In this document: one piece after another, positions 1-64,000 of the stretch
How the letters are laid out: each line of letters starts with the position of its first letter
Position numbering within the stretch: position 1 is the first letter of the stretch
Assembly: GCA_013036095.1 (NCBI GenBank)
Contig: JAAXCW010000006.1
Location: 62,001-126,000, forward strand
DNA from: Vulcanimicrobiota bacterium
Lineage (GTDB): Bacteria > Vulcanimicrobiota > Vulcanimicrobiia > Vulcanimicrobiales > Vulcanimicrobiaceae
Direction of reading: 5' to 3'
DNA: 64,000 nt
The notes under the pieces: generated by a model
Database searches by the model: none
What the model was told of the DNA's origin: nothing
Seen by the model: only the letters and a program-made list of their open reading frames with translations
Made by a program: the position numbers and the translations under genes

Positions 1-1
1 T

Positions 2-193
2 TTCGTGGCCGAGGCGCTCTCTGTAATGTTGCAAGTTGTGTATTTTAAATTGACGCACGGCAAGCGCATCTTTAAGATGTCACCGCTGCATCATCACTTC
101 GAGCTCTCGGGGTGGCCTGAAACGAAAGTTACCACGCGTTTTTGGTTCGCGTCGGCGATTTGCTCCGCAGTTGGATTGGCGATAGTAAGATGA
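2..193 (+). CDS. mraY: MraY, phospho-N-acetylmuramoyl-pentapeptide transferase (C-terminal end only)
   Basis: Only the last 63 codons are present; the gene begins before the window. MraY transfers phospho-MurNAc-pentapeptide from UDP to undecaprenyl phosphate in the inner membrane, making lipid I. The MraY C-terminal signature [14 protein letters not shown] is visible at about codons 28-41, followed by a last hydrophobic segment ending in GLAIVR. It heads a run of mur/fts genes on the same strand, as in most dcw clusters. It is separated from murD by 136 nt that contain a palindromic repeat. Confidence 0.95.
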
Positions 194-329
194 TGTTTGT
201 GCCCCACGGCCCTCGACTTCGCTCGGGCGTCCTTCGACTGCGCGTTTTGCCAAGGGCAAAACGCTCTCTCAGGATGACACTACTTTTAACGACACGTGGT
301 GTGCCGACGCTCCCTACTGCGGCCGCCTT
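194..329. repeat. Intergenic palindromic repeat (REP-like) between mraY and murD
   Basis: The segment holds a perfect 10-bp inverted repeat, GCGTTTTGCC at 242-251 and GGCAAAACGC at 255-264, with a 3-nt loop. It lies inside a motif that starts CCTTCGACT (231) and ends CTCAGGATGACAC (268-280). The stem is not followed by a T tract, so it is not an obvious terminator. A related CCTTCGAC...CTCAGGA string occurs inside the inverted-repeat element at 55750-55885, which suggests an interspersed repeat family. It sits in an otherwise overlapping gene cluster. Confidence 0.55.
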
Positions 330-1709
330 ATGAACTTTTCCGCCGGCGAAACGATCCTGGTCATCGGGCTCGGACGCAGCGGAAAAGCTGTCGTTGAAGT
401 GTTGCGTGAGCGAGGCGCCGAGGTGTACGCGATCGACGAAAAACCGCGGGCTGAGCTCGCCGAGACGATCGCCGGCCTCGAGGCGATGGGCGCGCAGTAC
501 GTGGCGCCCGAGAATATCGGTGAACTCACCAACGTGAATTGCGCCGTTCTCTCTCCGGGCGTGCCGCTGAACGGGCCGCTGGTTCGCAAGGTTCAGAGCG
601 GCAACGTCCCGGTGTACAGCGAGATCGAAGTCGCTTACCGTTTGTGCAAAGCGCCGATTATCGCCGTGACCGGCACCAAGGGGAAATCGACGACGGCTTC
701 ACTCATCGGCCACTTGCTCCGCGCGGCCGGCAAAGATGCGCGCGTCGGCGGCAACATCGGCAATCCGCTCATTCTCGAAGCCGTCGCGGCACCGCCGGAA
801 AGCTGGGTCGTAGCGGAGGTGTCGTCGTTCCAGCTCGAAACGATTCGATCGTTTCATCCCCGCATTTCCGTGATTCTGAACATTTCCGCCGATCATCTCG
901 ACCGGTATCATTCGATGGACGAATATATCGAAGCGAAGTACCGTGTCTTCGCAAATCAAAACGAACACGACGTCTTCATCGGAAACCTCGACGATCCGGT
1001 GTTAGCGCTTTTGCATTGGCACTCGGGCGAGGCGCGCGTGCGCGCCAAGCAGATGTGGTTTACGCTTGGTGACGACAGCAAGCACGCGACGATGTACCTG
1101 CGCGACGGCGCGCTGACGTATTCTCCGGTGACCGGCGATCCGCGACCGATCGCTATTGCGGGTCGCGACGATATTCCGCTGGCCGGATTGCACAACGTGC
1201 AAAACGTGATGGCCGCGGCGCTCGCGGTACTGGCTGCCGGAATCGAACCGCGCGATCTTCGCGACGGAATCCGGTCATTCGGCCCTATGTCGCACCGCAT
1301 GCAACCCGTCGGCGAAGTCGACGGTGTGCTCTACGTCGACGATTCCAAAGCCACCAATCCCGGCGCCGTCATTGCGGCTCTGCGCGCCTACGACAAACCG
1401 ATCGTGCTGATTGCCGGCGGGAAACCAAAGAATACGGATTTCACCGAACTCGGGCGGATCGTCGACGAACGCGCTCGAGCGATCGTGGTGATCGGTGAAG
1501 CGGCCGACGACATTGCGGCACACGTCTACCGGACGCCAATCGAGCGCGCCGGTTCGATGGAAGAAGCGGTTCGCAGAGCTCAATCGCTGGCGCGGCCCGG
1601 TGACGTCGTGCTGCTTTCGCCGGGATGCGCTTCGTTCGACATGTTCGAATCGGCTGAAGATCGCGGCCAAAAATTTACCGATGCGGTGCTAGGATCGCCG
1701 GCTCGATGA
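330..1709 (+). CDS. murD: MurD, UDP-N-acetylmuramoylalanine--D-glutamate ligase
   Basis: A 459-aa cytoplasmic Mur ligase that adds D-Glu to UDP-MurNAc-L-Ala using ATP. The N-terminal Rossmann-like motif GLGRSG is at residues 13-18, the ATP P-loop GTKGKST at 115-121, and the central-domain motif NISADHLDRY with a downstream SHRM follows. The length matches the family (about 440-460). No strong ribosome binding site is seen before the ATG, but the N-terminus aligns with family members. Its stop overlaps the ftsW ATG by 4 nt (ATGA), implying translational coupling. Confidence 0.96.
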   Translation: MNFSAGETILVIGLGRSGKAVVEVLRERGAEVYAIDEKPRAELAETIAGLEAMGAQYVAPENIGELTNVNCAVLSPGVPLNGPLVRKVQSGNVPVYSEIEVAYRLCKAPIIAVTGTKGKSTTASLIGHLLRAAGKDARVGGNIGNPLILEAVAAPPESWVVAEVSSFQLETIRSFHPRISVILNISADHLDRYHSMDEYIEAKYRVFANQNEHDVFIGNLDDPVLALLHWHSGEARVRAKQMWFTLGDDSKHATMYLRDGALTYSPVTGDPRPIAIAGRDDIPLAGLHNVQNVMAAALAVLAAGIEPRDLRDGIRSFGPMSHRMQPVGEVDGVLYVDDSKATNPGAVIAALRAYDKPIVLIAGGKPKNTDFTELGRIVDERARAIVVIGEAADDIAAHVYRTPIERAGSMEEAVRRAQSLARPGDVVLLSPGCASFDMFESAEDRGQKFTDAVLGSPAR

Positions 1710-2860
1710 AAGTTTCGGTTGCCAAGCGTCAATCGCACGCCCAAGAGCTGCCGCGGTCGTTCGTAGCTTCTCCCCCCGATACGTGGTTATTCATCGCGGT
1801 AGCGAGTTTGGTCGCGATCGGTCTGGTCATGATCTTCAGCGCTTCGAGCGCCCAGGCGTACGCCGACCATCACGACACGGCCTACTATGTGAAGCGCCAG
1901 GCAATCTATCTGGTCATCGGTGCGATATGCGCGTTGGGCGCCTATAAGATCGACTACCGCAAGCTGCGCGCGTTCGCGCCCTACGCGCTGCTGCTCTGCA
2001 TCGCAGGGTTGCTGACCGTTTTCGTTCCGCACTTGGGCCAGACGGTCTCCGGCGCGCGCCGCTGGATCGGCGCGGGCTCGTTTTCTTTGCAACCCTCGGA
2101 GTTTGCAAAACTGGGACTGGTGATCTATCTGGCGGCGGCGCTCGCCGGCCGAGGCGAACGCATAACGTCGCTCACGCGCGGGCTCGCTCCGCTCTGCATT
2201 CCCGTGTTTTTCACGGCGATGCTGGTGCTCATCGAACCCGACATCGGAACGTCGAGTCTCCTCGTATTCACAGCCTTCGCGATGTTTTTCGCGGCCGGCG
2301 CGCGGATCGAGCATCTGCTGATGGTTATCGCGGTCACCCTTCCTCCCGCCGCGATTGCAATCATGAGCAGTCCCTATAAACGCGCACGCATTTTTGCGTT
2401 TCTCCATCCTTTTAAAGATGCGCAGAATACCGGCTTCCACATCGTGCAGTCGCTGCTCGCGCTCGGGAGCGGCGGGCTCTTCGGCGTCGGACTGGGCGAA
2501 TCGCGCGCGAAGTTTTTCTATCTGCCCGAACAGTACACGGACTTCATCTTCTCGGTCCTTGGCGAAGAGCTCGGCCTCATCGGAACAGCCACCGTGCTGA
2601 TTCTTTTCGGAACGCTGGCCTATCGCGCGATCCGCATTGCCATAGCCGCCCCGGACCGGTTCGGTTTTTTCCTGGCAACGGGCTGCGCGGCACTCATCGT
2701 CATTCAAGCATTCGTCAACATCGCCGTGGTCACGTCATCCTGGCCCGTGACCGGCGTGCCTCTTCCTTTTATATCGTTCGGAGGCAGCTCGTTGATCGTA
2801 TCGCTGATCGCCGTCGCGCTGATCATCAACGTCGGGCGGCACCGGCGCGTCACTGAGTGA
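1706..2860 (+). CDS. ftsW: FtsW, septal peptidoglycan glycosyltransferase (SEDS family)
   Basis: A 384-aa polytopic inner-membrane protein of the SEDS family. It polymerises lipid II at the division septum with a partner class B PBP. About ten hydrophobic segments are visible. Family hallmarks are RRWIG near residue 118, SLQPSEFAK near 126-134, an EPDIGTS segment, a YQ/ARI..F region, FFYLPEQYTDFIFSVLGEE and the C-terminal GVPLPFISFGGSS. Its place between murD and murG, with 4-nt overlaps at both ends, favours FtsW over RodA. Confidence 0.95.
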   Translation: MKVSVAKRQSHAQELPRSFVASPPDTWLFIAVASLVAIGLVMIFSASSAQAYADHHDTAYYVKRQAIYLVIGAICALGAYKIDYRKLRAFAPYALLLCIAGLLTVFVPHLGQTVSGARRWIGAGSFSLQPSEFAKLGLVIYLAAALAGRGERITSLTRGLAPLCIPVFFTAMLVLIEPDIGTSSLLVFTAFAMFFAAGARIEHLLMVIAVTLPPAAIAIMSSPYKRARIFAFLHPFKDAQNTGFHIVQSLLALGSGGLFGVGLGESRAKFFYLPEQYTDFIFSVLGEELGLIGTATVLILFGTLAYRAIRIAIAAPDRFGFFLATGCAALIVIQAFVNIAVVTSSWPVTGVPLPFISFGGSSLIVSLIAVALIINVGRHRRVTE

Positions 2861-3966
2861 AGGTCGCATTCACCGGGGGAGGTACCGGCGGCCACGTCTA
2901 TCCGGCGATTGCGCTCGCGGATGCGCTGCGCGAGCGGGCCGAGATTCTGTTTATCGGAAGCCCCGACGGAATCGAGAATACGCTCGTGCCCGCAGCCGGC
3001 TACGAACTCGCGACGATTGAAAGCAGTCCGCTCCAGCGCGGCGCTTCGCTCGGTACGCTGCGCACGATCGCTGCCAATGCCGCGGGGATCGCCCAAGGTG
3101 TGCGCGTGTTGCGGAGCTTCGATCCCGATATCGCGATCGCCACGGGCGGCTACGTCTGTTTTCCCGCGATGGCGGCGGCGCGAATTCTGCGCGGCGTGCG
3201 TCCGAGTCCGGCGCTCGCTCTGCTCGAACCCAACGCGCATCCGGGATTGGCGAACCGCTTGCTAACGCCGATCGTCGACGAAGTCTGGGGCGCGTTTCCC
3301 CAAGCCGATCCGGCTTTCGCTCGCAAATACGTCTACACCGGCGTTCCGGTTCGCTCTTCGCTGCTGCATCCGGACAACCGCATCGAGGCAGCGCGACGGC
3401 TTGGGCTCGATCCGTCGCGGCGGACGATTCTGGCGATCGGCGGAAGCCAAGGCGCGCGAACGATCAATGAGGCGGTCGCGGCGCTGGTGACACGGCGCGC
3501 GCTGCCGCCGGCTTGGCAAGTACTGCACATCTGCGGCGAGCGCGATTACGAGTACATGCAGGCCGCCGAACGCACGCCCTTCGGCGAAAACCTGGCTGTT
3601 CTCGTTTCATATTTGCCCGACATGGCCGACGCGTACGCCGTCTGCGATCTCGCGATCGCGCGCGCGGGTGCGTCCACCCTTGGTGAACTGACCGCGCTCG
3701 GCATCCCCGCCCTGCTCGTGCCCTATCCATTTGCCGCCGACGACCACCAAGCGCGAAACGCTCGCAAGCTCGCCGATGCCGGTGCGGCTGTCGTCATTGC
3801 CGACGGGGAACTCAACGCCGATTCGCTCTGGTGGACGCTGCGCGAGGTCATGCAGCCCGAACGGCTGGATCAGTTGCGTTCGGCCGCGCGTTTACGCGCC
3901 AATCGCGACCCGGTCACCGCTATTCTTGCGCGGGTGGAGGCGCTCGTTACCAAGAACGAGAGCTGA
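2857..3966 (+). CDS. murG: MurG, UDP-GlcNAc:lipid I GlcNAc transferase
   Basis: A 369-aa GT28 glycosyltransferase that converts lipid I to lipid II on the inner face of the membrane. The glycine-rich donor loop GGGTGGHVYP is at residues 7-16. A second motif, GGSQGARTIN, opens the C-terminal domain, and the UDP-GlcNAc site RAGASTLGE...GIPALLVPYP follows. It starts with GTG overlapping the ftsW stop by 4 nt. The next gene begins 2 nt after its stop. Confidence 0.96.
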   Translation: MKVAFTGGGTGGHVYPAIALADALRERAEILFIGSPDGIENTLVPAAGYELATIESSPLQRGASLGTLRTIAANAAGIAQGVRVLRSFDPDIAIATGGYVCFPAMAAARILRGVRPSPALALLEPNAHPGLANRLLTPIVDEVWGAFPQADPAFARKYVYTGVPVRSSLLHPDNRIEAARRLGLDPSRRTILAIGGSQGARTINEAVAALVTRRALPPAWQVLHICGERDYEYMQAAERTPFGENLAVLVSYLPDMADAYAVCDLAIARAGASTLGELTALGIPALLVPYPFAADDHQARNARKLADAGAAVVIADGELNADSLWWTLREVMQPERLDQLRSAARLRANRDPVTAILARVEALVTKNES

Positions 3967-3968
3967 CC

Positions 3969-5327
3969 TTGCGCACCTTGCACTTCGTCGGAATCGGCGG
4001 CATCGGGATGAGCGCCATCGCGCGCATCTTGCTCCAACGCGGCGAACGGGTGACCGGTTCGGACGCGATCGATTCGCCGCTCATCAAAGAATTGAGAGCT
4101 GCGGGCGCAACGATCACCGTCGGACACGACGGCCGCAATGTCAACGGTGCGACGACCGTCGTCGTCAGCTCCGCAATCGATCGCGAGAATCCGGAATACC
4201 GCTCGGCGCTCGAGCGCGGCATTCCCGTTATCGGCCGCGGCGAAATGCTTGCGCGTATTATGGAAGGGCGGCGGGGCATCGCGATCTGCGGCACGCACGG
4301 CAAGACGACGACGACGGCGATGACGGCCGCCGTATTGCGCGGTGCGAACGTCGACGCGAGCCTGGTGCTTGGCGGCATCGACGGCGCTTTGGGCACGAAC
4401 GCGCACGACGGCACCGCGCCGTGGTTTCTGACCGAAGCCGATGAGTCGGACGGATCATTTACGCTGCTCGACCCTTCTGTTGCGGTCGTGACGAATATCG
4501 AAAACGACCACCTCACATCCGATGCGGAGATTCCGCAGCTCGTCGCCGCCTTCGAAGAGTTTCTGGCAAAGGCGCCGGCCGACGGGGCGGCGATCGTCGG
4601 AGTGGATAATCCGCTGACCCGTTCGCTCGCGCAGAGCGCGCGGCGCGCGCGCACGATCACGTTCGGGATCGCCGCCGATGCGAGCGTCCACGCATCGAAC
4701 ACTCATTTCGAACACGTTCGCTCGACGTTCGAGCTCTTCGCCGACGGCGCGCGTTTAGGAACGGTCGAATTGCATGTCCCGGGCGCGATGAACGTCGAGA
4801 ACGCTCTAGCCGCGGCCGCTGTCGGCTGGGCGCTGAATATTCCCTTCGCTTCCATGGCCGAGTCGCTCAGCGGTTTTCTCGGTGTGCGCCGCCGCTTCGA
4901 CGTTCTTGCCACAAGCGCGCGCATGATCGTCGTTGACGACTACGCGCATCATCCGACCGCCGTGCGCGAAACGATCGCCGCTGCGCGCCGCTTTCACCAC
5001 GGACCGATCGTCGCCGCGTTTCAGCCGCACCGGTACACGCGCACGGCGTATTTGGCAAGCGCGTTTGCCGAGGCGCTGGCGGATGCGGACCGCGTCTACT
5101 TGGCGCCGATTTACAGCGCCGGGGAAACGCCGATCGACGGCGTGACGGAGCGGCTGATCGGCGAACCGCTGGCAGCGGCCGGCGTTCCGATTTCGTACGT
5201 GAAGTACGTGCACGATTTGCGTGAAGTGCTGCAGCGTGAGGCGCCGGCGAATTCGCTGGTGCTGATGCTCGGCGCAGGAAACATCACCAAGGTTGCGGCC
5301 GAACTCGCGCGGGATGTCTCCGCGTGA
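3969..5327 (+). CDS. murC: MurC, UDP-N-acetylmuramate--L-alanine ligase
   Basis: A 452-aa Mur ligase that adds the first amino acid, L-Ala, to UDP-MurNAc. The frame is open further upstream inside murG, but homology starts at the TTG at 3969, which gives (M)RTLHFVGIGGIGMSAIAR, the expected MurC N-terminus. A purine-rich GAGAG lies about 6 nt before it. The ATP loop GTHGKTTT is at residues 108-115 and DDYAHHPTA is in the C-terminal third. The stop overlaps the murB GTG (GTGA). Confidence 0.95.
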   Translation: MRTLHFVGIGGIGMSAIARILLQRGERVTGSDAIDSPLIKELRAAGATITVGHDGRNVNGATTVVVSSAIDRENPEYRSALERGIPVIGRGEMLARIMEGRRGIAICGTHGKTTTTAMTAAVLRGANVDASLVLGGIDGALGTNAHDGTAPWFLTEADESDGSFTLLDPSVAVVTNIENDHLTSDAEIPQLVAAFEEFLAKAPADGAAIVGVDNPLTRSLAQSARRARTITFGIAADASVHASNTHFEHVRSTFELFADGARLGTVELHVPGAMNVENALAAAAVGWALNIPFASMAESLSGFLGVRRRFDVLATSARMIVVDDYAHHPTAVRETIAAARRFHHGPIVAAFQPHRYTRTAYLASAFAEALADADRVYLAPIYSAGETPIDGVTERLIGEPLAAAGVPISYVKYVHDLREVLQREAPANSLVLMLGAGNITKVAAELARDVSA

Positions 5328-6271
5328 TCGCGGCCGATTCCGAACTGCGCAGTCTGCTGACCGATGCGGATCGCCAAAAGCTCTCGGCGATCTGTGGCGA
5401 CGGCGTACGTTTTGACGAACCGCTTGCGCCGTACACTTCCTGGAAGATCGGCGGACCCGCCGACGCGTGGGTTGTCGCCGAGAACGAGGAGCAGCTCGCC
5501 GAAGTCATGCGCCTTTGCGCGCGGCGGAAGCTGCCGTGGTTCGTGCTTGGTAGCGGAAGTAATCTGCTGATCGGCGACGGCGGCGTTCGCGGATTGGTTT
5601 TACGGCTCGCCGGCGAGTTTGCCGCGATCGATGTAAACGACAGCGGCGTCGAAGTGATCGTCCGCGCGGGCGCGTCGGCTGCAATGTCGCTGCTTACCGC
5701 GAAGGCTGCGTCGGCCGGAGCAATTGGAATCGGTTCGCTGGCTGGAATTCCGGGCAGTGTCGGCGGCTCGTTGCGCATGAATGCGGGCACCGATCGCGAG
5801 ATTGGCGACTTCGTGCGTGAGGTTTGGGTGCAATCACCGGCAAAGCCGCAGGCGCATCCGGTCTCCGTTCATTATTATTACCGGCACACGTCGCTCGCGC
5901 GCGACGCGATCGTTTCGCGCGTGACGCTAGCCTTCGAACGCGGGCAAGCGCAGGCCGTGCGCGAGGAGATGCAAGAGCGTCTGGTCCGGCGCAAACGCAC
6001 GCAGCCGATCGCGCTGCCCAATGCCGGTTCGTGCTTCCGCAATCCCGAGGGCGACAAAGCGGCGCGTTTGATCGAAGCGGCCGGAGCCAAGGGGTGGCGC
6101 GAAGGCGGCGCGGAAGTCTCGGCGCTGCATGCCAACTTCATCACGAACACGGGCAGCGCGTCTGCGAAAGACGTTGCTTCGCTGCTGGCGCGCGTCCGCC
6201 GCGCGGTGAACGAGAAGTTCGGCGTCGATTTACAACTCGAAGTGCACTTGGTAGGCGTCTTCATCGAATGA
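5324..6271 (+). CDS. murB: MurB, UDP-N-acetylenolpyruvoylglucosamine reductase
   Basis: A 315-aa FAD enzyme that reduces UDP-GlcNAc-enolpyruvate to UDP-MurNAc with NADPH. Visible are TSWKIGGPAD (FAD_binding_4 start), GSGSNLLIGDGG, GLAGIPGSVGG and the C-terminal GSCFRNPEGDKAARLIEAAG, which carries the catalytic Ser region. The length is typical of the shorter, Gram-positive-like form. It starts at GTG, overlaps murC by 4 nt, and its stop overlaps the ddl ATG by 4 nt. Confidence 0.95.
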   Translation: MIAADSELRSLLTDADRQKLSAICGDGVRFDEPLAPYTSWKIGGPADAWVVAENEEQLAEVMRLCARRKLPWFVLGSGSNLLIGDGGVRGLVLRLAGEFAAIDVNDSGVEVIVRAGASAAMSLLTAKAASAGAIGIGSLAGIPGSVGGSLRMNAGTDREIGDFVREVWVQSPAKPQAHPVSVHYYYRHTSLARDAIVSRVTLAFERGQAQAVREEMQERLVRRKRTQPIALPNAGSCFRNPEGDKAARLIEAAGAKGWREGGAEVSALHANFITNTGSASAKDVASLLARVRRAVNEKFGVDLQLEVHLVGVFIE

Positions 6272-7212
6272 AAAAGAAAAAGGCCCGGGTCGCGGTCGTG
6301 ATGGGCGGCTCGAGCGCCGAACGCGAGATCTCCATTCGAACGGGAACCGGGGTTATGCGCGCGCTCGAGTCGCTCGGGTACGCGGCGCAGTCGCTCGACT
6401 ACGATCGGAAATTCGTCGACGCGATTCGTGACATCGCGCCCGATGCGGTTTTCAACGCGCTGCACGGTCCCGGCGGCGAAGACGGGCAGCTGCAGGGCAT
6501 TCTCGATTTCCTCGGGCTGCCTTACACGGGAAGCGGGTTGGAAGCTGCGGCGCTTGCGATGGATAAGCACCTCACCAAGAAGCTGTTTTCGGCCGAAGGC
6601 TTGCCGACCGCAACGTGGGATCTCTTCGATCTTTCGGGCGGCACGCTGCCGCTGTTGCCGGGTTCGCTCGATCTGCCGCTGGTCGTCAAGCCGCGTTATC
6701 AAGGCAGCAGCGCGGGCGTTGCGATCGTGCGAACGCACGAGCAGTGGTCGCAAGCAATGATCGCATCGGCCGAACACTACGCCGAAGTGATCGCCGAGGA
6801 GTTTATTTCCGGGCGCGAATTCACATGCGGCGTACTCGGCGAAGAAGCGCTTCCCGTCGCGGAGATTGTTTCCAACGCCGGTGAATTTTACGATTTTAAG
6901 TCTAAGTATGCTGCGGGCGGCAGCACGCACATCGTGCCGGCGCCGATCGATGCCGATCTCGCGGCGCGCATCGGCATGCTGGCACTTTCGGCCCACCGGC
7001 TCGTCGGCTTGCGAGATTACTCGCGCACGGATTTTATCGTCAGCAAGGAAGGGCGCCCGTACATCTTGGAAATCAACACGTTGCCCGGCCTGACGCCGAC
7101 GAGCGTTTTGCCCGACGTCTGCAACGCGGCCGGCATCAGTTATAATGCGCTTGTCGAAAGGCTCTTGGGCTATGCGCTTTCGCGTAACGGCGAACGCGTG
7201 CTGACAAAGTGA
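6268..7212 (+). CDS. ddl: Ddl, D-alanine--D-alanine ligase
   Basis: A 314-aa ATP-grasp ligase that makes D-Ala-D-Ala for the pentapeptide. The start is the ATG at 6268, overlapping the murB stop, and gives MKKKKARVAVVMGGSSAERE. The motifs LHGPGGEDGQLQG, PYTGSG, VKPRYQGSSAGV and the Mg-binding LEINTLPGLTPTS near the C-terminus are intact. It closes the mur cluster; in many dcw clusters ftsQ follows, but here an unrelated amidohydrolase begins 8 nt later. Confidence 0.95.
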   Translation: MKKKKARVAVVMGGSSAEREISIRTGTGVMRALESLGYAAQSLDYDRKFVDAIRDIAPDAVFNALHGPGGEDGQLQGILDFLGLPYTGSGLEAAALAMDKHLTKKLFSAEGLPTATWDLFDLSGGTLPLLPGSLDLPLVVKPRYQGSSAGVAIVRTHEQWSQAMIASAEHYAEVIAEEFISGREFTCGVLGEEALPVAEIVSNAGEFYDFKSKYAAGGSTHIVPAPIDADLAARIGMLALSAHRLVGLRDYSRTDFIVSKEGRPYILEINTLPGLTPTSVLPDVCNAAGISYNALVERLLGYALSRNGERVLTK

Positions 7213-7219
7213 GAAGATA

Positions 7220-8599
7220 ATGTTCGATTGCCGCTGTCCGCACGTTCCTCACTCCGACCGGCTTTTTGCCGAAGTCGAACTGCTCTTCGCGCGCCGATCT
7301 TTCTTGTTCGGCGCCGCGGCCGCCGGAGCGGCGCTCTTTTTGCCTTGGCGCGCGCGCGCCGCCGAACAAGTGACCGTGCTCAAATCGGCGCGGCTTTTTG
7401 ATGGCGAAGCATTCAAGACGCCTGGCGTGCTGGTCATCAGGGGGCAGCGCATCGTCTCGATGCACGCGGGCGATGCCGGCGTCGACGCGCAGATCGTCGA
7501 CCTCGGCGGAGCGACGCTGCTGCCCGGCTTGATCGACTGCCACACGCACGTGGCCGCGCGCGTCGTTCCCGACACGTACATGCTCTCGCTGCTGCCGCCC
7601 AAAACCGCGGCCGACAACGTGGCGGAAGCGGCGATTTACAGCATTCACAACGCGCAGGCGATGCTGCGTAATGGGTTTACCACAGTTCGCGATGTCGGCG
7701 GCGGCGCCGGAATCGATCTCGCACTGCGCAATGCGATCGCCAACGGCGCGATCGTGGGGCCGCGCATCCTCGCGGCGGGTCCGTCGCTTTCGATTACCGG
7801 CGGGCACGGCGACACCAATGACTTGCCCGAATTTGTACACGTCGATCAGCCGATCGAGAGCGGCATCTCGTACGGACCCTACGGATTTCGCGAGCGCGTG
7901 CGGGAGCACGTAAAGCGCCACGTCGACCTGATCAAGATTCTCGCGACGGGCGGCGTGCTTTCGTACGGAGACGTCTGGGACATTCCGCAGTTCAATCTCG
8001 ACGAGGTGCAAGCGGTCGTCGACGAATCGACGAAGTTCGAACGCCGCGTCGCAGCGCACGCGCACGGCGATAAGGGCATTGCCGTCGCGGTCGAGGGCGG
8101 CGTCCACTCAATCGAACACGGCACCGGCGTCAGCGAAGCCACGCTCAAGAACATGGAGGATCGCGGAACGTATCTCACGCCGACGATTTGGGCGCTCGAT
8201 TCCATTTTGCAGCCGGGCAATCCAAATAAAATCTCACCCGGCGGCATCGCTAAGGCCGAGTTGGCCTCGGAGCTGCGCAACGCGGGAATGCAGCGCACGA
8301 TCGCGAGCCGCGTAAAAATATCCTACGGTACCGACGCCGGCGTTTTTCCGCATGCGGAAAACAATAAAGATTTTGCGCTGTTGGCGTCGATGGGAATGCA
8401 CCCAATCGACCTGCTGCGCTCAGCCACGAGCCGCGCGGCCGATTTGCTGGGAACGTCCGACCGCGGATTGCTCGCGCCGGGGAAACTCGCCGACGTGATC
8501 GCCGTCTCCGACGACCCCGCGGCAAATATCCGCACGCTTGAGAAGCCTTCCTTCGTGATGCTGGGAGGGCGCCGGATCGACACGTCGCGCCTGGCGTAA
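7220..8599 (+). CDS. Tat-exported amidohydrolase (imidazolonepropionase/prolidase-like)
   Basis: 459 aa. After a short N-region there is a twin-arginine motif RRSFLF (residues 25-30) and a hydrophobic stretch ending WRARAAEQ, so the protein is probably exported folded by Tat. The metal-dependent hydrolase fold is shown by DCHTH (His108, His110), a KILATGG segment carrying the likely bridging Lys, AHAHGDKGI, SIEHGTG and YGTDAGVFPH. Relatives are annotated as Xaa-Pro dipeptidase-like or imidazolonepropionase-like amidohydrolases; the substrate cannot be read from the sequence. It starts 8 nt after ddl and may be co-transcribed. Confidence 0.85.
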   Translation: MFDCRCPHVPHSDRLFAEVELLFARRSFLFGAAAAGAALFLPWRARAAEQVTVLKSARLFDGEAFKTPGVLVIRGQRIVSMHAGDAGVDAQIVDLGGATLLPGLIDCHTHVAARVVPDTYMLSLLPPKTAADNVAEAAIYSIHNAQAMLRNGFTTVRDVGGGAGIDLALRNAIANGAIVGPRILAAGPSLSITGGHGDTNDLPEFVHVDQPIESGISYGPYGFRERVREHVKRHVDLIKILATGGVLSYGDVWDIPQFNLDEVQAVVDESTKFERRVAAHAHGDKGIAVAVEGGVHSIEHGTGVSEATLKNMEDRGTYLTPTIWALDSILQPGNPNKISPGGIAKAELASELRNAGMQRTIASRVKISYGTDAGVFPHAENNKDFALLASMGMHPIDLLRSATSRAADLLGTSDRGLLAPGKLADVIAVSDDPAANIRTLEKPSFVMLGGRRIDTSRLA

Positions 8600-8636
8600 C
8601 ATTCCCGGTGCCCTCAGACGTTATACACGCAGAAGT

Positions 8637-9581
8637 ATGCTGAAGAATTCTTTGGCGGCACTCTTTGCCGCCGCGCTCCTTGCCGTTTCCCTGGCCCCTG
8701 CGGTCCGCACCGCCGCACAGACGGCGGCCCCGGCCGTTCAGCCGACGCTGCCTCCCTATCAATCTCTGACCCCGGTCCGCGTGCTCGGTATAATCCGCCG
8801 GGTCTTCCGTTCGCACCGCCCGCCGCCGGCCTACGAGACGTACACGATGATCCGCACGCAGTACACGAATTACGCGGCAGAGCCCGGCGCCTCGCCGTAT
8901 CCCGATCCACTCGGCTCGTACACGACGCATTATTGGGTTCGTAACCTCGACCGCGCCGCGCTGACGCGCCGCATCTATCGCGACGACGCCGAAGGGCCGC
9001 CGAGTTTTGACCGCCCCGCGCTCAATGAAGCGACCGATCCCGGCCCGCCGACCGCGGACGTTTTTGCGGCGGCGCCGCGCAATCAGCACATCAACCCGCA
9101 GTCTTACGTTCCGACGCCCGAGCCTTCAACCGAACCGCTCAAGACGATCGGCTCCGTCGTCGCGATCGGCGAGTCCGATTACGACGTTCCGCAGATGACG
9201 GTCGAGCGGAACCTTCTGCACCTGGTCCTGCGGCCTCGCCGCGACCCGGAGCGGAACGTGCTGCGCCAAATTTGGGTGGATAAGAAGAGTTACGAGTTGC
9301 GCCGCATCATCGCGCACGACCGGCTGTTCACCGGCGACGAGGGAATCTTCCCGGTCACCTTCACCTACACGCTCGGCTATTTGAGCGGCCAGCTGGTGGT
9401 GACGCACCTGCACGGCATTGTCGAGCCGCGCGTCGAATCGAACGGAACCCAAACGGTCTACGGCGGCGACGGCGCGACGGTCAACTTCGACTTCACCGAC
9501 ATCACGTTTCCGAGTTCGCTTCCGGAATGGTATTTCAATCCGCGGGAATACGGCCAGCACATCGCGGAGGTGCCAATCTAA
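8637..9581 (+). CDS. Secreted protein of unknown function
   Basis: 314 aa with a Sec signal peptide (MLKNSLAALFAAALLAVSL..., cleavage probably near residues 23-28) and a proline-rich linker. The rest is predicted beta-rich (YETYTMIRTQYTNY; HLVLRPRRDPERNVLRQIWVDKK; PVTFTYTLGYLSGQLVVTHLHG), which loosely recalls LolA/LppX-type lipid-binding domains, but no diagnostic motif was recognised. The ATG at 8637 is followed by a convincing signal peptide. Citrate synthase starts 9 nt downstream. Confidence 0.6.
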   Translation: MLKNSLAALFAAALLAVSLAPAVRTAAQTAAPAVQPTLPPYQSLTPVRVLGIIRRVFRSHRPPPAYETYTMIRTQYTNYAAEPGASPYPDPLGSYTTHYWVRNLDRAALTRRIYRDDAEGPPSFDRPALNEATDPGPPTADVFAAAPRNQHINPQSYVPTPEPSTEPLKTIGSVVAIGESDYDVPQMTVERNLLHLVLRPRRDPERNVLRQIWVDKKSYELRRIIAHDRLFTGDEGIFPVTFTYTLGYLSGQLVVTHLHGIVEPRVESNGTQTVYGGDGATVNFDFTDITFPSSLPEWYFNPREYGQHIAEVPI

Positions 9582-9590
9582 GGAGAGTTT

Positions 9591-10775
9591 ATGTCTACAA
9601 CAGGGATCGTCGTCGACCGCGGCCTCGAAGGCGTCGTCGTCGGCAGCACGCTGCTTTCCAACGTCGAGGGAAAAGAAGGGCGGCTCACCTATCGCGGCTA
9701 CGACATTGACGATTTGGCGCCTAATGCGTGCTTCGAAGAAGTCGTGCACCTGTTGCTGTATGGACGTCTCCCCTCCGCAAAGCAGCTCGACGAGCTGCGT
9801 AAAGAACTCGGCGCACACCGCATGCTGCCCGAGCCGCTCATCAATGCGATGGAACGCGTTCCCAAGGACGCTTGGCCGATGGACGTGCTGCGCACGATCG
9901 TTTCGGGGCTTGCGATTTTCGTGCCGGTCGACGCGCACGGCGCGCATGTTTCAGATGTTCACACCGCGATCGAGTTGATTGCCAAAGTGCCGACCGCCGT
10001 CGCGATGTGGGACCGCATCCGCCGCGGTCTCGAACCGATAGAGCCCCGGCACGATCTTTCGCAGGCGGCGAACTTCCTTTACATGTGCCGCGGCACGGAA
10101 CCGTCCGACGTGGCTGAAGATGCGATGGACACCTATCTCGTGCTGCTGGCGGATCACTCGTTCAACGCATCCACGTTTTCGGCTCGCGTCACGGCTTCGA
10201 CGAAAGCCGATCTGTATGCCGCCGTGACGTCGGCGATCGCAACCCTTGAAGGCGAAGCACACGGCGGCGCGGCTAGCGCCGTTGGCCGCGTGCTGCTCGA
10301 GGTCGGAAAGCCCGAACGCGCCGAAGCGTACGTGCGCGAGGTGCTCGCTCGTGGCGAGCGCATCATGGGCATGGGACATCGCGAATATAAAGTCCGCGAT
10401 CCGCGTGCGCGCCATTTGGAAGCCGTCGCAAAAAAACTGAGCGAGCTGCACGACCCGAAGTGGTACAAGATCGCGCGCGCGCTCGAAGACGCCTCGAATC
10501 TCGTGCTGCGCGAAAAGAAGCCCGACAAGAGCATCTACGCCAACGTCGATTTCTACACGGCGCCGCTCTTTTACAGCTTAGGATTTCCCGGGGATGAGTT
10601 TACGCCAATCTTCGCGTGCGGCCGAATCGCCGGCTGGTCGGCGCACGTACTGGAACAGTTAGCGGATAACCGGTTAATCCGGCCACAAGCGACGTACTCC
10701 GGTCCGCCGGTGCACGCGTTCGAACCGATCGAGCGGCGCACGGGCAACGGCGCGGCCTCTCACCCGTCATCGTAA
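9591..10775 (+). CDS. Citrate synthase / 2-methylcitrate synthase family
   Basis: A 394-aa type II-like citrate synthase condensing acetyl-CoA (or propionyl-CoA) with oxaloacetate. Catalytic residues are visible: His224 in GEAHGGAAS, His263 in MGMGHREYKVRDPRA and Asp320 in ANVDFYTAP; DHSFNASTFSARV (residues 188-200) and the C-terminal RPQATYSGP are also family hallmarks. A good ribosome binding site (AAGGAG) precedes the ATG. The short form could be a true citrate synthase or a methylcitrate synthase; no prp genes are nearby. Its 3' end overlaps alr convergently by 16 bp. Confidence 0.9.
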   Translation: MSTTGIVVDRGLEGVVVGSTLLSNVEGKEGRLTYRGYDIDDLAPNACFEEVVHLLLYGRLPSAKQLDELRKELGAHRMLPEPLINAMERVPKDAWPMDVLRTIVSGLAIFVPVDAHGAHVSDVHTAIELIAKVPTAVAMWDRIRRGLEPIEPRHDLSQAANFLYMCRGTEPSDVAEDAMDTYLVLLADHSFNASTFSARVTASTKADLYAAVTSAIATLEGEAHGGAASAVGRVLLEVGKPERAEAYVREVLARGERIMGMGHREYKVRDPRARHLEAVAKKLSELHDPKWYKIARALEDASNLVLREKKPDKSIYANVDFYTAPLFYSLGFPGDEFTPIFACGRIAGWSAHVLEQLADNRLIRPQATYSGPPVHAFEPIERRTGNGAASHPSS

Positions 10776-11872
10776 GTTCGCGTTAAGCCTTCGGGCAGGC
10801 GCGCCACGATCTCGTAATTGATCGTGCCGGCCCAGTCGGCCCAATCGTCGGCGGAAACCGATGCGCCGCCGTCGCTGCCGATCAGCACGACGCGATCGCC
10901 CGGACGCGCGTTGGTGCCCCCCAAATCGAGGATCGTCATGTTCATGCAGACGCGGCCGGCAATCGGACAGCGTTTTCCGGCGACGACGAATGCGCCGCGA
11001 TTGGAGACCGCGCGCGGAATGCCGTCGGCATAACCGAGCGGCACGACGCCGACCCGCATCGGGCGCGGTGCGCGGAAAGTGCCGCCGTACCCGACGGTTG
11101 TACCGGCCTCGATCTTCCTGACGGCGACGATGCGGCTTTCGAATGAAAGCACCGGTTCGAGTTTTAGCTCCTGCGGCATCGCCGCGCGTGTTTGTTTCGA
11201 CGGCCATAAGCCGTAGAGCGCGATCCCGAAGCGCACCATATCCAAACGCGTTTGCGGCCAGAGCATCGCAGCCGCCGATGCAGCGATGTGACGCGCCGGT
11301 TTCGTGTCGAGCTTCGCGCCGTCGATTGCGGCGTTCAGCGTTTCGACCTGCGCGAGCGTGAATGCAGCGTCCAATTCTTCGGCCGAAGCCAAATGCGAAA
11401 ATATTCCCGTCAGCTCGATGCCGGGCGTGCGCGCGATGCGCTGGATCGCATTTGCTGCTTGTGATGGATCGAGCCCCAAGCGTCGCACGCCGGTGTCAAC
11501 CTTCACTTGGACCGCAAACGTTTTCCCTTGACGGCGAGCCGTGCTCGCGATGGTTTCGAGATAGGCGCCCGTGTCCCAGAGAGTGATCTGCAGGTCGTGC
11601 GCGAGCGCGCCTTCGAGCAATTCGACCGGAGCGGGACCGAGCACTAAAATCGGGACGGTAATGCCGGCGTTTCTCAGCGCCAACCCTTCCTCGATCGAGT
11701 ATACGGCGAGCGCATCAGCGTATTCTACGACAGCGCGCGCCGTTGCGATGAGTCCATGACCGTACGCGTTTGATTTGACGACGAAAGCTGCGCGTGCCGG
11801 TGCCGCGAGCTGACGCAGAGCTTTCGCATTGCGGCGCAGCGCGGCGGTCGAAATGCGCAGCCCGCCGATCAT
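10760..11872 (-). CDS. alr: Alanine racemase
   Basis: A 370-aa PLP fold-type III enzyme making D-Ala for Ddl. The PLP lysine is Lys33 in FVVKSNAYGHG. The second catalytic Tyr lies in VGYGGTF, and GYADGIPR and the C-terminal GDRVVLIG are present. The frame is open for 128 more codons upstream, but that part has no family similarity; the ATG at 11872 gives the correct N-terminus. It overlaps the upstream membrane-protein gene by 4 nt. Confidence 0.94.
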   Translation of the reverse strand: MIGGLRISTAALRRNAKALRQLAAPARAAFVVKSNAYGHGLIATARAVVEYADALAVYSIEEGLALRNAGITVPILVLGPAPVELLEGALAHDLQITLWDTGAYLETIASTARRQGKTFAVQVKVDTGVRRLGLDPSQAANAIQRIARTPGIELTGIFSHLASAEELDAAFTLAQVETLNAAIDGAKLDTKPARHIAASAAAMLWPQTRLDMVRFGIALYGLWPSKQTRAAMPQELKLEPVLSFESRIVAVRKIEAGTTVGYGGTFRAPRPMRVGVVPLGYADGIPRAVSNRGAFVVAGKRCPIAGRVCMNMTILDLGGTNARPGDRVVLIGSDGGASVSADDWADWAGTINYEIVARLPEGLTRTYDDG

Positions 11873-12279
11873 CGCGCGCGCTCGAAGAGCCGCGCAATCA
11901 GCGCGACGGGCAATCCAAAAAACACACACGTCACGCTCAGGCCAAACGCGACTTGCTGCGCGGTATGAATCTGCTCGGCGGCGATGCCGTAAAGCACGAG
12001 CTGCGTCACGACGTACACGACGACCCCGAACGACAGCCCCGAGAGAACCGGAAAGCGGTTGACCTGCGGCTGAGTGGCGGCGAGGTAGGCGTAACCCACG
12101 CCCCACGCCAGGCACGCGGCAGCGTAAAGGGCAGCGTAGGGGGCTAATTGAGCGTCGGCGCCCATGCGGCGGAGCGCGGCCGGGAAGTAGACGATTCCAA
12201 AGAGGACGCCACCTGCTGCCCCCTCTGCGGCGCCCATCAAGGCGACGCGGGCCCACACCGTAAGCCGACCTTTACGCAA
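11869..12279 (-). CDS. Small integral membrane protein of unknown function
   Basis: 136 aa with four hydrophobic segments (about residues 10-32, 45-66, 78-102, 108-130), short loops and a basic C-terminal RLFERAR. No enzymatic motif is visible. The C-terminus overlaps the alr start codon by 4 nt, so the two are probably co-translated. It diverges from the lipoprotein gene at 12400, and the 120-nt spacer carries that gene's promoter. Confidence 0.65.
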   Translation of the reverse strand: MRKGRLTVWARVALMGAAEGAAGGVLFGIVYFPAALRRMGADAQLAPYAALYAAACLAWGVGYAYLAATQPQVNRFPVLSGLSFGVVVYVVTQLVLYGIAAEQIHTAQQVAFGLSVTCVFFGLPVALIARLFERAR

Positions 12280-12348
12280 ACTTTACCGCCACTTCTTGAA
12301 AATAGTTCTTTCTGCTCAATTAATTTGAATGGTCTTCGGCACCACACG

Positions 12349-12357
12349 TGCTATATT
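12349..12357 (+). promoter_or_regulatory. Extended -10 promoter of the DUF4382-like lipoprotein gene
   Basis: TGCTATATT (TG at 12349-12350, hexamer 12352-12357) is an extended -10 element 42 nt upstream of the TTG start at 12400. No good -35 is seen at 17 bp. A GGAGG ribosome binding site follows at 12386-12390. The rest of the divergent spacer (12280-12348) is AT-richer and shows no other clear site. Confidence 0.5.
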
Positions 12358-12399
12358 CGCATCACGGGTCGGAACTTTAGGTCACGGAGGATAGAGCGC

Positions 12400-13455
12400 T
12401 TGAAGCGATACTTTAGGGCTTTCTACGCTTTGCTATTGGCGTTTGCGCCGGCGGCCTGTGCGATGCACGGGCAGTCGGCTACGCCCACGGCGCTCCCTCC
12501 ATATAACCCGTCGAACCTGGTTCAGCCTCTCGATCTTCACGGCGGAATCGCCACAGCGCCCACAACGCCCACGGCGCCCACGACGTCCACGACGGACGTC
12601 ACCATTGGCGACGCGCCTCCCGCGTTCTTGGGCCGCGGTCTAGCCAGCGTGAATCTCGCCATTAGTGAAATTGATTTCGTCGATGCCGCGGGCAGAAGTA
12701 AATTGGTCGCAAACTACGCAGCGCCCCTTGTCGTCGACCTGCTCGAATACCAGGACGGTTCGGGCGCCAGCGTCGGTCGGACTGACGTGAACACACTGCA
12801 AACCTACCAGCAAGTGAGATTCGTTATCGACACGGCCGCTAGTAACGTGGTGTATGCTGGCGGCTTCAGCGCGCCTTTGAATTTCGTCACCGATAGCGAC
12901 AGTTCGTCGTCGCATGCCGGCAGAACGACAAGCACGACTTATCTCGGAGCGGGACGCGTTGCGATCACGCAAAGCGGATCGTTCACCATTGGCGGCGGCG
13001 CGAGCGAACTCGTGAACGCCGACTTCAACCTGATGGAATCGCTACGGTCGTCGATCGATTCCGAACGCCGCGACGGCAACGACGATAACTCGGCCGTGCA
13101 GGGCGGATTCGGATTGGCAGTGCGTCCCACGATGTTCGTGGCCGCAAATTCCAACGAAGGCAGCATTACGGGCACCGTCGTCAGCGATGATGGGCGCCCG
13201 GTCTCCAACGCGGTCGTCGTGGCATTCGGCCAAGGGCAAGTCGGCAACAGCGTTGCCACCAACTCCTCGGGTAACTTCTTGCTGCATACGCTAGCCGCGG
13301 GTTCATACCGCTTGGATGTGTACAACCACTACACCAACTCGGCCGGCGCGACTTTTTCATCGGAGGGTTCTAGCTCGGATCGCAATCGCGTGAGGGGACA
13401 GACGATCATCGTCAGTCCCGGGCAAACGGCTAACGCAGGAATAATCAGGGACTAG
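12400..13455 (+). CDS. Lipoprotein with DUF4382-like and carboxypeptidase-regulatory-like domains
   Basis: The start is the TTG at 12400: GGAGG lies 9 nt before it, and it yields a lipoprotein signal LKRYFRAFYALLLAFAPAAC with the lipobox Cys at residue 20. The frame is open further upstream but without signal or homology. The 351-aa protein has a Thr/Pro-rich spacer (PTTPTAPTTSTTD). It is followed by a DUF4382-like domain (TIGDAPPAFLGRGLASVNL...), then SGSFTIGGGASELVNADFNL, and a C-terminal beta-sandwich GSITGTVVSDDGRPVSNAVV of the CarboxypepD_reg type. It is probably surface-anchored; function unknown. Confidence 0.72.
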   Translation: MKRYFRAFYALLLAFAPAACAMHGQSATPTALPPYNPSNLVQPLDLHGGIATAPTTPTAPTTSTTDVTIGDAPPAFLGRGLASVNLAISEIDFVDAAGRSKLVANYAAPLVVDLLEYQDGSGASVGRTDVNTLQTYQQVRFVIDTAASNVVYAGGFSAPLNFVTDSDSSSSHAGRTTSTTYLGAGRVAITQSGSFTIGGGASELVNADFNLMESLRSSIDSERRDGNDDNSAVQGGFGLAVRPTMFVAANSNEGSITGTVVSDDGRPVSNAVVVAFGQGQVGNSVATNSSGNFLLHTLAAGSYRLDVYNHYTNSAGATFSSEGSSSDRNRVRGQTIIVSPGQTANAGIIRD

Positions 13456-13466
13456 CGGCGCCAAGA

Positions 13467-15026
13467 ATGCACGTGCAAGGCGAACGCCTAAAAACCCAGG
13501 CCGACGTCTCGACGAGTCTGCAACTCGCCGCGGATCTCGCGCGCAGAGCGCGGCGCGACGAGGCCCTATTGGAGCTGACGGGCTGCGAAGATTGGCCCGC
13601 GCCGTTCAAAGAACAAGGCTTGCTGTTGCGTGCGGACGTGCTGTCGCGGCGCAGCCCAATCCTCGGCTTGGAGTCGCTTGCGGTTCACTCCGAGGACTTT
13701 AAGTCGTCTGAAGGACGATTCGGATATCTGATCCTCTCGGCGTTTTCGTACGTTAACAGCCGCAACTTCGACGGGGCGCGCGACATGCTGGCAAGCGCGC
13801 AAGAACTCGTCGGTGAGAGTTTGGAACGCGCTGCGCGTTTGGGCTATGAACGGTCGCGCCTGTTGTGGGCGACGCGGCGTTACGATCCCGAAAGCGACGA
13901 CATCGCGCTCGCTATGAGCGACCCGTCACCGGACGCGCAATTTAAGGCATTGGCATTGCGCTCATGGATGTACGCGGGCCTAGAAAACTACGACGCCCAA
14001 ACCCGCGATTTGCGTGGCGCATTCGAGCAGTACGAAGGCAACAAGGAGAGCTGCGACATTACTGCCGTAGCGATCTATTTGCGTGGCTTGTTGGGATTGG
14101 CCGTCGAGCGGGGCGATCACGAATCGATGCTGATCGGCCAACGCGTGTACGAAACGCTCGAGTGGACGCCCGATATCCAGGATTTGCGCTTTATCTGCGT
14201 TCGCGCGCTGGCATGGCACGCGTTCCATGAAGGCGATCCGGGACGCGCTCAATGGCTGTTTAAAGACTCCAAAGAGCTGGCGCCGACGCTGGCTTGGAAG
14301 GTCATGGCGCACATCGACCGCGCGTACGTTGCGAAAATGAATATGAACGAAGCTTGGGCGGCCGAGGAGCTCGCGCAGGCGGACGCGCTAGCCGGCGAAG
14401 TCGAGTGGGACGCGACGCACGGCGAAGAGCGGCAAGCGTTGGTCATGCTCGCGGAACTGTTCTCCTCGACCGACATGGCGCAGGCGCAGCGTTACGTCTC
14501 GATTTATAGCTCGCTGGGCAAGGACAGTCTCGATCCGACGCTGGCCTCAGGACACGACCGGCGCTCGATCGCGTACGAGAAGTATGCCGCGGGCCGGGTG
14601 CAAGCCGTACTCGGAAACGTGAAGCTTGCCAAAGAGTCGCTGGAGTTTGCCTACGACGTATTCTCTCAGATAAAGCACCCCTACCGCGCTGCACTCGCCG
14701 CTGCGGCGCTCTTCGAAGTAACCGAAGATCTGCAGTGGCTTGAAAAAGCGCGTGCGCAAGCCGGGCTCTTTGCAAAGAGTCCGTTCTTCCGCCGGCTCTC
14801 CGAATTGGATAAGGTCGAGGAACAGCGCGTCCTCTCGGGTTTGACGCCGATGCAGCGGCAGATCGCTATTGCGGTTTCGCAAGGCGCCGATCTCGACGAC
14901 CTCTCTCACCGGTTCAGCCGCAGCAGATTCACGCTCGAGAAACAGATCGAGATCATCTTTGCCGCTTTGGGCGTGGAGTCGCGTCATGCGCTTCGCGCCG
15001 AGTTACGGCAACGTAAGATGCTGTGA
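13467..15026 (+). CDS. Helical-repeat protein with LuxR-like C-terminal helix-turn-helix
   Basis: 519 aa, almost entirely alpha-helical and TPR-like, with repeated Ala/Leu-rich helical pairs from residue 15 to about 450. The last 60 residues (LTPMQRQIAIAVSQGADLDD..., then a segment ending AALGVESRHALRAEL) follow the LuxR/GerE pattern but lack the usual KEIA and TVK residues. It may be a divergent DNA-binding or pseudo-HTH domain. The stop overlaps the GTG of the following c-di-GMP protein, so the two are probably made together. I do not recognise a named family. Confidence 0.6.
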   Translation: MHVQGERLKTQADVSTSLQLAADLARRARRDEALLELTGCEDWPAPFKEQGLLLRADVLSRRSPILGLESLAVHSEDFKSSEGRFGYLILSAFSYVNSRNFDGARDMLASAQELVGESLERAARLGYERSRLLWATRRYDPESDDIALAMSDPSPDAQFKALALRSWMYAGLENYDAQTRDLRGAFEQYEGNKESCDITAVAIYLRGLLGLAVERGDHESMLIGQRVYETLEWTPDIQDLRFICVRALAWHAFHEGDPGRAQWLFKDSKELAPTLAWKVMAHIDRAYVAKMNMNEAWAAEELAQADALAGEVEWDATHGEERQALVMLAELFSSTDMAQAQRYVSIYSSLGKDSLDPTLASGHDRRSIAYEKYAAGRVQAVLGNVKLAKESLEFAYDVFSQIKHPYRAALAAAALFEVTEDLQWLEKARAQAGLFAKSPFFRRLSELDKVEEQRVLSGLTPMQRQIAIAVSQGADLDDLSHRFSRSRFTLEKQIEIIFAALGVESRHALRAELRQRKML

Positions 15027-17260
15027 AGCCCGCCGCTCAGGCGGGCATGAATACTCGCATCGTCATCCTCGCCGTGCTGGTGGCGCTCTGCTTCCTGGCG
15101 TTTTTCGTTGCGGCGACCGAGCGCGCCGAGCCACTGGTTCTCGCAATCTACGCCGCTGCCGGCAGCATCGTCATCTGCGTTGCCGCAAAACTCTTGGTCA
15201 GCGACGGAATCGCTTCGATCCGCGGCTTGACCGAACGCGGCTACAACGTCGTGGAGAGCATCCCCGACGGTTTTTTTATCATCGACAAAGACTGGCGCTT
15301 CTCGCACGTCAACGAGCGGGCCGAGGAGCTGCTGCGTAAAGACGCGGGCCAGCTTATCGGCATGCGCGTCCAAGAAGTTCTGGACCCGCTGGCATCCGAT
15401 CTCGTCCCGGAAATGTTGAGCGTCCGCGGCCAAGGCGTTCCGCTCGAAAGATTGCAGCACTTTCAGTCGACCGACAGATGGATCGAGATCCGGATGCAGC
15501 CCGCGCGGGACGAGCTGCTCGTTCATTTGCGCGACGTGACCGAACGCAAGAACAGCGAATTGCTGCTAAAGACGAGCGCGAGTCTGCGTTTGCTGCTTTC
15601 GCAAATGCCGGCTGTGGTGTGGACGGTCGACCGCGATCTGCGTTTGACTTCGATCCGCGGAGCTGCAGAGCAGCGGCTCTGCGCCGACGATCTTGTCGGC
15701 GGCCCATACGGCGCCAGCATCGACGATCCCGACCAGCGGCGTGCGGCATTGCTCGAACTTCGGCGTGCGCTCGGCGGCGAGGCCGTGCGTTACGAAACGC
15801 GCCAAAACGGCCGCTGGCTGCAGAACGACGTCGAACCCCTGCGCGATGCCGAAGGCACGCTGACCGGCGCGATCGGCGTGATGCTCGACGTCACCGACGT
15901 GCGGGAAAGTGCCGAGCGCTTTTCGCGGCTGGCACGTCAAGATGTTATGACGCAACTGCCCAACCGGCTGGCGCTCGAAGAATCGCTCTCGGCTATTCTC
16001 GACGATGCCGCTGCGAAAAAAGGCCCGGTCGCCGCGCTCTTCATCGACATCGACCGTTTCAAGACCATCAACGACACGCTCGGTCACCGCGTCGGCGACG
16101 AGCTCTTGCGCGGTATCGCTACTCGTCTGCAGGAGCGCCTGATCAATCGTGCTTCGATCTTCCGTTCGGGAGGCGACGAGTTCGTCGTGATCATCGACGG
16201 CATCGGCGATCAGCGCAGCGTCGTATCGGTCGCGATGGGCGTCCTCGCCACGTTCCAGGAGCCGTTCGTCATCGACAGCCGCGAGCTGTTCGTGACCGCA
16301 AGCATCGGCACGAGTCTGTTCCCGCAGAACGCGCGCACAGCCGAAGAGCTGATCGCGTTCGCCGATTCCGCGATGTACAGCGCCAAAGAGGCTGGGCGCA
16401 ACAACGTCAAGTCCTACGACGGCACGATGCATGCGAACGTGCTCGAACGTATGAGCCTGGAGCAAGATCTTCGTCAAGCGCTGACGCGGGGTGAATTACA
16501 GCTGCTCTTTCAGCCGATCGTCGACGTGTTAACCAAACGCATCGTCACGGCCGAGGCGCTGGTGCGCTGGCAGCATCCGACGCTCGGCGAGCTTTTGCCC
16601 GAAGTCTTCATCCCAATCGCCGAAGAGAGCGGGACCATCGTCGAGATGAGCCGCTGGGTGCTCAAGCAAGCCTGCAGCACCGCCGCGCGCATCCGGCAGA
16701 TGGCGGCGCCCGAGTTTCGGGTTTCGGTCAATCTCTCGCCGCGCGACTTTTACGAACAGGATTGCGCCGCGACGATCGGCGCGGTGCTCGCCGAAACCGG
16801 GCTGCCGGCACGCGCGCTCGAGCTCGAGGTCACCGAAAACATCGTGCTCAACGATCTCGCCGTCGCCACGCTGCTGCGCATTCACGCGATGGGCGTGCAG
16901 ATCGTCGTCGACGATTTCGGCAAGGGCTACAGCTCGCTCAGTTACATCAAACGGCTTCCGGTCCACGCGATCAAGATCGACAAGGGCTTCATCGATGATG
17001 TCACGCGCGACCCGTACGACCAAGGTATCGTGAAGGCCATCGCGACCCTGGCGCAGACCCTCGGCCTTCGCGTCATTGCCGAGGGCATCGAAACCGAGTC
17101 CCAGTGGGAGTTCGTCCGCGCCCTGCGGTGCGACCAAGCCCAGGGCTACCTCTTCCACCGCCCGATGCCCCGTGGCGACCTGATGGCCAGCATTGCCGCG
17201 CAAGAGTCGGCCCAAAGCGGCTCGAGCCCCCGCGTCGTCCCAATAAACCGCGCCCTCTAG
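15023..17260 (+). CDS. Membrane-anchored PAS-GGDEF-EAL cyclic-di-GMP signalling protein
   Basis: 745 aa. Two N-terminal hydrophobic segments (about residues 9-31 and 36-55) precede two PAS domains (about 70-165 and 180-300). The GGDEF domain follows, with an intact GGDEF at 383-387, and then an EAL domain with EALVRW from residue 511, ENIVLND, DDFGKGYSS and KIDKGFI. Both domains keep catalytic residues, so synthesis and hydrolysis of c-di-GMP are both possible. The GTG at 15023 overlaps the upstream stop; an alternative ATG is at 15047. A perfect 7-bp hairpin (15028-15046) lies between the two candidate starts. Confidence 0.9.
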   Translation: MKPAAQAGMNTRIVILAVLVALCFLAFFVAATERAEPLVLAIYAAAGSIVICVAAKLLVSDGIASIRGLTERGYNVVESIPDGFFIIDKDWRFSHVNERAEELLRKDAGQLIGMRVQEVLDPLASDLVPEMLSVRGQGVPLERLQHFQSTDRWIEIRMQPARDELLVHLRDVTERKNSELLLKTSASLRLLLSQMPAVVWTVDRDLRLTSIRGAAEQRLCADDLVGGPYGASIDDPDQRRAALLELRRALGGEAVRYETRQNGRWLQNDVEPLRDAEGTLTGAIGVMLDVTDVRESAERFSRLARQDVMTQLPNRLALEESLSAILDDAAAKKGPVAALFIDIDRFKTINDTLGHRVGDELLRGIATRLQERLINRASIFRSGGDEFVVIIDGIGDQRSVVSVAMGVLATFQEPFVIDSRELFVTASIGTSLFPQNARTAEELIAFADSAMYSAKEAGRNNVKSYDGTMHANVLERMSLEQDLRQALTRGELQLLFQPIVDVLTKRIVTAEALVRWQHPTLGELLPEVFIPIAEESGTIVEMSRWVLKQACSTAARIRQMAAPEFRVSVNLSPRDFYEQDCAATIGAVLAETGLPARALELEVTENIVLNDLAVATLLRIHAMGVQIVVDDFGKGYSSLSYIKRLPVHAIKIDKGFIDDVTRDPYDQGIVKAIATLAQTLGLRVIAEGIETESQWEFVRALRCDQAQGYLFHRPMPRGDLMASIAAQESAQSGSSPRVVPINRAL
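15028..15046 (+). other. Hairpin at the 5' end of the GGDEF-EAL gene
   Basis: GCCCGCC (15028-15034) and GGCGGGC (15040-15046) form a perfect 7-bp stem with loop GCTCA, immediately after the upstream stop and ending exactly one base before ATG 15047. There is no T tract, so it is not a classical terminator. It could limit ribosome access to the downstream start. Confidence 0.5.
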
Positions 17261-17320
17261 GCCGGCTTCTCCGGGTCATTATCCTTTGAAGGCATGTATA
17301 GACTCTGCTATGCTTGGGCT

Positions 17321-17563
17321 ATGGACCAGGGAACAAAGCGCATAGTCACCTACGCAGTCCCGACCGTGCTTCTTTTCACGGCTGCGGCCTATTTCAAATG
17401 GCAGGCTCATTGGCTTATTCTCCCGGGCTACGGTCACGGAAGCTGGTCGACGTTCATTATCCACCCCGGCTACTACATTCTTGAGGTCCTAGCCCTCGGG
17501 CTCGCGATCTTCGGTGTAGTCATGACGATCATAGCGATACTCGTTTATCTTCGGGCACAATGA
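17321..17563 (+). CDS. Small two-TM membrane protein of unknown function
   Basis: About 80 aa if initiated at ATG 17321 (MDQGTKRIVTYAVP...); an in-frame ATG at 17294 would add nine residues. Two hydrophobic helices are predicted (about residues 9-25 and 50-77). No recognised family. It is isolated between the GGDEF-EAL gene and groESL. Confidence 0.5.
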   Translation: MDQGTKRIVTYAVPTVLLFTAAAYFKWQAHWLILPGYGHGSWSTFIIHPGYYILEVLALGLAIFGVVMTIIAILVYLRAQ

Positions 17564-17791
17564 GAAGAGAACAATGCCGAGCCTAAACCTGATGACGCGG
17601 CCTGTATGCGCCGGCTCGTCGGGCGTTTTTAAGACGCCTTCTTAAGAGCGCTCTTTTTCGCCGTTATCGTTCTTCACGGATATCGTACGCGCTCGCCGGG
17701 CTTGGGTCGGTACATGGGCCCCTTTCCTCCCAAGCATAGCCTTTGAGGGCGATTGACTCCGTGGGCGCGGATAATGACCGCTTCTCGGGCC
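17564..17791. other. Non-coding spacer upstream of the groES promoter
   Basis: No credible gene is visible. It contains a short stem GGCGT...ACGCC in 17618-17640 and a self-complementary AAGAGCGCTCTT followed by TTT (17644-17658), a weak terminator candidate for the small membrane protein gene. The remainder shows nothing recognisable. Confidence 0.4.
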
Positions 17792-17820
17792 TTGCAGTCC
17801 CGGCCGGAGTCTGCTAAGAT
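17792..17820 (+). promoter_or_regulatory. Sigma-70-type promoter of groESL
   Basis: TTGCAG (17792-17797) and TAAGAT (17815-17820) are separated by exactly 17 bp, giving a good vegetative promoter with transcription expected to start near 17827, at the edge of the CIRCE-like operator and about 70 nt before the groES GTG. Confidence 0.75.
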
Positions 17821-17827
17821 TTCGAGG

Positions 17828-17854
17828 CTGGCAGTCTCCGTTAGAGAGTGCTAG
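17828..17854 (+). promoter_or_regulatory. CIRCE-like HrcA operator
   Basis: CTGGCAGTC (17828-17836), a 9-nt spacer, then GAGTGCTAG (17846-17854). The consensus CIRCE is TTAGCACTC-N9-GAGTGCTAA: the right arm matches 8 of 9, the left 6 of 9, and the 9-nt spacing is exact. Its position at the predicted transcription start of groES is where HrcA normally acts. No hrcA gene is in the window. Confidence 0.75.
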
Positions 17855-17898
17855 CCCTCACTTCCTCATCTCGGTCAATAAATTTTTGGAGGGTTTTT

Positions 17899-18204
17899 GT
17901 GAATCTCAAGCCTTTGGGCGATCGCGTTGTTATCGAAAACGTCGAGCAGCAGGACCGCAGCGCCGGCGGCGTCTTTCTCCCCGACACTGCTAAGGAGAAA
18001 CCGCAAGAGGGCATGGTCCGCGCCGTCGGGACCGGTCGCACGCTCGACAACGGCACCAAAATCCCGATGGGCGTTAAGGTCGGCGATCGCGTGATCTATT
18101 CGAAATATTCCGGCTCCGAAGTAAAAATCGACGGTAAAGATTACCTCATCGTCTCTGAAAAAGACGTGCTGGCAATCGTCGACAAAGTTCCGGCCGGCGT
18201 TTAA
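17899..18204 (+). CDS. groES: GroES co-chaperonin
   Basis: A 101-aa cytoplasmic Hsp10 that caps GroEL. The start is GTG 17899, 5 nt after a strong GGAGGG (17888-17893); upstream in-frame codons lack similarity. The N-terminus [12 protein letters not shown], the mobile-loop region [18 protein letters not shown] and the C-terminal [13 protein letters not shown] are all typical. It lies downstream of a CIRCE-like operator and 18 nt before groEL. Confidence 0.96.
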
Positions 18205-18216
18205 AGGAGCATTTAG

Positions 18217-19881
<1,665 letters not shown>

Positions 19882-19986
19882 ACGCTTGATGGGGTTTGCG
19901 ACCACCGCGGCGTATGTTTAGCGGTCGCCGCAAACCCCATCTGCGCTCAACAGTTCTGGCCGATTATCTTCACTCGACAAAATAGG

Positions 19987-20020
19987 AAAGGCCCGCAATA
20001 TTTGCGGGCCTTTTCTTTTG
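19987..20020 (+). terminator. Rho-independent terminator of groESL
   Basis: AAAGGCCCGCAA (19987-19998), loop TAT, and TTGCGGGCCTTT (20002-20013) form a 12-bp perfect stem followed by a T-rich tail. It lies about 105 nt after the groEL stop. Confidence 0.9.
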
Positions 20021-20054
20021 TTTTATTTTTTTTGCAGGAGCTATGTTTGGCGAA

Positions 20055-20108
20055 GATGAGGTTGGCCCGAAACGCTAAACAGACTCCGCGTTTCGGGACA
20101 ACCTCATC
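20055..20108. repeat. Long near-perfect inverted repeat
   Basis: Arms at 20055-20075 and 20088-20108 are complementary at 20 of 21 positions and enclose a 12-nt loop. No T tract follows on either strand, so a simple terminator is unlikely. It lies between the groEL terminator and the 3' end of the DUF1761-like gene. In size and single mismatch it resembles the arms of the element at 55750-55885. Confidence 0.65.
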
Positions 20109-20114
20109 GAGCCA

Positions 20115-20561
20115 CTACACAGTAGCTGTCGCAGTGCGTGCGCTCATCGCGCCGATGATCCATCCCATGATCGCCATTGCAACGATCACGAAACCGGCGT
20201 TGATAGCCCAGAGTCCGAACGCGAGGCCGCCCCAGACCACTCCCATGAGCGTCATCGATGCATAGACGCCGATGCCGATGAAGAGGCCGAAGCCTAAGCC
20301 GCGCGCGGCGGGATTGGGGTCGGGCCGCATCGAGAGCGCGGTTCCGATGACGTACGCCAGGAACCAGCCCAACAGGAAGGTCTCGACCAGGGGCCACATC
20401 ATGCCGCTGCCCGCGGGCATCGCGGGAGCCTTGCCGCCCATCATTTGGGTGACCTGGGCCGCATACATGGCGCCGAAGATAAGGGTGTACCAGAGCCAGC
20501 TGAGCAGGAAGAACGCTACCGCCGCGACCAGAGCGGCGAGGTGGTTGACGCGTGAACTCAT
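20115..20561 (-). CDS. DUF1761-like small membrane protein
   Basis: 148 aa if started at ATG 20561 (MSSRVNHLAALVAAV...), which has GGAGGC directly upstream; a longer in-frame start exists but adds a non-homologous N-terminus. Four hydrophobic helices are visible, with a LSWLWYTLIFG segment and an AINAGFVIVAMAIMGWIIG C-terminal helix, a pattern like DUF1761 proteins. Function unknown. Confidence 0.65.
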   Translation of the reverse strand: MSSRVNHLAALVAAVAFFLLSWLWYTLIFGAMYAAQVTQMMGGKAPAMPAGSGMMWPLVETFLLGWFLAYVIGTALSMRPDPNPAARGLGFGLFIGIGVYASMTLMGVVWGGLAFGLWAINAGFVIVAMAIMGWIIGAMSARTATATV

Positions 20562-20689
20562 GAAGCCTCCAAAGGCAAGCGATTCCTGATCCCTTCGCTT
20601 GCTTGCTTCGGTGCCCTGCCCCAAATGAGGGAAAGGTGTAAGCAAGCTGATAAACCAGTTGACCTGTCTTTTTGGAGGACAAAGTAAGC

Positions 20690-21172
20690 ATGAAATTTCC
20701 CCGGACCATCTTGACCTGCGGCGTAGCGATCGTCGCTGCGGCCGCTTTAAGCGCCTGCGGATCGGGCACGACGACGACCACCACCACAGCCACTGCTGCG
20801 CCCGGCGCGAATGCGAAGATTTCCAACGGCATGAAGACGGCAGTCGGCCGCACCGTGAAAATGGGCGCGCAAAACGGCTCCGGACAGACCGGAACCGCGA
20901 CCATCGTTACAAAGGGAACCGGCGTCATGGTGACCGTGACCGTCAGCAACGAGCCCAAGGGCGCGTCGGAGCCGGCGCATATTCATCTCGGCACTTGCTC
21001 GAAACTGATTCCGGCGCCGTGGAAACCGCTTAGCAACGTTGTGAAGGGCGTTTCGACGACCACCGTACCGGGTGTCACCGTCGCCCAGCTCACCGGCAAG
21101 ACGAAGTACGCGATCAACGTGCACAAGAGCTTGGCAATGCTCAAAGTGTACGTCTCCTGCGGCGGAATCTAA
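20690..21172 (+). CDS. Lipoprotein with a CHRD/SOD-like motif
   Basis: 160 aa. ATG 20690 is preceded by GGAGGA and encodes a lipoprotein signal (ILTCGVAIVAAAALSAC, lipid-modified Cys near residue 22), then a poly-Thr spacer. The core (TGTATIVTKGTGVMVTVTV...EPAHIHLGTC) resembles CHRD or Cu/Zn-SOD-like beta-sandwich proteins that carry an AHIHxGxC motif, but the other copper ligands are not evident. Probably a periplasmic or surface lipoprotein of unknown function. Confidence 0.6.
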   Translation: MKFPRTILTCGVAIVAAAALSACGSGTTTTTTTATAAPGANAKISNGMKTAVGRTVKMGAQNGSGQTGTATIVTKGTGVMVTVTVSNEPKGASEPAHIHLGTCSKLIPAPWKPLSNVVKGVSTTTVPGVTVAQLTGKTKYAINVHKSLAMLKVYVSCGGI

Positions 21173-21192
21173 GGCCAAAGACCTAGTCACCG

Positions 21193-21224
21193 TAAGGGGG
21201 GCGCGCAAGCGCCCTCCTTATTTT
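21193..21224 (+). terminator. Rho-independent terminator after the CHRD-like lipoprotein gene
   Basis: AAGGGGGGCGC (21194-21204), loop GCAA and GCGCCCTCCTT (21209-21219) form an 11-bp stem with one G-U pair, followed by ATTTT. Confidence 0.85.
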
Positions 21225-21237
21225 CCGCCGGCCGCGC

Positions 21238-21255
21238 TATAATGGAAGGCGGAGG
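21238..21255 (+). promoter_or_regulatory. -10 element and ribosome binding site of the small secreted protein gene
   Basis: A perfect TATAAT at 21238-21243 lies only 21 nt before the ATG at 21265, with GGAGG at 21251-21255. The transcript would have a very short leader. No convincing -35 is seen. Confidence 0.5.
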
Positions 21256-21264
21256 CCTGTACCT

Positions 21265-21654
21265 ATGTCGATCAGGTTTACTTATCTCTTGGCTGCGGCG
21301 CTTTTGCTTTCAGCCTCATTAACGTCATCCGTTTTAGCCGCGGGTTCGGCCGACTTTGCGACAGCCGTCAAAAACATGCCCGCCCAGTCCGACAAGTTCC
21401 GTTCGATGATGAGCAACTTGAGTGTTTCGCAGTTTCATTTCGTGAACGTGGCAGGTCAAGCCGATTCCGCCACGCTTCGGAAGAACGCGTCGGCGATCGC
21501 CGACCTACGCGATACGCTGGGGCACGCAACGCTACTGGATAGCCAAGGCATCGTCGTCACGCTGCGCAAGGTGCTGCAAGGCAAGAATCTGACGATCGAG
21601 CACATCGTCGGCATCTCGGTGGGCGGCACGCAGATTACGCTGTTTTACCAGTAG
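21265..21654 (+). CDS. Small secreted protein of unknown function
   Basis: 129 aa with a Sec signal peptide (MSIRFTYLLAAALLLSASLTSSVLAAG). The mature part is about 100 residues: two amphipathic helices and a C-terminal beta region (IVVTLRKVLQGKNLTIEHIVGISVGGTQITLFYQ). No cysteines and no recognised family. It is preceded by a TATAAT box and GGAGG. Its 3' end overlaps the converging permease gene by 20 nt. Confidence 0.6.
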   Translation: MSIRFTYLLAAALLLSASLTSSVLAAGSADFATAVKNMPAQSDKFRSMMSNLSVSQFHFVNVAGQADSATLRKNASAIADLRDTLGHATLLDSQGIVVTLRKVLQGKNLTIEHIVGISVGGTQITLFYQ

Positions 21655-22987
21655 GCGGAACGAGCCGCTTGGCCCGAACGAACAAGTAATAGACCGGCAC
21701 CGCAGCGGCGAACAGCACAAAAGTGACCGCTGCGCCTTGCCACGACGCGGCGTAGCTGGTCAGCGCGATGCCGAACGCGATCACCAGGAATAGGCCCGTG
21801 GTGTATGGGTGAAACGGGACCGAAAAGGGCACGATCTTGCCGCGATCGCGCGCGCGGAAGACGAACACGGCGACAGCCGCGAGCGCGAAGAACAAGAAGT
21901 CGACGCCGATCACGTAGTTGATGATCCCAGCGTACCCTTTCCAGAACGTGATGACGATCGCGATGAGTCCCTGCAAGGCGATGGCGACGACCGGCACCCG
22001 CGACCTGGGATGCACCCACGCAATCGCTTTAAAGAACAGCCCGTCGGCGGCCATCGCGTGATAGACGCGCGGCGACGTCAGAATCTGATTGCTCAAAAAA
22101 CCGAGCGTCGAGAGCGAGATGATCGCGGCCATGAGTTGAGCGCCGCGCGTTCCAATGAAAGCGCGCGCTACTTCGGAAGCTGGCGCGTCGGTGTGCATCA
22201 ATCCATTCGATCCCAAAACGCGCAGACAGACGACGTTCACCAGCAAGTATAGAACGATCACGCCCCCGACTCCCCAGAGCAAGCCGCGCGGCAGCGAGTG
22301 CGGCGGATCTCTGAGTTCGCCGCTCATGAAACTCGCGGTTTGCCAACCGCTGTATGCGAACATGACCTGCACCATCGCGACCGCCATCAGCGCGAACAGC
22401 CCCATCGTCGTCGCCGTGCTTGGAGTCTGCACAGCCGCGGCGGGCAGTGGATGCGCGAATAGGCCGAAACCGATCAGCAGCGCGATCGCCGCAATCTTCA
22501 GCACCATGAACGCGTTCTGCAAGTTTCCACCCTGGCGAACTCCGAGGCAGTTGATGATAGTAAAGACGGCGAGCACGACAAACGCCAGCAGCGGCTGACG
22601 AACATTCTGTCCGGTCAGAACCGGATAATAGCCCGCGAACGTGAGCGCGGCGGCGGCCATTCCGCCGCTTTGAGAGATCAGCAGCAGCGTCCAGCCGTAC
22701 ATGAATGCAACCAGCGGATGGAACGCATCCCGCAGATACGCGTAAAAGCCGCCGTCGTGCGGGCGCCTTGCCGCTAGTTCCGCGATAACGAATGCGCCGA
22801 GAATCGACACGGCGCCGCCGGCGATCCAGACGCCGAGGATTGCGCTCGGGATCCAAACGATTTTGGCGACGACCGAGGGATTGCGGAAGATGCCCGAGCC
22901 GACGATCCCGCCCATGACGATCAGCGCGGCGTCGAAAGGCCCCAGCCGCCTGGCTAGCTTGATCAGCGGTTCACCTCGATACTTCAA
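21635..22987 (-). CDS. APC-superfamily amino acid permease
   Basis: 450 aa from a TTG at 22987; the frame is open to a TTG at 23065, but that would abut the divergent hsp20 start, so the shorter form is preferred. Twelve transmembrane helices are predicted. The first (GPFDAALIVMGGIVGSGIF) contains the APC substrate-binding GxGI-type break. FAYSGWQTASFMSGELRDP and SRVPVVAIALQG are typical of cationic or neutral amino acid transporters. Substrate unknown. No clear ribosome binding site was found for either start. Confidence 0.85.
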   Translation of the reverse strand: MKYRGEPLIKLARRLGPFDAALIVMGGIVGSGIFRNPSVVAKIVWIPSAILGVWIAGGAVSILGAFVIAELAARRPHDGGFYAYLRDAFHPLVAFMYGWTLLLISQSGGMAAAALTFAGYYPVLTGQNVRQPLLAFVVLAVFTIINCLGVRQGGNLQNAFMVLKIAAIALLIGFGLFAHPLPAAAVQTPSTATTMGLFALMAVAMVQVMFAYSGWQTASFMSGELRDPPHSLPRGLLWGVGGVIVLYLLVNVVCLRVLGSNGLMHTDAPASEVARAFIGTRGAQLMAAIISLSTLGFLSNQILTSPRVYHAMAADGLFFKAIAWVHPRSRVPVVAIALQGLIAIVITFWKGYAGIINYVIGVDFLFFALAAVAVFVFRARDRGKIVPFSVPFHPYTTGLFLVIAFGIALTSYAASWQGAAVTFVLFAAAVPVYYLFVRAKRLVPPTGKTA

Positions 22988-23064
22988 TGGCAGGAGGACA
23001 ACTGCGAATGCGAGGATGCTTTGGACCCGAATCCTCGGAGGCCCTTGGAGAGTTATAGGTAGCA

Positions 23065-23439
23065 ATGGATTGGATGTGCGGATGGCAGCCGAACGTCGAC
23101 GTCGTGATCGACGAAGGCTCGCGCACGCTCGTCGTTCGGGCTGAGCTCGCCGGCGCCGACAGCGAAAGTTTACGAATCTACTTGGACGATCAGCGGCTCT
23201 ATATTTCGGGGCGCCGCGCCAAGACCGCGCGCCTGCGCGGCGGGTCGTTCGTGCAAAAAGAGATCGCGGACGGCGATTTTGTGAAGAGCATTCGCTTGCC
23301 GGTTGCGGTCGCCCAGCAAGAAATTACCGGATCTTATGAAGACGGCATGCTGACGATCGCGCTCCCGATTTCCGCGGACGAATACGTTCCGGCGTCGCGC
23401 ACGGAAATCCGCATGACCGTGAAGCGGGTGCTGGCGTAA
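23065..23439 (+). CDS. Hsp20 / alpha-crystallin small heat shock protein
   Basis: 124 aa with a very short N-terminal arm (MDWMCGWQPNVDVVIDEG), an alpha-crystallin domain and the C-terminal signature FVKSIRLPV...YEDGMLTIALPI (A-x-x-x-G-x-L-like). Holdase for unfolding proteins. Its stop TAA overlaps the lon ATG by 1 nt, so it is probably translated with lon, a sensible stress pairing. Confidence 0.88.
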   Translation: MDWMCGWQPNVDVVIDEGSRTLVVRAELAGADSESLRIYLDDQRLYISGRRAKTARLRGGSFVQKEIADGDFVKSIRLPVAVAQQEITGSYEDGMLTIALPISADEYVPASRTEIRMTVKRVLA

Positions 23440-25862
23440 TGCCCGAAATCGGACTTCTGCCGCTGCAAGACGCCGTGCTCTTTCCGAACACCGTCATCCC
23501 GCTTGCGGTCGTAAAGCGTCCCGGTATTCAACTGGTCGAAGAAGCACTGCGCGAGGGCAAGTCTATCGGACTGACGCTGCTGACGAACCGCGACGTCGAA
23601 AATCCGGGACCCGACGACGTGCACCGCATCGGAACGATCGGCACCGTGCAAAAAATGCTCAAAGTGCCCGACGGTACGCTGCGCTGTATCGTGGCCGGTC
23701 AAAGCGTCTTCAAGATCCAGAAATTCACTTCGACGGATCCCTATATGGTCGCGGAGTACGCGGAACTGCCCGACATCACGAGCTCGTCCGACGAACTCGT
23801 CGCGATGCAGCGCAACCTCGCGACGCTCTTCCAGAAACTGCTGGGATATTTGCCGCAAGCTCCGCGCGAGATGGAGATGGAAGTCCAGAATATCTCCGAT
23901 CCGAACTTGCTTACCTATTTCGTCGCATCGACGATGCGTCTCGATACGGCCGATCGCCAGGCAGTGCTCGAAGAACGCAACACCGAGAAGCGGATGCGCA
24001 AGCTCACGATGCTGCTGACCAAGGAGCTCGAGGTCGTCGAGCTCGGACACAAGATTCAATCCGATATCCAGCGCGAGATGGAGAAAAACCAGCGCGAGTT
24101 CTATCTGCGCCAGCAGTTGCGGGCGATTCAAGAAGAACTGGGCGAGGTCGATCCGCAGCTGGCCGAAGCCAACGAGCTGCGGCAAAAAATCGAAGAAGCG
24201 AAGATGCCCGAAGACGCGCGAAAAGCCGCCGACCGGGAACTCGACCGCATCTCCAAAGTTCCGCAGGCGTCGCCCGAGTACAGCGTTATCCGCACCTATC
24301 TGGATTGGCTCGTGCAGCTGCCGTGGGGCCAGGAGACCACCGATCACTTCGATATCAAGCGCGCGCGCCAGATTCTGGACGAAGATCACTACGATCTCGA
24401 CAAAATCAAAGACCGCATCATCGAGTATTTGGCTGTCGGCAAACTGAAGAAACGACTGACCGGTCCGATCCTGTGTTTCGTGGGGCCGCCGGGCACGGGA
24501 AAGACGTCGCTCGGGCAATCGATCGCGCGCGCGATGGGACGAAAGTTCGCGCGCCTCTCGGTCGGCGGCGTGCGCGACGAAGCCGAGATACGCGGCCACC
24601 GCCGCACCTATATCGGCGCCATGCCGGGGACGATCGTGCGCGCGATTCGCGATGCGGGCACGCGTAATCCGGTCATGATGATCGACGAGATCGACAAGGT
24701 CGGCGCGGACTTCCGCGGGGATCCGCAGTCGGCGCTGCTCGAAGTGCTCGATCCGGAGCAGAACAACACATTCCGCGATCACTATCTCGATTTGCCCTTC
24801 GACCTTTCGCAAGTGCTCTTTGTCTGCACGGCCAACAGCTTAGATACGATCAGTCCGCCGCTGCGCGATCGTATGGAGATCATCCAGCTCTCGGGATACA
24901 CCGAACTCGAAAAACTCCAGATCGCCAAACGCTATCTCGTACCTAAGCAGCGCAAAGCCAACGGACTAAAGGATTCGCAGGCGCAGATCAACGATGCGGC
25001 GCTGCGGTCGATCATCGTCGACTATACGCGCGAAGCCGGCGTCCGTAACCTAGAACGTGAAATCGGGACGACGTTTCGCAAGATCGCGCGGAAGATTGCG
25101 GAGTCGCCGCGCTACAAAGGCCGCATCAAAGCCGACAGCCTGGTGGGTTATCTCAACAAGCCGCTCTTCTACAACGAGGTCAAGAAGCGCGTCGCATCGG
25201 TCGGCGTCGCGACCGGGATGTTCTACACGCCGGTCGGCGGAGATATTTTGTTCATCGAGACGACGGCGATGCCGGGCACCGGAAAACTTGTGCTGACCGG
25301 CCAGCTCGGCGACGTGATGAAAGAGAGCGCGCAAGCGGCGGTGTCGTTCTTGCGCTCGCGCTCCGCGGAGTTGGGCTTGCCCGACGATTACTTCGCCAAA
25401 CACGATCTGCACATCCATGTGCCGACGGGGGCGGTGCCGAAAGATGGTCCGTCCGCGGGCGTTGCCTTGGCCACCGCTATTGCGTCGCTGCTCACCGGAA
25501 TCAAAGTGGATCCCGACGTCGCGATGACGGGCGAAATCACGCTTACCGGTCAAGTGCTCCCGATCGGCGGTCTGAAGGAAAAGGTGCTTGGCGCAAAGCG
25601 CGCGGGCATCCGGAAGATTATCATGCCCAAGCGCAACGAGATCGATCTCGACGACATTCCCAAAGAAGTGCGTGATACCATGACGTTCGTGCCCGTTGAA
25701 GAGCTTTCTGAAGTTCTTCAGCACGCGCTCGGCAAGCGGATCATCACCCCGGTTGAATTGGGCGCCTCGCCCGCGCGCGCCAGCAATGTCGTGCCGATGC
25801 GCCGCAGCGCCATCAAGCGCGTTCGCAACGGCGAACGCAAACGCTCGCGTAACCGCCGCTAA
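23439..25862 (+). CDS. lon: Lon, ATP-dependent serine protease
   Basis: An 807-aa cytoplasmic AAA+ protease. The N-terminal LAN domain begins [19 protein letters not shown], and a coiled coil occupies about 190-260. Walker A GPPGTGKT is at 349-356 and Walker B MMIDEIDK follows. The proteolytic domain carries catalytic Ser672 in KDGPSAGVA and Lys715 in [13 protein letters not shown], 43 residues apart as in E. coli Lon. A basic tail ([15 protein letters not shown]) ends the protein. It is coupled to hsp20 upstream and followed after 4 nt by an aminotransferase. Confidence 0.97.
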
Positions 25863-25866
25863 GTTC

Positions 25867-27087
25867 ATGCGAGAGCTGCTGTTTATTCCCGGCCCAGTTA
25901 CCGTTTCGGAGCGCGTGCTCGCAGCGATGAACCGCCCGCTCATCGACCATCGCGGCCCCGAATTTAGCGAACTCGTGGAGCGCATCTACGCGGGATTACG
26001 GCCGATTTTTGGAACGGAAGAAGCCGAGATCGTGCTGCTCGGATCCTCCGGCACGGGTGCGCTGGAAGCGGCGATCGCGAACGCTTTTTCTCCAGGCGAT
26101 ACGCTGCTGGCCGCTCCGATGGGCGCGTTCGGAGAGCGCATGATCGCGATTGCGCGCACATACGGCATGACGGTCGATGCGCTCGAAGCGCGTCCCGGAT
26201 TCGCGGTCGATCTGCGCGAGTTCGCGAAGCGGCTCAACGACGATACCGATCACCGCTATCGCGGCATTCTGCTGACGCACAACGAAACGTCGACCGGCGT
26301 TCAGAGCGATATGGGGGAGCTGGCGGCGATCGCGCAAGCGCACGGCGCGCTCACGATCGTCGATTCGGTCAGCGGGTTAGGCGCAACCGATTTCCGCATG
26401 GACGAATGGGGATACGACGTCGTGGCCGGCGCGTCGCAGAAAGTGCTGGCCGCACCGCCGGGCGTTGCGATGTTAGCTATTAGTCCGCGCGCGTGGAACG
26501 CGATTGAGGCGTCGAAGACGCCGCGTTTCTACTTCGACCTCGTGAAGGCGCGCGAATTTGCGCGGCAAGGTCAGATGCCGTGGACGTCCCCGGTCAGCAC
26601 GATGTTCGCGCTCGACGTTGCGCTCGAACAGTATCACCGCGAAGGCGCGCCGGCAATTCACCGACGGCTAGCGATGTACGCGGAGGCCATTCGCGCGGCG
26701 TTCACTGCGCTCGGGCTTGAAATTTTTTCTCAACCCGGCGCTCATTCCGTTACCGTCGTCACCGCAAAGGTTCCGGCCGGCGTCGATGCGGCCGGCTTGC
26801 TGCGCGGCCTGCGGATGAATCGCGGCGTCACGCTCGCGGGCGGCCAGCTCGATCTGAAAGGCAAGATCGTGCGAATGGGAACGATGGGGGATATCTCGCA
26901 GACCGACGTCTTGGCCGCGATCCAGGCACTCGAGATCGCGCTGCTCGATTACGACGTGCCGGTGCGTGTGGGCGCGGCCGGTAAAGCCGCGCTGAGCGTC
27001 TTTCTGGATGTAGACGGCGCTACACCCGGTGATGCGCGAAAAAGTAGTGCGCAAATGGGCGCGCAAACCACGGGAACGTCCCGATGA
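25867..27087 (+). CDS. Class V aminotransferase (alanine/serine--glyoxylate aminotransferase family)
   Basis: 406 aa from ATG 25867 (MRELLFIPGPVTVSERVL); open codons further upstream lie inside lon. The N-terminal PGPV, the GSSGTGALEAA cofactor loop, THNETSTGV, IVDSVSGLG and the PLP lysine Lys192 in GASQKVLAAPPG are diagnostic. Members include alanine-glyoxylate and serine-glyoxylate aminotransferases; the amino donor cannot be assigned. The last ~25 residues overlap cvpA on the opposite strand by 68 nt. Confidence 0.88.
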   Translation: MRELLFIPGPVTVSERVLAAMNRPLIDHRGPEFSELVERIYAGLRPIFGTEEAEIVLLGSSGTGALEAAIANAFSPGDTLLAAPMGAFGERMIAIARTYGMTVDALEARPGFAVDLREFAKRLNDDTDHRYRGILLTHNETSTGVQSDMGELAAIAQAHGALTIVDSVSGLGATDFRMDEWGYDVVAGASQKVLAAPPGVAMLAISPRAWNAIEASKTPRFYFDLVKAREFARQGQMPWTSPVSTMFALDVALEQYHREGAPAIHRRLAMYAEAIRAAFTALGLEIFSQPGAHSVTVVTAKVPAGVDAAGLLRGLRMNRGVTLAGGQLDLKGKIVRMGTMGDISQTDVLAAIQALEIALLDYDVPVRVGAAGKAALSVFLDVDGATPGDARKSSAQMGAQTTGTSR

Positions 27088-27550
27088 TTGCGCCGTCCAC
27101 GCGATCGTTCGGGCTGGTTTCGTAACCGACGAGCACCGAGCGGTGCAGATCCGCGCGAATATCCGGGGAGAGCGGAAAGAAGAGCGCGACATAGAGCAGC
27201 AGCCAAATCAGCACGACCGCTTTCATGATTCCAATCGCCGCGCCGCCTAGGGCGTTTCCCAATCCCAAAAACGGCAGCTTGGTCACGGTATTCAGCGCGC
27301 GCGCAATCAGCAAGATCGCCACGTAGGTTGCCAGGCCGACCAAAAACATCGCGACGACGTGCGCCGACCCTCTGCCCAAATGAAGCGTCGTCTGAAAGAA
27401 CCCGTCGACCGATCCCCGGTAGAACCATGGCACGATGACCGATGCGGCGAGCGCGACGAATCCGCTCAGCTCCAGAATGAAGCCGCGCTTATAACCTTTG
27501 AGCGCCGCGATCAAAACGATGGCGCCGATCAGGATATCCGGCCAAATCAT
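27020..27550 (-). CDS. cvpA: CvpA-family membrane protein
   Basis: 176 aa with four transmembrane helices. The N-terminus WPDILIGAIVLIAALKGYKRGFILELSG, split here by its helices, is the CvpA signature (GxxxG after TM1), and a second Gly-rich segment LGLGNALGGAAIGIMKA follows. CvpA proteins are linked to colicin V production and envelope homeostasis. It overlaps the pheT stop by 4 nt, so pheS-pheT-cvpA form an operon, as near pheST in Firmicutes. Confidence 0.85.
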   Translation of the reverse strand: MIWPDILIGAIVLIAALKGYKRGFILELSGFVALAASVIVPWFYRGSVDGFFQTTLHLGRGSAHVVAMFLVGLATYVAILLIARALNTVTKLPFLGLGNALGGAAIGIMKAVVLIWLLLYVALFFPLSPDIRADLHRSVLVGYETSPNDRVDGAIIGTFPWFARPFAHYFFAHHRV

Positions 27551-29910
27551 GCGCGCAGCGTCACGCCAAACGCCGCGCGCAGCGCCGGGACGGCCTTTCC
27601 GATGACGGCGTCGGCTTCAGCGTCGGTGATCGTGGAATCGGGTTTTTGCAGCGTCACGCGGATGGCCACGCTTTTCTTACCGGCAGGCACTTGCGGACCG
27701 CGATATTCGTCGAACGCGGTTACCGCCGTGCACCACGCGCCGGCGGCCGATCGCAGCGCGTTCTCGAGCCGCTGCGCCGGCAAATCGGCGTCGCATACGA
27801 GCGCGAGATCGCGATACGTTGCCGGAAACTTCGACGGCGGTTTGAACTGCGGAACGTCGTACGGAGGCAAGGCCGACAAGATCATGCGGCAGGCGTAGAC
27901 GGGCAGACGTACTCCAAAGGTTCGCACGAGGCGCGGATCGACTTCCCCGACGACCGCAATTTCGCGTCCGTCCATGAGAACGACTCCGGTTTTTCCGGGA
28001 TGAAAACCATCGCGTTGGTCCGCGGCTGTTTCGAACCGGCTTCGTCCCGTCATCGCTCGCAGGAAGGCTTCGCAGTCGCCCTTCGCGCGCAGAAAGTTCT
28101 CGTCGCGCCACTGCGCCTCGGCTGCGGGTGCCGCCGAAAAAGCGAAGAACGCCATCGGCGTTTCCAGGGGCTGGCGATCCTCGGTAAAAAAGATGCGGCC
28201 GATCTCAAAGGCGCGATCGGGACCGGTTGCACGTGCGAGATGCGTGAGCATCGCCGGTCCGAGTGAATGGCGCATGTAGCGTTGCTCCTCGCTCAGCGGA
28301 TTGAGGACTTCCACCGGCCGCGCGGGCGGTTCAACGCCCGCTCGCCGGATTTTTTCGTAGACGTGCGCGCCGTGCAGCGAGTACGAGACGATTTCGCGAT
28401 ACCCCAAAGCGGCGAGCGTCGCGGCCACTTTACGTTCGCGCCGGTAGTCGCCGCTGGGGATGTCGTGCGTGCGCACGGCCGGAATCTCGGATGCGATCAA
28501 GTCGTAGCCGGCCATTCGCGCAATCTCTTCGATGACGTCCGCGCTGCATGTAACGTCCGTGCGCCAAGCTGGCGATACAACGCGGAGCACACCGTCCGCG
28601 AGCGCTTCGACTTTAAAACCCAGCCCATCGAGCCGCTCGGTTATGTCTTGCAACTGCAGCTCGTATCCTAAGAGCCGCTTCACGTCGGTGATTTTGAAAT
28701 CGATCGGTTCGGCCGCGATGAGCGGTTGGCCGAACGCAGCCGGTTCGTGCGGCGTGGCGCCGGCTTGCGCCAGCAGCTGCGCGGCGCGCGCTGCGCCCAC
28801 AGCGGTTAACGCCGGGGCGAGCGACTTCTCGTGCCGCGAACTCGCTTCGGTGCGAACGCCGAGCTGCCCGGCCGTCCGGCGGATGCGCGGTCCGCTGAAG
28901 TTGGCAGATTCGAGTATGAGGTCGGTCGTTTGGGCGGTGACTTCGCTGCTGCGCGCGCCCATCAAGCCGGCCAGACACTCCGCCGAACTTTCGCTTGCAA
29001 TCACCAGCGCTTGCGAATTCAATTCGTGCTCCGAGCCGTCCAGCGCAACGAACCGTTCTCCCGCGCGCGCATCGCGCACGATCAAATGACGGTGCGGAAT
29101 CTTGGCGGCGTCGTAAAAGTGCAGCGGCTGCGCCGTCTCCAGCATGACGTAATTCGAAATATCGACGAGCCCGTTGATGGGACGCTGCCCGGCGAGCGCG
29201 AGGCGGATGCGCATCCATGCCGGAGACGCCCCGCTCTTCACTCCGCTGAAAATCTGCGATACGAACCGCCGACAGTCCGGCGACTCGATCGTGACTTCAG
29301 CTTTCGGGCCGCCCGCGCCGTCTCCGGGATTTGAAAGCTCCGGCGCGCGCAGCGGAACGTTTTGATAAGCGGCGAGCTCGCGCGCCAGTCCGATAATCGA
29401 CATGGCGTCCACGCGGTTGCTCGTGATTTCGACGTCGAACACCGCTTCGCTCAGCCGAAAGTATTCGACGACGTCAGTCCCGGGCTGAAGGGACTCTTCG
29501 AACTGCATGATGCCGTCTTCGAACCACTCTGCGGGGAGCGCGAGCTCGCCGGCGGAGATCATCATGCCTTCCGATTCCAGGCCGCGCATTTTCCGACGCT
29601 CGATCGTCAGCTGGGGAAGACGCGCGCCGATCGTGGCGACGGCGATGGTTTGACCGGCGGCGACGTTCGTCGCGGCCGTTGCAACGGTGAGGGGCGTTCC
29701 GTCGCCGACGTCGATGCGCCCGACTTGCAAACGATCGGCGTCGGGATGTTTACCGAGTTCCGCGATGCGCCCCGCGATCACGCCCGTGATGATCGGACGC
29801 GTTTCGATCGCCGCAACCGGAAAGCCGAGCAGCGCCAGCATCTCTGCAACCGCGCCGGCATCGGCCGGCAGCTCGACGTAGTCGCGAAGCCAGCCTAGAG
29901 GAACGCGCAT
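27547..29910 (-). CDS. pheT: PheT, phenylalanyl-tRNA synthetase beta subunit
   Basis: 787 aa. The N-terminal tRNA-binding (EMAP-like) domain has GRIAELGKHPDADRLQVG near residue 48. The B3/B4 editing region and B5 domain (YDLIASEIP region) follow, and a C-terminal FDX-ACB anticodon-binding domain contains SKFPATYRDLALVCD. Together with PheS it forms the (alpha-beta)2 enzyme that charges tRNA-Phe. It begins immediately after the pheS stop. Confidence 0.96.
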   Translation of the reverse strand: MRVPLGWLRDYVELPADAGAVAEMLALLGFPVAAIETRPIITGVIAGRIAELGKHPDADRLQVGRIDVGDGTPLTVATAATNVAAGQTIAVATIGARLPQLTIERRKMRGLESEGMMISAGELALPAEWFEDGIMQFEESLQPGTDVVEYFRLSEAVFDVEITSNRVDAMSIIGLARELAAYQNVPLRAPELSNPGDGAGGPKAEVTIESPDCRRFVSQIFSGVKSGASPAWMRIRLALAGQRPINGLVDISNYVMLETAQPLHFYDAAKIPHRHLIVRDARAGERFVALDGSEHELNSQALVIASESSAECLAGLMGARSSEVTAQTTDLILESANFSGPRIRRTAGQLGVRTEASSRHEKSLAPALTAVGAARAAQLLAQAGATPHEPAAFGQPLIAAEPIDFKITDVKRLLGYELQLQDITERLDGLGFKVEALADGVLRVVSPAWRTDVTCSADVIEEIARMAGYDLIASEIPAVRTHDIPSGDYRRERKVAATLAALGYREIVSYSLHGAHVYEKIRRAGVEPPARPVEVLNPLSEEQRYMRHSLGPAMLTHLARATGPDRAFEIGRIFFTEDRQPLETPMAFFAFSAAPAAEAQWRDENFLRAKGDCEAFLRAMTGRSRFETAADQRDGFHPGKTGVVLMDGREIAVVGEVDPRLVRTFGVRLPVYACRMILSALPPYDVPQFKPPSKFPATYRDLALVCDADLPAQRLENALRSAAGAWCTAVTAFDEYRGPQVPAGKKSVAIRVTLQKPDSTITDAEADAVIGKAVPALRAAFGVTLRA

Positions 29911-30942
29911 TTAGGCCAGCTGTTCCAAGAACGCGTCGTCGTTTTCGAAGAAGCGGCGGATGTCGTCCACGTCGTAACGCACGAGCGCCATGCGCTCGAC
30001 GCCAAAGCCGAACGCCCAGCCCGAATAGACATCCGGATCGTAGTCGACGTTGCGCAGAACGTTCGGGTGCACCATGCCGGCGCCGCCCAACTCGATCCAG
30101 CCCGAACCGCCGCACATGCGGCATTCGCCGCCCGCACCGCGGCAAAGCGGGCACGTCGTATCCACTTCCGCGCTCGGCTCCGTGAACGGAAAATACGATG
30201 GGCGGAACCGGACTTGCTGTTCGGATCCAAAGAGCTCGCGGCACATGCCGGTAAGCATGCCCTTGAGGTGTCCCATGTGCACCCCTTCGTCGACCAGCAA
30301 ACCTTCGCACTGGTTGAACTGATAGAGATGCCGCGCGTCAACTGCGTCGCGGCGGTAGCACGTGCCGGGCACGACCACGGCGACCGGCGGACGGTGCTGC
30401 TGCATCGTGCGGATCTGCATCGGCGAGGTGTGCGGCCGTAACAAGAGATTGGGCGTGAGGAAGAACGAGTCGAATCCTTCGCGCGCAGGATGTTCCGGCG
30501 GGATGTTCAGCGCGTCGAAATTGTAATAGTCGGGCTCGATCTCCGGGCCGACGACGACGGCGAAACCGTGGCGTTCGAAATAGGCGCACACGTCGTGCAT
30601 CACGCGCTTCATCGGATGAATCGAACCTTGCTGCGGCGGAATCGAAGGAAACGTCACGTCGATTCGCTGTGACAAGCTCGCTCCAACTTCGATCGCTTCG
30701 GCCTTCGCTTGCGCCTCGTTCAGTGCGCGTTCCATTTTTTCGACCGCTTCGTTGATGCGTTGCCCGGCGGCGGGGCGCTCGGCCGGCGGAAGCTTTCCGA
30801 TCGATCTGCGGACCGCCGTGACGTCTCCGCTGCGCCCGAGGAACGCGACGCGCACGGCGTCGAGCGAGTCGGCGCCGGCAGAGTTTTTTAGCGCGTCCTC
30901 AAACCGGGCGCGCAAGTCTTCTAAAGCATCGATGAGGTTCAT
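29911..30942 (-). CDS. pheS: PheS, phenylalanyl-tRNA synthetase alpha subunit
   Basis: 343-aa class II catalytic subunit. It has an N-terminal coiled coil (residues 1-85), HPMKRVMHDVCAYFERHGF, motif 2 with LLRPHTSPMQIRTM, a Cys cluster CPLCRGAGGECRMCGGSGW (seen in many bacterial PheS), and motif 3 GFGVERMALVRYDV. The ATG at 30942 has no ribosome binding site: the T tract of a terminator hairpin lies directly in front of it. Confidence 0.96.
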   Translation of the reverse strand: MNLIDALEDLRARFEDALKNSAGADSLDAVRVAFLGRSGDVTAVRRSIGKLPPAERPAAGQRINEAVEKMERALNEAQAKAEAIEVGASLSQRIDVTFPSIPPQQGSIHPMKRVMHDVCAYFERHGFAVVVGPEIEPDYYNFDALNIPPEHPAREGFDSFFLTPNLLLRPHTSPMQIRTMQQHRPPVAVVVPGTCYRRDAVDARHLYQFNQCEGLLVDEGVHMGHLKGMLTGMCRELFGSEQQVRFRPSYFPFTEPSAEVDTTCPLCRGAGGECRMCGGSGWIELGGAGMVHPNVLRNVDYDPDVYSGWAFGFGVERMALVRYDVDDIRRFFENDDAFLEQLA

Positions 30943-30980
30943 GAAAAATAAAAACGCCCGGGGTTACTTTCCGGGCGCTT
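30943..30980 (-). terminator. Terminator/attenuator directly before pheS
   Basis: On the minus strand the stem GCGCCCGG / CCGGGCG (plus coordinates 30971-30978 and 30955-30961) is followed by TTTTTATTTTT, which runs up to the pheS ATG at 30942. It ends the yqzL-like transcript or attenuates pheST. The 5' arm CGCCCGG recurs at 31116-31122, just upstream of the yqzL-like ribosome binding site, so the 3' arm has an alternative partner. Confidence 0.75.
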
Positions 30981-31003
30981 TGGAGTCCGCCTTTTCGTCT
31001 TTT

Positions 31004-31105
31004 TCAGGTTGGAACCGACGTCGGGTGGAGCTGCCGGTAAATCAGATATGCGTTGATCGATCCCGTTGACTTGAAGAGTTTCCAGAAGAACTCGGACGTG
31101 GCCAT
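31004..31105 (-). CDS. YqzL-like small protein (33 aa) in the pheS leader
   Basis: ATG 31105 is preceded by AAGGAG (31110-31115) at 4-nt spacing. It encodes a 33-aa peptide beginning MATSEFFWKLFKSTGSINAY and continuing LIYRQLHPTSVPT. The pattern FxWKxFxxTGxIxAYLxY matches, from memory, the YqzL-like family of small Firmicutes proteins of unknown function. Three Phe codons occur in the first eleven codons, so it could also serve as a translated leader peptide sensing charged tRNA-Phe. It lies between trmH and the pre-pheS terminator. Confidence 0.7.
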   Translation of the reverse strand: MATSEFFWKLFKSTGSINAYLIYRQLHPTSVPT

Positions 31106-31120
31106 CGGTCTCCTTCCGGG

Positions 31121-31136
31121 CGGGCCTACAGGCCCG
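31121..31136 (-). other. Leader hairpin upstream of the yqzL-like ORF
   Basis: CGGGCC (31121-31126) and GGCCCG (31131-31136) form a perfect 6-bp stem with a 4-nt loop, just 5' of the ribosome binding site on the minus strand. One arm overlaps the CCGGGCG at 31116-31122, which could pair with the terminator arms near pheS. Confidence 0.5.
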
Positions 31137-31155
31137 GCCCCCGTGCGGTGCAAGC

Positions 31156-31164
31156 AGTATAGCA
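31156..31164 (-). promoter_or_regulatory. Extended -10 promoter of the yqzL-like/pheST leader
   Basis: Read on the minus strand, TGCTATACT (hexamer at 31156-31161) is an extended -10 element. Transcription would start near 31149, giving a leader of about 200 nt before pheS. No good -35 was found, as is usual for extended -10 promoters. Confidence 0.55.
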
Positions 31165-31204
31165 CGCGACTTTTCCACAGGGTAGTCTTGACTTTTTGGC
31201 CTGT

Positions 31205-31975
31205 CTAGACTCTCTTGACAGAATTTCGGGTGGCCTCATAGAGAGCGATTCCCCCTGCCACGGCGGCATTCAAACTTTCGGCTTCACCGTTCATCGGAAT
31301 GGCCGCCAGCCGCGAGCAGAGGGGCGCCCACGGCCCCAAGCCCCGGCGCTCTTGGCCAACGACCAAAACGCTCTTTAAGCCCCAGGAGAGCCCTCCAATC
31401 GGCTCGCCGTGGGAGGCCAGGCCGGTTATTTCCCAACCGGCTGCCGCGGCGGCGGTCTCTTCCGGATCCGCTACTGCCAGCTTCAGCCGGAAGAGCGAAC
31501 CCATGGCGCCGCGGACCACTTTGGGAGAGTGCGGCTCGACCGCGCCCGAGCCGAAAACGACGGCGGATGCGCCGAACGCCTCGGCAGCTCGCAGCAGGGT
31601 TCCCGCGTTTCCCGGATCGCTCAAGCCGGCCAGCGCCAAGACCAAGCCGGGAGCCGCAAAGAGCTCGGAGACCGGGAACAGCTCGATCGGTGCGACGGCG
31701 AGCAAACCGGGCGCGGTTTGGAGATCCGAGAGCCGGCGCATCGTGCGCTCGTCAACTCTGTAGACTTGCGCCCCGGTCGATTCCGCTTCGCGCGCGCTCT
31801 CCGACGTTTCGAGCGCTTCGGGCGTGCCGTATACCTCTTCGATCGAAACGCCGCTGCGCAGCGCTTCGCGCAAAAGCGTCGTGCCTTCGATCGCAAAATG
31901 CCCGTATTCGCGCCGGCCTTTTTTCGTGCGCAGCGCGCGTACCCGATCTATTCGCGGATTATGGGCGCCGAGCAT
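31205..31975 (-). CDS. TrmH/SpoU-family RNA 2'-O-methyltransferase
   Basis: 256-aa SPOUT methyltransferase for rRNA or tRNA ribose methylation with SAM. The N-terminal substrate-binding domain is followed by motif 1 DPGNAGTLLRAAEAFGA, motif 2 LVVGQERRGL and motif 3 IPMNGEAESLNAAVAGGIAL, which form the trefoil-knot SAM site. In B. subtilis a trmH-like gene (ysgA) also lies upstream of pheST. The target nucleotide is unknown. Confidence 0.92.
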   Translation of the reverse strand: MLGAHNPRIDRVRALRTKKGRREYGHFAIEGTTLLREALRSGVSIEEVYGTPEALETSESAREAESTGAQVYRVDERTMRRLSDLQTAPGLLAVAPIELFPVSELFAAPGLVLALAGLSDPGNAGTLLRAAEAFGASAVVFGSGAVEPHSPKVVRGAMGSLFRLKLAVADPEETAAAAAGWEITGLASHGEPIGGLSWGLKSVLVVGQERRGLGPWAPLCSRLAAIPMNGEAESLNAAVAGGIALYEATRNSVKRV

Positions 31976-32168
31976 CGCTTCCCAGGAATCGCGCGCGCAG
32001 CGCGATGGTCACCACGCCCGACGCCATCGCCGCGAGCGCGATGGCGATGCGATCGTTGAAGTAGTGCGATCTCGCCCAGGCGAGCAGCAGAACGGCGGCC
32101 GTTGCGAAGATTCCGAGGAAAACCAGCAGCCACAGCAGCTCTTGCCCGATCGTCGTTTGCCGGCGCAC
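31959..32168 (-). CDS. Small membrane protein of unknown function
   Basis: 69 aa from GTG 32168; an upstream in-frame start at 32240 would overlap the divergent NUDIX gene and is less likely. It has two hydrophobic helices (LLWLLVFLGIFATAAVLLLA and IAIALAAMASGVVTIAL) and a basic C-terminus. The stop overlaps the start region of trmH by 17 nt, suggesting co-translation. No recognised family. Confidence 0.5.
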   Translation of the reverse strand: MRRQTTIGQELLWLLVFLGIFATAAVLLLAWARSHYFNDRIAIALAAMASGVVTIALRARFLGSDARRP

Positions 32169-32224
32169 GCTTGCTTCTACGGGGAATGCTCCAACTATCC
32201 CGTCCCGTGGGTATGCAGTCAGCA

Positions 32225-32770
32225 ATGTCCGACGACGCACTCAAGGTCATCGATTCGAAGGAAATCTACGCCGGCCGGATCTTTCGCGTGCGCGTCGACA
32301 CCGTCGAGCAAGAGGGTAAGCGTCGCGACATCGAGCTGGTTGTCCACCCCGGTTCGTTCGGTATTGCGGCGTTGCCGGGCGACGATACGATCGTGCTCGT
32401 CCGCCAGTACCGCCATCCGGCCGGTTTGAGTTTGTGGGAGATTCCCGCCGGCACTGCCGAGCCGGGCGAGCCGCCCGAAGACGGCGCGAAACGCGAACTT
32501 CGGGAAGAGACCGGCTGCTTGGCTGACACGTGGGAACTCTTATCCACCCTCTATCCGACGCCCGGATTCTGCACCGAATGCGTGCGTTTATACGTCGCGC
32601 GCGGACTGCATGCGGGGCCGCAACGGCTTCAGGAGGATGAACGTATCGAGGTGAGGCACGTATCGTTTCAAGACGCTTGGGAAATGCAAGCAAGCGGCGA
32701 GATCATCGACATGAAAACGATGGTAGCGCTTCTTTGGTTGGATCCCCGGCGAATTAACAATTTTCGTTAA
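32225..32770 (+). CDS. NUDIX hydrolase, ADP-ribose pyrophosphatase-like
   Basis: 181 aa from ATG 32225 (a second ATG at 32213 adds four residues). The NUDIX box is complete: G-x5-E-x7-REL-x-EE-x-G in GTAEPGEPPEDGAKREL followed by REETGCL. The surroundings VRQYRHPAGLSLWEIPAG and LYPTPGFCTE are typical of ADP-ribose pyrophosphatases (NudF type). Cytoplasmic. Confidence 0.88.
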   Translation: MSDDALKVIDSKEIYAGRIFRVRVDTVEQEGKRRDIELVVHPGSFGIAALPGDDTIVLVRQYRHPAGLSLWEIPAGTAEPGEPPEDGAKRELREETGCLADTWELLSTLYPTPGFCTECVRLYVARGLHAGPQRLQEDERIEVRHVSFQDAWEMQASGEIIDMKTMVALLWLDPRRINNFR

Positions 32771-32835
32771 GAGTCGATAACCTAGCTACAAACCTTTCGC
32801 CAAATACGTTTTAATAGAGGCGGCGGGTTCGCGTT

Positions 32836-33126
32836 ATGGAGGCTGCGGTGAATACTCCACGGGACATTAACGAGGTCCTCAAATATCTTTTGAGCGATGG
32901 CAAGCAAGAGCACATCGCGGCTTCCGTATTGGCAGCCGACGACGAAGCCTATCTCAACAAGCTCATCGCCGCCGTGCGTGCCGGGAAGCGCGCCGTGCTC
33001 ATCGTTGAGGACTCCGACGACAAACTCAAGTACATGTTCAGCAACGCCTCTCGCGCGGAGGCTGTGAGTATGCTCGGCAAAGTTATCGAGGCCACCGGAC
33101 GCCGGTTAGCTAACGGCGACGACTGA
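32836..33126 (+). CDS. Small protein of unknown function
   Basis: 96 aa, acidic, mixed alpha/beta (VLKYLLSDGKQEHIAASVLA..., KRAVLIVEDSDDKLKYMFSN, SRAEAVSMLGKVIEATG). No cysteines, signal or membrane segment, and no recognised family. It stands alone between the NUDIX gene and a good terminator. An in-frame GTG six codons in is an alternative start. Confidence 0.6.
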   Translation: MEAAVNTPRDINEVLKYLLSDGKQEHIAASVLAADDEAYLNKLIAAVRAGKRAVLIVEDSDDKLKYMFSNASRAEAVSMLGKVIEATGRRLANGDD

Positions 33127-33130
33127 AGAG

Positions 33131-33160
33131 AAACGAGGGCTTTCGCCCTCGTTTTTATTT
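33131..33160 (+). terminator. Terminator between the small ORF and rplT (possibly bidirectional)
   Basis: AAACGAGGGC (33131-33140), loop TTTC and GCCCTCGTTT (33145-33154) form a 10-bp stem followed by TTATTTT. It overlaps the end of the converging rplT gene and may serve both strands, though the minus-strand T tail is weaker. Confidence 0.85.
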
Positions 33161-33511
33161 TACGGCGTTCTTCGCCGTTTTTAAGAGGGACCCGAAGGCG
33201 GCCGCATCGGAAACCGCCAGCTCCGCCAGCGTCTTGCGGTTGAGCGTGATGCCCGACTTCTTCAAACCGTTCATGAACACCGAGTAGCTCAAACCTTCCT
33301 TGCGGGCAGCCGCATTGATGCGGCTGATCCAGAGGGAGCGGAAGTCGCGCTTGCGCACGCGCCGGTCGCGGTACGCATAGGCCAGCGAGTGAAGCAGCGC
33401 TTCGTTCGCGACGCGGTAATTGCGCCGGCGGGCTGCGCGGAAGCCCTTGACGAGCTTCATGACTTTACGGCGGTGTTTGAGTCCGTGGACTCCGCGTTTT
33501 ATTCGTGCCAT
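33155..33511 (-). CDS. rplT: Ribosomal protein bL20
   Basis: 118 aa. The basic N-terminus MARIKRGVHGLKHRRKVMKL, the helix GFRAARRRNYRVANEALLHS, split by its turn, and RDFRSLWISRINAAAR are diagnostic. It is an early 50S assembly protein and in several bacteria also the autogenous repressor of the infC operon. It is the last gene of infC-rpmI-rplT. Confidence 0.97.
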   Translation of the reverse strand: MARIKRGVHGLKHRRKVMKLVKGFRAARRRNYRVANEALLHSLAYAYRDRRVRKRDFRSLWISRINAAARKEGLSYSVFMNGLKKSGITLNRKTLAELAVSDAAAFGSLLKTAKNAVK

Positions 33512-33521
33512 GCCGAGCTCC

Positions 33522-33728
33522 TTACAGCAAGTAGGGGATCGTTGGCGCCAGGCGCTTCAGATCTCCAGGGAAGACCGGCTGATCTTTACGGAACTTGCGT
33601 TTGCGCTTGCGCGTACGCTTGCTCATGATGTGGCCGCAGCCGCTGAATTGATGACGGTGCGTCACCTTTCCGTTGGCGCTCACTTTTACGCGTTTCGCTG
33701 TACCGCGGTGGGTACGAATCTTAGGCAC
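33522..33728 (-). CDS. rpmI: Ribosomal protein bL35
   Basis: 68 aa, highly basic (MPKIRTHRGTAKRVKVSANG, then KRTRKRKRKFRKDQPVFPGD). It overlaps the infC 3' end by 8 nt and precedes rplT by 10 nt, the standard order. The length is normal for bL35. Confidence 0.96.
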   Translation of the reverse strand: MPKIRTHRGTAKRVKVSANGKVTHRHQFSGCGHIMSKRTRKRKRKFRKDQPVFPGDLKRLAPTIPYLL

Positions 33729-34293
33729 TTTTTTTCTCCTTATCCTTGGCAGCCATGCTGGTGAACTTCGGCGGACCGGTAGGCACCGAGCGGGGCGCCA
33801 GGATCATGAACATATTTTTTCCTTCGAGTTTTGCGTCGCGTTCGATCGTGGCGATCGGCGTCATATCTTCAGCCATCCGATCGAGCAGGCGCTTTCCGAA
33901 GGACGTGTAGGTAATCTCTCGTCCGCGAAACATGATCGTGACTTTGATCTTGCTGCCGTCGAGCAGCAGACGTTCGGCCATACGGGCCTTGGTCTCGTAA
34001 TCGTGGGTCTCGATCTTCGGGCGGAGCTTCACTTCTTTGAGTTCGAAGCTCTTTTGTTTCTTGCGGGCGTCTTTATCTTTTTTCGACTGCTCGTATTTCA
34101 AACGTCCGTAGTCGGCGATCTTGCATACCGGCGGAGATGCCGTCGGTGAAACCTCGATGAGGTCGAGCCCGGCGGTCCGAGCCCGCGCGAGTGCGTCCTC
34201 CGTGAAAAGGACCCCAAGTTGCGTTCCGTCTTCGTCTATCACGCGTACTTGGCGGATGCGAATTTGGTCGTTTATTCTGAGCGGTCGAGCTAT
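33721..34293 (-). CDS. infC: Translation initiation factor IF-3, with an AUA start codon
   Basis: 190 aa. Homology extends upstream of the first in-frame GTG (34242) to RPLRINDQIRIRQVRVIDED, and the only start that fits is an ATA at 34293, 7 nt after AGGAG (34301-34305). Rare AUU/AUC/AUA starts are the known autoregulatory feature of infC: IF-3 discriminates against its own mRNA. The N-domain contains EVSPTASPPVCKIADYGRLK. The C-domain contains KVTIMFRGREITY. It heads infC-rpmI-rplT and has a leader terminator upstream. Confidence 0.9.
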   Translation of the reverse strand: MARPLRINDQIRIRQVRVIDEDGTQLGVLFTEDALARARTAGLDLIEVSPTASPPVCKIADYGRLKYEQSKKDKDARKKQKSFELKEVKLRPKIETHDYETKARMAERLLLDGSKIKVTIMFRGREITYTSFGKRLLDRMAEDMTPIATIERDAKLEGKNMFMILAPRSVPTGPPKFTSMAAKDKEKKSA

Positions 34294-34316
34294 TGCAGTA
34301 CTCCTGTCTTACAAAT

Positions 34317-34344
34317 AAAAAAGGCACCGCCGAAATCGGTGACC
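34317..34344 (-). terminator. Leader terminator upstream of infC (candidate L20/infC attenuator)
   Basis: On the minus strand GGTCACCG / CGGTGCC forms a stem (core arms at 34337-34341 and 34325-34329, one bulged T) followed by TTTTTT (34317-34322). It lies within the roughly 140-nt infC leader, 24 nt before the start codon. That is where the B. subtilis infC leader terminator responding to L20 is found. Confidence 0.7.
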
Positions 34345-34437
34345 CTCATCATTCCGAACCGGCCGGCGGCTCCTCGATGAAGACCGGATCGCCCTGAGGC
34401 ATCCGGTGAGGGCTCGGGGCCCCACTTCGGCTTACGG

Positions 34438-34468
34438 AGCATACCACAGCAGGGCGGGGCAGCGTCAA
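34438..34468 (-). promoter_or_regulatory. Promoter of the infC-rpmI-rplT operon
   Basis: Minus-strand TTGACG (34463-34468) and TATGCT (34438-34443) are separated by 19 bp, with TG one base before the -10 (extended). Transcription would start near 34431. Confidence 0.5.
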
Positions 34469-34479
34469 GACGCTCGCAC

Positions 34480-34788
34480 TTAGCCGGCCGCCTGCTCCTC
34501 AGCCAAAACTTTTCCCGTCTTCGGATCGACCTTGCGCGTGAGTTTGTCTTCGGTGCTCGCGACGATGACGCCGACCTCGTCCCGGATCGACGTATAGCGC
34601 TGGTTCGGGACATTTGAAGACCGCGGCTCGACCTGCCAGAGCACGTCGCCTTTCTCGCTCACCCCGAAAAGGTTCTGAGGATACGCTTGGTCGGGCGGGA
34701 CGTTCAGCAGCAGCACGTAGATGCCGTCGATCTCCAAGCGTTCCTTAATAGGGTAGGCGGGCAGCGTCGGGAGCGAGGCTTGTTCCAT
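34480..34788 (-). CDS. Small soluble protein of unknown function
   Basis: 102 aa, preceded by AGGAG at 5-nt spacing. It is beta-rich (RLEIDGIYVLLLNVPPDQAY, then NLFGVSEKGDVLWQVEP and YTSIRDEVGVIVASTEDKLT), ending in a short hydrophilic tail. The GDVLWQV segment looks like a beta-propeller or PQQ-type strand, but one blade alone is not diagnostic. It may share the terminator-free spacer with the TonB-C gene upstream. Confidence 0.6.
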   Translation of the reverse strand: MEQASLPTLPAYPIKERLEIDGIYVLLLNVPPDQAYPQNLFGVSEKGDVLWQVEPRSSNVPNQRYTSIRDEVGVIVASTEDKLTRKVDPKTGKVLAEEQAAG

Positions 34789-34833
34789 AGGGCTCCTGTA
34801 CCCGGAATTCGCCCAGGTTACTGAACCACGCGA

Positions 34834-35175
34834 TCACTGAGCCGGGTCGAACATCACCTTAAATAGATAGAGACCGAACGTCGGCTTACACTTTTTTATC
34901 CGTGGCAGATACGTCGAGGCGGCGGCGCTCCGGAGAGCGGCCTGATCGATATCGGCATTACCGGTCGAATTGACCACGCGCACGCCGGCAACCTTACCCT
35001 GCCGCGTAAGATAGACGCGAATGACGGCGGTTACTCGTCCCAGACCGAGCGCTCGCGCAGACTGCGGATAATCCGGAGTGACTTGCTGCGTTACGATTGC
35101 ATCTCGATTGCATGGGGCGGCCGGCGCGGCCGTCGCCGGCTGCAGCGTGATGGCAAATAGAATGGATAGAACCAT
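34834..35175 (-). CDS. Secreted TonB C-terminal-domain protein
   Basis: 113 aa with a signal peptide (MVLSILFAITLQPATAAPA) and a single TonB_C fold: PDYPQSARALGLGRVTAVIR, then GKVAGVRVVNSTGNADIDQA and AASTYLPRIKKC. It lacks the N-terminal membrane anchor and Pro-rich linker of true TonB, so it is not an energy transducer by itself. Two cysteines (near positions 22 and 98) may form a disulfide in the periplasm. Confidence 0.78.
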   Translation of the reverse strand: MVLSILFAITLQPATAAPAAPCNRDAIVTQQVTPDYPQSARALGLGRVTAVIRVYLTRQGKVAGVRVVNSTGNADIDQAALRSAAASTYLPRIKKCKPTFGLYLFKVMFDPAQ

Positions 35176-35258
35176 CGGGAACCCCCTAACAGGGCAAAAT
35201 CTTCATAAGGCGTAGCTGAGCTCCCTGCGATCGCGGGCCGGCGAAAGAGAGCAAATAC

Positions 35259-35825
35259 ATGATTTCTTGGCGCAAAGGTTTTGACGAGGCGTTAAAAGAG
35301 GCGAAGCGCGATTCGAAGCTGGTCTTCTTCGACGTCTTCAACCCGGGTTGAGGGGGATGCCAAGCGCTGGATACCGTGACGTATCCCGAAACGTTCGTCG
35401 CAGAGATCGTGAACCGGTGCGTTCCGGTTCAGATCGATAACTCCAAATCCGAACACGAATCGCTGCTCAAGCGATATCACCACATTTGGACGCCGGATAT
35501 TCGCCTCTTGAATGGCGACGGCGAGGTGCTCCAAGAATGGCAAGGCTATCTTCCTCCGGCTGAATTTGCGGCGCGGGCGCTCGCGAGCATCGGGCAGGCG
35601 CACTTGCGGTTGCGTGAATTCGATGCAGCCGAAGAATCCTACGTCGAGCTGCTCAAACGTTTTCCGACGGCGATGGCCGCGCCCGAAGCGCAATACTATT
35701 TAGGAGTTACGCGCTACCGGCGCGATCCGGAAGGCAACGAACTGCTGCACCAATGGGCTATGCTGCGGGCGAAATATCCCGCCAGCGAATTTAGGCTCAA
35801 GCAGTCGTTTAAAGAGCTGCCTTAA
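35259..35825 (+). CDS. Candidate selenoprotein: thioredoxin-like UGGC protein with TPR-like C-terminus
   Basis: The reading frame 35259-35825 (189 codons including the stop) is open except for one in-frame TGA at 35349-35351 (codon 31). Read through, it gives FFDVFNPG-U-GGC-QALD, placing the TGA at the first Cys of a thioredoxin CxxC motif. The rest fits a thioredoxin_7-like fold (KLVFFDVF, TWPD-like IWTPDIRLL) and a helical repeat (AHLRLREFDAAEESYVELLK). A 6-bp hairpin lies downstream at a bacterial SECIS position. No other frame damage is seen. The alternative is a nonsense pseudogene. The 3' end overlaps rocD by 17 nt. Confidence 0.7.
35369..35386 (+). promoter_or_regulatory. Candidate bacterial SECIS hairpin
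   Basis: GGATAC (35369-35374), loop CGTGAC, GTATCC (35381-35386): a perfect 6-bp stem. The apical loop starts 23 nt after the UGA, within the 16-37 nt window described for bacterial SECIS elements, and has G as its second loop base. A larger fold with GGGAT (35354-35358) pairing to ATCCC is an alternative. Confidence 0.6.
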
Positions 35826-37020
35826 GCGCGCCGTCCATCGCCGAGAGCAACAGGTCGATCTCGGCGTCTTCGATCACCAGTGGCGGAGCGATGCGTAGCA
35901 CGTTTTCGTGCGTGTCTTTCGCGACGACCCCGCGCTCCATGAGCAGTTCCGCCAAGCGCCGCGCGGGTACGGTGAGCTGCAGACCGATCAACAGTCCGCG
36001 TCCGCGGATCTCTTCGACAGCCGGTGAAGCGAGCTCGCGCAGTCCGCGCACGAGCTTCGCTCCGGCGTAGCGCGCGCGAGCTGGGAGATTCTCACTTTCT
36101 ATCACGTCGAGCGAAGCCAAGCCGACCGCGCACGCCAAAGGGTTTCCGCCGAAGGTGCTGCCGTGATCGCCCGGTCCGAAGAGTTTCATCAGATCTCGGC
36201 TTGCAAGCATTGCGGAGACGGGATAGTATCCGCCCCCCAATGCTTTTCCGGCGATCATGACATCGGGTTTAATCCCGTCGTGATCGCATGCAAACAAATC
36301 GCCCGTGCGGCCGAGCCCGGTCTGGATTTCGTCCGCCATGAACAGCACACGGTGTTCGCGGCACAAACCCCAGGCGCGCTTCAAAAAACCCGGCGGCGGA
36401 ACGATCACGCCGCCTTCACCTTGAATCGGTTCGACCAGAATCGCGCACGTGCGTTCGCTGATCGCCGCCGCCAGCGCGTCGTAGTCGCCGAACGGAACCG
36501 GAACGAATCCCGGCATGAATGGTCCGAAATCGTGACGGTATTGTTCGGTTGTGCTGGCGCTGATCGCGGTGGTGGTGCGCCCGTGAAAGTTGTTGGCAAA
36601 AACGACAATCTCGGCGCTGTCCGCGGCGACGCGTTTGCGTTCGTACGCATAACGCCGGGCGAGTTTGATCGCCGTCTCCACGGCCTCGACGCCGGTGTTC
36701 ATCGGCAGCGCCGATTCGTATCCGCAAAACTCCGTTAAGCGCTTGAGAAACGGTCCTAACTTACCGTTGCGCATCGCGCGCGATGTTAAGGTGACTTTGT
36801 TGGCTTGCTCTTCGAGCGCCACGCGGATGCGGGGATGACAGTGTCCTTGGTTTACCGCTGAGTATGCGCTCACACAATCGAGATAGCGTTTTCCGGCGCC
36901 GTCGTAGAGCCACACGCCCTCCGCCCGCTCGACGACGAGATCGAGCGGCTGGTAATTATGGGCGCCGTAGCGGTCTTCGAGTTCGATGAAAGCCGCAGCG
37001 TTGCGATCGGTGTCGTGCAT
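35809..37020 (-). CDS. rocD: Ornithine aminotransferase
   Basis: A 403-aa class III PLP aminotransferase converting ornithine and 2-oxoglutarate to glutamate semialdehyde. The N-terminal DRYGAHNYQPLDLVVERAEG, the cofactor segment LPMNTGVEAVETAIKLAR, FHGRTTTAISAS, LVEPIQGEGGVIVPP, DEIQTGLGRTG and the PLP Lys in AGKALGGGYYPVSA all match ornithine aminotransferase rather than acetylornithine aminotransferase. It converges on, and overlaps by 17 nt, the selenoprotein candidate. Confidence 0.92.
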   Translation of the reverse strand: MHDTDRNAAAFIELEDRYGAHNYQPLDLVVERAEGVWLYDGAGKRYLDCVSAYSAVNQGHCHPRIRVALEEQANKVTLTSRAMRNGKLGPFLKRLTEFCGYESALPMNTGVEAVETAIKLARRYAYERKRVAADSAEIVVFANNFHGRTTTAISASTTEQYRHDFGPFMPGFVPVPFGDYDALAAAISERTCAILVEPIQGEGGVIVPPPGFLKRAWGLCREHRVLFMADEIQTGLGRTGDLFACDHDGIKPDVMIAGKALGGGYYPVSAMLASRDLMKLFGPGDHGSTFGGNPLACAVGLASLDVIESENLPARARYAGAKLVRGLRELASPAVEEIRGRGLLIGLQLTVPARRLAELLMERGVVAKDTHENVLRIAPPLVIEDAEIDLLLSAMDGALKAAL

Positions 37021-37067
37021 TGTAGGAAAGCGGTTCCGTCCGCTTTAAGAGCGTTCCCTCTTTCTTC

Positions 37068-37925
37068 ATGAATGATGCATCGTACTGTAGCGCGCAAGAG
37101 GGTCTCGCGCGTTTTCGTTCTCGCGACAGCGCCGAAATCGGCGAGCTGGGGCGTTCGCTCGTCTTCGATCACGGACGCCGCACGCGGCGGGCAATACTCT
37201 TATTTCACGGGCTGAGTGCGAGCCCGCCGCAGCTGATCGGCATCGCGCGCGCGCTTCATGAACGCGGTCACAACGTATTCGTTCCGCGCCTTCCGCAGCA
37301 CGGGCGCGAAGATCGTATGTCGGGCGCGCTCGCCGGCATGACGGCTGAACAGTTGAAAGCGTGCATGCGCGACTCTCTCCAAGTCGCGCGCGGCTTGGGT
37401 GAAGAGGTGAGCGTTGCCGGTTTTTCTTTGGGCGGATTGCTGACCGCGTGCTTGGCGCAATCCGAACCGCTGCACAAAGCCGTGGCGATCGTTCCGTTCT
37501 TAGGGCTCCTCTGGATGCCGACGCGCCTGGGCCAATTCGCGGCGCGCGCAGCGCTGCATTTTCCGAACCGTTTCTTTTGGTGGGATCCGTGGCTGCGCGA
37601 GAAGCAGCTGCCGGCGCACGGGTATCCGCGCTATTCCACGCACGCGCTCGCGCAGGGTTTGAATCTCGCGTACGAACTGATGGATTCGGCGCGCGTCCGG
37701 CCGCCGGCCGCCAAGGAATTGATCGTGGCGATGAACGTTCGCGAACCCGCCGTCAGCAACCGCGCCGCCGTCAAGCTCGCCAAACTCTGGGAGGCGCATG
37801 GCGCGAACGTGCGGATCGAGCGTTTTCGTGACTTGCCGTTCGCGCACGACGTGATCGAACCGAAACGATATCCCGATATCGCGCTGCGTTTGCAGCCGCG
37901 TCTGGTGGAGTTGATAGATGGCTGA
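37068..37925 (+). CDS. Alpha/beta hydrolase (carboxylesterase-like)
   Basis: 285 aa. LLFHGLSASP carries the oxyanion HG, and the nucleophile elbow is GFSLGG. The acid lies in AMNVREPAV and the catalytic His in PFAHDVI. A region RFFWWDPWLREKQLPAHGYP, split by its lid, is shared with the paralogue at 38478 (FVWWDPRNKENILPPTGYP). Probably a cytoplasmic esterase or lipase; substrate unknown. It overlaps tag by 8 nt. Confidence 0.85.
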   Translation: MNDASYCSAQEGLARFRSRDSAEIGELGRSLVFDHGRRTRRAILLFHGLSASPPQLIGIARALHERGHNVFVPRLPQHGREDRMSGALAGMTAEQLKACMRDSLQVARGLGEEVSVAGFSLGGLLTACLAQSEPLHKAVAIVPFLGLLWMPTRLGQFAARAALHFPNRFFWWDPWLREKQLPAHGYPRYSTHALAQGLNLAYELMDSARVRPPAAKELIVAMNVREPAVSNRAAVKLAKLWEAHGANVRIERFRDLPFAHDVIEPKRYPDIALRLQPRLVELIDG

Positions 37926-38487
37926 TTCCCGAAAGCGCTGCTCGTGGGCCGTTACCGAAGCCGCGATCGCCTACCACGATCGCGAGTGGGGCGTTCCCGT
38001 GCACGACGACCGCGTTCACTTTGAGTTTCTGCTGCTCGAGGGCGCGCAGGCGGGACTGAGCTGGAACACCATTTTGTCAAAGCGCGGCAACTACCGCAAA
38101 CTCTTCGCGAACTTCGATCCGCGGCTTGTTGCGAAATTCAGCGAAACGAGACTCCAAAATATTTTGAAAAACCCCGGCGTCGTCCGCAACCGTCTGAAAG
38201 TGCGGGGAGCCGTGAAAAACGCAAAGGCTTTCCTGCGCGTGCAACGCGAGTTCGGCAGCTTCGACGCTTATCTGTGGTCTTTTGTCGGCGGCAAACCACT
38301 CTGCGCTCGCCGCACCGCGCGCTCGCGGGTCCCGGCGACGAGCAGGGAATCCGACGAGCTGAGCGCTGACTTGAAGAGGCGGGGCTTTACGTTTGTGGGG
38401 TCCACGATCTGTTATTCGTTCATGCAGGCCGTCGGCATGGTCAACGATCACGTCACGACCTGCTTCAGGTATGCAAAATGCCGCTGA
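37918..38487 (+). CDS. tag: DNA-3-methyladenine glycosylase I
   Basis: 189 aa; excises 3-methyladenine from alkylated DNA. Zinc-snap ligands are all present (Cys8, His20, His178, Cys182 in NDHVTTC), as is the active-site Glu41 in EGAQAGLSW. CSWAV and YHDREWGVP at the N-terminus are classic Tag. It is placed between two related alpha/beta hydrolases and overlaps both, an unusual context. Confidence 0.94.
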   Translation: MADSRKRCSWAVTEAAIAYHDREWGVPVHDDRVHFEFLLLEGAQAGLSWNTILSKRGNYRKLFANFDPRLVAKFSETRLQNILKNPGVVRNRLKVRGAVKNAKAFLRVQREFGSFDAYLWSFVGGKPLCARRTARSRVPATSRESDELSADLKRRGFTFVGSTICYSFMQAVGMVNDHVTTCFRYAKCR

Positions 38488-39383
38488 TGGTCGCTCCGTC
38501 TCCGGCGCGGTCGTATGCAGAGGCGATGGAGCGCATCGAAGAATTTACAGCTCTCGATCGCGACCCGCGCATTCTGCCCGAGGCGTACACAAAATTGCAC
38601 GACTACGGCGAGCGCACGCAACTTGCCGTCGTGTTGCTTCACGGGCTAACGAATCATCCCGGTCAGTACGTGCAGTTCGCTCCGCTTGTTCGAAACCTCG
38701 GCGCGAACGTCTTCGTGCCGCGCCTCCCCGAACAGGGCGACCGGGATCGCATGACGACCCGGCTCGCGCGGCTGACGGCCCAGATGCTGCTCTCGTCAGC
38801 AACCGAGGCCGTAGATATCGCATGCGGCTTGGGCGAGCGCGTCTGCGTGCTCGGAATCTCGACGAGCGGCTTGCTTTGTGCGTACTTCGCGCAGCACCGC
38901 GGTGACGTGGCACACGCAATCGCCGTCAGTCCGGTCTTCGCGCTGCTCAAACTCGGGTATCGTCCCAGCCGGTTCATGGGCGCTGCAATGCGCAAACTGC
39001 CCAACGCATTCGTCTGGTGGGATCCGCGCAACAAAGAGAACATCTTGCCGCCGACGGGATATCCCCGGTTTTCGACGCACGCGCTCGGAGAGTGTTTGCT
39101 GATTGGCGGCGATGTGTGGGACGCGTCCCGCGCGGCGCCGTTCGCGGCGGGCCGCGCGACGATAATCACAAACGAGCGGGACCCGGCGGTCAACTACCGC
39201 GCCGCCGATAGCGTTGGACTGGCGTGGCAACGCTACCGCCGCGACTTCACGCAAGCCTACCGTTTTACCGATCTACCCGCAAACCACGACATCATCGATC
39301 CGCAAAACGCTACTCCGCGGACCGATATCGTCTACCCGGTGCTCATGCAATTCATCCGCCAAACGATGGAGGTTCCGCGATGA
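38478..39383 (+). CDS. Alpha/beta hydrolase, paralogue of the 37068 gene
   Basis: 301 aa. Oxyanion motif LLHGLTNHPGQY; the nucleophile elbow is GISTSG, less canonical than GFSLGG but keeping Ser. TNERDPAVNYRAAD carries the likely acid and LPANHDIID the His. Strong local similarity to the upstream hydrolase (NVFVPRLP, WWDP, GYPRFSTHAL) indicates duplication. ATG 38478 overlaps tag; ATG 38487 (TGATG with the tag stop) is an equally good start. Confidence 0.82.
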   Translation: MPLMVAPSPARSYAEAMERIEEFTALDRDPRILPEAYTKLHDYGERTQLAVVLLHGLTNHPGQYVQFAPLVRNLGANVFVPRLPEQGDRDRMTTRLARLTAQMLLSSATEAVDIACGLGERVCVLGISTSGLLCAYFAQHRGDVAHAIAVSPVFALLKLGYRPSRFMGAAMRKLPNAFVWWDPRNKENILPPTGYPRFSTHALGECLLIGGDVWDASRAAPFAAGRATIITNERDPAVNYRAADSVGLAWQRYRRDFTQAYRFTDLPANHDIIDPQNATPRTDIVYPVLMQFIRQTMEVPR

Positions 39384-40228
39384 CGATCAAGTACCACCGC
39401 ACGATGACGTACAAGATTGCCGTTCCAACCTTCGCGCTGCTGCTCGCGGCGTGCAGCTCCTCGCAGTCGGGCAGCGCGACCGGCGCGGCCGGAACGCCGG
39501 GCTCGATCTCGATCTCCGGCTCAACCGCGCTGCTCCCGCTGGTGAAACAGGCGGCTGTCGATTATCAGAACGCACACGCGAACGTGAAGATCAGCGTGGC
39601 GGGCGGAGGATCGCGCGTCGGCATCACCCAGGTGGCGCAGCGGGCGGTCGACGTTGGCGACTCCGATATACCCGCGCGGGGCGAGCCGAGTTTAGTCGAT
39701 CACCAGGTCGCCGTCGTCACGTTCGGCATCGTGGTCAATCCGCAAACCGGCGTGAAGAATCTGAGCATAGCGCAAATCCGCGACATCTTCGGCGGAAAGA
39801 TCACGAACTGGAGTCAAGCGGGCGGAAGAAGCGCGCCGGTTACCGTCATCAACCGGCCGCGCAGCTCGGGCACGCGCGCCGTTCTGGTGCAAAATATTCT
39901 CGGCGGACACGAACCGTCGGAAGGCGGCTTGACGCAAGACTCTTCGGGTACCGTCGCCGCCATGGTCGCGCAAACTCCCGGCGCGATTTCATACGTGGGA
40001 ATGGCTTACGTCAAACCGGGATCGCAAACGGCGATATCGATCGACGGCGTTGCACCCGCGGACGCAAACGTCTTGAACGGACGTTACAAGTATTGGTCAT
40101 ACGAGCACATGTTCACCAACGGTCAGCCGAGTGCGCAAGTTGCCGGCTTCATCCAGTACGTCACGAACGACACGGCTCTGCTCCGCCGGTTAAAATTCAT
40201 TCCGGCGGCACAGATTAAGCCGATCTAG
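39380..40228 (+). CDS. PstS-like phosphate-binding lipoprotein
   Basis: 282 aa from ATG 39380, 7 nt after GGAGG (39368-39372). Lipoprotein signal TYKIAVPTFALLLAAC. The mature protein is a PBP-like domain: GSISISGSTALLPLVKQAA, VAGGGSRVGITQ, DVGDSDIP, VNRPRSSGTR-like INRPRSSGTRA and QTPGAISYVG, the phosphate-ligand loops of PstS. No pstC, pstA or pstB lies nearby, so it may be a sensor or an orphan receptor. It overlaps the upstream hydrolase by 4 nt. Confidence 0.88.
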   Translation: MTIKYHRTMTYKIAVPTFALLLAACSSSQSGSATGAAGTPGSISISGSTALLPLVKQAAVDYQNAHANVKISVAGGGSRVGITQVAQRAVDVGDSDIPARGEPSLVDHQVAVVTFGIVVNPQTGVKNLSIAQIRDIFGGKITNWSQAGGRSAPVTVINRPRSSGTRAVLVQNILGGHEPSEGGLTQDSSGTVAAMVAQTPGAISYVGMAYVKPGSQTAISIDGVAPADANVLNGRYKYWSYEHMFTNGQPSAQVAGFIQYVTNDTALLRRLKFIPAAQIKPI

Positions 40229-40244
40229 CTGGCAGCGCAAGACA

Positions 40245-43200
40245 TTACGGAAGAGCCGGAAGCGAAAGTGACTGGCGCGTAGCCAAATCCGGATAAGCTT
40301 CGTGGAAGTTTTCCGCTGCCGAGAGCACGAGCCTGATCGCGAAATCGAGCTGCGGATCCTTGCCTTCGCGGTAATGGTGCGGAGCGATCTCCACGTCGTA
40401 GTCGGGATCGGTTCCGTAATTCTCGACCTTCCAGCCGACGTCTTTGAACCAGAACGAAAACTCAGGCTGCGTGGTGATCGTGCCGTCGACCAGACGGTGA
40501 TAGGGGTTAATGCCCACGACACCGCCCCAGGTGCGTTTTCCGACGAGCGGTCCGAGTTTGTAAAGCTTGAAACAATGGCTAAAGATGTCGCCGTCCGATC
40601 CGGCAAACTGATTGGTGATCGCGACGAGCGGTCCGGCTACCGATTCGGGCGGATAAGGAAACGGTTTTTGGCTGTAGCGCGCGACGTCGTAACCTACGCG
40701 TTTGCGGGCGAGCTTTTCGAGCAGCAGCGGCGACACATGGCCGCCCCGATTGTACCGCACGTCCACTATCAGCCCGCTGCGATCGAACTCGGAGAGATAA
40801 CCGCGGTGAAATTCCGAAAATCCCCACGGCCCCATGTCCGGAATGTGGAGGTAACCAATCTTCTCGCCGGTCACTTCGTGCACGTATTTCCGCTGCGCGT
40901 CCACCCACGCGCGGTAGCGCAAGCTTTGCTCGCTCGCAAGCGTTTTCACCGTGATGTGCCGCTCGTGCGATCCGGAGCGGATGACGATGCTCACTTCGCG
41001 CCCCGCGGCGTTGACCAGAGCGTGGTTCGGACCGAACTCGCGGTCGAGCTTCTTTCCGCCGATGGCGGCGAGCACGTCGCCTTCGCGAACGTTTAAGCCG
41101 GGCTCGGCCAGCGGCGAATCACTCTGCGGATTCCACGAGTCGCCGCGCAAGATTTGCGTGATGCGCCAGCCTCCCACGGCCTTGTCGAAGACGTAATCGG
41201 CGCCGAGAAATCCGCGGCGGTATTGGGGCGGCTCGCGCAGATCGCCGCCGTATTCATAAGCGTGCGACGTGCCGAGTTCGCCGTGCATCTCCCAAATGAG
41301 ATCCGAAAGCTCGGCGCGCGTGCGCACGCGCGGGAGCACGGCCTCGTAGCGGTCGCGCACGCGATCCCAGTCGATGTCCGCCATGTCTTCAAGCCAGTAG
41401 TGCTCGGTTTGCAGCCGCCACGCTTCACGGTACATTTGCCGCCACTCGTCGCGCGGCTCGATCTCGACGCTGATGCGATCCAGATCGATCCAGCCGCTCT
41501 TGCGCCCCGGTTCGGACGGCGGTTTCGGATCGTCGTGATCTTCGGGCAGTTCGGCGAGCGCGTCGATCGCGCGCAGTTTCTCGTGCGAACGGTACAGCAG
41601 CGTGTGATGATCGGCCGCGAGCGCGATCTCGCAGACGTCGGTGGCAACGGTCGCGACGCGCTGCGTTTCGAAATCGTAAGCCATCAGTGTTCCGGCCACG
41701 TCCTCTTCATCCCACGAGCGCGACTGCGGTTTGATGCCGCGCACTTCGAACTTGGTGAACAGCGCGCGGTTGCGGACGGCTGCGATCTGATCGTACTCGC
41801 CTTCGTCCACCGGGAAAGCCAAAATCCGCCCCTGTATGCCGTCGAAGTCAATCTCGACGCGCGGCGGCCCCGAATCTTTCTTTTTCTCCTGTCCGTCGCG
41901 ATCGTGATCGAGGTCGCGGTGAACGGGTTTGGGCTTCGGCGTGAACGGATTGGGCACGTCGGTGCGCAGCGTCGCGACGAACGGCCGCTGCGCTTGTGGA
42001 AAGCTCAAGCCGAACTGCAGCGCGTCGTAGACCGGATCGAAATCGCGCGTGGAGATGAAATAGAGGTACCGGCCTTCGGGATCCCACGCCGGACTCTGAT
42101 CGGCGCGCAGCTGCGGTGTGACGTCGTGAATTTCGCCCGACTTCAGTTTGACGACGCGAATGATTGAAACGGCTTGATCTAGCGGAGACCACGTATAGGC
42201 GAGATAGCGGCCGTCGGGTGAAAACGCGAGCCCGGCGATGCGATTTCCTACACTCTTGTCGAGCACGCGTGGCTTGCCGTCGCGCACGTCGACTGCAATC
42301 AGTTCGTAACGGTGGTTCGCAAACGCGACGACGTCCTTGACGGGCGAAGCGGCGAGCTCGGTGACGCGCCCGATGTCTCCGGTCGTGACCAAGAGCGGTT
42401 CCTTCGATCCGTCGATCTCGTGTATCGCGATCTGCTCGAAGCCGTTGACGTCGGTCGTCGTGGCGAAACGCCCGTTTTGCATCCACGCGATGCAGCGGTA
42501 ACGCACTTTGCTGCCCGACCCGTGTCCGACTGGCGCTTCTTCCCAGAACGGCATCGTAAACGGCTGTCCGCGCACGATCAAAGCCAACGTGGTCCCGTCG
42601 GGCGAAGGCGCGAATTCGTCAAGCGTCTGCGTTCCCGGCAAAAACTTGCGCACGGTTTGCGAGGCTGCCGATGGCATGGTGACGTCGAGTTCGCGCGTTT
42701 TTCCGGTCGTGACGTCGTAGCAGAAGAGCGCTCCGCCCGCGGTGTAGGCGATGCGCGTTCCGTCAGTGGATGGAAAGCGCGCGTAGTATTCGCCGTGATG
42801 CGTATGGCGCTGCACGTCGATGCCGTCCAACGAGCAAGAATAGATGTTCCCAAAGCCTTCGTGATCGGCAGCGAAATAGATCCGGTCGCCGATCCACATC
42901 GGCCAAACGGGATTGCCGTTGGGCAGCGCGAGATGTTCGAATTCGCCTTCGCCCGTCGCGTCGATCCAAATCTCGCCGGAGGTTCCGCCGTGGTAGCGCT
43001 TCCAGCGCGCCGGATCGTCGGCGTTCCGACCGACGGCCATACGCGTTCCGGGGCCTGGTGCGATCGCGCGCATATGTCCCAAAGCGAGCGGCCGCGGCGT
43101 TCCGCCGGCTGGCGATACTGCAAAGCCTAGCGTGTCGCGTTCGTACCAAGCGTTGGGATTCGAGACGAACAGAATCTCCGAACCGTCGGGCGTCCATCCG

Positions 43201-43475
43201 CTGACAAGTGTCAGCGTCCCGCCTAGGAAGGTTAAACGGCGTGGCTTTCCGCCGGCGGTGGGCACGACGTAGACTTCCGCATTGCCTTCGTCGGTTGCGA
43301 CAAACGCGATCTGCGAACCATCCGGTGAGAAGCGCGGCGTGCTGCAAACGCCGGGAGTCGCAGTAAGACGCGCGGCCGCGCCGCCGGCGAGCGGCGCGAT
43401 CCAGACGTCGTCTTCGCATACGAATGCGATGCGATCGCCTGAGACGGTCGCGTATCTGCAGTAACCAAGGTCCAT
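40245..43475 (-). CDS. Tricorn protease (S41 family)
   Basis: 1076 aa. The N-terminal half holds WD40/TolB-like beta-propeller blades (TPRFSPDGSQIAFVATDEG, LAFSPDGRYLAYTWSP). A PDZ domain (about 765-850) and the S41 catalytic core follow. Catalytic His738 lies in GTSHAYEYGG and Ser960 in AGSDGDIFS, and RTWGGVVGI follows, matching archaeal tricorn (His746, Ser965). It degrades peptides downstream of larger proteases such as Lon. There is no signal peptide, so it is probably cytoplasmic. It diverges from uppS. Confidence 0.93.
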   Translation of the reverse strand: MDLGYCRYATVSGDRIAFVCEDDVWIAPLAGGAAARLTATPGVCSTPRFSPDGSQIAFVATDEGNAEVYVVPTAGGKPRRLTFLGGTLTLVSGWTPDGSEILFVSNPNAWYERDTLGFAVSPAGGTPRPLALGHMRAIAPGPGTRMAVGRNADDPARWKRYHGGTSGEIWIDATGEGEFEHLALPNGNPVWPMWIGDRIYFAADHEGFGNIYSCSLDGIDVQRHTHHGEYYARFPSTDGTRIAYTAGGALFCYDVTTGKTRELDVTMPSAASQTVRKFLPGTQTLDEFAPSPDGTTLALIVRGQPFTMPFWEEAPVGHGSGSKVRYRCIAWMQNGRFATTTDVNGFEQIAIHEIDGSKEPLLVTTGDIGRVTELAASPVKDVVAFANHRYELIAVDVRDGKPRVLDKSVGNRIAGLAFSPDGRYLAYTWSPLDQAVSIIRVVKLKSGEIHDVTPQLRADQSPAWDPEGRYLYFISTRDFDPVYDALQFGLSFPQAQRPFVATLRTDVPNPFTPKPKPVHRDLDHDRDGQEKKKDSGPPRVEIDFDGIQGRILAFPVDEGEYDQIAAVRNRALFTKFEVRGIKPQSRSWDEEDVAGTLMAYDFETQRVATVATDVCEIALAADHHTLLYRSHEKLRAIDALAELPEDHDDPKPPSEPGRKSGWIDLDRISVEIEPRDEWRQMYREAWRLQTEHYWLEDMADIDWDRVRDRYEAVLPRVRTRAELSDLIWEMHGELGTSHAYEYGGDLREPPQYRRGFLGADYVFDKAVGGWRITQILRGDSWNPQSDSPLAEPGLNVREGDVLAAIGGKKLDREFGPNHALVNAAGREVSIVIRSGSHERHITVKTLASEQSLRYRAWVDAQRKYVHEVTGEKIGYLHIPDMGPWGFSEFHRGYLSEFDRSGLIVDVRYNRGGHVSPLLLEKLARKRVGYDVARYSQKPFPYPPESVAGPLVAITNQFAGSDGDIFSHCFKLYKLGPLVGKRTWGGVVGINPYHRLVDGTITTQPEFSFWFKDVGWKVENYGTDPDYDVEIAPHHYREGKDPQLDFAIRLVLSAAENFHEAYPDLATRQSLSLPALP

Positions 43476-43527
43476 GAGGGCGGTATGGTTAGCGTCTGGA
43501 GAGGCCGGTCCCGCTTGCCCGGGTCAC

Positions 43528-43548
43528 TTACTTTGTGGTACAAAGTAA
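43528..43548. promoter_or_regulatory. Perfect inverted repeat directly upstream of the uppS start
   Basis: TTACTTTG (43528-43535), spacer TGGTA, CAAAGTAA (43541-43548): a perfect 8-bp dyad with a 5-bp spacer, ending 2 nt before ATG 43551. It looks like a dimeric repressor site of the ACTTTG-N-CAAAGT type and occupies the place where a ribosome binding site would be. Confidence 0.6.
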
Positions 43549-43550
43549 AT

Positions 43551-44270
43551 ATGGCGATGCAGGCGGCAGTTAAATCCGCGATCCCCGTCCACGTGGCGGT
43601 GATCATGGACGGAAACCGCCGCTGGGCCAGGAGTCGCGGCTTGCCCGCAGCCGAAGGATACCGCCGCGGAGTCGGCGCGCTGCGCGCCGCGGTCCGCGCC
43701 GCGCTTGCGGCCGGCGTGAGAATGCTGACCGTCTACGGTTTCTCGACCGAAAATTGGGCGCGCGATCCCTCTGAAGTGCTCGCGCTAATGCAGCTCTGCA
43801 CGATCTTCGCCCGGACCGAGCTCGCGGCGCTCCGGCGGCAAGGCGTCGCGGTCGAGATCGTCGGGGATATCCGCGAATTTCCGCGACCGGCGAGAGCGGC
43901 GCTTGCGAGGCTCGTGCGGGCGACCGCCCACAACCGCCGGTTAACGCTGAACCTCGCGCTCAATTACAGCGGTCGCGCCGAGATCATCCGCGCGGTGCGT
44001 TCAATCGCCCATGACATCGAGTCGGGAAGTTTGCGTGCGCGCGACGTTGACGAATCCACTTTGCGGCGCCGCTTCTATGCTCCCCATCAGCCCGATCCCG
44101 ATCTGCTGATCCGCACGGGCGGAGATTTTCGCGTTTCCAATTTTCTGCTCTTCCAGCTCGCGTACACGGAATTGCTGACACTGCCGTGCATGTGGCCGGA
44201 TTTTAGCGAGGACGATTTCGCGCGCGCTTTGATTCAGTACGGGGAGCGCTGCCGGCGCTTCGGGTCATGA
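43551..44270 (+). CDS. uppS: Undecaprenyl diphosphate synthase (cis-prenyltransferase)
   Basis: About 239 aa from ATG 43551; an earlier in-frame start at 43485 would run through the operator-like dyad. It condenses IPP onto FPP to make the C55 carrier lipid used by MraY and MurG. The catalytic Asp20 is in VIMDGNRRWAR, and FSTENW..., LNYSGRAEI and RTGGDFRVSNFLLFQLAYTE are diagnostic. No ribosome binding site precedes the ATG, so leaderless initiation is possible. The 3' end overlaps the GH125 gene by 68 nt convergently. Confidence 0.93.
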   Translation: MAMQAAVKSAIPVHVAVIMDGNRRWARSRGLPAAEGYRRGVGALRAAVRAALAAGVRMLTVYGFSTENWARDPSEVLALMQLCTIFARTELAALRRQGVAVEIVGDIREFPRPARAALARLVRATAHNRRLTLNLALNYSGRAEIIRAVRSIAHDIESGSLRARDVDESTLRRRFYAPHQPDPDLLIRTGGDFRVSNFLLFQLAYTELLTLPCMWPDFSEDDFARALIQYGERCRRFGS

Positions 44271-45675
44271 CCATTGCAGGGGCTCCCGGCACGATGGTCC
44301 GGCCATCAGCTTCGACCAACAGCTGATCCAGCGCCGCATAGATCAGCGTCGTATTGTAAAGCTGCACGCCCGGCGCACCGACGATGGCGGGCGTGCCGAC
44401 CGTAGTGCCGGTGCTCGTCAGGGGTGCCGCCGAAAATCCGGCCAGCGTACGGAAAAGAAGTTCGGCATAGAGCGCGTTCGCCCAGCCGAATTCGGCTCGC
44501 GTAAAAGCCCAGTATGCGTTGCCGTTAAAGCTTTCGTGGATCAGGCCGTCCTTGCTATCCGTTTCGGCTAGCGTCGTTACGCTTGCCGCGATCTCTTGCG
44601 ATGACGTTGCGGTGAGCGCCCGTCCGATGATGCCGAGTGGCCACACATATCCCGGCGGCGTGTGTTCGCTGCCTAATCCGGACGCGTATATTCCTTTGTA
44701 ATACCACGGGTTGCCCGCAGAAAGCGCGAATGCGCGCGTGTTCAAGTAGATCGGATCCGAAGCCGGCGACCACCCGATGTATGGCATTGCGGTGAGGTTC
44801 GGAATGTTGGCGTCGTCGGCAAAGAGTTGCGCGCCGTAGCCGTCGGTTTCGTAGGCATAGACCCAGCCACCCAACTCGGGACGCCAGGCCCGTCCGTAGA
44901 GGTCGATACCGTTCTCGATCTGCGCCGACATCGAATTCGCTTCGTTTGCCAGATTCCGGTCACCATACCCGTCGACCGCGAGGGATGCGATGATACGCAG
45001 AGCGATCGCCGCGATGGCTTCCTGCGGAATATTGAAATGATAACGAACGGCGTCGTCGGATGGACGGTATGCGGTCCAAATCATTCCCGTGCTGGGGTTA
45101 AACGGTTGGGATTGCAGCTCGGTGTGGTACCGGCTGCAGCTCGCGTGCAGCTGTTCGCAACGCCACGTGGCGACGCTCGCGCGCAGTTCGCGATGAAAGC
45201 CGCTGCTAAAAAGTGCGCGCGTGCCGGTTTGCTGCCGGACCACCCACGCCATCAGAACTGGCCACGCCAGCGAATCCGCTTCCCATTTGCGCTCCCAGAT
45301 GCGATAGCCGGCGGTAAATGCGTTCGCGTACGGATCCGAAGCCACGTTGCGCGCGTTGCGTTCGATGACGCCCAACAATCGCACCGCCAGGATCGGATAT
45401 CCCGGAGCGAACCGCACATAAGGAATCGTTTGGGCGGAAGAATCGCGCAGCCACATCGCGGGAATGTCGCCGGTTTGCACGTACGTCGTGCCGTCGCGCT
45501 CGCTGAAAAAATCTGAGAAGAGTGTGTGAAAGAGCGAGGCCGGTTCGATCGCGCGGGCACGATGGCCCGTCAGCGGAACGATCAGTGTTTGCGCGTTCGC
45601 AGGCGTGCCGGAGAAGGCAAGGACAACCGTCAGCGTGGCGGCAATCCTTCGAACGTGGACAATCCAGGCGATCAC
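44203..45675 (-). CDS. Secreted GH125-family exo-alpha-1,6-mannosidase-like glycosidase
   Basis: 490 aa from GTG 45675, preceded by GAGG at 5 nt, encoding a signal peptide (MIAWIVHVRRIAATLTVVLA FSGTPANAQ). The open frame continues 295 codons further upstream, antisense to meaB, without homology. The GH125 hallmark TGDIPAMWLRDSSAQ is at residues 68-82, and PSDDAVRYHFNIPQEAI, SEHTPPGYVWPLGII and DSKDGLIHESF follow the family. It likely trims alpha-1,6-mannose from extracellular glycans. The last 20 residues overlap uppS. Confidence 0.85.
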   Translation of the reverse strand: MIAWIVHVRRIAATLTVVLAFSGTPANAQTLIVPLTGHRARAIEPASLFHTLFSDFFSERDGTTYVQTGDIPAMWLRDSSAQTIPYVRFAPGYPILAVRLLGVIERNARNVASDPYANAFTAGYRIWERKWEADSLAWPVLMAWVVRQQTGTRALFSSGFHRELRASVATWRCEQLHASCSRYHTELQSQPFNPSTGMIWTAYRPSDDAVRYHFNIPQEAIAAIALRIIASLAVDGYGDRNLANEANSMSAQIENGIDLYGRAWRPELGGWVYAYETDGYGAQLFADDANIPNLTAMPYIGWSPASDPIYLNTRAFALSAGNPWYYKGIYASGLGSEHTPPGYVWPLGIIGRALTATSSQEIAASVTTLAETDSKDGLIHESFNGNAYWAFTRAEFGWANALYAELLFRTLAGFSAAPLTSTGTTVGTPAIVGAPGVQLYNTTLIYAALDQLLVEADGRTIVPGAPAMVMTRSAGSAPRTESKRARNRPR

Positions 45676-46641
45676 TCCGACCTCTTGCGGCAATTCCGCG
45701 CCCGTTCCCCACGCGCGCTGGCGCGCGCGATCAGCCGCGCGGAGTCCGGGCGGGGAGCCGAACTCGTCCGCCATCTTTTTTCGAAAACGGGGCGCGCGCT
45801 GACGATCGGTCTGACGGGTCCGCCGGGCGTCGGCAAATCCACGCTCGGCAACGCGCTCGTCCGCAAAGTGCGTTCGCTCGGCAAGAGCGTCGGCGTCGTA
45901 TCGGTCGATCCGAGTTCTCCGTTTTCGCACGGGGCGTTGTTGGGCGATCGCATTCGGTTGACCGAACACTTTACGGACAGCGAAGTTTTTATCCGGTCGA
46001 TGGCCAGCCGCGGGCATCTGGGCGGCCTTGCCGGAGCGACTGCCGACGCCGTGCTGCTGATGGACGCGTTCGGCATGGATGTGGTCATCATCGAGACGGT
46101 CGGGGTGGGACAATCCGAGATCGAGATCGCCGAGCTCGCGCAAACGACGATCGTCGCGCTGCAGCCCGGCAGTGGGGACAGCATTCAAGTGCTCAAAGCC
46201 GGAATATTGGAGATCGCCGACATCTTCGTGGTCAATAAGAAGGACCACCCGATGGCGAATCAACTCAAGCACGAGATTCGTTCGATGATGGAGATGCTCG
46301 ACTTCACGGGATGGGTCCCGGAGCTGATCATGATGCAGGCTACGAGCGGCGAAGGCATCGACGAGCTCTGGCCCGGCGTCGAGCGGCACGTTGCATACCT
46401 GCGCGAGTCGGGCGAGCTCGACGAGAAGCGGCGCGAAGCGTTTGCGCACCAGGTCCGGCAACTGGCCCTTGGCCAGCTCGAACGCAAACTGGACCGCCAA
46501 CTCGGCAGCGACCTTGCTTCCGGAGTCGATCCGTATGCCGCCGCCGAACGGGTGCTCCATGCTTTCGGCGTTTCATCCGAAATTTTGGACGAGCCGGCTC
46601 GGGCGCCGCACGTGCGCGCATCGGTTAAAGGGTTAACGTGA
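45655..46641 (+). CDS. meaB: MeaB/ArgK-type G-protein chaperone of a B12-dependent mutase
   Basis: 328 aa from GTG 45655 (an alternative TTG is at 45685). It uses GTP to load and protect the cobalamin of acyl-CoA mutases. The P-loop GPPGVGKST is at 55-63, and VVSVDPSSPFSHGALLGDR, RSMASRGHLGGL, IIETVGVGQSE and the base motif FVVNKKDHPMA follow. The mutase genes follow after two unknown genes. The start codon overlaps the divergently transcribed GH125 start by 21 nt. Confidence 0.92.
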   Translation: MDNPGDHSDLLRQFRARSPRALARAISRAESGRGAELVRHLFSKTGRALTIGLTGPPGVGKSTLGNALVRKVRSLGKSVGVVSVDPSSPFSHGALLGDRIRLTEHFTDSEVFIRSMASRGHLGGLAGATADAVLLMDAFGMDVVIIETVGVGQSEIEIAELAQTTIVALQPGSGDSIQVLKAGILEIADIFVVNKKDHPMANQLKHEIRSMMEMLDFTGWVPELIMMQATSGEGIDELWPGVERHVAYLRESGELDEKRREAFAHQVRQLALGQLERKLDRQLGSDLASGVDPYAAAERVLHAFGVSSEILDEPARAPHVRASVKGLT

Positions 46642-47306
46642 TCACTCCGCCCCCCACCATCATTCGCGAGCGCGTCAGTCCCGTCTGCACCGCGCTGCAT
46701 CAGTTGGTCGTTCCGCTTGCGCAAATGAACATCAAGAACCGCGCGCTTACCGGGGCGATCAGGTCCAACGAGGTCCTGATATGGAAATACCAGGATACGA
46801 AATTGCGCGACGGCGTCATGATTCGCGTCGCACAAAACGACATGCTCGCCACGAACCTGCTCGCGAATATCCACGACGTGGAGAATCAGCTCCTCAAGTC
46901 CTATCAGGCCTATCCGCAAGGGACGAACGCGAAGGTCGACGCGCTGCGGCAGCGCGTGCAGAACGTCGTAGACATAGAGCGCGTTCTCGCTAATCAGTAT
47001 GCGGGCGCCTACGGCGCGATCGTCGACAACGATCAGGTGAAGGAGATTGAGAGCGGTTTGGACAGTTTCGCCGGCAGCTCGCGCCCGTCGGGACCACCCC
47101 AGACGCCGCCGGCGGTTGTCACGCGTGAAGGCGGCGCGCCGGACGCGGATAACGATCCGCGGCTCTCAAGCCTGCCGCCGGGTGGGCTCGCCCTGCGCGC
47201 ACTCAAATATACGCCGCTTGCCGGCTTGCAAAGATTGCTCCGCCGCGAAGGCCCTGCGCTCGAAGCGCAAGCGCTCGTCGCTGCGCACGACTGCGACGGG
47301 GTCTAA
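46638..47306 (+). CDS. Unknown protein, first of a tandem paralogous pair (no signal peptide)
   Basis: 222 aa from GTG 46638, overlapping the meaB stop by 4 nt; a stop lies four codons upstream in frame, so no longer start is possible. It opens PPPTIIRERVSPVC (Cys17), continues with a helical region ([20 protein letters not shown]) and a Pro-rich linker, and ends AAHDCDGV. The same blocks occur in the next gene. Unlike that copy it lacks a signal peptide. Two conserved Cys could form a disulfide if exported. No named family is recognised. Confidence 0.65.
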   Translation: MITPPPTIIRERVSPVCTALHQLVVPLAQMNIKNRALTGAIRSNEVLIWKYQDTKLRDGVMIRVAQNDMLATNLLANIHDVENQLLKSYQAYPQGTNAKVDALRQRVQNVVDIERVLANQYAGAYGAIVDNDQVKEIESGLDSFAGSSRPSGPPQTPPAVVTREGGAPDADNDPRLSSLPPGGLALRALKYTPLAGLQRLLRREGPALEAQALVAAHDCDGV

Positions 47307-48077
47307 ATGCTGCAATTCGTACTCGCGGTGGTTGCCGCCGCTACGCCGTCGCCCAAACCATATCCGGTTTTCATGCCGCCGCCGACGATCATCCAGGAAC
47401 GCGTCAGCCCCGTTTGCAGCACGCTGCACAAAGTCGTTTTGCCGCTAGCGCGCATGCAGGCGCAGTACCGGCATTCCGTGGCCGAGATAAAGAAAGACGA
47501 GCTGCAGCTGGCCAAATACTCCAAGACCAAGCTGCAGGACGGCGTGGATCTCTACGCCGGAAAGATCGATCAGGAAAGCACGAACCTAATCGGCGCGATC
47601 CACGGAATCGAGCAGCTTTTGCAGGAGTCATATGCGAGCTACCCGGAGGGCAAAGTTCCCAAGGTGGACGCACTCCGGCAGCGTGCGCAGAACGTCGTCG
47701 ACATCGAGCGCGCCACAGCCGATCGCTACGCCGAGATCTACGGCACGATCGTCGACAACTACGGAACGGATATGCTGAAGACGCTCGGCAATGATTTCGG
47801 AACCGGCGCGACCGGCGGCTCCGGCAGCTTCGGAACGCCGGGACTCGACACAATGCCGAATGCCGCAGTGCCCGCGGCGCCGCCGCAGGTCACGACGCCG
47901 CCGCCCAGCCTGCCGGCTGATTACGATCCGCGGCTATCGGATAAACCGCCGGCCGTCGTCAGCTTGCACATTTTGAAGTACGACCGGCTCTCCCAGTTGA
48001 ACGCGGCCCTCGTCGCCCAAGGCCGGAGCCTTATCCAGCAGGCCCTGATCGCGGCCCGGGATTGCGACGGCACCTAG
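47307..48077 (+). CDS. Unknown secreted protein, second of the tandem paralogous pair
   Basis: 256 aa starting right after the previous stop. A short hydrophobic N-terminus ([16 protein letters not shown]) suggests export. The body repeats [14 protein letters not shown] (Cys37), [20 protein letters not shown], a Gly/Pro-rich linker, [12 protein letters not shown] and the C-terminal AARDCDGT. A predicted long helical hairpin occupies residues 45-165. It lies between meaB and the mutase genes, but nothing in the sequence links it to mutase function. Confidence 0.68.
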
Positions 48078-48121
48078 GGGAAGGCTTTAGACCCCGCCGC
48101 TCGAGGACTAGATTGGCAAAA

Positions 48122-49822
48122 ATGATCGAACGCCCGGACAGCCCGGGCGCGCAGCCGGAGAACGACTTCGGCGCGCAGGAAAAAATGTGGGAGAGAACTT
48201 CCGCTCAGGGCAAGCGCCGGAAAGGTGCCGGCTCCGGCGCGGTCGACCGCACGATCTCCGACCTTCCTTTAAAGACAATCTACGGGCCGCAAGATGCCGG
48301 GCTCGATCTCGCACGCGATCTGAGCTGGCCTTCGATCTATCCGTACACACGCGGCATTCATTCCAACATGTACCGCGACCGCTTGTGGACGATGCGCCAG
48401 TTCGCCGGCTTCGGCAACGCCAAACAAACCAACGAGCGTTACCACTTCTTGCTTTCGCACGGCCAGCACGGATTGTCGGTCGCCTTCGATATGCCGACGC
48501 TGATGGGATTCGATTCCGATGCGCCGCAAGCGCGCGGCGAGGTCGGCAAATGCGGCGTCGCCATCGACTCGCTCGCCGACATGGAAACGCTCTTCGATGG
48601 CATCGACATGGGCGACATCACGACGTCGATGACGATCAACGGACCGGCCTGCATCGCGCTAGCGCTGTACGTGGCGGCAGCCGAGAAAAAAGGCGTTCCG
48701 CGCGTAAAGCTCGGCGGGACGGTTCAGGCCGATATCCTCAAGGAGTACATCGCGCAGAAAGAGTGGATCTTTCCGCCGCGTCCGCATATGCGTTTGATCG
48801 TCGACATGATCCGCTTCTGCCGCGACGAGATGCCCCGCTGGAATACGATCTCCATCAGCGGCTATCACATTCGCGAGGCCGGTTCGACGGCCGCGCAAGA
48901 ATTGGCTTTCACGCTCGCCGACGGATTCGCGTACGTCGAAGCGTGCGTTGCCTCGGGAATGGACGTCGACTCTTTTGCGCCGCGCCTTTCGTTTTTCTTC
49001 AACTCGCACATCGATTTCTTCGAAGAGATCTGCAAGTTCCGGGCCGCGCGCCGCATTTGGGCGCGGCACATGCGCGATCGCTATGGCGCGAAGGATCCGC
49101 GTTCGCTTCAGATGCGTTTCCACACCCAAACGGCCGGCTGCAGCGCGACCGCGCAGCAGCCTGAAAACAACATTGTGCGCGTCGCATACGAAGCGCTGGC
49201 CGCCGTCCTCGGCGGGACGCAGTCGCTGCACACCAACTCGATGGACGAAGTGCTTGCGCTGCCGTCGGAAAAGGCCGCCGAAATCGCGCTGCGCACCCAG
49301 CAAGTGCTCGCGTATGAAACGAACGTGACGAACGTGGTCGATCCGCTGGGCGGCTCGTATTTTATCGAAGCGCTCACGAACGAACTCGAGCGTCAAGCCG
49401 AAGAGTACTTCAAACGCATCGAGGAGTACGGCGGCGTGATCGAAGCGATCGAGGCCGGGTTCTTCCAGCGCGAGATCGCCGACGCGAGCTACCGCTATCA
49501 GCGGTCGCTCGAAACGAAAGATCGTATTCTGGTCGGCGTCAACGCCTTCGAAAAGCCGGAGGAACGGCAAGACATCGAACTGCTTCGCATCGGCGTTGAG
49601 ATGGAGCGCGAGCAAGCGCGTTCGGTCGCGGATGTTCGCCGCAATCGAGATCAGAACGCTGCCCAAGTAGCGCTCGAACGGCTGAAGAAAGCCTGCGCAG
49701 ATCCGAACGACAACGTGATGCCGCATCTGATCGACTGCGTGAAAGCCTACCTCACCGAAGGTGAGATCGTCGAAGCGATGGCCGGCGTCTACGGCCGTTA
49801 CACCGAGAAAGTGGCATTCTAA
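48122..49822 (+). CDS. B12-dependent acyl-CoA mutase large subunit (isobutyryl-CoA-mutase-like residues)
   Basis: 566 aa from ATG 48122; upstream codons belong to the previous gene's end. A TIM-barrel catalytic subunit of the methylmalonyl-CoA mutase family lacking its own B12 domain. Motifs [46 protein letters not shown] and LHTNSMDE are present. At the positions of MCM Tyr89 and Arg207 it has Phe94 (RQFAGFG) and Gln212 (KEYIAQ), the pair reported for isobutyryl-CoA mutase. It works with the B12 subunit at 49943 and MeaB. Confidence 0.9.
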
Positions 49823-49950
49823 TGGCCGCGCTGACCCAAGAACAGCGCGACGCCGAAGCCGCAACGCTCAAAGAAGTGATGGCCAAGCTTGAAGAGGCGC
49901 TGCGCCTAAGCCTCGAGCTCGAACGCGAGAAAGATCCTCCGCATGGCTAG
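49822..49950 (+). CDS. Small acidic helical protein (42 aa) between the mutase subunits
   Basis: ATG 49822 overlaps the large-subunit stop (TAATG), and the TAG at 49948-49950 overlaps the start of the B12 subunit by 8 nt. The 42 residues ([20 protein letters not shown], then AKLEEALRLSLELEREKDPP) are a single charged amphipathic helix, probably coiled-coil. The tight overlap on both sides argues for real translation, either as a coupling ORF or as a small partner of the mutase. Confidence 0.6.
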   Translation: MAALTQEQRDAEAATLKEVMAKLEEALRLSLELEREKDPPHG

Positions 49951-50356
49951 ACCGCTGCGCGTCGTCATTGCGAAGGCCGGTCTCGACGGGCACGATCGCG
50001 GCGCCAAAGTGATCGCGCGCGCGCTGCGCGACGCCGGGATGGAAGTCATTTACACGGGCCTCTTCCAGGCTCCCGAGCAGATCGTGCAGACGGCGATCCA
50101 GGAAGACGCCGACGGCATCGGCCTATCAATCCTCAGCGGCGCGCACATGACGCTCTTTCCGCTCATCGTCGAACAGCTCAAAGCGCAGAACGCCCAAGAC
50201 ATCGTCTTTTTCGGCGGCGGCACCATCCCGCCCGAGGATGCGGAAGAACTCAAGCGCATCGGCGTGCGCGAAATCTTTACGCCCGGCGCTCCGCTCGCCG
50301 ACATCATCAAATTCGTCCAGCGCGAATGCGGCAACCGCCGCGAACTCGTCGGCTGA
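49943..50356 (+). CDS. Acyl-CoA mutase small subunit, cobalamin-binding
   Basis: 137-aa Rossmann-like B12 domain. Asp15-x-His17-x-x-Gly20 in LDGHDRG gives the base-off/His-on cobalt ligand. Ser62/Leu64 in GLSILSGAH and the VFFGGGTIP loop complete the site. The size fits the separate small subunits of isobutyryl- or hydroxyisobutyryl-type mutases (IcmB/HcmB, about 130-140 aa). Confidence 0.92.
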   Translation: MARPLRVVIAKAGLDGHDRGAKVIARALRDAGMEVIYTGLFQAPEQIVQTAIQEDADGIGLSILSGAHMTLFPLIVEQLKAQNAQDIVFFGGGTIPPEDAEELKRIGVREIFTPGAPLADIIKFVQRECGNRRELVG

Positions 50357-50369
50357 CGGCTGAGCAAGA

Positions 50370-51833
50370 TTGACCGTTAGGACGCGTATCGCGCCGTCGC
50401 CGACCGGCGATCCGCACGTCGGCACCGCTTATGTCGCGCTAATCAACTACTGCTTCGCCAAGAAAAACGGCGGCAAGTTCGTGCTGCGCATCGAGGACAC
50501 GGATCGCGCGCGCAGCACCCGCGAATCCGAGCAGGCGATTCTGGATTCGCTGCATTGGCTGGGCTTGAGCTGGGACGAAGGGCCGGACGTGGGCGGTCCG
50601 CACGGGCCGTATCGTCAGAGCGAGCGTTCGGAGATCTACCGCGAACACGTGGCAAAACTGTTGGCCGGCGGCAACGCATTCAAATGCTTCTGTACGCCCG
50701 AACGGCTCGAAGATATGCGCGCCGCGCAGCGCGCTTCGAAGCTGCCGTCGCGTTATGACGGATTGTGCACGAGCCTGAGCACCGATGAGGTCGCGAAGAA
50801 AGAGGCGGCCGGCGCTCCGTACGTCGTGCGATTGAGTGTGCCGGCCGAGGGCGTGTGCGTCGTAAACGATTTGCGGCGCGGCGCGATCGAGATCGATTGG
50901 GGCAGCGTCGATATGCAGGTGCTGATGAAATCCGACGGCATGCCGACGTACCACCTAGCGAACGTCGTCGACGACCACTTGATGGAGATCACGCACGTCT
51001 TTCGCGGCGAAGAGTGGCTCTCTTCGGCGCCCAAGCATTTGCTGCTCTATCAGTATTTCGGCTGGGAGCCGCCACAGCTGCTGCATCTGCCGCTCTTGCG
51101 CAATCCGGACAAGAGCAAGCTGAGCAAACGCAAGAATCCGACGAGCATCCTGTTTTACAAGGCGATGGGCTATCTGCCCGACGCGCTGCTGAACTTCTTG
51201 GGATTGCTCTGCGTGATGCCGCCCGAAGGCGAAGAGATCATGGACTTACAGTTAATGACCGATCGCTTTGCGCTCGAGCACATCGCTCTGGGCGGCCCGG
51301 TCTTCGACGTTTCGAAACTCGACTGGCTGAACGGGCGGTACATCCGCGAGCGGAACGATCTCGACGGGTTTATGACCAAAGCGCAAGCCTGGGGTCTAGA
51401 GACCGACAAGTTGCGCCGGATTGCCGCGCTCGCACAGCCGCGCATCGAACGGCTGAGCGACCTCGGACCGCTGCTTGCCTTCTTTTTTGCGGGGCGCGTG
51501 AGCGTGACGGCGGAGCAACTGCGCACCGCGAAGCTCGACGATGTTTCGCTGCGCAAAGCGCTGCAGTTAGCCAGTTGGGGTTTCGACGCGCTGACGAGTT
51601 GGCAGACGGCGGATATCGAGGCGGTGCTGAAAGATGTTGCTGCGAAGCTGGATGTGAAGCTGCGCGACGTAACGCGCCCGTTCTACGTCGCGATCACGGG
51701 AAGCGCGACGTCCGTACCGCTCTATGATTCGATCGATATTCTGGGCCGCGATATCGTGCGCGAGCGCTTGCGCGTCGCGCTCGAAGTTTTGGGGGGCGTC
51801 TCGTCGTCCGAACTTAAAGAGTGGGCGAAATGA
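50370..51833 (+). CDS. gltX: Glutamyl-tRNA synthetase
   Basis: 487-aa class Ic synthetase. The HIGH-like motif is PSPTGDPHVGTAYVAL (HVGT), the ATP motif SKLSKRKNP (KLSKR) is intact, and RIEDTDRARSTRESEQAILD, split at its helix, is typical. It starts at TTG 50370, 13 nt after the B12-subunit gene, without a strong ribosome binding site. gatCAB was not seen, so discriminating or not cannot be judged. Its stop overlaps the glmU ATG. Confidence 0.95.
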   Translation: MTVRTRIAPSPTGDPHVGTAYVALINYCFAKKNGGKFVLRIEDTDRARSTRESEQAILDSLHWLGLSWDEGPDVGGPHGPYRQSERSEIYREHVAKLLAGGNAFKCFCTPERLEDMRAAQRASKLPSRYDGLCTSLSTDEVAKKEAAGAPYVVRLSVPAEGVCVVNDLRRGAIEIDWGSVDMQVLMKSDGMPTYHLANVVDDHLMEITHVFRGEEWLSSAPKHLLLYQYFGWEPPQLLHLPLLRNPDKSKLSKRKNPTSILFYKAMGYLPDALLNFLGLLCVMPPEGEEIMDLQLMTDRFALEHIALGGPVFDVSKLDWLNGRYIRERNDLDGFMTKAQAWGLETDKLRRIAALAQPRIERLSDLGPLLAFFFAGRVSVTAEQLRTAKLDDVSLRKALQLASWGFDALTSWQTADIEAVLKDVAAKLDVKLRDVTRPFYVAITGSATSVPLYDSIDILGRDIVRERLRVALEVLGGVSSSELKEWAK

Positions 51834-53161
51834 GCGTCCGGGCTATCGTGCTTGCCGCGGGCAAGGGCACGCGCATGAAGAGCGACACAGCAAAGGTCTT
51901 GCACGATTTGTGCGGACGGCCGATGCTGTGGTACGTGCTGCAGGCTCTCCGCGCCGCCGGAGTCACGGAAATTTTCGTCGTGACGAACGCCGAACTGCAG
52001 GAGCGCGTCAGTGAGTTCGGCGCGACGGGAGTGCTGCAAAAAGAACAGCTCGGAACCGGCCATGCCGTGCGCATCGCGCTGGACGCAATGAAGCCGGAAG
52101 GCGGCCGCGTGCTCGTAGCGTGCGGCGACATGCCTTTGGTCAACGCTGAAATCTTCAGCGCGGTGGTGGCCGCATCAGACGGCGGAAACGCGCTAGCCCT
52201 GGTCACCGCGCGGGTTCCGCTGCCGTCGAGCTTTGGCCGGATCGTGCGCCGCAACGGCAGCGTGGAACGGATCGTCGAGGCGCGCGACGCCGGCTCCGCC
52301 GAGTTGGAGATCGATGAAGTCAACGCCGGCATCTATGCGTTCGACGAAGGAGCGCTTCGCGAAGCCGTCGGCCGGCTGCGCAACGACAACGCTCAAAAAG
52401 AGTTTTACCTGACGGATGCCGTGGCGGATTTGGTGCGTTCGGGCAAGCGCGTCGCGCCGGTCGCGGCGTCCGACCCCGCTCACGTGATCGGCATCAACGA
52501 TCGCGCGGACCTCGCGCTTGCGCGCAGGGAGATGAATATACGTCTTTGTGCCCAGCACATGCGCGATGGCGTGACGATCGTTAATCCGCTCAGTACGTCG
52601 CTCGAACCGGAGCTGAAGATCGGGCGCGACACCGTCATCTATCCGAACACTTCGATTGGCCGCTTGTCCGAGATCGGCGAGCGCTGCATGCTCGGCCCGA
52701 ACTCGCGGCTCTCGAACGCCCGGTTGGGCGACGATGTCACCGTGCGCGAGAGCTCCATCTTCGACTCGAGCGCGGGCGATCGCACGAGCATCGGTCCCTA
52801 CGCGCATATCCGTAACGACTCGCGGCTCGCCCAAGACGTACGCATCGGAAACTTCGTGGAGGTCAAGAACTCGCGACTTGCGCGCGGCGTGAAGGCCAGC
52901 CATCTCACGTATTTGGGCGACGCGGAGATTGGCGAAGAGACGAACATCGGCGCCGGAACGATCACCTGCAACTATGACGGAAAGAAAAAGAACAAGACGC
53001 TCATCGGGCGCGACGTCATGATCGGATCGAACACGTCGCTCATCGCTCCCATCACGATCGGCGACGGAGCGCTGACCGGCGCAGGTTCCGTCGTTACCAA
53101 AGATGTTCCGCCGGGTCAGCGCGTTGCCGGCAACCCGGCCAAACCGCTGCCCAATAAATAG
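51830..53161 (+). CDS. glmU: GlmU, bifunctional UDP-GlcNAc pyrophosphorylase/acetyltransferase
   Basis: 443 aa from ATG 51830 (overlaps the gltX stop; three more upstream codons are open). The N-terminal uridylyltransferase domain has LAAGKGTRMKS, the QLGTGHA region and CGDMPL. The C-terminal left-handed beta-helix carries hexapeptide repeats, VKNSRLARGVKASHLTYLGD, split at Ala, and TNIGAGTITCNYDGKKK, with the acetyltransferase catalytic His in KASHLTYLG. It supplies UDP-GlcNAc for the mur pathway. Confidence 0.95.
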   Translation: MSVRAIVLAAGKGTRMKSDTAKVLHDLCGRPMLWYVLQALRAAGVTEIFVVTNAELQERVSEFGATGVLQKEQLGTGHAVRIALDAMKPEGGRVLVACGDMPLVNAEIFSAVVAASDGGNALALVTARVPLPSSFGRIVRRNGSVERIVEARDAGSAELEIDEVNAGIYAFDEGALREAVGRLRNDNAQKEFYLTDAVADLVRSGKRVAPVAASDPAHVIGINDRADLALARREMNIRLCAQHMRDGVTIVNPLSTSLEPELKIGRDTVIYPNTSIGRLSEIGERCMLGPNSRLSNARLGDDVTVRESSIFDSSAGDRTSIGPYAHIRNDSRLAQDVRIGNFVEVKNSRLARGVKASHLTYLGDAEIGEETNIGAGTITCNYDGKKKNKTLIGRDVMIGSNTSLIAPITIGDGALTGAGSVVTKDVPPGQRVAGNPAKPLPNK

Positions 53162-53185
53162 GATCTGCTTACACGGGAGGTTCGT

Positions 53186-53530
53186 ATGTCAATGACACGC
53201 TCCGCAGCAAGTTTGACGGTTGCGTTTCTCCTTGGAACTGCCTTCTGCGTTGCGGCAAGCGGCGCGACGGTTTCCGTTACGGTTCGGCTTCCGAACGGCG
53301 CGCCCGCGAAACACGCATTCGTCAGAATGTATACGATGGGAGCCGCCTACACGATCGTCAGCCTCGAAACGGAGACGACCAACGCCGCCGGAAAGGCCAC
53401 CTTCAAAGTGCGTCCCGGCGCCTGCTTGAAAGCCGAATTCGGCGACGACGGCAGCGGCCGTCCGAAATACATCGGCAATGCCTGTCCCAAACCTTACGGA
53501 AAGTCCGTGACGATAACCTTATCGCCATAG
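53186..53530 (+). CDS. Small secreted beta-sandwich protein of unknown function
   Basis: 114 aa with a signal peptide (TRSAASLTVAFLLGTAFCVA) and a mature segment VSVTVRLPNGAPAKHAFVRM...TNAAGKATFKVRPGA resembling a single prealbumin-like/CarboxypepD_reg fold. Two Cys (CLKAEFG, NACPKPYG) probably form a disulfide. Ribosome binding site GGGAGG precedes the ATG. A strong terminator follows. Confidence 0.62.
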   Translation: MSMTRSAASLTVAFLLGTAFCVAASGATVSVTVRLPNGAPAKHAFVRMYTMGAAYTIVSLETETTNAAGKATFKVRPGACLKAEFGDDGSGRPKYIGNACPKPYGKSVTITLSP

Positions 53531-53534
53531 AATG

Positions 53535-53572
53535 AAAGGGCGCCGTGCTCTCCACGCGGCGCCCTTTCTTGC
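53535..53572 (+). terminator. Terminator between the small secreted protein and the S53 peptidase gene
   Basis: AAAGGGCGCCG (53535-53545) and CGGCGCCCTTT (53557-53567) form an 11-bp stem followed by CTT. The A-run on the left arm gives a T-run on the minus strand, so it may also serve the converging S53 gene. Confidence 0.8.
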
Positions 53573-53590
53573 AGCCCCGCTTTGGGGATC

Positions 53591-55348
53591 TTATTTGCCG
53601 ATCTGGCTATTCATCACGGCGAGATCGAGACTGCCGAGTCCCGTCGTGTAGTCATAACCGGGCGCCGCCGTGTAGAGCCCGTTGGTTCCCGTGAGAATAT
53701 CGTGGAATCCGCCGTAGGGCGCCGTCGGGGGCGGTCCCGTCAGGGTAGCCCCGGCGCTATGTTGCTCGAAGTCGCGGTAGAGGAGCGCGGCCGCGAATCC
53801 CAGCCTGTTCCCGTGCGCCGATTCGAACCGCGCCCAGCTTCCGGCCGCAAGCGGCGAGGCCAAGCTCGTTCCGCCGGTGACGCACGGCGTGCACGCGCCG
53901 TTGGCGGCCTGACCGCCCCACGTTTCGGCGCCGGTTTCGATCGATGCATCCATGGCGATGTCGGGAAGTCCCCGGAAGCCCGCGGCTTTATTGACGGGCT
54001 GCACTTGCTGCTCCCAATACGGCGGTGACTCGAATTGGCTCAAACCGCCGCCGCCCGCTTCCCAGGAATTCTCGCCCTTGTAGCTGCCGTCGGCGTTGCT
54101 GAACAGGTCCGTGCCTCCCACCGCAACGGCATACGGCGAAGATGCGGGATACTCGGTGAATGGTGCGCCGCCCGGCGCGCCGTTGGTGTTGACGAAGTTG
54201 TTGCAGTAGCCGCCGTTGTCGCCGGTGGAGACGAACATCGTCATTCCCAGCGCGGCGCCTTGCGCGAGAATCTCGTCGTCGAGTAGCATCGAGCCGTCGA
54301 GGAACGGGAAGAACTCGCAGCCGCCGAACGACGAATTGCCGATCTTGGTTTTGTGCTGCGTGACCCAACTGTTGTACTCGTTGGCGATATCCGAGTCCGT
54401 GAGCGAGGTCGTGTCGTAGATGTAGAGTGCTTTCAGATTCTGCGCGATTCCGCTGGAATAGACCGTGTCGAGCGTCCACTCGCCGTCACCCGAGGTATCG
54501 GGGCTCGCGAGTCCGACCTGCACGACGTTGACGGGAACTTGCGGCAATCCGAATTTTTGCTCGTTGAGCCGAAGATCCGATATCGATTGCGTGACGTCGC
54601 CTTCGGCCATGATCGCCACCGGTGTGGTGCTCCCCGTGGGCACGCCTGCCGCGTCGTAGGCTTTCTGGAACGTGGCCGGATCGTAGAAGCGCAAGCACTC
54701 CTGCGGCGGCGTGGAGACGCCGAAGACTTGGCACGATGTGACCTGCGGCGTGGGTTTGAACGCCTGCATGTTGTTCAAGCCGAGAACGGCGACAACGATT
54801 CCTGACAGTGACTGCGGAACGAATGCCGGCGCGATGTTTGCGATGAACGACGTGCCGCCGCCGGAAAACGAATGGATCGACGTGTTAAACGCGGTTTGCG
54901 CTTGGGCGATCGTTCCATCCGCGCTGACGATAAGGTTATTCGGCGCGACCGTAATATTGCTGAAGCCTTGGCTTTGAAGATAGGTCGTCACAGCCGAAAC
55001 GTCCGAACTGGTCGGCGCGTACGTCGCCATGAAAGTGCCGTCGTCAAGCTCATTGCCCGAGGCGATCTGCGATTGCAGCTGCTGCATGTTATGTAATTGA
55101 AGTCCGACGCGGACCGTAATGGATTGCGAGGCGCTCGCGGCTCCGAGATCGCTCGCGTTGGCGATCGGAATCGCTTGTGTTCCCGTGCTGGCCCAACCTG
55201 ATGGCGCTTGGGCGATGGACGCTGATTTTGTGCTCCCCGTGCCCAGCTGCGATTGCGGCATGGATCCCATCGGCGGCATCGAGCCGCCGTGCCCTCCGCA
55301 CGCCGCCAACAATACGGAAGCGACGGCCAGGGCTGCAAGTTTCTTCAT
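53591..55348 (-). CDS. S53-family (sedolisin/kumamolisin-like) peptidase lipoprotein with pro-domain
   Basis: 585 aa from ATG 55348, 7 nt after GGAGGAG. Lipoprotein signal MKKLAALAVASVLLAAC. A pro-kumamolisin activation domain covers about residues 75-205 (ITVRVGLQLHNMQQLQSQIA). The catalytic domain carries Glu290 and Asp294 (GDGEWTLDT), Asp377 (STGDNGG) and Ser495 (GGTSLAS), the sedolisin Glu-Asp-Asp-Ser set, with a C-terminal Ca-site-like region YDYTTGLGSLD. Such enzymes act at acid pH outside the cell. Confidence 0.92.
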   Translation of the reverse strand: MKKLAALAVASVLLAACGGHGGSMPPMGSMPQSQLGTGSTKSASIAQAPSGWASTGTQAIPIANASDLGAASASQSITVRVGLQLHNMQQLQSQIASGNELDDGTFMATYAPTSSDVSAVTTYLQSQGFSNITVAPNNLIVSADGTIAQAQTAFNTSIHSFSGGGTSFIANIAPAFVPQSLSGIVVAVLGLNNMQAFKPTPQVTSCQVFGVSTPPQECLRFYDPATFQKAYDAAGVPTGSTTPVAIMAEGDVTQSISDLRLNEQKFGLPQVPVNVVQVGLASPDTSGDGEWTLDTVYSSGIAQNLKALYIYDTTSLTDSDIANEYNSWVTQHKTKIGNSSFGGCEFFPFLDGSMLLDDEILAQGAALGMTMFVSTGDNGGYCNNFVNTNGAPGGAPFTEYPASSPYAVAVGGTDLFSNADGSYKGENSWEAGGGGLSQFESPPYWEQQVQPVNKAAGFRGLPDIAMDASIETGAETWGGQAANGACTPCVTGGTSLASPLAAGSWARFESAHGNRLGFAAALLYRDFEQHSAGATLTGPPPTAPYGGFHDILTGTNGLYTAAPGYDYTTGLGSLDLAVMNSQIGK

Positions 55349-55451
55349 GGATTTGCTCCTCCTTACCATCAGCCTATGAATGGCAACGGGGCGCTCATAT
55401 ACCAAAAATAGGGTAGAGCCGGCGCGACCCGGGGTGGCCTATCCTCGACCC

Positions 55452-55751
55452 ATGATGATTTCAGTACCGGGCGAGTGGGACTCGTACAAACTCGATCAAC
55501 TCCACGCCAGGCTGGAGCCGGCCTATACGTCGGAGCACGTCGTTATCAACCTCTCGGGCGCGCGCCACGTCACCGACACGCTGCTTGCGGCGCTGCTCGA
55601 ACTGCGCGCTTACCGCGAGGTCAGAAAGCTCGAACCGGCCGTCATTCTGGTGAACTCGGCCTTCGTGCGCAAACTCTTGTCGCTGGCGGGCTTCGACGGA
55701 CTCTTCCGCGTCTACGACGCGGTCGAACTACTGGTCCCCAAAGCCGCTTAG
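55452..55751 (+). CDS. STAS-domain protein (anti-sigma-factor-antagonist-like)
   Basis: 99 aa from ATG 55452 (ATG 55455 equally possible; codons from 55380 are open but non-homologous). A single STAS fold: ISVPGEWDSYKLDQLHARLE, VVINLSGARHVTDTLLAALL, then VILVNSAFVRKLLSLAGFDG. The phosphorylatable Ser of SpoIIAA-like proteins (usually D-S-S/T-G) is replaced by a HVTDT segment, so regulation by a kinase is uncertain. No anti-sigma kinase or sigma factor lies nearby. Confidence 0.75.
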   Translation: MMISVPGEWDSYKLDQLHARLEPAYTSEHVVINLSGARHVTDTLLAALLELRAYREVRKLEPAVILVNSAFVRKLLSLAGFDGLFRVYDAVELLVPKAA

Positions 55752-55885
55752 CTGCCGAGTCCCATTTCGCTTGGCCACGCGCTTGCTGCGGCATCCGGCC
55801 TCCCCCTTCGACAATGCTCAGGACTCGGCGCTTCGCGCCTCGGCTACGAGTCAGACGACCCGCGCCGAAACGGGACTCGGCAGCT
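55750..55885. repeat. 136-bp element bounded by 20-bp inverted repeats
   Basis: Arms at 55750-55769 and 55866-55885 are complementary at 19 of 20 positions. Inside are the CCTTCGAC...CTCAGGA motif (near 55806-55824) and a GGCGC-TTC-GCGCC hairpin. The element fills the whole gap between the STAS stop and the stop of the second S53 gene, and includes the STAS stop codon. It could be a MITE/REP-like insertion or a bidirectional termination structure. Confidence 0.65.
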
Positions 55886-55887
55886 AG

Positions 55888-57135
55888 CTAGAAGCCGCCG
55901 ACGCCGTTGGGCGAGCCGAGGCCGGTCGCCAGATCGAAACCCCACGCAGCGATATCGTTGAACTGGTCCCTGTGCGCGTAAGAATATGCCGGGCCGGTGG
56001 GATTGCCCGAAAGCGCGTAGGCGGCCGCGATGAGCGGCGCGCCGATGCTCGTGCCGCCCGCGACCAGCCAGCCGCCGGCGGCTGAGTCGTACATCGAGGC
56101 GCCGGTCTGCGGATCGGCGACCGCCGCTACGTCGACGGTAGAGCGCGTTTTACAGATATTTTTTTGCCACCACGGGCGTGTGACGTACGCGCTGCAGCCT
56201 TGCCCGCCGTACGCCCAAGCCGATTCGTTCCATGCGCCGGCGCTGCCCGAAAGCGTCGTGCCGCCCACGGCGGTGACATATTGCGAGGCTGCCGGATAGA
56301 ACGGCGCGCGCTGATCGCCCGAACTCACGGTGATCGCAGTGCCGGGATGACGATAGTGCACGTCTTCGGCCGTCTCCCCCGACCATTCGGCGGCGTAATA
56401 ACTGTTGCTGATCGCCGAAACGTCCATCGAAGCGGCGGTATCGACCGCCGCGCCGAGATCGTCAATCTGCGCTGAGTTTGCCTCGACGAGGACGATCGAA
56501 CATTTCGGACACGCGGCCGACACGACGTCGAGATCGAGTGAGATCTCTTCGCCCCACGCGGCGTTTGCGGCGGGATAGGATCCCGTTCCGCCCTGCTGAT
56601 TGACTTTGCGCAAGCAGCCGTTCGACGTGGTGCACGGCGGCAGGCCGTACGCAGAACGGTAAATCGCGAGGTCGGTTTCGGCGAGCGGATCGTCGTAAGC
56701 GTCGACGATTGCAACGGTTCCGCCGGAGCGCGCGGACGGAAGCTTATAGGCGTCCTGCAAGTCGGCGGGGTGCAGGCCGGGCAGCAAATTGGACGGCGTC
56801 AGCGCGTCGGAAACCGGCGGAACGGTGATGTTGACTGCAATGGTGCACGCCGCCTGACCCGAAAGCGTCACGGGCGAGCACGCTAACAGCGCGCCCGGGA
56901 GGCCAGTCGCGCCAGCTCCGCCCGGAAGTCCGGTGGCGCCGGCTCCGCCCGGAAGGCCGGTCGCCCCGGCCCCGCCCGGAAGACCCGTTGCGCCCGCGCC
57001 GGCGTCTTGGGCGACCGCCGTGTAGTCGTTCGGTGAGCGGCCCGATGAATTCGGTGCAGACGGGATGAGCCCATGGGAAGCACCCGCACACCCTTCGATG
57101 AGCGCGGCTAACGCAATAAAGACAAACAGACGCAT
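55888..57135 (-). CDS. S53-family peptidase lipoprotein with collagen-like repeat and no pro-domain
   Basis: 415 aa from ATG 57135. Lipoprotein signal (MRLFVFIALAALIEGC, Cys16). Residues 48-83 are a perfect Gly-X-Y run built from GATGLPGGA units. The catalytic domain follows directly: Glu197/Asp201 in EISLD, SSGDQ and Ser363 in GGTSIGAP. The roughly 140-residue activation domain of the neighbour is missing. Long antisense or extended frames upstream lie in the regulator gene. Confidence 0.86.
   Translation of the reverse strand: MRLFVFIALAALIEGCAGASHGLIPSAPNSSGRSPNDYTAVAQDAGAGATGLPGGAGATGLPGGAGATGLPGGAGATGLPGALLACSPVTLSGQAACTIAVNITVPPVSDALTPSNLLPGLHPADLQDAYKLPSARSGGTVAIVDAYDDPLAETDLAIYRSAYGLPPCTTSNGCLRKVNQQGGTGSYPAANAAWGEEISLDLDVVSAACPKCSIVLVEANSAQIDDLGAAVDTAASMDVSAISNSYYAAEWSGETAEDVHYRHPGTAITVSSGDQRAPFYPAASQYVTAVGGTTLSGSAGAWNESAWAYGGQGCSAYVTRPWWQKNICKTRSTVDVAAVADPQTGASMYDSAAGGWLVAGGTSIGAPLIAAAYALSGNPTGPAYSYAHRDQFNDIAAWGFDLATGLGSPNGVGGF
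56887..56994 (-). repeat. 27-bp tandem repeat encoding collagen-like Gly-X-Y triplets
   Basis: Twelve Gly-X-Y triplets coded by roughly four 27-bp units (GAT-GLP-GGA) within the S53 gene, with silent differences between units. In-frame copy-number change would alter linker length without breaking the gene. Confidence 0.8.
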
Positions 57136-57161
57136 AGGCAAGCAAAGGCTCCGTCCCGGCG

Positions 57162-59729
57162 TCAGCTTTCTACCCAGCCACGGCGCATCGCTAACGCGAC
57201 GGCTTCGCGGCGTCCGCTGCACCCGAGCTTCCGGCAAATGGACCGGATATGCGTATCGATTGTCTGCGAGCTGCGGCTCGATTTTGCGGCGATCTCCTTG
57301 CTGCTGGCGCCCGTGGCGAGCATGCGCAGTATGTCGCGCTCCGACCCGGTCAGACCGCTGTAGCCTTCGAACGATTCGGCACGCCGGGGCAAGGCCCGCA
57401 ACATACGTGCAAGGCCGCCCGCTTGGCAAGCATGCAGACGCGCCAAGACGCCTTCCCAATCAGCCGCGCCATCTCCCGACAACTGCATCCTGTAGAGGGT
57501 GCGCGTCGCCTGCGCAAACGCGCGAAATTGGTGCGCCTTCGGTGGAATAGCGCGTTCGGCCGCGCTGAGATGCCGGTGCGCTTCGCTCGAGCGGCCGCGG
57601 AGCAGCTCGGCAATCGACAGAAAAATGCGTGCGCGAATGGCCTGCATGCTGCCGGAATCGGCCGTCTCGAGCAGTTGGTTCGCTGTGCGCAACGCGGCGT
57701 CACCCTCTTCGGGCTTTGCCGCTGCGAACGCGCATAATGCCATAAGCGCAGTCACGAACGCCCGGCGTTCTTGATTTTCGAGCCGTCCGGCGGCTTGTGC
57801 CAGTAAGTCGTACGCGCCGCCAAAATTCGCGCTCCAGGTTTCGCGCAAAGCCCGTGCAGGCAACAGCATCTCGGTGCTCGCCAGCGGAAGGAGCGCGTGC
57901 GTTTGCGCGAGCTCGACATCGATCTCAGCCAGCGCGGACTCCTCGCCACGCTCAACTTGTAGATCGTAATACGCGATCAGTCCGTAAAGGCGGGTTTGTT
58001 CGCTTCCGCCTTTGCGCGCGAAGTCAATGAGCCGATTTAAAATCTCGATGAGCCCGGCGGCGTCCGGCGCTTCGTTATACAGGATTGCGAATAGGACGCT
58101 GCAAGCCCGGGCGGCGACATCGTATAAGTCTCGCGAAACCGCGATCTCGATTGCGAGTTCGGCATATTTTTGTGCGCGCTCTGTAGCGCTGAATTGAAAA
58201 ATATACGAGGCCTGCTGATAGATGCGCGCGCGAGTTTCGTCCGAAGTCTCCGAATCCATGAGCTTGAGCGCGCGCGCGATCATGCGCTCCGCATTGTTTA
58301 AGGCTCCTGTGCCCGCATAGGCGGTCGCAAGCGTGCCGAGGATCGGCAGCAACAACTCAGTTGGGACCTCTGCGTCGCGCGCGACCGGTTCGAGCAGGGC
58401 GATGCAGTCGCGGCCGTTTCGTACGAGCTCCACGGCGTAGCGGTGCACCAGTTTCAGCCGCAGAGCGGGTTCGCGCGAGCGTTCGATCGCCGCCAAAAAA
58501 GCGGGCTCCGCAGTTTCGAAATGGCCGCGCGCCGCCTCGAGCATCGCGCGTAGCGCCTGCACAACCGCGTTCCCGCGCGCCTGCCCTTCGGGAAGCGACT
58601 CGACCGCCGCGCGCAGCGCCGCACCTTCGCCGCGTTCGAAGAGCGCCAATCCCGAGCGTTCGAGAATCCGCACGATCGACGCAGCATCGGAAGCGCGCGC
58701 ATAGAGCAGCAACGCGGCGCGCTCGGCGCCGCGCGATTCAAGCAGGCGCGCTCCGTCGGCTGCCGCCTGAAGCCACGCGGGGCGCCCGCTGCGCAGCAGT
58801 TCGCTTTCGAGGAACTCGCGGAAAAGATCGTGATAGCGAAACTCGCCCGGCGACGTTTCGGTGAGGAACGTAACGTTGCGGCGAACGGCTGCGAAAAGGT
58901 CGCTCGCACCCAACCGTTCGATGGTCTCCCCGTCGAATGACGAAAAAACGGAACTCGCCAGCAAAAATCTGCGCTGATCCGCGGGCAGGCTCGCCAAAAT
59001 TTGCTCGGCTAGATAGCGGTAAACGATCTCGCGCGTGCCCCTTGCGGCCGTTGCGAGATCGCTTACGCGCGTACGCGTGCGCAGAGCGATATTGAGCGCC
59101 ACCGGCCAGCCGCCCGTCAGCGCGCGCAGCGACTCGACTTCGCCCGGGTCGGCCGGAGCTTCGGCGTCCCCGGCGGCGGCCAGCGCCTCTTCGGGCGTAA
59201 AACGCAGATCGTCTTCGCCGACCGGAAAATCCATACGTCCGTAGGCGACCCATGTGGCGACGGGCAGACCCATGTCGGTTCGCGCTGCAATGATCCAGGA
59301 TATGCGCTCGCCTGTGCGCTCGATCACGTCGGCGAGAAATGCGACCGACGCCACGTCGGTGGCGTAATGCAGATCGTCGATGACGATCGTCCCCGACATG
59401 CCTTTTGTATGCTCGACGAACCAATCGGAAAGTTCGCGCACGGGCTGGGATGCAGCCATGACGCGTTCGGCAAGCGCCGGGAAAGCTGCCGCCGCGGTCG
59501 GGGCCTCGGGCGCAATCGCCTCGCTCAACCGGCGAACAAAATCGACCAGCGTGGAATCTTCGCGACGCAACTCCAGAACGGTAGCGTCGATCCCCGAGCT
59601 TTCGATGAAATCCCGCAGCGCCACGCTCTTCCCGAAGCCGGCCGGAGCCGCCAGCAGCGTCACCGGAAAGCGGGCCGCGCGCGTCAGCCGTTCGTTCACG
59701 CGCGCGCGCAGTAACCGCGGTGTATGCAC
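57162..59729 (-). CDS. MalT-like ATP-dependent LuxR-family transcriptional regulator
   Basis: 855-aa STAND-type regulator. Walker A APAGFGKS is at 28-35, Walker B IVIDDLHYA near 114-122, then the NACHT/NOD region, a helical TPR-like sensor (about 330-780) and a C-terminal LuxR HTH (LTGSERDILRMLATGASSKE, then IDTHIRSICRKLGCSGRREA). It activates transcription when ATP and an inducer bind. It lies 26 nt upstream of the S53 gene on the same strand and diverges from a diguanylate cyclase gene. Confidence 0.9.
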   Translation of the reverse strand: MHTPRLLRARVNERLTRAARFPVTLLAAPAGFGKSVALRDFIESSGIDATVLELRREDSTLVDFVRRLSEAIAPEAPTAAAAFPALAERVMAASQPVRELSDWFVEHTKGMSGTIVIDDLHYATDVASVAFLADVIERTGERISWIIAARTDMGLPVATWVAYGRMDFPVGEDDLRFTPEEALAAAGDAEAPADPGEVESLRALTGGWPVALNIALRTRTRVSDLATAARGTREIVYRYLAEQILASLPADQRRFLLASSVFSSFDGETIERLGASDLFAAVRRNVTFLTETSPGEFRYHDLFREFLESELLRSGRPAWLQAAADGARLLESRGAERAALLLYARASDAASIVRILERSGLALFERGEGAALRAAVESLPEGQARGNAVVQALRAMLEAARGHFETAEPAFLAAIERSREPALRLKLVHRYAVELVRNGRDCIALLEPVARDAEVPTELLLPILGTLATAYAGTGALNNAERMIARALKLMDSETSDETRARIYQQASYIFQFSATERAQKYAELAIEIAVSRDLYDVAARACSVLFAILYNEAPDAAGLIEILNRLIDFARKGGSEQTRLYGLIAYYDLQVERGEESALAEIDVELAQTHALLPLASTEMLLPARALRETWSANFGGAYDLLAQAAGRLENQERRAFVTALMALCAFAAAKPEEGDAALRTANQLLETADSGSMQAIRARIFLSIAELLRGRSSEAHRHLSAAERAIPPKAHQFRAFAQATRTLYRMQLSGDGAADWEGVLARLHACQAGGLARMLRALPRRAESFEGYSGLTGSERDILRMLATGASSKEIAAKSSRSSQTIDTHIRSICRKLGCSGRREAVALAMRRGWVES

Positions 59730-59763
59730 AGCGGGCGCTTCGACGCGGGCACTTGCCCATCAT

Positions 59764-60789
59764 ATGAAGGTTCCGTCGCTGCACGGCCGCTGCTTTGAGG
59801 CGCTCTATGCGGAGCGGGCGCTGCGGGAAGCGGTAATCGCGGTCACCGCCGCATCGCGCGATTCCGCCTTGGCGGTACTGCAGACGCTCGGAGCCGCGCT
59901 TCCGGTCTTGGATCCGGCGATCGACGCGGTCCTCGTTTACGTGCCCGACGGCGAAGAACTGCGCTGCGCCTTTGCGGGCGGCGGGCGCGCCGAGTATTTT
60001 CGCGATGCGCGCTTAAGGCTCGACGGAAACTCCCTGCCGGCGCGCGCCGCCCTCGCCGGGCAGCACGTGGTGCTCGAACGCGGCGGCGCGGTCATTCCGA
60101 CGGATCGCGCGGCGGTTGCGGTTCCGATGTACGTCGGGAACCTTCTGTGCGCCGTGACCTACGCGGCGTCCGCCGGCAGTGCGATCCGCGCGCGCGGATC
60201 GGTGATCGGAGCCGCCGCGCACGCGGCCGTCCCGTACGTGCTCGCGCGCGATCGCGAAGCCGACCGCGCGAGCGCGACATATGATGCGCTGACCGGTCTC
60301 TATACCGCGCGCGCATTTCGCGACACGCTGCATCAAGAGCTGCGCGCCGCTTCGCTCGGACGAAGCATCACGCTCGCGCTGTGGTTCATCGACACCGACG
60401 GATTCAAAGGCGTAAACGACGCGCGGGGACACGCGGCCGGCGACAGAGTGCTGCAGCAATTGGGAAGCATCTTGCGCGAACACCTGCGACCCTCCGTCGA
60501 TTTGGCCGCGCGCAACGGCGGCGACGAATTCTGCGCCGTTCTGCGCAGCGAGCACAAAAGCGGGGCGATCGCCCGCGCGCAAACGTTCTGCGACGCCGTG
60601 CGCGCGTGCGATTTCGGCGTCGGCCTGCCGGTGACGGCCAGCGTAGGCGTCGCGGCATTTCCATACGATGCTGCCGCTGCGAGCGAACTCTTCGAAGCTG
60701 CCGACGCGGCCATGTATCACAGCAAGCGCTCAGGAAGGGACCGCGTCGCGTTTCCTGACGGACGCGGCAGCTTTACCGTGCATCGCTGA
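59764..60789 (+). CDS. GAF-like/GGDEF diguanylate cyclase
   Basis: 341 aa from ATG 59764; open codons before it are antisense to the regulator gene. The N-terminal 160 residues look GAF-like (VLVYVPDGEELRCAFAGGG, VAVPMYVGNLLCAV). The GGDEF domain starts at TYDALTGLYTARAFRD and has an intact GGDEF (residues 252-256). No RxxD inhibitory site is present before it. Cytoplasmic; it makes c-di-GMP. It is divergent from the MalT-like gene with a 34-nt spacer. Confidence 0.87.
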   Translation: MKVPSLHGRCFEALYAERALREAVIAVTAASRDSALAVLQTLGAALPVLDPAIDAVLVYVPDGEELRCAFAGGGRAEYFRDARLRLDGNSLPARAALAGQHVVLERGGAVIPTDRAAVAVPMYVGNLLCAVTYAASAGSAIRARGSVIGAAAHAAVPYVLARDREADRASATYDALTGLYTARAFRDTLHQELRAASLGRSITLALWFIDTDGFKGVNDARGHAAGDRVLQQLGSILREHLRPSVDLAARNGGDEFCAVLRSEHKSGAIARAQTFCDAVRACDFGVGLPVTASVGVAAFPYDAAAASELFEAADAAMYHSKRSGRDRVAFPDGRGSFTVHR

Positions 60790-60824
60790 AAAGCAAAGGG
60801 CCCCACTAGCGCGAACCTCCCACC

Positions 60825-61466
60825 ATGCGGTGCAGACTGGTGTGGATCACGCCCGACGCCGAGCGTTTGATGGGGTATTGCGCGCGCGTGAGCAACCCCG
60901 CCAACCAGGATAACCCCGACGTCGCCGGCCTGTTGCGGTACTGCATCAAGAACGGGCACTGGTCGGTCTTCGAGATGGCCGATCTCTGCATCGAGATTCA
61001 GACGACGCGCAGCATCAGCGCGCAGATCATCCGGCACCGGTCCATGCATTTTCAGGAGTTTAGTCTCCGATATGCCGAGCTGCAGAAGATCGAGCGCGTG
61101 AATCCGCGCCGCCAAGATCCGAAAAACCGCCAGTCGTCGCACGACGACCTTCCGCCCGAAACGCTCGAGTGGTTCGAGCGCGCGCAAGACGAGCATTTCG
61201 AACAAGCCTTTCGCCTATACGAAGAAGCGCTGGCAAAAGGGATTGCCAAGGAGTCGGCGCGTTTCTTGCTGCCGCTCGCGTCGGCGACGACGATTTACAT
61301 GAAGGGCACCGTACGCGACTGGATTCACTACATCAATCTGCGCACCGATCCGTCCACGCAGTTGGAGCATCGCGAGATCGCCGAGGAATGCCGCAGGATA
61401 TTCGTCGATCAGCTCCCGATGGTCGCTGAAGCGCTAGGCTGGGAACGCGCTCCGGCGCACACGTGA
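60825..61466 (+). CDS. thyX: ThyX, flavin-dependent thymidylate synthase
   Basis: 213 aa; converts dUMP to dTMP with methylene-THF, FAD and NADPH. The ThyX motif RHRx7S is intact (Arg70-His71-Arg72 to Ser80, RHRSMHFQEFSLRY), and WIHYINLRTDPSTQLEHREI, split by its turn, is typical. Its stop overlaps the next ATG by 4 nt. No thyA in the window. Confidence 0.95.
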   Translation: MRCRLVWITPDAERLMGYCARVSNPANQDNPDVAGLLRYCIKNGHWSVFEMADLCIEIQTTRSISAQIIRHRSMHFQEFSLRYAELQKIERVNPRRQDPKNRQSSHDDLPPETLEWFERAQDEHFEQAFRLYEEALAKGIAKESARFLLPLASATTIYMKGTVRDWIHYINLRTDPSTQLEHREIAEECRRIFVDQLPMVAEALGWERAPAHT

Positions 61467-62674
61467 TCGCGCTCGCTCTCGCACTTGTCGCCGGCCGGCC
61501 GAACGCGCTGGACCGCGCGGTCGGCGCCATCCCCGCGCACGCGCTGCTGACGCAGTCGCCTTTCGCGTTGGTCGATCCGGCGCGCGCAACCGCCGCGCAG
61601 CATTTCGAACAGTTCACGATTCCGGTGTGGTTCGTAACGATTGCGGTGCAAATCGCGGTGCTGGCGTGGTTTTGGAGCTCGGGGCGTTCAGCGCGGCTGC
61701 GCGATCGTTTACGCGCGCGAATAGGATCGGAATTCTGGGTGCGCTTTTGTTTCGGCGCGCTGCTGGCGCTGATCGATCGCGCGGCGGCGTTTATTCCGAT
61801 GTTCTTCCAGTACCGCATGTCGTGGATCATGGGGCTCAGCGACGTGGTGACCCGCTATTGGTTCGGCAGCTGGCTGCTCGAGACGGTTATCGCCATGATC
61901 GCGGCGGGACTCCTCGCAGCCGTCGTGCTGGGACTCGTCGATCGCACGCACCAATGGTACGCCTACACGACGGCGGGCATCATCGGGCTGACGCTTTTGC
62001 TGACGTTCATTCAGCCGTTCGCGCTCGCGCCGTTCTTTTCGACGTACCGCGATTTGCCGGCCGGCGCACTGCAGAGCGACCTTCCGGCGCTGCGCGCGAA
62101 AGCCGGAAACATGACAGTGCCCGTGGTTGAAGAGGTCGTATCGCGGCGGACGCACGCGGGATCTTCCTACGTTCTTGGGTGGGGCAGTTCGCAGCGCGTC
62201 GTGATCTCGGACACAGCGCTCGCCGGCGCCAGCGAGCCGGAGCTGCGCTTTACCATCGCGCGATCCTTCGGATGGGTCGCTGCGAGCAGCGCGCTGCACT
62301 TGGCATTGATTCTAGGAGCTATGCTTGTCCTGGGTTCGGCGCTGGCAATTTTCCTCGCCGACCGGATTGGATTCCGGCGCGACGACGATCCGGTCTCGCG
62401 GCTGGCGCTCGTGGGAGCGCTGCTCGGCCTCGTCTATCTCGTCGCGTTACCGTTTTTCAACAGCTACGAACGCAACCTCGACATGGCTTCGGACCAATAT
62501 GCGCTAGCGCTGACCGGAGATCGCATCAGCGCAATTCGCGGCGCCGTGCGCGGCGCCGATCAAGCGCTGCAGCCGATCTGTCCGCAACTCTTGGGCTATT
62601 GGTATTTTTCGACCCGTCCGCCCGCCGGCGTGCGCATCCCGACCTTACAGGGACGCACTCCGCTCTGCCGTTAA
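61463..62674 (+). CDS. M48/Ste24-like membrane protein without the HExxH zinc motif
   Basis: 403 aa with about seven transmembrane helices. The architecture follows CAAX-protease-1/Ste24: an N-terminal membrane domain, then a segment like the protease core (SYVLGWGSSQRVVISDTALA), a helix where HExxH should be, two more TM helices and a NLDMASDQYALAL segment corresponding to the ExxxD/ADxyA region. At the metal site it reads ARSFGW (residues 266-271) instead of AHELGH, so both His and the Glu are missing. Probably a pseudo-protease. Confidence 0.75.
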   Translation: MIALALALVAGRPNALDRAVGAIPAHALLTQSPFALVDPARATAAQHFEQFTIPVWFVTIAVQIAVLAWFWSSGRSARLRDRLRARIGSEFWVRFCFGALLALIDRAAAFIPMFFQYRMSWIMGLSDVVTRYWFGSWLLETVIAMIAAGLLAAVVLGLVDRTHQWYAYTTAGIIGLTLLLTFIQPFALAPFFSTYRDLPAGALQSDLPALRAKAGNMTVPVVEEVVSRRTHAGSSYVLGWGSSQRVVISDTALAGASEPELRFTIARSFGWVAASSALHLALILGAMLVLGSALAIFLADRIGFRRDDDPVSRLALVGALLGLVYLVALPFFNSYERNLDMASDQYALALTGDRISAIRGAVRGADQALQPICPQLLGYWYFSTRPPAGVRIPTLQGRTPLCR

Positions 62675-63249
62675 ACCGCCGGATCGGGCGGTTCGGACGC
62701 TTCCCACGTATTCGCGAACTGCATCGCAGCTTCGATGCCGCGTTCGAACCAGCAGGCGACGCCGTCGGTCGCTGCCGCAACGATGCCCGGCAAGGCTGCG
62801 CGCTGTTCCGGCATGAACGGCGCGAGCACGTGATCGATGCTGTCCTCATCGGGGCGGCCGACGCCGATGCGCAGCCGCGCGAACCGGTCGTCCATCGTTG
62901 CGATGACCGAACGCATCCCGTTGTGGCCGCCGTGTCCGCCGAACGCGCGGAGACGCAATTTGCCGAACGGAATATCCATGTCGTCGTAGACGACCAGCAG
63001 TGATTCGGGCGGGACTTTATACCACGATGCGATCAATCTGATCGGAACGCCGCTATTGTTCATGAACGTTTGCGGTTCGACGAGCACGAGGCCGCGCGCG
63101 GAATCGTAGGCTTGCCGCGCGCCGTCTTTGACTTTCCAACGATCGACGCCGAGCCGCCGCGCGAATTCGTCGACGACCATGAAGCCGACATTGTGCCGGG
63201 TCTGCGCGTACTCTTTGCCGGGATTGCCCAGTCCGGCGACGAGTTTTAC
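62671..63249 (-). CDS. pth: Peptidyl-tRNA hydrolase, apparent GUA start
   Basis: 192 aa if started at GTA 63249. The first ATG in frame (63180) would lose the essential N-terminus KLVAGLGNPGKEYAQTRHNV with catalytic His19; the family start aligns with the GTA, which sits 7 nt after AGGAG (63257-63261). FMNNSGVPI, DDMDIPFGKLRLRAFGGHGG and GVGRPD are diagnostic. It recycles peptidyl-tRNA. It overlaps the rplY stop by 4 nt. Either a non-canonical start or a GTG-to-GTA change or error. Confidence 0.9.
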   Translation of the reverse strand, partial: VKLVAGLGNPGKEYAQTRHNVGFMVVDEFARRLGVDRWKVKDGARQAYDSARGLVLVEPQTFMNNSGVPIRLIASWYKVPPESLLVVYDDMDIPFGKLRLRAFGGHGGHNGMRSVIATMDDRFARLRIGVGRPDEDSIDHVLAPFMPEQRAALPGIVAAATDGVACWFERGIEAAMQFANTWEASEPPDPAV

Positions 63250-63911
63250 TCCGGAGCTCCTTCGGCCGGCGGTTCTTCGACGGGCTTGCCGACGATCTCG
63301 GGCTCGGCTTGTTCGGTGACCGCGACGGCGGCTTCTTCGAGCAATTTCTCGGTCTTCGACGGTTCCACCGCAACGACGGTCGCTTCGGCCGGGGTGATCA
63401 TCTTGAAGCCTTCGGGCAGCGCTATTTCGCCGGCGGTCACATGCTGATGGATGCCGAGTTCGTTGACGTCGATCTCAATGCGGTCGGGCAGTTTGTTGGC
63501 CGGCCCCTCGACTTCGAGTTCGTGGAGCACGACGTCCATGACGCCGCCGAAGCTTCGTACGCCCTCGGGCGTTCCCATGGTGACGACGGGAAGCTTGGCT
63601 TGCACGGTTTCGTCGGCGGAGACGCGCTGAAGATCGACGTGCACGATGCGGCGCGAAACCGGATCGACTTGCACTTCGCGCAGCAGCGCAGTATCGACGC
63701 GTTTGCCGTCCATCGTAAGGGTGATCAGCGAGGTGCGCGCGCCTCGATGCAATATGTCGTCAAGTCCCCGGCGCGCGAGCGCGATAGCCTGGGCTTCGGA
63801 GCCGTGTCCGTACAGAACTCCGGGAATTTTCCCGTCGTTCCGGAGCGCGCGCGCTTTGGTACTGCCGACGCCTTCGCGGCGTTCGATCGTGAGATTCAAT
63901 TGTTGTGCCAT
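63246..63911 (-). CDS. rplY: Ribosomal protein bL25 (CTC/TL5 type)
   Basis: 221 aa. The N-terminal 5S-rRNA-binding domain (RREGVGSTKARALRNDGKIP, split at its turn, GVLYGHG) and the C-terminal TL5 beta domain are present, with an acidic Ala/Pro/Glu tail. It starts within TAATG of the upstream prs stop and is followed by pth, the prs-ctc-pth order known from B. subtilis. Confidence 0.94.
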   Translation of the reverse strand: MAQQLNLTIERREGVGSTKARALRNDGKIPGVLYGHGSEAQAIALARRGLDDILHRGARTSLITLTMDGKRVDTALLREVQVDPVSRRIVHVDLQRVSADETVQAKLPVVTMGTPEGVRSFGGVMDVVLHELEVEGPANKLPDRIEIDVNELGIHQHVTAGEIALPEGFKMITPAEATVVAVEPSKTEKLLEEAAVAVTEQAEPEIVGKPVEEPPAEGAPE

Positions 63912-64000
63912 TATGTGACCGCTACAGGCTCCGGAGGGCGAAGTTCATTCATTTTTTTTTCTCCGTCTTCGGTAAAGAGTTCCGAGACGGAACGATTGGT
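63911..64000 (-). CDS. prs: Ribose-phosphate pyrophosphokinase (C-terminal end only)
   Basis: The last 29 codons are in the window, read from the right edge: TNRSVSELFTEDGEKK followed by a 13-residue tail. SVSELF is the usual end of Prs (cf. SVSxLF). The tail MNELRPPEPVAVT is longer than typical. Its stop overlaps the rplY ATG by 1 nt. Identification rests on a short stretch plus synteny with rplY-pth. Confidence 0.75.
   Translation of the reverse strand, partial: TNRSVSELFTEDGEKKMNELRPPEPVAVT

Follow-up and report, generated by a model that had tools for sequence, protein, structure and literature searches.

The phenylalanyl-tRNA synthetase operon pheST of this genome is headed by an ordinary gene of the small-protein family YqzL, which probably has its own promoter and terminator and stands in an old gene order from which a T-box was lost, with pheST expressed by read-through. 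The new part is comparative, namely an apparently ancient yqzL-pheST unit in which the T-box seems to have been replaced by a bare, sequence-frozen terminator. The sequences compared here directly show the genes and their order, the hairpin, how it is conserved and paired, and that a T-box is absent. The Phe codons of yqzL look like a family trait and not like a phenylalanine sensor, and the locus is not supported as a Phe attenuator.

Organization of the Locus

We analyzed a stretch of 64,000 nucleotides, called the window below. Its minus strand is the coding strand for the SpoU methylase, yqzL, the hairpin, pheS and pheT, with the pheS ATG at 30942. The features are the following.

31205-31975, minus strand: SpoU-family RNA 2'-O-methyltransferase gene (Pfam SpoU_methylase, 100 bits), the upstream partner of yqzL in the conserved order
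31181-31192, minus strand: promoter-upstream block GTCAAGACTACC, conserved in relatives, the only exact match genome-wide
31168-31196, minus strand: direct repeat AAAAGTC-N15-AAAAGTC just 5' of the -10, the sole exact match in the genome, with the spacing kept in many relatives
31156-31164, minus strand: extended -10 element TGCTATACT of the yqzL promoter, from the sequence; TGnTATACT or near variants in most relatives
31110-31115, minus strand: yqzL Shine-Dalgarno AAGGAG (family mean anti-SD duplex -8.4 kcal/mol)
31004-31105, minus strand: yqzL, 33-aa YqzL-family protein (Pfam PF14006, 34.1 bits; within-genus pN/pS 0.14)
30951-30981, minus strand: hairpin of the intrinsic terminator, AAAGCGCCCGG / CCGGGCGTTTT; its exact stem occurs nowhere else in the genome, and 82/82 scored family genomes of 35 genera have the hairpin
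30943-30954, minus strand: U tract TTTTTATTTTTC, from the sequence, overlapping the last stem bases and ending at the pheS start codon
29911-30942, minus strand: pheS, phenylalanyl-tRNA synthetase alpha (TIGR00468, 297.9 bits, cut-off 237.45), without Shine-Dalgarno
27547-29910, minus strand: pheT, phenylalanyl-tRNA synthetase beta (Pfam B3_4, B5, FDX-ACB)

In the window, 61 nt separate the yqzL stop from pheS. The yqzL ORF was found 5' of pheS in 103 Eremiobacterota genomes, 84 of them from the window's family. Outside this family, the linkage is mostly seen in sister families and in a few distant ones, including one distant-family genome (G007) where the two genes are linked at a larger distance. 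Partial or variant linkage was found in three more genomes. The SpoU gene lies 5' of yqzL in most of the Eremiobacterota, Bacillota and neighboring-phylum loci examined. By this comparison, SpoU methylase-yqzL-terminator-pheS-pheT appears to be an ancient gene order.

Several outgroup Eremiobacterota families carry a tandem yqzL pair before pheS, for example at L163 (genome G006), L169 (G012) and L170 (G013), and in the second yqzL of these three pairs FYW replaces FW. The window also holds a 96-aa gene (32836-33126) without a Pfam match above cut-off, which is followed by a hairpin terminator (around 33130-33158) that is lost within the genus.

The YqzL Protein

The ORF (ATG at 31105, stop at 31004) translates as MATSEFFWKLFKSTGSINAYLIYRQLHPTSVPT. 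It had been called YqzL-like from its pattern, and a Pfam search places it in the family, with 34.1 bits against a PF14006 gathering score of 27. The conserved W, F, TGS and AYL.Y positions of YqzL are likewise present, whereas the C-terminus is shorter than that of the 44-position profile. The window genome encodes only one YqzL, and the protein was found in 130 of the 149 genomes sampled from the phylum (84/85 of the good genomes). The ORF is conserved across the window's family rather than missing from relatives, and its within-genus pN/pS of 0.139 points to purifying selection on yqzL as a protein. Our literature search found no paper on the function of YqzL, just a passing full-text mention, and the YqzL profile gave no match in the PDB.

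Whereas the window yqzL is linked to pheS, some Bacillota yqzL genes (L249, L264, L266, L289 and others) lie directly ahead of a gene that looks recO-like when the beginning of its protein is read by eye. Most of the yqzL genes that are unlinked to pheS still have a hairpin and T run 3' of them, in these cases preceding lptA-like, cvpA-like (both named by eye from protein starts) or other genes.

Promoter and Translation Signals

The extended -10 proposed ahead of yqzL reads TGC-TATACT (31164-31156) in the window and is real, being conserved across the family. The good ribosome binding site attributed to the ORF is also present, as AAGGAG at 31115-31110. For pheS, the preliminary description had noted that a ribosome binding site is lacking; indeed, there is no Shine-Dalgarno, and the anti-SD signal of this gene is weak throughout the family (mean -2.7 kcal/mol versus -8.4 kcal/mol for yqzL).

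Upstream of the -10, the AAAAGTC repeat and the GTCAAGACTACC block could form a putative operator of some regulator. In some relatives, the block is a palindrome, CAAG-A-CTTG. A regulon for either element was considered and rejected, since there is no second exact site and loose matches do not exceed a reversed control; looser matches to the AAAAGTC repeat with 2 mismatches are at background level in the genome.

The Terminator Hairpin Preceding pheS

The hairpin (30981-30951) has a predicted energy of -18.2 kcal/mol (z of -2.9 versus dinucleotide shuffles, 2 of 200 shuffles being equally good) and was missed by a generic terminator scan because its loop is 9 nt. As originally described, it is strong and is followed by the T tract TTTTTATTTTTC and directly by the ATG at 30942. 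The description of a terminator abutting pheS holds for the window, where the gap is only 8 nt, but not as a conserved trait, as the gap ranges from 7 to 53 nt within the genus. With its GC-rich stem, U tract and compensating pairs, the structure has the marks of an intrinsic terminator, although some genera have a weak U tract.

The hairpin was retained in all 82 family genomes that were scored, covering 35 genera; one member (G091) could not be scored, and another (G035) seems to be without it. The core pairs of the CGCCCGG/CCGGGCG stem are intact in 77-82 of these 82 genomes. The flanking pairs change on both sides with pairing kept (GC, AT or GT at pair -1; TA or CG at pair 7). The core, nearly frozen over the 35 genera, shows a constancy well beyond the needs of a plain terminator. 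A genome-wide terminator habit does not explain this constancy, given that the exact stem occurs once in the genome.

At L062, L063, L141, L145 and L146, the repeat CCTTCGACAAGCTCAGGATGAC (or near variants) was seen between the terminator and pheS; it is not found in the window.

Comparison with T-box Leaders in Other Phyla

Named genomes were scanned with a YqzL-core DNA pattern, and the matches listed, which are a sample, are mostly from Bacillota. The order SpoU methylase, yqzL, T-box, pheS was found in Bacillota too. Among the matches listed, an Rfam T-box match was obtained at 16/16 tested Bacillota loci with yqzL-pheS linkage (8 exceed the gathering score, and the other 8 fall short of it with E < 1e-9), and the T-box motif, with at most 2 mismatches, at 39 of 53 linked loci. 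In the neighboring phylum (that of L309, titled Armatimonadetes in its record), the motif is present at 24 of 28 linked loci; in Rfam, the weaker ones have E-values up to 0.003, with none reaching the gathering score. T-box control of synthetases is known in Firmicutes (PMC1262725).

By contrast, a T-box was found in only 3 of the 149 Eremiobacterota genomes and in none of the window's class. Across the 103 Eremiobacterota yqzL-pheS gaps, the T-box motif does not rise above the shuffled level. An Rfam scan of the window gave nothing at gathering and, in the leader, no more than chance-level matches, and no RF00230 covariance-model match lies between yqzL and pheS. The Bacillota pheST T-box leader (RF00230) sits between yqzL and pheS and has the intrinsic terminator last. 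The window terminator has the same placement, but stem I, the T-box sequence and the room for them (61 nt) are all lacking. A T-box-like AAGGGTACCGC at the yqzL start sites of some genera was rejected as a candidate, as it precedes the ORF and is far from a complete T-box motif.

Since the T-box occupies the same place in two other phyla, it was probably lost in Eremiobacterota and not gained elsewhere. A plain terminator without the T-box was also found at L313, L293, L297 and L262 in Bacillota and at L373, L376 and L378, which form one clade, in the neighboring phylum. Moreover, L375 has a shortened T-box after the yqzL stop, consisting of AGGGTGGTATCGCG and a terminator before pheS, with no room for stem I.

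Are the Phe Codons of yqzL a Sensor?

The preliminary description presented the leader as arranged like an attenuator, with yqzL doubling as leader peptide. Part of this arrangement stands: the YqzL gene, its promoter, the conserved terminator and a position that a T-box occupies elsewhere. The Phe-sensing leader peptide does not. Classical attenuation would have ribosomes stall at the yqzL Phe codons when charged tRNA-Phe is scarce, an antiterminator form, and pheST be read. Phe codons are indeed present at positions 6, 7 and 11, a conserved terminator lies ahead of pheS, and other phyla have T-box control at the same site, all of which would suit such a mechanism. However, only Phe 7 and Phe 11 are constant, equally so in recO-linked Bacillota YqzL, while codon 6 encodes F, L, R, V or I among relatives. 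The Phe residues are thus a family trait whether or not yqzL is linked to pheS, and the leader is not enriched in Phe beyond the family, with a mean per protein of 2.37 in pheS-linked Eremiobacterota versus 2.42 in the recO type and 2.27 in unlinked Eremiobacterota. The pheS-linked Bacillota YqzL, most with a T-box, reach 3.19 owing to the Phe that they usually have at position 6, and phylogeny could be the cause of this higher number.

The second half of an attenuator, the alternative pairing, fares no better. The CGCCCGG of the terminator arm (30977-30971) does recur beside the yqzL ribosome binding site (31122-31116), about 145 nt away, but as a pairing arm it is private to the window genome: of five congeners, four have CGCCCAG on the RBS side and the fifth has a divergent sequence. 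In the 82 genomes, pairing of either terminator arm with the leader 5' of it does not exceed the shuffled level (mean z around +0.27 and +0.26), and the best alternative pairing has -15.3 kcal/mol, versus -23.6 kcal/mol for the terminator stem. The Phe codons are also some 100 nt away from the terminator, and no fewer than 22 nt lie between the yqzL stop and the hairpin, a distance at which the footprint of a terminating ribosome would not reach the hairpin. That unlinked yqzL genes have terminators as well also speaks against attenuation. We therefore regard Phe attenuation as very improbable. In E. coli, pheST is controlled by an attenuator with a Phe-rich leader peptide. Both systems have a short ORF and a terminator before pheST, but the window ORF belongs instead to a conserved protein family in which two Phe codons are constant, and its leader has no antiterminator and a terminator far from these codons. 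Classical attenuation of pheST is known in gamma-proteobacteria (PMC1262725).

How pheST May Be Expressed

A strong terminator before an essential operon calls for read-through, antitermination or an internal promoter. We favor read-through as the probable explanation. yqzL would be a conserved gene for a small protein, equipped with an extended -10 promoter and an intrinsic terminator of its own, the latter being the compact remnant left when the T-box sensor was lost in Eremiobacterota. The predicted hairpin would stop most yqzL transcripts, and the fraction reading through would give the pheST mRNA, so that the pheST level would be set by terminator strength and not by the yqzL Phe codons. 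Three observations sit uneasily with a plain terminator: the constancy of the core stem, the apparent lack of a hairpin in G035, and -10-like loops in a subclade.

The first of these could mean that a protein (perhaps YqzL or PheRS) or a small RNA recognizes the frozen hairpin and controls read-through into pheST. The near-invariance of the core although flanking pairs vary, the single occurrence of the exact stem in the genome and the age of the yqzL-pheS linkage would all agree with such recognition, as would the loss within the genus of a nearby control terminator (a single control). However, the sister family has a different stem, GGCCGC/GCGGCC, that is likewise constant, and both the binding partner and the regulation are purely putative; we consider this unlikely. 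A bolder version, in which post-T-box Eremiobacterota have an undescribed antitermination system acting on the frozen yqzL terminator, possibly with YqzL as regulator, appears quite unlikely. The -10-like loops raise another alternative, in which a promoter of pheS lies within the terminator or immediately 3' of it and the hairpin merely isolates yqzL from pheST. In several genera (L086, L087, L115, L116, L125 and similar loci), the terminator loop reads TATAAT, TATAGT or TATGAT, resembling TANNNT, so that pheS may have its own promoter in this subclade, with starts falling in the 3' arm. Such a loop is nevertheless missing in the window genome and in its genus as a whole, the loops when read by eye show no apparent -35 or extended -10, and the window offers only the 8 nt between hairpin and pheS. 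An internal promoter is therefore an improbable source of pheST mRNA.

The locus links an uncharacterized protein family, YqzL, to a pheST gene order that appears to be ancient and is shared by at least three phyla. It would also exemplify a riboswitch that was repeatedly reduced to a bare terminator, shortened intermediate included. How an essential synthetase operon is controlled after the loss of its T-box becomes a testable question.

Follow-up and report, generated by a model that had tools for sequence, protein, structure and literature searches.

Three described systems come closest to the locus discussed here. In B. subtilis, infC is reported to start at ATT and to lie behind an L20 leader as well, and the binding of L20 to that leader stabilises a terminator; the same source describes L20-type control of infC-rpmI-rplT as narrowly distributed to Firmicutes (PMC6097659). 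A candidate L20 leader of Deltaproteobacteria is described as having another scaffold, which retains from the rRNA site an AA dimer and two consecutive G-C pairs (BMC Microbiol. 2020, PMC7247131). Finally, IF-3 autoregulation is reported together with an AUU start of infC in E. coli and an AUC start in Streptomyces (PMC5472188), and the AUA start of S. aureus infC is given support from Ribo-Ret, i.e. initiation-site profiling (PMC13009471).

Our locus lies on the minus strand of a stretch of 64,000 nucleotides, which we call the window (Table 1) and which comes from a genome of Ca. Eremiobacterota belonging to an uncultured order. A first-pass annotation had noticed that its infC seems to start at AUA and has a leader terminator, and had proposed that two autoregulatory layers may coexist. 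The observation of a predicted AUA start and a putative leader terminator is confirmed. The coexistence of two layers is also supported by comparison with relatives, but it is not new, because the ATT start and the L20 leader of B. subtilis already make such a pair.

The reading that we prefer, with a probability of about 0.78, is that infC-rpmI-rplT is under two feedback loops, attenuation of transcription by L20 and repression by IF-3 at the AUA codon. The nascent leader would fold hairpins H1 and H2. While L20 is scarce, the 5' GCCGAAG would pair with UUCGGC in the upper part of the terminator hairpin; the terminator would then be blocked, and RNA polymerase would continue into the operon. 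Free L20 would bind the core AAG-N-H1-C-H2, assisted by base pairs between GCCG and the loop (CGGY) of a further hairpin, Pc; this binding would sequester GCCGAAG, the terminator would form, and transcription would end before infC. Since GCCGAAG is located at the AAG beside H1, bound L20 would take away exactly the antiterminator bases. As for the second loop, AUA would be disfavoured by IF-3, and surplus IF-3 would thus repress its own synthesis. L20 as the ligand, the antiterminator, the pseudoknot and the repression by IF-3 are the parts of this scheme that we infer.

Table 1. Features of the infC locus, in window coordinates
Feature	Position	Strand	Basis or remark
rplT (L20), proposed leader ligand	33155..33511	-	TIGR01032 E 2.5e-43
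rpmI (L35)	33522..33728	-	GTG start; TIGR00001 E 1.9e-15
infC (IF-3)	33721..34293	-	190 codons + stop; TIGR00168 (infC equivalog) E 7e-63
Putative ATA initiation codon of infC	34291..34293	-	sequence; start comparison in relatives; TIGR00168 register
Shine-Dalgarno AGGAG	34301..34305	-	sequence; 7-nt spacer to ATA
T6 tract of terminator	34317..34322	-	sequence
Terminator stem-loop CACCG-AUUUCGG-CGGUG	34325..34341	-	-9.4 kcal/mol with flanking GG/CC; 4/8 aligned pairs co-vary
AUUUCGGC, proposed antiterminator partner of GCCGAAGU (34431-34424)	34329..34336	-	overlaps terminator loop and 3' arm
Pc hairpin, loop CGGC 34365-34362, proposed partner of GCCG	34356..34372	-	5/6 stem pairs co-vary
H2 hairpin ACCGGAU...AUCCGGU, nearly invariant	34383..34407	-	conservation; within R1 match
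H1 hairpin	34409..34423	-	3/5 aligned pairs with two-sided change, 25 leaders
GCCGAAG: 5' part of L20-type core (AAG), proposed antiterminator strand and pseudoknot strand (GCCG)	34425..34431	-	
-10-like TATGCT	34438..34443	-	sequence; TA[TCG]NNT kept in relatives
-35-like TTGACG	34463..34468	-	sequence; spacing 19 nt to -10-like site

The leader and its proposed switch

The leader spans about 34432-34317 and runs in the order GCCGAAG, H1, C, H2, Pc (loop CGGY) and terminator. It precedes infC-rpmI-rplT in the window and in the relative loci; among 58 of the latter L35 was found in 57 and L20 in 56, always (56/56) on the infC strand, and the missing cases are the short loci L038 and L059. The start of rpmI overlaps the 3' end of infC by 8 nt (33728-33721), which suggests possible translational coupling. 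Directly upstream of the promoter-like site of infC there is a gene for a small protein (34788-34480, 102 aa) with no NCBIfam match.

The hairpin-T6 terminator of the first-pass annotation is there: the hairpin at 34341-34325 and the T6 at 34322-34317 were checked in the sequence and are listed by the terminator scan. That scan alone is weak, since it gave 5 sites in 2.4 kb, the leader hairpin included, against 3.1 in shuffles. The leader element itself proved longer and more specific than a hairpin with T6. The upper limit given earlier, 34468, falls on the first T of TTGACG; the TTGACG/TATGCT pair is missing from the list of the promoter scanner because its spacing is outside the 16-18 nt that the scanner allows. 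An ATG inside H2 opens 17 codons in the window, and a leader-peptide explanation was weighed by eye.

The comparison shows, at the level of aligned sequences, that this leader and its core are conserved in the order. Out of 64 distinct infC upstream regions, 60 parse as G[CT]CGAAG-N-H1-C-H2, with H2 beginning ACCGG or ACCGA. The other four are L008, cut by the contig end; L058, masked by N; L040, where the element is further upstream (E 3.4e-16); and L101, where it is absent beside infC and a strong match is found near the end of another contig of the same genome. A T tract follows the core in 57 of the 60 parsed leaders, the window's included, so that an intrinsic terminator is predicted between core and infC; the three leaders that have none, L055-L057, belong to f2, the second family of the order, which keeps the L20-type core and has an ATC start, and whose control may for these reasons be translational, not transcriptional. 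A covariance model, R1, was built from 33 of the 60 parsed cores of the order with the window's own core excluded. It matches the window at 34435-34383 with 67.4 bits (the next best match in the genome has 22.5), and of 103 genomes searched in the order 87 have a match. In four of the order's genomes there are second, weaker matches (26.6-33.6 bits) off the infC contig, at G094:C89, G065:C11, G081:C26 and G051:C203. L018 and L059 (labelled Rhodospirillales) and L026 (Dormiibacterota) have an infC and a leader typical of the window's order, and are probably mislabelled bins.

For covariation we used an alignment of 25 leaders and 33 pairs, chosen for a short H1 and for the presence of Pc and terminator. 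The named structure has 96.2% of cells paired; the figure is 90.5% for shuffles and 31-49% if the structure is shifted by 1-3 columns. Its covariation score is 0.273 against 0.157 in shuffles, with 0 of 500 shuffles as high. Two-sided changes are seen in 3/5 pairs of H1, 1/10 of H2, 5/6 of Pc, 4/8 of the terminator and 0/4 of the proposed pseudoknot. The predicted helices H1, Pc and terminator are thus backed by covariation, and H2 by conservation instead. The loop of Pc is CGGY, complementary to GCCG, in 25/25 leaders of this alignment only; an automatic search for Pc in all parsed leaders gave a CGGY loop in 47/60. The other 13 comprise L018 and L022, where by our reading the search took the wrong hairpin; L046 and L049-L053, which lack an in-line Pc; and L007, L024, L026, L055 and L090.

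The antiterminator was examined by folding predictions. RNAalifold, unprompted, pairs GCCGAAG with UUCGGC at the terminator top, a helix with which the terminator cannot coexist. Averaged over the 57 leaders that have a T tract, the predicted probability of the terminator is 0.22 natively and 0.57 with GCCGAAG shuffled (Wilcoxon 4.6e-10). Blocking GCCGAAG raises it by 0.49; the rise is 0.12-0.26 when the block is placed on the H1 arms, on the 5' arm of H2 or on the linker, and blocking the H2 loop changes it by -0.01; with GCCGAAG blocked and H1 and H2 forced, the terminator is favoured in 53 of the 57. The linker after H2 was tried as a neutral control and given up: in a set of 53 leaders the terminator exceeds 0.5 in 11 natively, in 46 with GCCGAAG blocked and in 31 with this linker blocked, because the linker itself pairs with GUGGGG before the terminator, as the printed folds show, and several windows and shuffles were used instead. 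Against the proposed switch stand those 11 of 53 leaders, in which the terminator is already favoured natively, and the window leader itself: with GCCGAAG blocked, its predicted probability of the terminator is 0.05, alone or with H1 and H2 forced, and it reaches 0.94 only when Pc is also forced and its loop kept free.

The alternative that survives best is that the terminator with its UUCGGC is a mere stable hairpin capped by a UNCG loop, termination being constitutive or modulated without a GCCGAAG antiterminator. The UUCGGC half can indeed be read as a plain UNCG tetraloop, UUCG and UCCG loops interchange among the leaders as UNCG loops would, P1 shows almost no covariation, and the 7-nt complement of GCCGAAG after H2 is present in 35 of the 60 leaders and missing in 25, by the pattern used. 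The antiterminator helix is also nearly invariant, so that covariation hardly tests it. On the other side, there are loops which are not UNCG tetraloops and nevertheless retain the complement: AUUUCGG in the window (L001) and, nine bases long and with UUCGGC or UUUGGC at their end, the loops of L046 and L049-L053. Moreover, the predicted terminator becomes more probable in 50 of 57 leaders once GCCGAAG is shuffled. In our opinion the plain hairpin is therefore unlikely, though it deserves to be taken seriously, and an antiterminator formed by GCCGAAG is the better account.

The kinship of the leader with L20 leaders is a separate matter. The L20 leader model, Rfam RF00558 (L20_leader, gathering cut-off 58.7 bits), which the first-pass annotation had named as a check, does not detect the window leader: the whole window has no match, and 34200-34520 has none even at E up to 10. 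In the order it found nothing above cut-off in 5 loci and nothing at E up to 10 in 12. This is probably because the scaffold differs. Outside the order just 2 of 13 loci score above the cut-off, L060 and L063, both labelled Clostridiales, and the model's alignment to these two leaders has AAG, a free base, an AG...CU hairpin, C, and CC...GG. The core of the order, AAG-N-[AG..CU]-C-[ACC..GGU], is the core of Firmicutes L20 leaders, and all 60 parsed leaders have it with the AA dimer and the two consecutive G-C pairs; these are worded as in PMC7247131, and their assignment to the order's core is our own reading.

Outside the order R1 was tried on 21 loci and gave 11 matches with E<1 (4.5e-7 to 0.38), one per locus and all upstream of infC. 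Most of the 11 loci are labelled Firmicutes; L064 is labelled Desulfovibrio, and L062 is labelled Chloroflexi and may belong to the window's phylum. The motif AAG-N-RG..CYCRCC stands at 10 of these matches (L074 is without it), and L066, L067 and L071 have the motif and no R1 match. In the window the pattern GAAGNRGN{6,30}CYCACC matches once where 0.45 matches are expected, and the motif is therefore not significant unless backed by the alignment. The window genome's own 23S rRNA was not found in the assembly; that of relatives was found in 7 of 12 genomes. The earlier suggestion of an L20-type leader thus stands as regards the core, which is that of Firmicutes and is matched there by R1, and fails as regards RF00558. 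That the window leader is an L20-leader-like RNA is supported by these comparisons, and the predicted RNA switch, which would let L20 shut off the operon, appears to be a divergent version of the Firmicutes control.

A real attenuator might still answer to another ligand, such as IF-3, L35, the L20-L35 pair or some other effector. For this it can be said that infC is the first gene and that RF00558 does not match the leaders of the order that were scanned. Against it are the core common to Firmicutes L20 leaders and the finding that in the deeper classes of the phylum 12 of the 15 loci that have upstream sequence show a Firmicutes-like motif before infC, RF00558 reaching 38-40 bits, which is below cut-off, in 3 of the 5 scanned. 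Hence we regard another ligand as improbable and keep L20.

An even weaker case can be made for the hairpin-T6 being the terminator of the upstream small gene, since it is located between that gene and infC; but a promoter-like sequence and a conserved RNA intervene, and 59 of 60 leaders have a -10-like element TA[TCG]NNT at 4-9 nt upstream of GCCGAAG, which makes this idea very improbable in comparison with an attenuator of infC.

In the rest of the phylum the picture is mixed. A strict search with R1 found nothing at the infC locus in 46 other genomes; the matches in G120 and G140 are weak, are on contigs other than infC's and were not counted as leaders. With default settings on 30 infC loci fetched from these 46 genomes, weak matches lie upstream of infC in several deeper-class loci, and others elsewhere. 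Family f3, of the same class as the window, has none of the Firmicutes-like motif by reading (0 of 14 infC upstream regions; a pattern match in L231 looks like chance). Its leaders L219-L232 (e.g. L220:1324-1413) have in 14/14 another conserved element, GGU..CG-AAGACGAAGG...GGUAGC, with a terminator-like end, and 12 of the 14 were scanned and had no Rfam match at E up to 1; it is possibly a further r-protein leader. The simplest history we infer is that of an old L20 leader whose scaffold would have been rebuilt in the window's order.

The start codon of infC

The start ATA 34293 and the AGGAG 7 nt away, as first proposed, agree with the minus-strand sequence. So does the homology to IF-3 upstream of GTG 34242: TIGR00168 positions 4-168 align with IF-3 residues 4-168 numbered from ATA, and the GTG, which is the first standard start, is codon 18 in this numbering. 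An in-frame TAA is found at 34311-34309, upstream of the ATA at 34293-34291, and from this TAA to GTG 34242 the frame contains no ATG, GTG, TTG or CTG. The genome has a single PF00707 (IF3_C) match, which is this infC. The only predicted start that fits infC in the window is AUA, a start other than AUG, GUG or UUG.

The alignment of start codons in relatives, also proposed at the outset, bears this out. A search for infC in 103 genomes of the order gave 89 matches (14 genomes were without), 2 of which held the 3' part only; of the 87 genes left, 83 have ATA as codon 1 and 4 have ATC, and neither ATG nor ATT occurs there. The automated reading was 82 ATA, 4 ATC and 1 GCA; the last, L197, was set to ATA by hand, as its ATA is one codon upstream of the aligned position and an additional Ala codon is present. 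The 58 named loci L002-L059, which overlap the 87-gene set and are largely the same organisms, most of them labelled Eremiobacterota and some otherwise, have ATA in 54 and ATC in 4. Counting only distinct 5' ends (78), codon 1 is ATA in 74, whereas at codons 11, 13 and 19, which are mostly Ile, ATA is found in 4, 4 and 2. A GGAG or AGGA is present in 80 of the 87 genes, ending 7-10 nt upstream of codon 1. The predicted AUA start is thus nearly fixed in the order, which is more than chance.

That the true start is GTG 34242, the ATA being an ordinary Ile codon or untranslated, is scarcely credible, for although this GTG is the first standard start in the open reading frame listing and codon 18 is GTG in 38 of the 78 distinct 5' ends, that codon is GTC in 32, codons 2-14 and 16-17 are kept at the protein level with mostly synonymous changes, and the frequency of ATA at codon 1, the Shine-Dalgarno position and the TIGR00168 register all speak for AUA.

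The start matters for IF-3 annotation. By the usual start-codon rules the window would receive a truncated IF-3 of 173 aa from the GTG. An in-frame ATG, GTG, TTG or CTG upstream, before any stop, is absent in 39 of the 87 genes and present at varying distances in 48, where an upstream start could be picked.

Elsewhere in the phylum the choice is different. Family f3 has ATT in 14/14, 3 of them with a one-codon alignment shift judged by eye, and 16 infC loci of the deeper classes have ATT in 11, ATA in 2, apparently ACG in 2 and an unreadable start in 1. In two deeper-class loci (L234, L235) ACG-AGT-AA stands 1 or 2 codons after an in-frame TGA and no ATN intervenes; their infC thus seems to be ACG-started. 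In L222-L224 and L227 the best Shine-Dalgarno-like sequence in the 60 nt shown is, by eye, about 45-50 nt before the infC ATT.

Comparison with known systems

With IF-3 autoregulation as reported for E. coli (AUU), Streptomyces (AUC) and S. aureus (AUA), our locus has in common a non-AUG AUN start after a good Shine-Dalgarno sequence; the difference is that here AUA is the predicted choice of nearly the whole order, the rest using AUC. The Deltaproteobacterial candidate comes from another lineage and was compared with our leader by its description; the words infC, Eremio and WPS-2 are absent from the main text of PMC7247131. In literature searches on AUA starts of infC and on L20 or other ribosomal leaders, no title or abstract opening among those listed names Eremiobacterota.

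The Firmicutes L20 leader (RF00558; B. subtilis) is the nearest relative. Both precede infC-rpmI-rplT, both have the core AAG-N-[AG..CU]-C-[ACC..GG(U)], an intrinsic terminator before infC and a non-AUG start of infC. The order has as its own a long uninterrupted H2 (ACCGGAU/AUCCGGU), a nearly invariant GCC before GAAG, the extra Pc with its CGGY loop, and a terminator top often complementary to GCCGAAG. This suggests that the protein-binding core was kept while scaffold and switch were rebuilt. What is new is the lineage, the scaffold and, if we are right, the triple use of GCCGAAG.

Somewhat short of an even chance, in our opinion, is the more specific proposal of a distinct class of L20 leader, so far found in one order of Eremiobacterota, in which GCCGAAG would serve as L20 contact, pseudoknot strand and antiterminator, these roles being exclusive, alongside the near-fixed AUA. 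If this is true, L20 binding removes the antiterminator directly, the ligand site and the antiterminator being the same bases, which would make a compact and testable switch. On the preferred reading L20-type control of infC-rpmI-rplT would be extended from Firmicutes to a little-studied uncultured phylum.
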